A stretch of 22,506 bases of DNA from Glutinoglossum americanum (lineage: Eukaryota > Ascomycota > Geoglossomycetes > Geoglossales > Geoglossaceae), in contig JAGHQL010000268.1 in assembly GCA_020080175.1 (NCBI GenBank), forward strand, positions 1-22,506, given 5' to 3'. A program made the translations under genes and the position numbers. The notes under the pieces are model-generated. The model worked only from the letters and a program-made list of their open reading frames with translations, searched no databases and was not told the origin of the DNA. The number at the start of each line of letters is the position of its first letter. Positions within the stretch are counted from its first letter, which is position 1. Below, in pieces: positions 1 to 22,506 of this stretch.

Positions 1-276
1 GTTCGCTTAGCGGCAACTTCGCGGGGTCCGGCAACTTCGCCGTCAAATACGTTATGGGCCATGGTGGCATTAGGAGCCTCAAAGAGGCATGAAACACTAT
101 GCATAGAGGTTGGTGCATCAGATTTTAGGGCCTTAAGTGATAAATTAACCTTCGCTTTATTGTCCATTACAACGACTATGGCAAGCGATCGCTTTTTCGC
201 TGGTTATGATGCTGGCAGGGTACGGTCGGGGAAGGTGTCTCGTTACACGGTGGTGTCTCGCTACACGGTGGGTACG
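1..276. other. Unassigned left edge, possible transposon relic
   Basis: This stretch has an open plus-strand frame but no recognisable domain. It begins with two copies of a CGGCAACTTCGC motif about 20 bp apart. It ends with an 18-bp tandem duplication at 235-270, in which each unit carries GTGT and ACAC arms. Ankyrin-like coding sequence starts immediately after it. A diverged relative of the 231-276 block lies at 8081-8126. I infer that this may be the end of a decayed mobile element that truncated the ankyrin gene, but the family is not identified. Confidence 0.3.
235..270. repeat. 18-bp tandem duplication with GTGT/ACAC arms
   Basis: Two adjacent 18-bp units, 235-252 and 253-270, differ at one position. 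Each contains GTGT and ACAC about six bases apart, so each unit can also fold on itself. Confidence 0.85.
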
Positions 277-1597
277 TTTACCCATGGCGCTGACATAGAT
301 GCGGTTGATAAAATCAATAGGACACCGCTTCATGTTGCTGTACGGATGGGGGCAACGGACGCTGTAGCTTTTCTGCTTAGAAATGAAGCAAGGGAGGACA
401 TTGGACATAGCGGGAAGATCTGCCCTTCACTTAGCTTGTCTTGCAGAAGGGACCAAATATACGAATTACGGTCAAATATACGACGGTCTGACTGGACCAC
501 TATTTGGAGGCAAACGCGGTGCAGCGGCTCGCGAGGGTATTGCTCGGGGTCGAATAAATGACCTCGAGCGTAGCCAAAAATACAAGGCCATTGTTCGAAC
601 CCTGCTTGATGCTGGAATAGACCCATTTTTGGTAGACGACTCTGGCTCCACTGCTCTGCATCACGCCTGCCGGGCTGGTAATCACGCCAACGTTCAGGAG
701 ATCCTAGATCACGTCAAAGAATCCATGACCAGGACTGTCGACGGAATGTATCTATTACCTGACATTTGGAACAGATCGGTTGCGGCTTTGCGACGCCCAT
801 GGTTTCCCGTCATGGCGCTTTTGCTCATGAAAAATGGCTGCAACCAGACTCCCCTACACGTCGCTGCGGAAGTTGGGGCCGTCCGGGTACTTTCTGCACT
901 TCTCAACACGAATTGCACCCTTGAGGGCACAGAACCTAAAGTAGTTGCTCGCGTCTCCTTCAAATATCAGGAGCTTTCCGAGCAACAAGCGGAGAAATGC
1001 CCTATCGCGCTTGGGTACCAAATGCTGCAGTTTAAGGAGGCTGCGAGACAGCTTCGAGATATTATAAAATACACTACGGCAGACGGCGCGGCACCAACCA
1101 TCCAATCATGCCCTGCAGCTTGGCTAGATGCAGTGGTCAATTGCTCTGATGTCGTTACTAAACATACGCCCTTAGAGTGCGCCGTCCGTGCGAATCGAGA
1201 TAAGGCTATAGACTATTTATCGCAGCTCCTTTTTGTTAAGCAGCATTTCTCGGCAAGCGGCGGCACCGCGGGCAGACGTCTTCTAGAGCTGGTGGAAAAT
1301 CACGGTCTCGAAGGAACAGCAGCAATCATACAAAGACATCTTTTCCCACAACCAAATAGGAAAGACGCAGCAACTCAGACCGAAGACCGTGAAATTGCAG
1401 CTGCCGAAAGCGATCCTGAGGCCAAGCGGGAGACGCGTCTTTGCCGGTTCAGCATTGGCGGGATGAAAAGGGCAGTGAATCTCATTGAGATAACAGCAGT
1501 AAAGAGAGTATACTACGTCGCACTTGTCCTAGCAGTGATAAACTACCTTTGGGCTCGATGTGGAAGCACCTCAGCTGAACCTGCCGTCGAAAACTGA
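277..1597 (+). pseudogene. Ankyrin-repeat protein with C-terminal membrane helix, frameshifted and 5'-truncated
   Basis: The host ankyrin gene is split over two frames. Frame 1 up to about 400 encodes a repeat with the motif HGADIDAVDKINRTPLHVAV. Frame 2 from about 383 to 1597 continues with GRSALHLACL, then LLDAGIDPFLVDDSGSTALH and NQTPLHVAAEVGAVRVLSAL. The ankyrin match passes directly from one frame to the other near 380-410, and any intron there would remove conserved repeat residues, so a small indel is the best reading. No convincing start codon precedes the first repeat. The frame-2 part is about 400 residues. A hydrophobic segment (VYYVALVLAVINYLWA) lies some 15 residues from its C-terminus and suggests a tail-anchored protein. 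Ankyrin repeats mediate protein binding; the partner is unknown. Alternatives are a sequencing error or programmed slippage. Confidence 0.6.
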
Positions 1598-2761
1598 CGG
1601 CTCATCTTGCTGGATATCATACGCGCAGAGCGTGCGTCTAGAAGCACAGAGTAGATTGAATTCAAACACCGATGCATACATTAAGGAGTGACTGGTGGAC
1701 TAGAGCATATAAAGAGGCGCAAGACAGCCACCTCAGCAAACCATCCAATTGCTCAAACAGAGCACTGAAACCAGCACATCTACAATGGGAGCAGACTTTC
1801 CAATTCAATAAAACGGATATGTTGAGTATCCAGCGGGAGCGAGCATACTACCAGGCAACATACTCAACACCAAACAGACGTCGCCTTGCTTACCAAGACT
1901 ACCGTGACGTTACCACATCAACACATTTTATTCAAGACTCGATCAAATTTCTACGCCCCTTGTTTCCAACCCCTCTCCTTCCCGCTTTTGTGGATCTTGG
2001 AAGCAATACGGTAGCACTTGGTGTTGCAGAGCTAGGGTCATGGGCCATGACTATCCAGGCAGGAGAGTTTTGGTGGTTTATACTGGCGAGCATGAAGAGT
2101 CCCTACCTACTACACACGCAATTTATAGTAATTTACCCATATTTTTAGTTTGCTGCGTGAGGCCCCCACTTTTTGACACTGGTTTATTCTCCTCACACCA
2201 GCTTCTGTTGGATGAGATGTCAATACTTGCATTTGTGACACCCGAGGATATTCTAAGACTGGCTGACAAACTAACAAGAAGATATATGCCGGTGTGACGA
2301 AATTCCCATTAATAGCTTTCAATCATCCCCCCGACACTGAAGCTAAGAGCTCACCCCCCTTCTCTCACTAAAATGCAGTTATTGATATGAATATTCGAGT
2401 CCCGAGCCAAATGAGTTATGTGGGTGTATCGCTGTATACTTCAAGGGTGTCTCATACTCTATAAAATATACGACAATTCGTTAGCTTCACATATTTTTAG
2501 TTCTCCATCATTCCTATCTAGAAGACAATACTGTTGCCTAGGCAGATCGACTTAACCAGAACTGCTTCGCCATCCGCAACCGCCGATCCGTATTATGAAT
2601 GTTTACGTACGAGGGGACACTGTCCCGAGGCCAGGGCCATCCACTGCGACCAGAGAAGCCCTTGAACGGCTGCCATAGGGGTACTAGCTAGGAGTATGTA
2701 GGTAGACAGGGATAGACTCGAGCGAAGTTAATTCCTTGGTATATTTAAAACGGGGGCACAT
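1598..2761. other. Intergenic stretch with one unconvincing ORF
   Basis: The only long open frame is 1672-2148 (plus, 158 codons). It has no recognisable domain, unusual composition and no clear splice or promoter context. A short perfect palindrome (GGGACA C TGTCCC) lies at 2614-2626. I see no other gene in this stretch, which ends at the TA target site of the transposon. Confidence 0.4.
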
Positions 2762-2763
2762 TA

Positions 2764-2935
2764 CTGTGAGTGCTAAAATAATCGAGACTCGCCAAGCAAC
2801 GACAACCATCAGCGTAACTATTAGCAATCCAACCCAAACGTCAACCCCCACTGTCCAATTGGTGATGTAAGGCTCTAGAATGATTCTTGTGACATGTCTA
2901 ATCCGATTGACTCGTAGAACCGCCGTGATATTGCC
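2764..2935 (+). repeat. Left terminal inverted repeat (172 bp)
   Basis: It matches the reverse complement of 5785-5956 at 169 of 172 positions by eye. The three differences are all A/G and each lies at a CpG in one arm. The repeat ends at GATATTGCC, after which the two sides diverge completely. Confidence 0.93.
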
Positions 2936-3018
2936 TTTCATCGTGCAGACAGTTGAAACCTGCGAGTTTAAGCCGCATTGTGCTATATTCTTAACATATC
3001 ATCTAATTGGCCTCGGAA

Positions 3019-4057
3019 ATGCCTCGACGCTTACCCGACGATGTTCTTCATCGAGTCCTTATTCGTTTGTCTACTTCCGAGCCTGTTCCAAGCATTGCCA
3101 AAGCTGTAGGTGTTGCCCGCGAGACAGTATATCGCATAGAGCGTAATATAGAGCTCTGGGGTACTGCATATCCTCCACCTACGGTTAAACTGGGTCGTCC
3201 ACGCTTACTATTACCATATCAAGAAGAGGTAAGCACCAGGTGATACTATGATACTCTAGATATTGATTTCTGACAGTTTATTACAGAGGTTGATGAAGTT
3301 TTTGAAGGACCGGCCGACTGCATATTTAGATGAGATGCAGCAGTTTATCTACGATGAATACAACGAACTGGAGGTCTCAATAGGTTCCATTCGTTATCTT
3401 CTTGACTGCAGGAAGTGGTCTCGAAAGAAGATGCAGAACCAAGCACTCGAGCAAAATGCAGCTCTACGAACTGCCTGGCGAGGTATTCAAAAATCTTGGG
3501 ACCCAGATCAGCTCGTATTCCTGGACGAATCCAGCGCAAATGAGAGGACTGGCGATAGAAAGTATGGGTGGTCACCCATTGGATTAACTTGTGCTCAATC
3601 AAGACCAATTAAGCGCTCCGAGCGATGGAGCATTTTGCCGGCGCTCACAATCGATGGCTACCTTGATTACATCATTCATCAGGGTGCTATCACGGCTGAT
3701 CTATTTGTCGAATTCATAGAAGAGAGAGTTTTACCACATTGCTCACCGTACCTTGGACCCCAGTCAGTTCTTATTCTCGATAATGCATCAATTCATAAAA
3801 ATCTACGTTTACAACAGCTCTGCAATGAAGCTGAAGTTCTGCTCAGGTTCTTGCCACCCTATTCGCCAGATTACAATCCTATTGAAGCTACGTTTGAAGA
3901 CCTGAAGATGTGGATCAAGAGGAACTACATGCTGGCAGCAGATTTCGAGAATTTCAGCAACTTCTTGGACTTTGCCGTATGTCAAGTATGCAAGGGCAGA
4001 GCAAACGCCAAAGGACACTTTCAAAAGGCAGGATATATTGTAAATCAGCAAGAATAG
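3019..4057 (+). CDS. Tc1-type DD34E transposase (exons 3019-3228, 3287-4057)
   Basis: The predicted protein of about 326 residues catalyses cut-and-paste transposition of the surrounding element. A 58-nt phase-0 intron (GTAAGC..TTACAG, 3229-3286) joins LLPYQEE to RLMKFLKDRP. The N-terminus has a helix-turn-helix type region (SIAKAVGVARETVYRIE) and then a GRPR-like motif (VKLGRPRLL), as in Tc1 DNA-binding domains. The catalytic triad is visible: first D in VFLDESSANE, second D in LILDNASIHKN, and E in PPYSPDYNPIE with 34 residues between the second D and the E. The length is normal for the family and there are no internal stops, so it may be active. The ATG at 3019 is the first in frame and lies about 80 bp inside the left TIR. 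Confidence 0.93.
3229..3286 (+). other. Intron in the transposase gene
   Basis: The donor is GTAAGC and the acceptor TTACAG, with length 58 nt in phase 0. Removing it takes out the in-frame stop and the shift between the two open frames and gives a continuous transposase. Confidence 0.88.
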
Positions 4058-4097
4058 ATAGCTCCATATAGGTAGCCCCATATAGATAGCCCCGAAT
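4056..4097. repeat. Three 14-bp tandem units after the transposase stop
   Basis: Three imperfect 14-bp units (AGATAGCTCCATAT-like) begin at the transposase stop codon. They lie in the spacer between the two converging genes. Confidence 0.8.
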
Positions 4098-4137
4098 AGA
4101 TTAATTTTTCATTTTAATTTCACATGTATCCAAGTTA

Positions 4138-4178
4138 ACGGAATAGGGGTCTTACAATTTTGCTGGCTCCTATTCCGT
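4138..4178. repeat. 10-bp inverted repeat between converging genes
   Basis: ACGGAATAGG at 4138-4147 is matched by its exact reverse complement at 4169-4178 with a 21-nt loop. It lies between the 3' ends of the two transposon genes, so it could be a bidirectional 3'-end hairpin or the footprint of a small insertion. Confidence 0.75.
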
Positions 4179-4243
4179 CATTCTGGTATATTTTAAATGG
4201 AAGAAAAATGGAAACGAACATCACAAGCTATTATTGCTATCGC

Positions 4244-4270
4244 GGCTCTGAGGCCTCTGAGGCCTCTGCT
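4244..4270. repeat. 9-bp tandem repeat (GCCTCTGAG)3
   Basis: Three units of a 9-bp CCTCTGAGG-type repeat sit just beyond the 3' end of the minus-strand transposon gene. Confidence 0.8.
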
Positions 4271-4292
4271 GCTTGAATTCAGATATCCTATA

Positions 4293-5771
4293 TCATATGT
4301 TTGCTAGTGTGCCTAGCTTGAAACCATATGATTCCCAAATTGCCATTGTTATCACTCCGCCCTTGCGCTCGTCACGTAGAGTATCCAGGTTCCAATCCTC
4401 ATCGAGTAGCTTATCTTTGATATGTTCTAGTGACTCTCTTTGTTGCTCATTAGATCTGTGGATGAGCCAGTCGAAAAACTGCGTCAATATCTCACTCAGA
4501 TCGCTATTCGAATGAACAGGACTTGATGGTACTGGTGCAGCATACGGCGGAGCATACGGTGGAGGATTCGGTAGAGGATTAAACAGTGGCACCGATAGGT
4601 TATAGAGTCCTCTATATAAGTTTTAAGCGAGATGCTGAGTCTGAGCGACAATTAGGGTTTGTAGTAATTGATTCGTAGTAGATGAAATATCTTCTACTGG
4701 TCTAGGAGTCTGCTGAGCCTGTGTGCCCTTCTTCCACTCCTTCTCTCGCCAATTCACGAGCAGAACAATAATCTGCTATGACGATTGTTCTACCGTAGAT
4801 AGTCCATCAGCAATTTCGTGACTCCACCGCCTAAAAATTTTGTCAGATACTGAATAGTGATCTGCCGCATTATCGCGAGCATCTGGATGCCGTTTATTGA
4901 CCCAGCACGTCTTATCCTTGTTCCTACACTGACTATTAGAGCAAGTCCAATAGTCAGCAACTTGTGGCATCAAGTTGCCAGCGACCGCCTCACCCTAAAG
5001 AATATCAGGTAATTCAGCTAGCTGCTGTTGAGTAGCAGTCCTCCGGCCACTGATAGGCCTAAAATTCGAATTTGGTTCGGCCTGAGTTTGGGAGTCTAGA
5101 ATAGCTTCTTTTAAAAATAGCATAATACGTAGGCTCACCCTCTTGTGTTGTGCATACCACATCTTTAGCACCTCGAGAGCATCTAGAAAATCCTGTTGAT
5201 GCCGTAGCTCGAATGGGTATTCGTCCAGTACCCTGCATCGCTCGTAGGAAGCTATTGCTTCAATTTTGACAATTTCGAGCTGCCGCGGCCTTGCACGCTC
5301 GAGAACTTCTCTCTGCCAAATGCGGATCGAGTATATTGATAGATCGCTCTCTGTATATATTCCAGACTTCGAGCATAAGGTCTCCTTGGTATTTACCATG
5401 GCCTTCCATACACTCGTATACCTTAGAGTATCCTCCTCCTCCTCGTCCTTCTCCTCATCCTTGTCCTCCTCCTCATCCTCCTCCTCATCCTCATCCTCAT
5501 CCTCCATTCGGTTTGCCTGCTCTTTTGACTGCATAGCATCTATAGCATCGTCATCCTCATTAAATTGTTCCTTATCTATGTCATCAGGCGCGATTTGCCG
5601 CCGTCGAGGATTTATGAGTGGTGCAGTTACTGTACAAGCCTTTTTGGCACGCTGCGAGGAGGGCGGGGGCTGAGATATAGACTCAGAATTGGCACGCTTA
5701 CGTGCTGAGGGTCTAGGGGTACGTGTGGACTGGCGGATGGGCGTCTTCAGATGAGGCTCTATGCGTGGCAT
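4293..5771 (-). pseudogene. Second gene of the Tc1-type element, acidic cysteine-containing protein of unknown function
   Basis: A single minus-strand frame of 493 codons runs from the ATG at 5771 (MPRIEPHLKTP) to a final stop at 4293. Three in-frame stops interrupt it: TAG at 4995-4997 (codon 259), TAG at 4776-4778 (codon 332) and TAA at 4623-4625 (codon 383). The same frame carries protein-like sequence on both sides of each stop. In order, the product has a basic Ser/Pro-rich N-terminus with KR and RKR clusters, an acidic Glu/Asp run (about residues 89-113), a helical middle, and a C-x4-C-x6-C cluster (C277, C282, C289). After these come a proline/tyrosine-rich linker and a helical tail. 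It is not a known transposase. A DNA-binding or targeting accessory role is a guess. TAG and TAA from CAG and CAA would fit C-to-T change. Short introns removing the stops are less likely because the frame never shifts. Confidence 0.72.
5431..5504. repeat. CCT/CAT-rich trinucleotide tract encoding the acidic run
   Basis: This is a degenerate plus-strand CCTCCT/CATCCT array. It encodes the Glu/Asp-rich stretch of the minus-strand transposon gene and is likely length-variable. Confidence 0.85.
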
Positions 5772-5784
5772 TTGTACGGCGGAG

Positions 5785-5956
5785 GGCAATATCATGGCGG
5801 TTCTATGAGTCAATCGGATTAGACATGTCACAAGAATCATTCTAGAGCCTTACATCACCAATTGGACAGTGGGGGTTGACGTTTGGGTTGGATTGCTAAT
5901 AGTTACGCTGATGGTTGTCGTCGCTTGGCGAGTCTCGATTATTTTAGCACTCACAG
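5785..5956 (-). repeat. Right terminal inverted repeat (172 bp)
   Basis: This is the mirror of the left TIR, starting CTGTGAGTGC when read inward on the minus strand and flanked outside by TA. An open frame in the repeat itself (MILVTCLIRLT on both inward-reading strands) runs into the minus-strand gene. That gene's likelier start is the ATG at 5771, just inside the TIR. Confidence 0.93.
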
Positions 5957-6041
5957 TACTAAGCGGAACCAACGCCGGACCATCAAGAATTCTGCGATAA
6001 TCTTGGAACATCAACGCGGCCATCACCTCCAGACAACCTAT

Positions 6042-7121
6042 ATGATTAAAGAGATATATCAGTATATTCATTACGTAGCTCTTGACCTTCTTATTCGCGG
6101 GCTCTATTGGTTATGGAGCATCTCGCCCATTATCTTCTCGCTGATCATCGGCGGCCCTTCTTATCTCCTCTACCTCTTCCAGCAGGGCGAGAGCCAGACC
6201 CTCTACTATATAGTCCTTGGTACCTACGCTATCGGATTCTATGATTTCTGCGGGATCTTGATAGAAGGCCACTACAAAAATCTCCAACAAACCAGGAGCT
6301 TTTACGAACAGCAGCGCGCGCTTATAACCGGAAGTGCCACAGCAATTTCCAAGGAACCTACACCTGTCTACCTCGTCACCGCGAATCTCGAACAAACTGA
6401 GAACGCATCCAACTATACAGTCTCATCATGGCGCAGGTACCTGCCTCGAAATATTCGACTCCTGAAGCACTGGGGGATTCTCGTCCACGATACGGTCTAC
6501 GAACTTGCTCGCGTTGAGTCATCAGCCAAAGTTCGCCTAAGCACATCTCGGTGGGAAGGGTCGAAGCGTCGGTTTGACCTGCCCGAGAAGATAGGAGTGA
6601 CGAGCCTAGACGGATCTCAGGTTTATGCAATAGGTGTGCAGAAAAACATCCTACGCTATTGAATACAGAAGTAGCAATGGTAACTGATGATTTCTATGTC
6701 AGCGGACCAGCAGTTCTCGGTTTGGCCGAACCACGGGTACTCGGTGTCGTACTCGAACTGCCAGTCCTTCTGCTTTCGATTTACGTGGTACGTTTGTGAC
6801 CAGACGCGCCATATCGGGGGGACCCTGAGCTCGGCGCACGCGCCGTTGCACATCGCAAAAGTGGCTGGCTGGCTGCTCATTCTCTCGGCAATTGTATGCG
6901 CTGTGGCATTTCCGCTGTACGTTCTCTTGTATTGCTGGCCGCTTAGTCTGACCGGGATTTTGCTATGTGGAACGATGGAGGCGTATTACGTGTGGCAGAT
7001 TACTATTCTGGGTCAAGATATGGATGATATAGGGGGTTGGTCGGGTGTGATTAGGAATAAGTCTCCAAAAGGGAGCAGGTCTGCAGGCAAGTCTTTGCAG
7101 TCGGAGCTTGCGCAGCAGTGA
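6042..7121 (+). CDS. Multi-pass membrane protein with LRAT/PPPDE-like His-Cys motifs (exons 6042-6633, 6703-7121)
   Basis: Two open stretches in the same frame are separated by in-frame stops. A 69-nt intron (AG|GTGTGC to TGTCAG, with CTGAT branch site) joins them into a 336-residue protein. N-terminal hydrophobic segments (about residues 8-47 and 55-75) and C-terminal ones (about 252-300) flank a soluble core. The core shows HWGILVHDTVYEL (H143), then KIGVTSLDGSQVYAI, then YSNCQSFCFRF (C217). A His in an HWG-type motif followed about 74 residues later by Cys in an N-C-x-x-F motif is the layout of LRAT/PPPDE-type thiol hydrolase or acyltransferase folds. I infer a membrane enzyme of that type; the substrate is unknown. 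The ATG at 6042 is the first good start and lies only about 85 bp from the transposon, so its native promoter is probably displaced. Confidence 0.68.
6634..6702 (+). other. Intron in the LRAT/PPPDE-like gene
   Basis: The donor is GTGTGC and the acceptor TGTCAG, with length 69 nt and a CTGAT branch-like site 15 nt before the acceptor. It removes three in-frame stops and keeps the frame. Confidence 0.65.
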
Positions 7122-9552
7122 TTCTCAAGAACTGATCTGATTCCTCACGGATGTTGAACTCCTCGGAACTGTGGCCCAGTCCTGCCGAACATAATGAGAC
7201 GCATCGGACCCCTGCAGTGTGAAGCCATCAAACCGTCGACCCAGCTGGTCCCCGTGCGTCGGGCAGCTTGAGGCTATGTTTGATAAACGGTACGCCGGAC
7301 GTCAGAAAGCCTATTGCAGCTGCGCTCCTCCACTATCAGAGCCCGTGATAGGCTAACTATGGTCCTAGAAGTGCGGGGGGTGATATATATGGCCCGGATT
7401 CGGTACCACACCGAAGTTTAACAATAGATCTACGTGTACAATGTAACCCCGACATCATCAATACCCGTAGAGAGGCCCCCGTCATCAACACACTAACAAT
7501 ACAAGTATGAAGCCAATTTACTATGATATAAAAAACTTTTTCGGCTGCCATGGGCACATGTGGCCATGCTGTATGATGTGCTTCTCGCACAGTCATGCCG
7601 CAAATCGTGGCACCACGTAGGGACCAGGTGTATGTTGCTAGAGTGAAGTAGGATGTCTTAAACAGTTTTCTAATGCCCCAGGCAATATTGCTATAACCTT
7701 AGATGGTCACTTGGCATGGTTGTATGTGTTTGCCACGATTAATAGCTTGCAGGCCGGTTTTGGAGTCATTTTTGAAGACTTCCATATTATTCTACCTATA
7801 AAGCCTCCAGAGCTACAACCTATGAGTTTCAAATGTAGCGCTATAGTACGCTACCCTATTCCTATATCTAGTTCGTACACACCAGGCAGAGCTTATGGGT
7901 AGCCATGGTGACAAGGTTATTATTGTGTGGGCCACCACTGGCAGGCATCGCACCACCCAAACCGCTAGTCTAGCAGTCGGGGTTTCTATACCCCAAAAAA
8001 TTCTCTAGGCCTTAGAATATCGGTCACATACTTCTCTTACTATACTGCCAGTATTGAACCTCCAGCCGGGGCGGAGATGCGAAAGTGTCGCGTTAGACGG
8101 TAGTGTCCCGGTAGATAGTGAGTACCCTTTACCATTTACGAGTCTAGAAGCTAGGATCAGCCAATGTCATCCTTGTGAGAGGTCTCATGCTTAAGTTACT
8201 CCAAGCGCAAACCTTACTTGGCACCACCTACCTTGTGAAGCTGGCAATACTTGGTTCATTTGTGGGGTGGCAAAGGTGTGTGACGTCCTCAGCTACAGGG
8301 CATATTACGGCCTTGCAATACTACCAAATCATGGCTACAAACATAGGCACCTAGCCGTTTACTATATGATGCAGCTAGTGTATAATAGAGGGCTTTGTTT
8401 GGGCGCAAGTGAATGCGAAAGCTTACTGACCCAAAAACCTGTCATCGCATCCCTGTGGCCAGCACTAGAATATCCAAGATGTCTGCCATGCCTTCTTGGT
8501 CCTGATTGAGGCCCAGCCACGGCTAGCCCACCAGTCAGATGCCCACTGTGTCCTTATAGCTCCGGTGGGGTGGCTATACCGTCACAAAAGGCGATGGAGG
8601 CACCTAGGGGATAGAGGCCTAGCTAGCCATTAGCGTAGCAGCCAAAGTGAACCTTTAATTCACGAGATGCCTAAAAGAATCCAGGTGGATACAAAGCGCC
8701 CGACAGCAGTTCCAGCTCTAGTATAGTCGTGGAAGTATTGTGCTGGATAGTGGTGGCAAGTGGTTCGCTTTCAATCAGCACCCCTTGTAAGCCAGGTAGC
8801 TAAACAGAATCGATTAAGCTACACACTTCCCACAGAAGAGGTAGAGCGAGGCGCTCCCTCATAGCTAGCCATCGGCAGTATAAAATGCATAGGGACGAAG
8901 ATCAGTTCGGGCTAAGGAATGCCATTTTGAGCAATACAATCCGCTTAAGCAACAACTAACGAGGGGTGTAGGGGTGCTAGAATAAGGAAGCAATAGACAT
9001 ACTCATCGGTCCAGCAAGGAGGCTGAAATTCTGCATGGAATCCGACCGCAAGACGGCTAAAAATTCAACACATACCACCGCACCCCCAACCGGTGAGCAA
9101 AATATCAGGATACCAGCCAAAACAGATGGGTATATAAGCGCCAAGATACCCATACGCATTGCAGTTGAGGGGATACTCCTAAGTATCACTTATAAGCAAT
9201 AGCGGAGACCTCACAATTCCACCCTAAAGCAATCAGAGAGCGCGTTACCTATAGTTCCCAGGCTTACCCTAGCGGTCAAAGCCAATACCAGCGGCTCCAA
9301 TATATGCTGAGGGTGAACAAACAGCATTCGGCGCGATCCTAAATCCTCAAGTAGAGCAAACGCCGTTCATACAACTACCCAACAGGCCCGGAACGAGCAA
9401 TATAATCAGCAATAATAGCCGCAGCAAAAGGACATGAAAGAGACACCGATCTCTCGGCTCAGTCGGCAGTAGGAAGCCTACATGGTAGAGGGGTTAACCT
9501 TAATTCCAATATAGCCGCACCAGAGACGTGGGTGCCTAAGTGGTGGATGGGC
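7122..9552. other. Long gene-poor tract, probably decayed repeat
   Basis: About 2.4 kb contains only short, featureless open frames (80 codons or fewer). From about 7640 to 9000 the sequence is noticeably rich in CTAG and TA-containing words, as expected after C-to-T decay of CCAG/CTGG. A 46-bp block at 8081-8126 resembles 231-276. An imperfect 20-bp palindrome lies at 7549-7568. I recognise no transposase, retroelement domain, tRNA or rRNA. Confidence 0.5.
8081..8126. repeat. Diverged copy of the 231-276 GTGTC block
   Basis: An ungapped alignment by eye to 231-276 gives 35 identical positions of 46, including the internal tandem structure (GTGTC..CG.TA repeated after 18 bp). It is in the same orientation as the first copy. 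It is probably the end of a dispersed element. Confidence 0.5.
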
Positions 9553-12486
9553 TTACTTGTCTATTTCAGGATCGGCCCCCTGGTCGAGGAGAAGCTTGGC
9601 GATCTTCTTATGGCCGTTATCCAAAGCCGTCTGCAGTGCCGTGCGGTGCCAGGCGTCCCGAGTGTTCGGATCCGCCCCCCTGTCGAGGAGAAGCTGGACG
9701 ACCTTCTCGTAGCCGCAACACGAAGCCGTATACAGTGGCGTGCCGAGCCCGTTGTGAATGTTGACATCCGCCCCTCTGTCGAGGAGAAGCTGAACAACCT
9801 CCTCCTGGTCCTGACCCGAAGCCATCTGCAGTGCCGTGCCGTATCGACCGCTCCAAGCGTTAACGTCGGCACCCCTATCGAGGAGAAGCTGGGCGACCTC
9901 CTCATGGCCGTGACACGAAGCCGCCCGCAGCGCGGTACCGTACACGCCCCCCCGAGCGTTAGTGTTGGCGCCCCTATCGAGGAGAACCCGGGCGACCTTG
10001 GAGCCATAGCGCGAAGCCGCTTGCAGCGCGGCACCGTACTTGCCGCCCTGGGCGTTAACGTCGGCACCCCTGCCAAGGAGAAGCTGGGCGATCTTCTCGT
10101 GGCCGTTGGCCAAAGCCGCCTGCAATGCATTACCATACAGGCCGCCTTCAGCGTTCACTTCGGCGCCCCGATCGAGGAGCAGCCGAACTAATTTATCTAA
10201 CCCCAAAACAGAGGCATAGTATAGTGGAGAAGCGATGTCACGCACTTCCATCGCATAGTCTGGTCCTCCCCATCCCTTCCTATCTGGATTGTAAATGAGT
10301 ACCCAATTGAGGAAACATATCGTTTGCGACCAGAGAAGCTCCATACCCAACCTATCTAGAGACGCTGGAGGCGCCTGGTCAACCACTCTCACATGTTGCG
10401 GCCAGTATTGCGCTGCATACCCCAGAAGGGGATATTCCTGGAGTATACGTTCCACGGGCGAATCAGAATCACAGGCTTGCAAAATATATAAGAGACACAT
10501 CTCTGCAATGGAAAGGTTTGCAGTAATCTCAGTGATGCTATATTCTTGTGCCGGTCCATTGCAGATCCGTTGTGAAATAAGATATTCTTTAACGGAGAAA
10601 TGAGCGAGTCTGATCTCCTTCCCGTTTTCTCCCCTATCCTCTTTGTCTCCTTCGTCCCCTCCAGGCGAGGACATCGTGACAAGGCCTGGCAAGAAGCGTA
10701 GAATTTCGAGCGGAGCAAACAATCGGTCCTCAGAATCAAAGCTTGGATCCTCCTCCGGATTCACCACAACCGCTTCTGCAAGTTCCGTTATAAGGAGCGG
10801 GCGAGCGGAGAAGGCAAGCCACTTCAGAGCCGTTAAAGCTTGGTCCTGGCAGTCCTCAGCAATGCCCAGCAACATTCGGTCATAAGTCGCATCCAAGGTC
10901 TTTGGTAGGGATTTCAGGGCCTTCCTTATTTTGCTTGGTTGAGAATAGTTCTGCAAAACATCCAGTTGACACACCACCCACCGAAACCTCCCGGGAGGAA
11001 GATAATAAGCATAGGACCTTTCAATGAATATGTCTGCAGACTCACATTCCACCAGCCTGTTCACTCAGCACGGATTCAACTTCTTCCTTTATTTTAATAG
11101 GCCAAAGGTTAAATCGAACGCCCATAAGACGACTATTTATATGCGTTCTAATATCGTCACTGACGGCGGCTTCCTCGATGCAGATTGGTGCTTCGACGAG
11201 CAAGATTTCCATCGCCTCCTCGATATCAATTTCCCTACGGCTTGTAGCGAGCATGTGAACGCATGCGTTTGACCAGCTGCGAATATCACTGATTAATTTT
11301 AGCAACCTCCCTCTTTCTCCGTCCGTCCTAGGGCACTCGTCCAGTGCATCTAGGATGAGATACACATGTGTGAATACTGTTAAGGTTGTTGATAGTGCTG
11401 CTAGAAGGCCGCCCATTGCAGGTCTCTGATGGCCGTTTTGGCATCTTTTGTACAAGTCTTGTAAAGTATCGGGTGTGTCTACCCTTTGACGGCACAGCTG
11501 TACTAATATCGAGCTAACGAAGCTTCTAGCATCTTGTTTTCCGGTATCGTTGAAATCAAAATAGAAGTATGCAATGGCTGAACCAGGTTCTTGTTCACAT
11601 CGGAATTGAATATAGTCAATAATCGTCGAACTGATATCCTCTCCAGTCAGCATCCCTGCCTAGCATTGCGTTATATATCTTATCACACTTACGACAAGAT
11701 TGTTTTACCACACCCAGCTAATATTATGCATCAGTGAATGCATACAACTGCTATAAGAAAGCCGATGGTAACCTTTCCCGTGCAGCCAGAGCAACGAATT
11801 AGGTGCTGTCTTCCAGCGCTCAAACTCGCTCCGTTTCATCAACCAGCCACCTGTCGATGGCTCATGCTTCTGACGAGCGGCAATTTGATTCTTCGAAGGA
11901 TCGGTACAGGTCAACCAGCTGAGTATGGCATTGCGCTTAACGTCCAGTTGAGCTAGCGCAACAGCATTTCTCAGCTCCGCGACGCTATCGCCGGTAGTGA
12001 GTGCTATGGCCCTGTTGCAGTCAGCACCAGCACCAATGGTATATGATGAGTCCAGCACTGTTACGTATTATCGACTGCTAGAGCAAGCCCCAAATCCTGC
12101 TTGTGCTTCTCGATGCCCGCGATAATCTTAGAGACTTCCTTTTCTTGAAACGGCCAGACCAGAGACTTGCCAAGAGTCTTCCATTTCCCTCCCGGAGGGG
12201 CATCCAGCTTGTTTTGAATGGCTGTTAGCTTCGAATAACACTTCTGAAGCGGACCGTCGGCCTCCGTCAGTAGACCTGATGCCGCAAGGCGAGCGCCACC
12301 CGGGCTCTCAACTAAATCTTTAAGGTTATCGAGGATATCAGTGAGACTAGCCACTCCATCGACGATGCGCTGGATCTCTCTCCGGGCACCTTTCGCGCAA
12401 AAGTAATATTGCTGGCAGGCGGAGCCAACTTTGGTCGCCAGCTGGATTACGGCAACGACACTGGCAGCAACGCTCAGCCCATCCAT
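9553..12486 (-). CDS. NACHT-ankyrin STAND receptor (fungal NLR-like), five exons
   Basis: Exons 12486-12065, 12011-11773, 11717-11693, 11630-11046 and 10987-9553 give a continuous 901-residue protein. Residues 1-140 form a fungal STAND N-terminal helical domain (MDGLSVAASVVAVIQLATKV). A NACHT domain follows. Its Walker A is GKAGCGKT (219-226), built across two introns, its Walker B is LILDALDE (320-327), and a sensor-like MLATSRRE comes next. After it lie the usual KSLPKTLDATYDRML and winged-helix-like region. Residues 677-901 are seven ankyrin repeats. Such proteins are cytosolic signal-regulated ATPases: ligand binding by the repeats allows oligomerisation and exposes the N-terminal effector. 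All key motifs are present, so the gene looks functional. It is divergent from the G-alpha-like gene. Confidence 0.93.
9556..10230 (-). repeat. Seven ankyrin repeats (32-33 codons each) in the NLR gene
   Basis: Each unit follows the pattern GTALxxAxxxGHEEVAQLLLDRGADVN. Units are close to 99 bp at DNA level and strongly alike, so this part of the gene can gain, lose or exchange repeats. The last unit ends at the stop codon. Confidence 0.9.
10988..11045 (-). other. NLR intron 4 (58 nt)
   Basis: The donor is GTGAGT and the acceptor CGGGAG. It joins SEQAGGM to FRWVVCQLDVL, the conserved sequence of this receptor class. Confidence 0.87.
11631..11692 (-). other. NLR intron 3 (62 nt)
   Basis: The donor is GTAAGT and the acceptor GATATCAG, with a CTGAC branch site. 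It follows a 25-nt micro-exon (11693-11717) that encodes most of Walker A. Confidence 0.85.
11718..11772 (-). other. NLR intron 2 (55 nt)
   Basis: The donor is GTTACC and the acceptor ATATTAG. Splicing joins LLWLHGK to AGCGKTIL and so creates the Walker A motif. Confidence 0.88.
12012..12064 (-). other. NLR intron 1 (53 nt)
   Basis: The donor is GTAACA and the acceptor CAACAG, with a GCTGAC branch-like site. It joins AVDN-T to AIALTTGDSV in frame. Confidence 0.85.
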
Positions 12487-13408
12487 GTGCGAGTCAGGCC
12501 GTCAGTAGAAAACCTTGGGTTTATTAAGCCAGCAAGTGTTGATCAACTAAACTCTAAGTTGGAGTAAGACACGGCCACCATGCCGCGATCACTCTACAGC
12601 TATTGGCCAAGAGGAACACTTCTTCCCGCACACAAACATCCTCTTTTTTAGTCCCAACCAGCGCAACCTCCCTATCCCGTGCATTACAGAGCCAGCTATC
12701 CAGATAGGAAATGCTTTTTCTGTTATTTTCTTTTACTTTTTTCCCACCGTATTCTACCCCACAAGATCGGCTCTCAAGATTACAAATACAACCACCACGG
12801 TCGCAAAGGGTCGCGCCGCCACTCGCGACATGGAAGCCAGATCTCGACCTACATCGGTCGTTGGTTGGATAAGTTTCGCGAAACCATTACCATCAAATAT
12901 TATTCCCCGTATTCTCCCCCCGTAGCTACTAGGACGAATCCGGCCACCGTCGATCGTTTTAAACTACAGAGTAGAAATATAAAGCCAACACCTTGTGCCA
13001 ACTTCTCCCCCAGCACGAGAAGCAATCCATCTATCCTGCAATATTACTACGTGTCAAACTCGGCGTTCCTTCGCCCAGCAGCTTCTAAATGGCCCCTGAA
13101 CGGCTTCCCAGCCTTTCCCTCACTTTCCCTCAGGATCACGTGTGTCGAGAAAACGCCCGTAGCAAGATTTTGATCGAAACGGGCAGCTCCATTGTTTCCG
13201 TCTTGCAGAATTAGGGGCTGTATGAGTACAGTTGGGATAATATCCGGCTAAATGTGGTTCGAAGGATTACAGGTGACGGCTGCGTTGATTCGCGGCCCAG
13301 CCTTGTGGCGTCCCATCCAGCACTTCAATTCGGGGCATCTCCAGTTGAACCTACACGCAACCCACATCCTCCATAAACCACCAGAAACCAATTAGCTCTG
13401 AGGTAGCA
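12487..13408. promoter_or_regulatory. Shared divergent promoter region of the NLR and G-alpha-like genes
   Basis: These 922 bp separate the two start codons. The region contains pyrimidine-rich runs (around 12700-12750), typical of fungal promoters, and an ATTGG (CCAAT on minus) at 12602-12606, about 115 bp upstream of the NLR start. An open frame at 12679-13173 has no recognisable domain and is probably fortuitous. No specific regulator site is identified. Confidence 0.5.
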
Positions 13409-15731
13409 ATGAGTCTTGGTATCAGCATCTTTGACTTCTTCGCGATTCCAAACTATGCCTGGCAGATCTACAAGGCATGCAGATCCTCGTCCGACGAGTT
13501 CAACAGCATCGCGGCGGAGGTTGCGGCGTTACACATCGTCCTTAAGGAGACCGAAGAGTATGTCTCTGGCCAGGCTGCGAGTCTTGGCCCTGATCGAGAG
13601 GCCCAACTCATAATCCTGGGGAAAGGATGTCGCGAGGTTCTCCAAGACCTAGAGAGGCTCCTTTTGAGATACGAGAGTCTCGGAACACAGTCACAGCGGA
13701 CCTGGGATAGGATGAAATGGGGGTCAGAGGATATATCAACAGCGCGACAGCGTTTGGCAACTAATACTTCTCTACTTCAAACCTTTAACTTAAATCTCAT
13801 TAAGTACGTTGCGAATAGCTACCTTATCAACCATAAAGCATGTGCTAATATAACTTCAACCGCTCAGCTCCTCCCAAGCGAGAATCGAGGCGAAACTCGA
13901 CAAACTTGTTAACGAAATACGAGCGGGCAAGCGCAGCAGCACGGTTGTTTCTTCCCATACTATCGAATCCCTCTCCAAATATGACCAAGCGGCCTGGCGC
14001 CAATTGCGGAAGGAGCTCGAGGATATGGGGATATCAGTGGCGGTACTGAATGAGCACCGCCAATTCATCACCGATTGGCTCAAGAAAGCAATCGAAGACG
14101 GTGTCTTGCAAGAGCAGTGTCCCGAAGAATTGGGAAACGAAGCTCTCAACGGATCCCCCAGCATGATGATTGAACAAAAAGTATTACCGTGGACGCTGAA
14201 AGAACTAACTTTCTCGACACCTGTCCCTGAAGCAGGCACACCTCGGCCGATGAAGGAACAGAAAACGCGACCCTGGACGCCCTTATCTAGAGCGTTGACC
14301 TCCCCGACACCAGTTCCTGATAACGAAATGCCCCAGCCGGTGAAAGTAAAAAGCATAGAAAAGATCATGGTGCAACTACACCGTTCGCCGTCGGCCCGTT
14401 CGAACAGGACCAGCGATCGACCCGCGCTTCATACACGAGTCAATTCCTTTATATCTAACCTATCTAGGCTATCACTGTTAGATATTCAGCCTCGCAGAGA
14501 CAAGGAAAGTGCAAGAAACGGTGAGATTGAGAAACAGCTGGAGAGGGAGCGTTTAATGCAGAGAAAAGAGATTAAACTCCTCCTGCTAGGTAAATGGCCT
14601 ACTCCAGTTCTCCTGAATGCTACAGAAATCTAACCTAGCCCAGATGACAACGAACCAGGAAACTCCACACTTCTCAAGCAGATTCGTCTCCAGTATTCAG
14701 GGGGGTACACCCCCGACGAACAAGAATCCTACAAATCCCTCATCCTCTCTAACATCCTCCAAAGCATGAAGATCATGCTAAAGGAGGCCGAGCAAGAGGG
14801 TGTATCCCTCGACGGCACAAGCCTAGAACCCTACTCGCGAGCCGTCCAACTACTACAGCCCCTCGGAAACCCCAACGAAAAGACGCCACCGGCAGCTAAG
14901 ACTGCCATCAGGGTGCTGTGGGGGAACCCGCGGCTACAACAGATACTCAGACGAGCTAGTGAGTATAAGCGCAATAGAGCAGCTCGGTAGTATGTCTCCT
15001 CATCCACAACCAAACACAGCAGAGTTTAACCAATATTCTTTCTAGCTACCTCAGCTCCATCGACCGCATCACAGCACCCACCTACCGCCCAACCGACAAA
15101 GACATCCTCCACGCCCGCGCAAAAACTACAGGTGTCACCGAACAACGCTTCGACATGCCCACCCTAACCTACCGAATATTTGACACCATCTACCCCGAAA
15201 AGCGCCAGCTAGTCCAATACTTCGAGAAAGTGACCGCGATAATCTTCTCTATCGACCTGGCGGATTCGGATCGGGTGGCTGATCAGAATAAGGAGACCTG
15301 TTTACTTCAGGAGGATATTGCGCAGTTTGACGCGGTTTGCAATTCGAGGTGCTTCGTCAAGACGCCAGTCATACTCTATTTCAACAACACGGATTGTTTT
15401 TATGATAAACTCAATCTCCCTCCTCTGTCTGCCCAGTTTCCAGACTACAAAGGTATGTGATGCCATACACTCCATGAATTCAAAAAACCTCCCAACAACA
15501 CTATACATGTACGCACAAAAGCTAAAATCTCCCCCAGGGGGCTCCGACAACCTCGCCGCACTCGATTATATTCGCGATTACTTCCAGCGCCTCAACCGGA
15601 ACCCGAACAGAGATCTGTACATACACCTATCGCCCTCGATGGACACGTCCCAGTTCCGCGTCATCGAGAGAGCGATCAACAATATCATGCTCCAGACAAA
15701 CGTGGATGGGATCCTTCAAACATATATATGA
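13409..15731 (+). CDS. G-protein alpha-like protein with fungal STAND/HeLo-like N-terminal domain and degenerate GTP site, five exons
   Basis: Exons 13409-13803, 13868-14589, 14644-14989, 15046-15452 and 15538-15731 give 687 residues. Residues 1-132 resemble the helical N-terminal domains of fungal STAND proteins. A long linker follows. From about residue 345 the protein follows a heterotrimeric G-alpha: EIEKQLERERLMQRKEIKLL, RRASEYKRNRAARYYLSSID, DILHARAKTTGV, FEKVTAIIFSIDLADSD, FPDYKG and a C-terminal helix. The GTP-binding motifs are altered. GAGESGKST reads DDNEPGNST (373-381), DVGGQ reads DTIYP (534-538), NKxD reads NNTD (601-604) and TCAT reads SPSM (655-658). The switch I RxKTTG motif (R512) is kept. 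Nucleotide binding is therefore unlikely, and a scaffold or decoy role is inference. The reading frame is intact through all four introns, which argues against a dead gene. Confidence 0.88.
13804..13867 (+). other. G-alpha-like intron 1 (64 nt)
   Basis: The donor is GTACGT and the acceptor CGCTCAG, with a CTAAT branch site. It joins FNLNLIN to SSQARIEAKL. Confidence 0.82.
14590..14643 (+). other. G-alpha-like intron 2 (54 nt) at the P-loop
   Basis: The donor is GTAAAT and the acceptor CCCAG. It joins KLLLL to DDNEPGNSTLL. The alternative acceptor CCTAG at 14638 would put the rest of the gene out of frame. Confidence 0.8.
14990..15045 (+). other. G-alpha-like intron 3 (56 nt)
   Basis: The donor is GTATGT and the acceptor TTCTAG. 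It joins RNRAARY to YLSSIDRI as expected for G-alpha. Confidence 0.88.
15453..15537 (+). other. G-alpha-like intron 4 (85 nt)
   Basis: The donor is GTATGT and the acceptor CCCCCAG. It joins FPDYKG to GSDNLAALDYI. Confidence 0.87.
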
Positions 15732-17060
15732 GATGGTGGACCATATCTTTTCACGAGAAGGGAGACTCGGGGGGGTGCTAGTGATTACCCAAGATCAGAT
15801 TCACAACCCGTGACTTTTCATACCTCCGTCGAACTCGGGGTGGCTCGGGGCCAACCACCACAAACCCAAAGGCCATATTAGCCCAGTTCCCAAGCTCCGA
15901 GCCTTTCAACCCACGCCCCAGAATCTCCTCTAAGACACTCCAACTCTTCAAGCCCCAACCCGAACCACCGCTCCAACCAGCCCCCTCAAAAAAGCAAAAA
16001 CAAAACGCCCTCCTGACCCCCGGCGACCACGAGACCCCTAGATCCACGGCAGAGGGCCCCCTCACACCGCTCCCCTCGCACGGAGCTTCCGCACCAGAGC
16101 AGGAACCAAGGAAGAGAATAGATACTTTTCCATATCTCATCTCATCTCATCCCACCTACCCATTCCCTAGAAACCGACCGAAAAAAAGGGAAAAAAAATG
16201 GGGGAAAAAAAGAAATTACCCTTTTGAAAGGCGGATAAAGAAAAAAAACAATGTAACGCCAGAACGACTAACTGATCGATCGATTTTATCGACCATGTAT
16301 GTAGTGTGCTAGCCGGATCAATCATCACATAGTTAAGCCAAAAGGCTCACGTCACCTGCCTATCTCCTTCACAGCCCAAGCCAAAGATTTTAAACAAAAT
16401 AAAATAAAAAAAATCAAATCCTCCACACAGCAACGGCAATCCCCAAAACTCGTAGGGTATTATCCATATTATGTCAAAGATTTTCGGGGCTCGCCGGACG
16501 TATACAAATCCATTATCCCATCCCCACCCTTTCCTCCGGTTCTAACAAATCTGTAGCGTGATGATGAAAATTTCAAAATATTTATTCATTCCCACTTCCT
16601 ATCACTCCTTTTTGTGCTTCTCATATCCCACACTCCAGGTGGGGAGTGAACAGAAAGACGGAGGACAGAAACGCGTTCACGCAAGACGGGGAACAGCCTA
16701 GAGTAGATACACTTTGCCCGGGCCTCCCGCCTCCCACCCTTCCCTCTAAAAGGAGCGAGAAGATAAAAACAGATATATCCAATAAGCAGGTCGTGGAGTA
16801 TACATGATTGGACAGCCTCCTTCCGCACCAAATGGATGTGACATTTCCCTCGGTCGCGACATGAACTTAACCCTGAAAACAATCAAAGCCTGTATCGCGG
16901 TCTAGTGTTGTTAAGTGACCAATTCCTCACCCCCCCTTGGTACCCTACGCATGCTGAGAGAACGAGAAACCGTAAATTGAAGGGAAAAAGCACAAGGACT
17001 AGAGCCAACAACGCCTACCCGATAAGCAAAGGAAAAGGAAGGCAAAGGAGATGAAAGAAA
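15732..17060. other. Gene-free stretch between accessory and core halves
   Basis: No supported gene lies here. It should contain the 3' ends of the G-alpha-like and bZIP transcripts, which converge. Visible features are a short CATCT tandem around 16134-16152, purine-rich runs with A and G tracts at 16178-16250, and A-rich sequence near 16395-16420. Open frames at 15778-16140 and 16586-16882 (minus) show no domain and are probably chance. Confidence 0.5.
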
Positions 17061-18336
17061 CTAGTCAATCTCCGCCTTCTTGAGAGTGCCAACACCGTCT
17101 TTACGGTCGGGAGCTCTCCGCGACTCGGAGTTGGAGTCTCTGTTGAACTTTCGCCAAAGTTCGGCAATGTCGTCTTTATTCTCATTCTTCTCGGTGATGA
17201 GGTTCTTGAGCCACTTGTTCTCCATCTCCAGTTGCCCGATCCGCGCCTCGAGCCGCGAGCACTTGTCGGTCATCTCCTTGGCCGTGCGTTCGAGCGCCTG
17301 CTCTCGCTGCTTCTTTTTGACGCGGAAGCGCGCACTAGCAGCCGTATTGCGCCGACGCTTGTCCTCCTCGGCCGCAATTCGCGAGGCTCCTTCAAGGGAA
17401 GGCACTTGGTTGGGATCCACGATGGAATCAGCCTTCCGTTTGTCGCCGCTAGTGTTAGAGGTGAAGTCCGAGGGCGGGGTGTTGGCGATGGGGGACGACA
17501 GGTTTGGTGGGGGATGATCAAGGGTTTGAATTCCACCCGAAGTGGAGTCACCGAGGGCGTTTGGAAACTCCGAAAAGTCAGAGAATTGATAGTCGCCTAT
17601 AAGGACCCGCGCTCAGAAAATTAGCCAAAAATTAAGAATAGATTGGAAAGGACAAGCCGCGCGAATAGCTTGTAGTTGGCAGGTAAGTTGATAAAGAATG
17701 CCGAAGTCACGACGGATGGCGTGCTTCGGCAATTGAGAATAGGAAATAGGGAAAAGACGCCCACGAAAATAAAGTGGCCACTCATCTCCCCGGTCGGGGC
17801 GAGCAAGTTAATGCAAATACACCCGTGACGAACAGGCACAGCGGTAGATTGGGTGGTGGTTCCAACCGTCGTCAAACGCCCCCGAAAGACGAGGAGTGTC
17901 AGGTAGATTGCTGTACAGCATCAAATGATCCATACTAAAGTGAACCCTGTGAACTCCAGCAGGAAACACCCAGCTGGAATTGGAGAAATTGGAGAAATTG
18001 GACAAGTTGGAGGAGGCGACGACTGAATACACACGCGCAACAGAAAGGAGCTTGCTTACCACCAAGGAAGTCAAGGTCCTTCATGCCGTGCTTGTGTGCC
18101 GCTGCATTCTCCCTCCTCGCTCTAAGTTCGTGCTCAGGATCGTATTCCACCAACGCATGGCTCTCACCCATATCAAAGTCGAAGAACTGCGTGTTGGTAA
18201 AGAGTGCCAGGTCGTCTTCGAGACCAAAGGAATCTTGCTGCTGCTGCGAGGCAAGATCATGAGCCGACGGGATGGTATTGAGAGTGGCAATGTACTGCGA
18301 GACATTCGGCGCGCGACGACCGATGAAGGCAGACAT
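17061..18336 (-). CDS. metR: CYS3/MetR-family bZIP sulfur regulator (exons 18336-18060, 17596-17061)
   Basis: The predicted protein has 270 residues. The N-terminus MSAFIGRRAPNVSQYIATLN and the LALFTNTQFFDFDMGES segment are characteristic of Aspergillus-type MetR. The bZIP is at residues 172-230: basic region NTAASARFRVKKKQREQ (N176 and R184 in the N-x7-R spacing), then a zipper containing LEARIGQLEMENKWLKNLI. The family activates sulfate-assimilation and sulfur-scavenging genes when sulfur is limiting, and acts as a nuclear dimer. A 463-nt intron (GTAAGC..TTATAG) joins DFLG to GDYQFSDF. It is far longer than other introns here, so an unseen small exon or a regulatory intron is possible. The MetZ-like paralogue of the same family is the main alternative identity. 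Confidence 0.86.
17597..18059 (-). other. Long intron (463 nt) in the bZIP gene
   Basis: The donor is GTAAGC and the acceptor ATAG, with phase-1 joining that restores one frame across 813 coding bases. It contains a degenerate 9-bp tandem repeat (ATTGGAGAA) at 17979-18014. Other introns in the window are 53-111 nt. Confidence 0.75.
17979..18014. repeat. Four degenerate 9-bp units (ATTGGAGAA)
   Basis: The first two units are identical and the next two diverge. The array lies inside the bZIP gene intron close to the donor side. Confidence 0.75.
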
Positions 18337-18712
18337 GATGAGTCTTTCAGGATTATGGCACCGAAGGAAGACGAGACGGCGAAGACTCCAGACACAGTAT
18401 ATGTATTTTTCCCACAGCGATGACGCCGTTGTGATGGAACCGTGGGGATGAGCGGTTACGAAAGAAAGAATTACAAGCGGGAGCGAGAGAATGTTTGGCT
18501 ACGATAAGACTTGGCTTGCGGTTCGATTAGTAAGTAGGAAAAACAAAGGCCGAAGCTAAGGGGATCGGGCTCATCGGGGTTGAAAGAGAAAAGAGAAAAA
18601 AGAAACGAGAAGCGAGAGGCCGAAGGCGCGTAACGACCAATAGCGGCAGCGCAGCGTGGGCGAATAGAGTGGGAGAAGGGGAGCGGCGGGAGCGGTGGGA
18701 GCGATGGACGAT

Positions 18713-18736
18713 GGGGAGATGGGGAGATGGGGAGAT
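18713..18736. repeat. 8-bp tandem repeat (GGGGAGAT)3
   Basis: Three perfect units sit in a G-rich purine stretch of the divergent promoter. Confidence 0.85.
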
Positions 18737-18952
18737 GCGGATGTCATCCTGCCCTTCTGCGCTCCTGGCCCTTCTTCGGCCCGCTGTCGGATGCACGACG
18801 TGCACGTCAACGAGAAGGACAAAAAAAGCAGTGGATGCACCACCACTGCGCGCAGAGTGCAATGTGTGCAATGCGAGGTCCTACATAATACTATACCGTG
18901 CAATGCAACGAGGCGTGAGAAGGCGAAAATCCCCAGACAAGGAGTCCCGGAT

Positions 18953-18958
18953 CACGTG
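18953..18958. promoter_or_regulatory. CACGTG E-box
   Basis: This palindromic CACGTG is the core bound by Cbf1/bHLH-type factors. In yeasts it is linked both to sulfur genes and to centromere function, matching the two flanking genes. Function here is inferred. Confidence 0.4.
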
Positions 18959-18969
18959 CAGGGCACGGC

Positions 18970-18976
18970 TGACTCA
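18970..18976. promoter_or_regulatory. TGACTCA (Gcn4/CpcA-type) site
   Basis: This is an exact match to the general amino-acid control element bound by Gcn4/CpcA bZIP proteins, 12 bp beyond the CACGTG. It could link the sulfur regulator to amino-acid starvation. A 7-bp match can occur by chance. Confidence 0.4.
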
Positions 18977-19141
18977 TCCGGGCACGACAAACTCGGTCCG
19001 CGTCGTTCCCCGTACCCGTGTTGCCGTATTGCATAGAGCTGTTGCGCGTCTTCCCTACTGTCCCAACGCGTTTTCCATGCGTGCCTGCATGCCCCGTCGG
19101 CGTGGAAGAGAAGCTGCACGCCACCGCCCTCCGTCTCCATC

Positions 19142-21120
19142 ATGGCCCAGCGTGATCGTCCAGTAGTCGCTGTACCTACCACCGCTCCGCTTCCTCACTC
19201 GCTCAGATTGTCCCCGGATGATCCCTCTGTCGTCCAGATAATCCGACGAATACCCCGCCCCGCACTGCTTGCGATCGCTTTGGACTGGCTAGACGAGAAG
19301 AACCAGCCGCTCTGTCGCCCGTACCTCGCAGGTGACGCGGATGGAGGCGGCGAGGGCGAGGACGAGGACGACGACGATGACGACGAGGGCTTCGCGCCAG
19401 CAGAGAATGTGGAGGCGCTACGGGAGATATACCTCGCGATGCAGAATAAAAAGGGACTAAGGAGAGAATTGTCCGAGAGAATTATTCATGGAGACTGGGT
19501 TCGTGCACCCCTCCCGAAGCTGGCTCTCGCAACTGCCCACCGCGCGCTGCTCCTGAGCTTTGATGCTAACCGCTACGGATTGAATCCCCCAGAGACGGGG
19601 ACTGAACCTCTACCAAGCAGCAACGATAGACCTAAGCTGTCAGTCCCTCAGATACTCCCAGATGCCATTGCGACCAGCTCCGGCTTGGATTTTCTGGGCG
19701 CGCTAACTGAAACCCGCAGACATGCTTGCCCGCCCGGCCACTCAGAAATGGGCTGCATTGAAGCTGTGTCGCGTTGTCGCCTCTTCCGTCAGTGATCAGA
19801 ACAGCCCAGAGATAATCGAAGACTTAACGGCCGCTGGTACCTACTTTCTCACGAGACCCAGTTTCCCAGCCCCACTTTGATGAAAACAGGTCCTTACTAA
19901 CGCATCCGAACGCTCCGAAGAACTTCCTCGTTTTCACGCCCCAACCTTCTTGCGCAACCTCCAGCGAGAAATCGCGCCGTTCGCCAAGGCTGTAAGTCAA
20001 GCTCCTTCACATTTGGAGTCCGGACAACGATGGTCCACCTTACTAACGTAATTTCTCAGCACTATTACCTCACCCGGATCAAGGATCTACCATTGACGAT
20101 GCTTCGCATTCGCCTTGGAAACTCACCTTACGGCACACCAAAATACCAGGGGGGTCGACTTGTGGGGCTAGCGGATGACGGATCTAGCGTTTTTATCGCT
20201 TTTCCGGATGGCACGCCTATGGTTTATGGGAGCTTGTCGTCGAAACATCTTGGGGAAACGAAGAGTCTGCGAAAGGTGGTTTTTGACGTAAGACTTTCCA
20301 CCCTACCTTTTTAAGGCCTCGCCACCGCTGGTCTATGACACACACTCACTCATACATCAACGACCTACAATAGGCAATCCCCAAGGCTATTTCCCGACCA
20401 CGTGAGCATTATACTCTCAAATCAACCTCCCTATCTACTTGCACACTACAAGCACTCTTGTTTCTACGCGGCCCAGGTCGGGGAAACGCTGCAGCGGGAG
20501 GCTGGAGCATCTTCGTCGAAGAGAGCGTAGAATGCAGTCCCTTGGAATTCTCGACGTTCAAGCAAGTAAGCGTTAAGTGGGGTCAAGAATTCTACGAGGA
20601 CGAGGACGGCGAAGTCCGTAGGGTGGAGGAAGACGAGGATGGTCGGCCTATAAAGAAACGACGGACACAGATTGCCAAGGGACGCTTTGGGAATTCTGGC
20701 ATCGAATCCGACGGCAGAGGGATCGAGTTGCTGAACATCCGAATGGAAGACCCATTCACCGGAATTCCAGGCACCGACTCCCTCCCAATCAACCTCGACG
20801 AGGACTCACCAGACGGAACCCCAGAACGACAGAAAGGCGAAAGAGAAAACGCACAAGATACAAGCCGACTCCCTATCAAGTGGGACTCTCTGTTCGGTTC
20901 CAGCGCAGAAGACCAAGACCCTTCGGTGTTCCAAACTTGGAGACCTGACATACGCCTTGCATTCCACGGCACGCACATCTTTGCAGGCGTCCGAAACTTA
21001 GTCGACTTGGGCGTGGTCGACGGAGAGAGGATGCCCGGATGGATGACAGGCGAAGCAGGGGTATCCACCGGCACGGTCAGAAACGGGGTTATACGGGGAC
21101 ATAAAGGTTCAGGGGTTTGA
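19142..21120 (+). CDS. CHL4: CHL4/Mis15 (CENP-N family) inner kinetochore protein, six exons
   Basis: Exons 19142-19498, 19593-19638, 19720-19836, 19921-19991, 20060-20287 and 20374-21120 encode 521 residues. Family landmarks in order are SVVQIIRRIPRPALLAIALD, an acidic loop, IIHGDW joined to RRGLNLYQAATIDL across intron 1, TQKWAALKL, PTFLRNLQREIAPFAKAHYY, MLRIRLGNSPYGTPKYQGG and the C-terminal FHGTHIFAGVRNLVDLGVV with PGWMTGEAGVSTG. CHL4/CENP-N binds the CENP-A nucleosome as part of the constitutive centromere network (CTF19/Sim4 complex). The intron choice was guided by these motifs and by TACTAAC branch sites in introns 3 and 4. Intron 1 uses a GTTCGT donor. Intron 3 is the least certain: an alternative donor at 19787 would shorten the linker. 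Confidence 0.88.
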
Positions 21121-21558
21121 AGTGATGAATATCATCCCCTCCCCGATTACTTGTTTTCTTTTTTTGTATGTACATACATAGGTCTTTCCCTTTTTTTTCT
21201 TTTTTTTTTAATTCATTTGCGAATATATCTATACCTAGGGAATGCCCGGCGGCAGCAACAATACATACAATATTTTATATTTCCCACTCGCCGAATGCAG
21301 ATTCTTGCTGACTAACCACCCACAGCACCTCTTAAGAATCCAAGTCCGCGATAAGTATCCCATGCATACAACAACCCCTCGTCTCCTACATTTTCAGAAT
21401 ATATACTCGAATGCGCAACGTCCTACTGAGGCAATTGCAAACACCAGCGAATTGCCGAACGTCTGTGCCTAGACTATTCAAACTAAAAGGTATCTCCGCT
21501 ATCCCAGACTTCTTTAACGCAGTTCACTAACGCCCTCCAACCAGGACAACCACGCACC
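21121..21558. other. Intergenic: CHL4 3' end and nuclease promoter
   Basis: T-rich runs at 21155-21220, including an interrupted poly-T, fit a fungal 3' end and promoter pyrimidine tract. The open frame at 21242-21472 has no recognisable domain. No other feature is seen. Confidence 0.5.
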
Positions 21559-22466
21559 ATGTCCGCCTCCTCCTCTTCAGACCAACCTCCCCCGCCCAAT
21601 CTCCGCTTCGTCGACGTTCGTTGCCCCCTTCCCTCCTTCCCCTAAAAGCAACCCCCATATGCAAACAACCAACCCTCCCCCCAACATAGATCGGCATAAA
21701 CCTCACCGACCCCGTCTACACGGGCGTCTACCACGGGAAAAAAGCCCACGACGACGACCTAGCCGACGTCGTGGCCCGCGCAAAGGCGGTGGGGTGCACG
21801 AAGATGCTAGTCACGGCTTCGGACCTCGAGAGCGCGAAGAGGGCGAGCGAGGTTGCGGGGATGTTTCGTAAGATATATTTATTACTATATACATATATTT
21901 TCCCCTTTTCAAAAAAAAAAAAAGTCTTCGTACTATGGTAGCAATGAGAACTGACGAGGAAGGTATACGAACACACAGCGGGAACATGCTACACCACAAT
22001 CGGCATCCACCCTTGCTCGACCTCCCAAATCCCACACCCGGCATCAGCACACCTAACCGCGCTCCTCCACCTCGCGCAGACCCTCCTCTCCACCCCATCC
22101 CCGCCCCTCCTCGCCTTCGGCGAGCTAGGCCTCGACTACGACCGCCTCCACCTCTCCCCGCGCCCCACGCAACTCCAGTACTTCACCGCGCAGCTCGACA
22201 TCGCCGCGCAGGTGGGCCTCCCGCTGTTCCTCCACTCGCGGGCCGCGCACGCGGACTTCGTGGGCGCGCTGGCGGGGGTTCTGGATCGCCTGCCGAGGAG
22301 GGGCGTCGTGCACAGCTTCACGGGGACCAGGGAGGAGATGCTCGAGCTCGTCGGTATGGGGTTCGATGTCGGCGTGAACGGGTGCAGCATGAAAACCCCG
22401 GAGAACGCCGCCGTGGTGAGGGACATACCCCTCGAACGCATCCAGCTCGAAACCGATGGCCCCTGG
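21559..22466 (+). CDS. TatD-family metal-dependent nuclease, 5' part (exons 21559-21615, 21690-21867, 21979-22466)
   Basis: The first 241 residues are present; the gene continues beyond the window. MSASSSSDQ.. leads to RFVD, joined across a 74-nt intron (GTTCGT..ACATAG) to IGINLTDPVYTG, the start of eukaryotic TATDN1-type proteins. A second intron of 111 nt (GTAAGA..ACACAG, CTGAC branch) joins AGMF to PGTCYTTIGIHPC. Metal-site residues are visible: E127 in FGELGLDYDR, H164 in LFLHSR, H190 in VVHSFTGT and D238 in LETDGPW. The TIM-barrel enzyme is a 3'-5' exonuclease/endonuclease linked to DNA repair and apoptotic DNA degradation. Exon 3 most likely ends at TGG|GTAGGC, immediately before a poly-C run. 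Confidence 0.9.
21616..21689 (+). other. TatD intron 1 (74 nt)
   Basis: The donor is GTTCGT and the acceptor ACATAG, in phase 0. It joins FVD to IGINLTD. Confidence 0.87.
21868..21978 (+). other. TatD intron 2 (111 nt)
   Basis: The donor is GTAAGA and the acceptor ACACAG, with ACTGAC as branch site. It contains a 13-A run. Earlier AGs near 21958-21962 would not keep frame. Confidence 0.8.
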
Positions 22467-22471
22467 GTAGG

Positions 22472-22499
22472 CCCCCCCCCCCCCCCTCCCCCCCCCCCC
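22472..22499. repeat. Near-pure poly-C tract
   Basis: Fifteen C, one T and twelve C follow directly after the presumed third donor site of the TatD gene. Such a run is prone to length polymorphism and to sequencing error at a contig edge. Confidence 0.85.
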
Positions 22500-22506
22500 A
22501 CACCCC

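What the first reader, a model, noticed from the sequence alone, without database searches (positions are those of the whole stretch)
13409..15731. Pseudo-G-alpha fused to an immune-type N-terminal domain
Seen: the protein keeps the G-alpha backbone and the switch I RxKTTG motif, but P-loop GAGESGKST is DDNEPGNST, DVGGQ is DTIYP, NKxD is NNTD and TCAT is SPSM, while five exons remain in perfect frame. Known: those motifs bind GTP and magnesium in every active G-alpha. Inference: a nucleotide-free G-alpha mimic carrying a HeLo/STAND-like N-terminal domain could be a decoy or adaptor that senses tampering with G-protein signalling.
Basis: partly seen in the sequence, partly recalled or inferred. 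Interest (0 to 1): 0.78.

Follow-up and report, generated by a model that had tools for sequence, protein, structure and literature searches.

The report
Altered G-alpha fused to immune-type domain
A fungal gene joins a helical domain resembling those of fungal immune receptors to a G-alpha signalling protein whose GTP-handling parts are largely rewritten, and a second, independently made fusion of similar kind sits in the same genome, so it looks like a working protein with a new use rather than a dead gene.

Summary
Five GT-AG exons (13409-15731, +) encode 687 aa: a HeLo-like/SesA-type N-terminal module, a linker with an internal duplication, and a full-length G-alpha domain (PF00503, 246 bits). 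P-loop, switch II, switch III and TCAT are rewritten; switch I RAKTTG and the N and D of NKxD are kept, so loss of nucleotide binding is likely but not shown. Conservation is inverted: canonical G-alphas of this genome agree 0.76-0.95 in switch/nucleotide segments and 0.36-0.60 elsewhere; this protein agrees with its nearest relative 0.30 and 0.44. Neutral drift does not explain the open frame (0 of 300 simulations stop-free). Intron positions trace it to a GNA-1-type gene. A second such fusion (contig C181) arose separately from a GNA-3-type gene (one clade rejected, AU p 2.4e-5), with selective motif loss (p 0.003). Best reading: a nucleotide-independent G-alpha-shaped docking module on a HeLo-like signalling domain, comparable to plant XLGs or integrated decoys; the decoy role is inference. 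Ten paper searches listed no paper on this architecture; no fungal genome but this one could be searched.

The parts
13409..13803 (+). Exon 1: N-terminal HeLo-like/SesA-type module, first part (131 codons and 2 bases)
   Evidence: PF17111 21.9 bits (below cut-off 27.2), aa 24-121; homologues on contigs C65, C288, C51, C91 at 47, 48, 38, 31%; single-sequence AF2 gives four long helices, mean pLDDT 61.7
13804..13867 (+). Intron 1 (GTACGT..CAG), phase 2; alternative in-frame acceptor at 13882
   Evidence: first exon also ends in phase 2 in homologues C65 and C288
13868..14589 (+). Exon 2: rest of N-terminal module (to about aa 215), linker, alphaN helix, beta1
14181..14345 (+). Duplicated linker unit (aa 237-264 and 265-291; PWT...LT..TPVP....P.P.K)
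   Evidence: units picked by eye; local score 60, reached by 0 of 1000 shuffles
14644..14989 (+). Exon 3: altered P-loop DDNEPGNST, alpha1, most of the helical domain
15046..15452 (+). Exon 4: end of helical domain, switch I RAKTTG kept, shortened switch II (DT--IYPEKRQ), rewritten switch III, NNTD
15538..15731 (+). Exon 5: end of the Ras-like domain, SPSM in place of TCAT, altered C-terminus, stop
9553..12501 (-). Divergent neighbour: NLR with HeLo-like-type N-terminal region, NACHT-type NTPase (NPHP3_N) and ankyrin repeats; outer limits of ORFs, not a gene model
   Evidence: separate ORFs: PF17111 23.6 bits (below cut-off), PF24883 89.3 bits, Ank_2 157.9 bits

Best explanation
The gene makes a G-alpha-shaped protein that no longer runs a normal GTP cycle and is used as a docking or bait module on a HeLo-like signalling domain. 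Shown from sequence: an intact spliced frame; fold segments kept about as well as between canonical paralogues while the normally strictest nucleotide and switch segments are rewritten; an N-terminal module allied to the HeLo-like/SesA class; descent from a GNA-1-type gene by a DNA-level fusion; and a second fusion in the same genome of separate origin. Inferred: the G-alpha domain holds one shape and binds partners of a real G-alpha (most plausibly G-beta-gamma through the retained alphaN helix) without nucleotide; binding, or disturbance of that complex, changes the assembly or membrane action of the helical domain, as in a decoy or adaptor of the fungal non-self/cell-death network.
For: Gene model and motifs. 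PF00503 246 bits. Inverted conservation: segments 19 of 63 identical to GNA-1, rest 119 of 271 (p 0.048); six canonical pairs 0.76-0.95 against 0.36-0.60; of canonical-invariant columns 18 of 47 kept in segments and 40 of 58 elsewhere, p 0.003. alphaN 0.53 identical to GNA-1 against a mean of 0.31 for canonical pairs. Neutral-drift runs 0 of 300 stop-free at 41.5, 55 and 64.5% identity. Three G-alpha introns at the same column and phase as GNA-1, one of them (column 294) in no other of the five gene models compared. Second fusion on C181: 568 aa, G-alpha 326.6 bits, P-loop GTADSGKDD, switch I Arg and Lys missing, SNVS for NKxD, 64% identical to GNA-3, pN/pS 0.28. One clade of the two fusions is rejected (AU p 2.35e-5). 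18 of 33 HeLo-like-type matches of this genome lead a NACHT-type match.
Against: No binding, expression or phenotype data. On the five short motifs alone the window protein keeps 12 of 24 columns against 46 of 81 others (p 0.64), so loss there is not selective. Not every fold segment is kept well: alpha1, beta4, alpha3, the beta6 region and alpha5 are below the canonical mean, and switch I (0.58) is one of the best-kept segments. The switch II half of the G-beta-gamma surface, with the Trp of KKW, is lost. Residues able to hold nucleotide partly remain. Synonymous sites are saturated, so pN/pS is only indicative. The C181 N-terminal domain reaches only 14.6 bits for PF17111. Foldseek gave no PDB match at E<=0.001 for either domain model, and no HET-S or MLKL chain is among the 50 listed for the window's domain. 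Of the four nearest N-terminal homologues two precede ankyrin repeats, one a coiled-coil-like tail by eye, one is unresolved; none is seen to precede NACHT.
Confidence: 0.4

Rival explanations
1. An atypical G-protein subunit outside immunity: a nucleotide-independent competitor that sequesters G-beta-gamma or a G-alpha effector, the helical N-terminal domain serving only oligomerisation or localisation.
For: alphaN retained; canonical G-alphas coexist in the genome (three whole, one split over two contig ends); the nearest N-terminal homologues whose tail is known sit on ankyrin proteins, not NLRs; plant XLG precedent (PMC8584482, passages).
Against: Switch II surface altered; two separate joins to domains of the NLR-type class are more than mere oligomerisation needs, though the second is a weak match.
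Confidence: 0.28
2. It still binds guanine nucleotide in an unusual way and remains a switch.
For: Switch I R and T, P-loop ST, and N and D of NKxD remain; switch I is 0.58 identical to GNA-1.
Against: P-loop Lys replaced by Asn, the first P-loop Gly by Asp, switch II shortened, TCAT gone.
Confidence: 0.17
3. A gene on the way to becoming a pseudogene: selection relaxed recently enough that the frame is still intact.
For: Long branch, 1.52 changes per column; motif columns lost no less than other invariant columns; neutral drift to 75% identity still left 2 of 300 runs stop-free, so a recent relaxation of limited extent is not excluded.
Against: Neutral drift to 41.5, 55 or 64.5% identity left stops in 300 of 300 runs each; all splice sites GT-AG; pN/pS 0.45 with saturated synonymous sites; no RIP signature, TpA/ApT 0.80, thresholds recalled.
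Confidence: 0.1

Closest known systems
Plant extra-large G proteins (XLG1-3)
   Same: Long N-terminal extension plus a G-alpha-like C-terminal half with poor nucleotide binding; XLG2 is described as likely nucleotide-free and able to act in defence without GTP binding (PMC8584482, passages).
   Different: The XLG N-terminal part is described as cysteine-rich with NLS and NES, not HeLo-like; plant lineage; here two fusions of separate origin lie in one fungal genome.
Fungal group I and III G-alphas (GNA-1/FadA and GNA-3/GanB types; labels recalled)
   Same: Same domain along its length; 41.5% (window to GNA-1) and 64% (C181 to GNA-3) identity; the window gene shares three intron positions with GNA-1.
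   Different: The usual MGxx start is replaced by an extension of about 345 residues; nucleotide and switch segments rewritten.
HeLo-like (PF17111) / SesA (PF17107) domains of fungal NLRs and their effectors
   Same: N-terminal module of the same class; use as N-terminal domain of fungal NLRs described in PMC4986451 and PMC9815663 (passages).
   Different: Here on a G-alpha instead of a NACHT; sub-threshold profile score for the window domain itself.
Extra, unclassified G-alpha-domain genes in Aspergillus
   Same: PMC5307856 (passage) reports three further G-alpha-domain ortholog groups in A. niger, A. flavus and A. oryzae besides groups I-III.
   Different: The passage gives no architecture or motif status; kinship with the window gene is untested.
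Integrated decoys of plant NLRs (recalled, no call)
   Same: A mimic of a signalling protein fused to an immune-type module.
   Different: No NTPase in this protein and no pathogen effector known.

Membership tests
Heterotrimeric G-alpha (by descent) | Full-length match to PF00503 above cut-off | tested here: met
   246.4 bits against 48.8, positions 2-332 of 333
Heterotrimeric G-alpha (functional GTPase) | Canonical P-loop, DxGGQ, NKxD and TCAT motifs | tested here: not met
   DDNEPGNST, DT--I(YP), NNTD, SPSM
Heterotrimeric G-alpha (functional GTPase) | Measured GTP binding and hydrolysis | not testable with these tools
   needs purified protein
HeLo-like / SesA domain | Profile match above curated cut-off | tested here: inconclusive
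   Window domain 21.9 bits against 27.2; its homologue on C65 (46% in alignment A1) passes SesA, 27.2 against 26.3
HeLo-like / SesA domain | Four-helix-bundle fold like HET-S/MLKL | tested here: inconclusive
   Helical model of low confidence; 0 Foldseek matches at E<=0.001 of 131 at E<=10, no HET-S or MLKL chain among the 50 listed
Plant XLG | Cysteine-rich N-terminal region and kinship to plant XLG | tested here: inconclusive
   N-terminal region is HeLo-like-type and the G-alpha part is nearest to GNA-1 of the same genome, but no plant XLG sequence was compared
Fungal NLR (STAND) | NACHT or NB-ARC domain in the same protein | tested here: not met
   Only G-alpha, an Arf overlap and PigL_N were hit in the 687 aa at E<=1

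The most novel reading that the evidence does not exclude
Fungi repeatedly turn duplicated G-alpha genes into nucleotide-dead, immune-domain-tagged decoys that monitor heterotrimeric G-protein signalling: a convergent class of integrated-decoy G-alphas, of which this genome holds at least two of independent origin.
Probability: 0.25. Interest if true: 0.87.

Novelty: new variant of a known kind. Interest (0 to 1): 0.62.

Why it matters
G-alpha proteins are the textbook GTP switch. Two G-alpha lineages in one fungus that rewrote the switch, kept the fold and were each joined to an N-terminal domain resembling those of NLRs would link heterotrimeric G-protein signalling to fungal innate immunity. 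My term look-ups in four fungal NLR and cell-death papers showed no such link (terms differed by paper). It would also give a non-plant parallel to XLGs and a handle for direct tests of GTP-independent G-alpha function.

Tried and rejected
Alternative frames that would restore canonical motifs: none in the two stretches scanned. Two further G-alpha matches in the genome (C121, C60) read by eye as ARF- and ARL-like proteins, not extra pseudo-G-alphas. Close kinship of the N-terminal domains of the window protein and its NLR neighbour: hhalign probability 23%, E 9e-4, so not close. NLR adjacency as strong evidence: rejected; about 4% expected by chance with 156 NACHT-type matches. That family also rang in 9 of 14 control prokaryote genomes (over the cut-off in 5), so not every match need be an NLR. 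RIP decay: no signal. Relatives elsewhere: 2 scans of viral contigs and 1 of bacterial/archaeal genome contigs confirmed none; no fungal collection is held, so orthologue dN/dS was impossible. A G-gamma search found nothing, but its control rang nowhere, so it says nothing. Two single-sequence AF2 jobs gave low-confidence, mainly helical models; Foldseek gave nothing at E<=0.001. Tree placement of the window protein: with GNA-1 only weakly (61/56); groupings with GNA-3 plus C181 (AU p 0.054) or with G-alpha-o (p 0.138) are not rejected. Ten paper searches: 0, 17, 0, 1, 0, 5, 2, 22, 21 and 304 papers held the terms, of which 0, 15, 0, 1, 0, 5, 2, 8, 10 and 12 were listed; I judged by titles, abstract starts and, for seven papers, passages or term counts.

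Full report
What is there. The window is the whole of contig C188 of a 25.8 Mb, 317-contig genome that looks fungal by gene content. On the plus strand from 13409 to 15731 lies a five-exon gene with GT-AG introns of 54 to 85 bases and an open frame of 687 codons. Spliced alignment with the genome's own GNA-1-type protein recovers the same inner exon limits in the G-alpha part. The first intron has two possible in-frame acceptors, 13867 and 13882, so the product is 687 or 682 residues. Pfam places a G-alpha domain at residues 347-673 with 246 bits, nearly end to end, and a sub-threshold PigL_N hit (PF17111, called HeLo-like in PMC9815663, passages) at residues 24-121. The labels GNA-1, GNA-2 and GNA-3 for the canonical G-alphas are mine, from recall.

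The motifs. P-loop GAGESGKST is DDNEPGNST; DVGGQ aligns with DT--I, switch II being two residues shorter; NKID is NNTD; TCAT is SPSM; RVKTTG is RAKTTG. No frame in the stretches scanned hides a canonical motif.

Is it maintained? Substitution-only drift of the GNA-1 coding sequence until identity fell to 41.5% left 0 of 300 runs free of stops (mean 10.2); at 55% and 64.5% also 0 of 300; at 75%, 2 of 300. pN/pS against GNA-1 is 0.45 with synonymous sites saturated, like 0.42 and 0.45 between canonical pairs, so this measure is only indicative. No RIP signature.

What was kept and what was lost. Between the four canonical G-alphas of this genome (six pairs) the switch and nucleotide segments are 0.76-0.95 identical and the rest 0.36-0.60. 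In the window protein against GNA-1 the order is reversed: 19 of 63 (0.30) in the segments, 119 of 271 (0.44) elsewhere (p 0.048); of canonical-invariant columns 18 of 47 are kept in segments and 40 of 58 elsewhere (p 0.003). By region, the best kept are beta1 (0.86), switch I (0.58), beta5 (0.55) and alphaN (0.53, against a canonical mean of 0.31); the helical domain is at 0.41 (mean 0.33). The worst are switch III (0.06), the beta6 region (0.21), switch II (0.25) and TCAT (0.25). Against this reading: alpha1, beta4, alpha3, the beta6 region and alpha5 are below their canonical means, and when only the five short motifs are counted the window protein keeps 12 of 24 motif columns and 46 of 81 others, no difference (p 0.64). 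So the whole protein has diverged, but the normally strictest segments have lost their protection.

Origin. The three introns inside the G-alpha part fall at the same alignment column and phase as in GNA-1 (columns 41, 156, 294); column 294 is occupied only by GNA-1 and the window gene among the five gene models compared. Identity is highest to GNA-1 (0.415). The tree puts them together only weakly (61/56), and does not reject placing the window protein with GNA-3 plus C181 (AU p 0.054) or with G-alpha-o (p 0.138), so the intron evidence carries this point. The N-terminal module has homologues on contigs C65, C288, C51 and C91 (47, 48, 38, 31%). In C65 and C288 its first exon ends in the same phase 2 and ankyrin repeats follow (read by eye). 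So the gene looks like a DNA-level join of the front end of such a gene to a GNA-1-type gene.

A second case. The highest-scoring single G-alpha match of the six-frame genome search, on C181 (intron-poor, hence long), is another fusion: 568 aa, an N-terminal domain with a 14.6-bit, clearly sub-threshold PF17111 hit, then a G-alpha domain of 326.6 bits. Its P-loop is GTADSGKDD, switch I lacks Arg and Lys (--CTTG), DVGGQ is DIGEQ, NKxD is SNVS, TCAT is TNAD. It is 64% identical to GNA-3 and grouped with it at 100/100. pN/pS against GNA-3 is 0.28 with synonymous sites saturated. Its motif loss is selective: 12 of 24 motif columns kept against 66 of 81 others, p 0.003; with the wider segments 24 of 47 against 54 of 58, p 1e-6. 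A clade of the two fusions is rejected (AU p 2.35e-5; with long rows such a test shares the model's pull). Thus two G-alpha genes were separately joined to N-terminal domains, one allied to the HeLo-like class and one weakly so, and both rewrote the nucleotide machinery.

Immune connection. The window gene is divergent from such an NLR (9553-12501, minus), but a randomly placed 2.3 kb gene would have a NACHT match that near about 4% of the time. No NLR was seen at C181 (ORFs read by eye; none in the capped list). The N-terminal domains of the window protein and its NLR neighbour are not close kin (hhalign probability 23%). AF2 on single sequences gave mainly helical models of low confidence (61.7 and 67.9 mean pLDDT). 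Foldseek found nothing at E<=0.001 for either. The window domain's 50 listed matches hold no HET-S or MLKL chain; the NLR's domain lists four MLKL-domain chains, at E of 0.45 and above, with a bacterial IncA chain ahead of them.

How it may work. The most likely reading is a nucleotide-independent, G-alpha-shaped docking surface attached to a HeLo-like signalling domain. Plant XLGs set the precedent: very low GTP-gamma-S binding, likely nucleotide-free, functional in defence without GTP binding (PMC8584482, passages). The decoy step, the partner and the output are inferred. Rivals are a plain G-beta-gamma or effector competitor, an unusual nucleotide binder, and a gene in decay; see the rival list.

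Novelty. The ten paper searches listed no paper that by title or abstract start describes the architecture. Term look-ups gave 0 for 'g-alpha' in PMC9815663, PMC4986451, PMC10197012 and PMC12881547, and 0 for 'g protein' in the last three (not asked in the first); PMC9815663 has 'GTP-binding' once, in the title of a 1995 reference on an incompatibility gene. PMC5307856 reports extra unclassified G-alpha-domain genes in Aspergillus (passage), so further members may already lie unremarked in databases. No fungal genome other than the window's own could be searched, so neither spread nor orthologue selection is known. I rate it a new variant of a known kind.

Noticed in passing
G000:C181:8144-9962 (locus L001, minus strand): Second N-terminal-domain/G-alpha fusion, GNA-3-derived, with rewritten motifs; of the five GNA-3 intron positions in the G-alpha part it keeps one.
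   Followed up: yes
window 9553-12501 (-): NLR with NACHT-type NTPase and ankyrin repeats, divergent to the fusion gene.
   Followed up: partly
window 3260-4057 (+): DDE_3 transposase ORF, 109.7 bits; Tc1/mariner-like by recall.
   Followed up: no
window 368-1597 (+): ORF with ankyrin repeats (Ank_2 55.1 bits) and a hydrophobic stretch near its end by eye.
   Followed up: no
window 14181-14345 (+): Duplicated Pro-rich linker unit between the two domains of the fusion protein; could be a ligand motif.
   Followed up: partly
G000:C11 end and C88 start (L005, L008): A fourth canonical G-alpha, a GNA-2-type duplicate, appears split over two contig ends.
   Followed up: no
whole genome G000: 156 NACHT-type (NPHP3_N) matches, a lower bound, in 25.8 Mb; some genes give more than one match.
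   Followed up: no
window 17061-17612 (-) and 21948-22505 (+): By eye, a bZIP-like basic region with leucine zipper and a TatD-like nuclease ORF; not tested.
   Followed up: no
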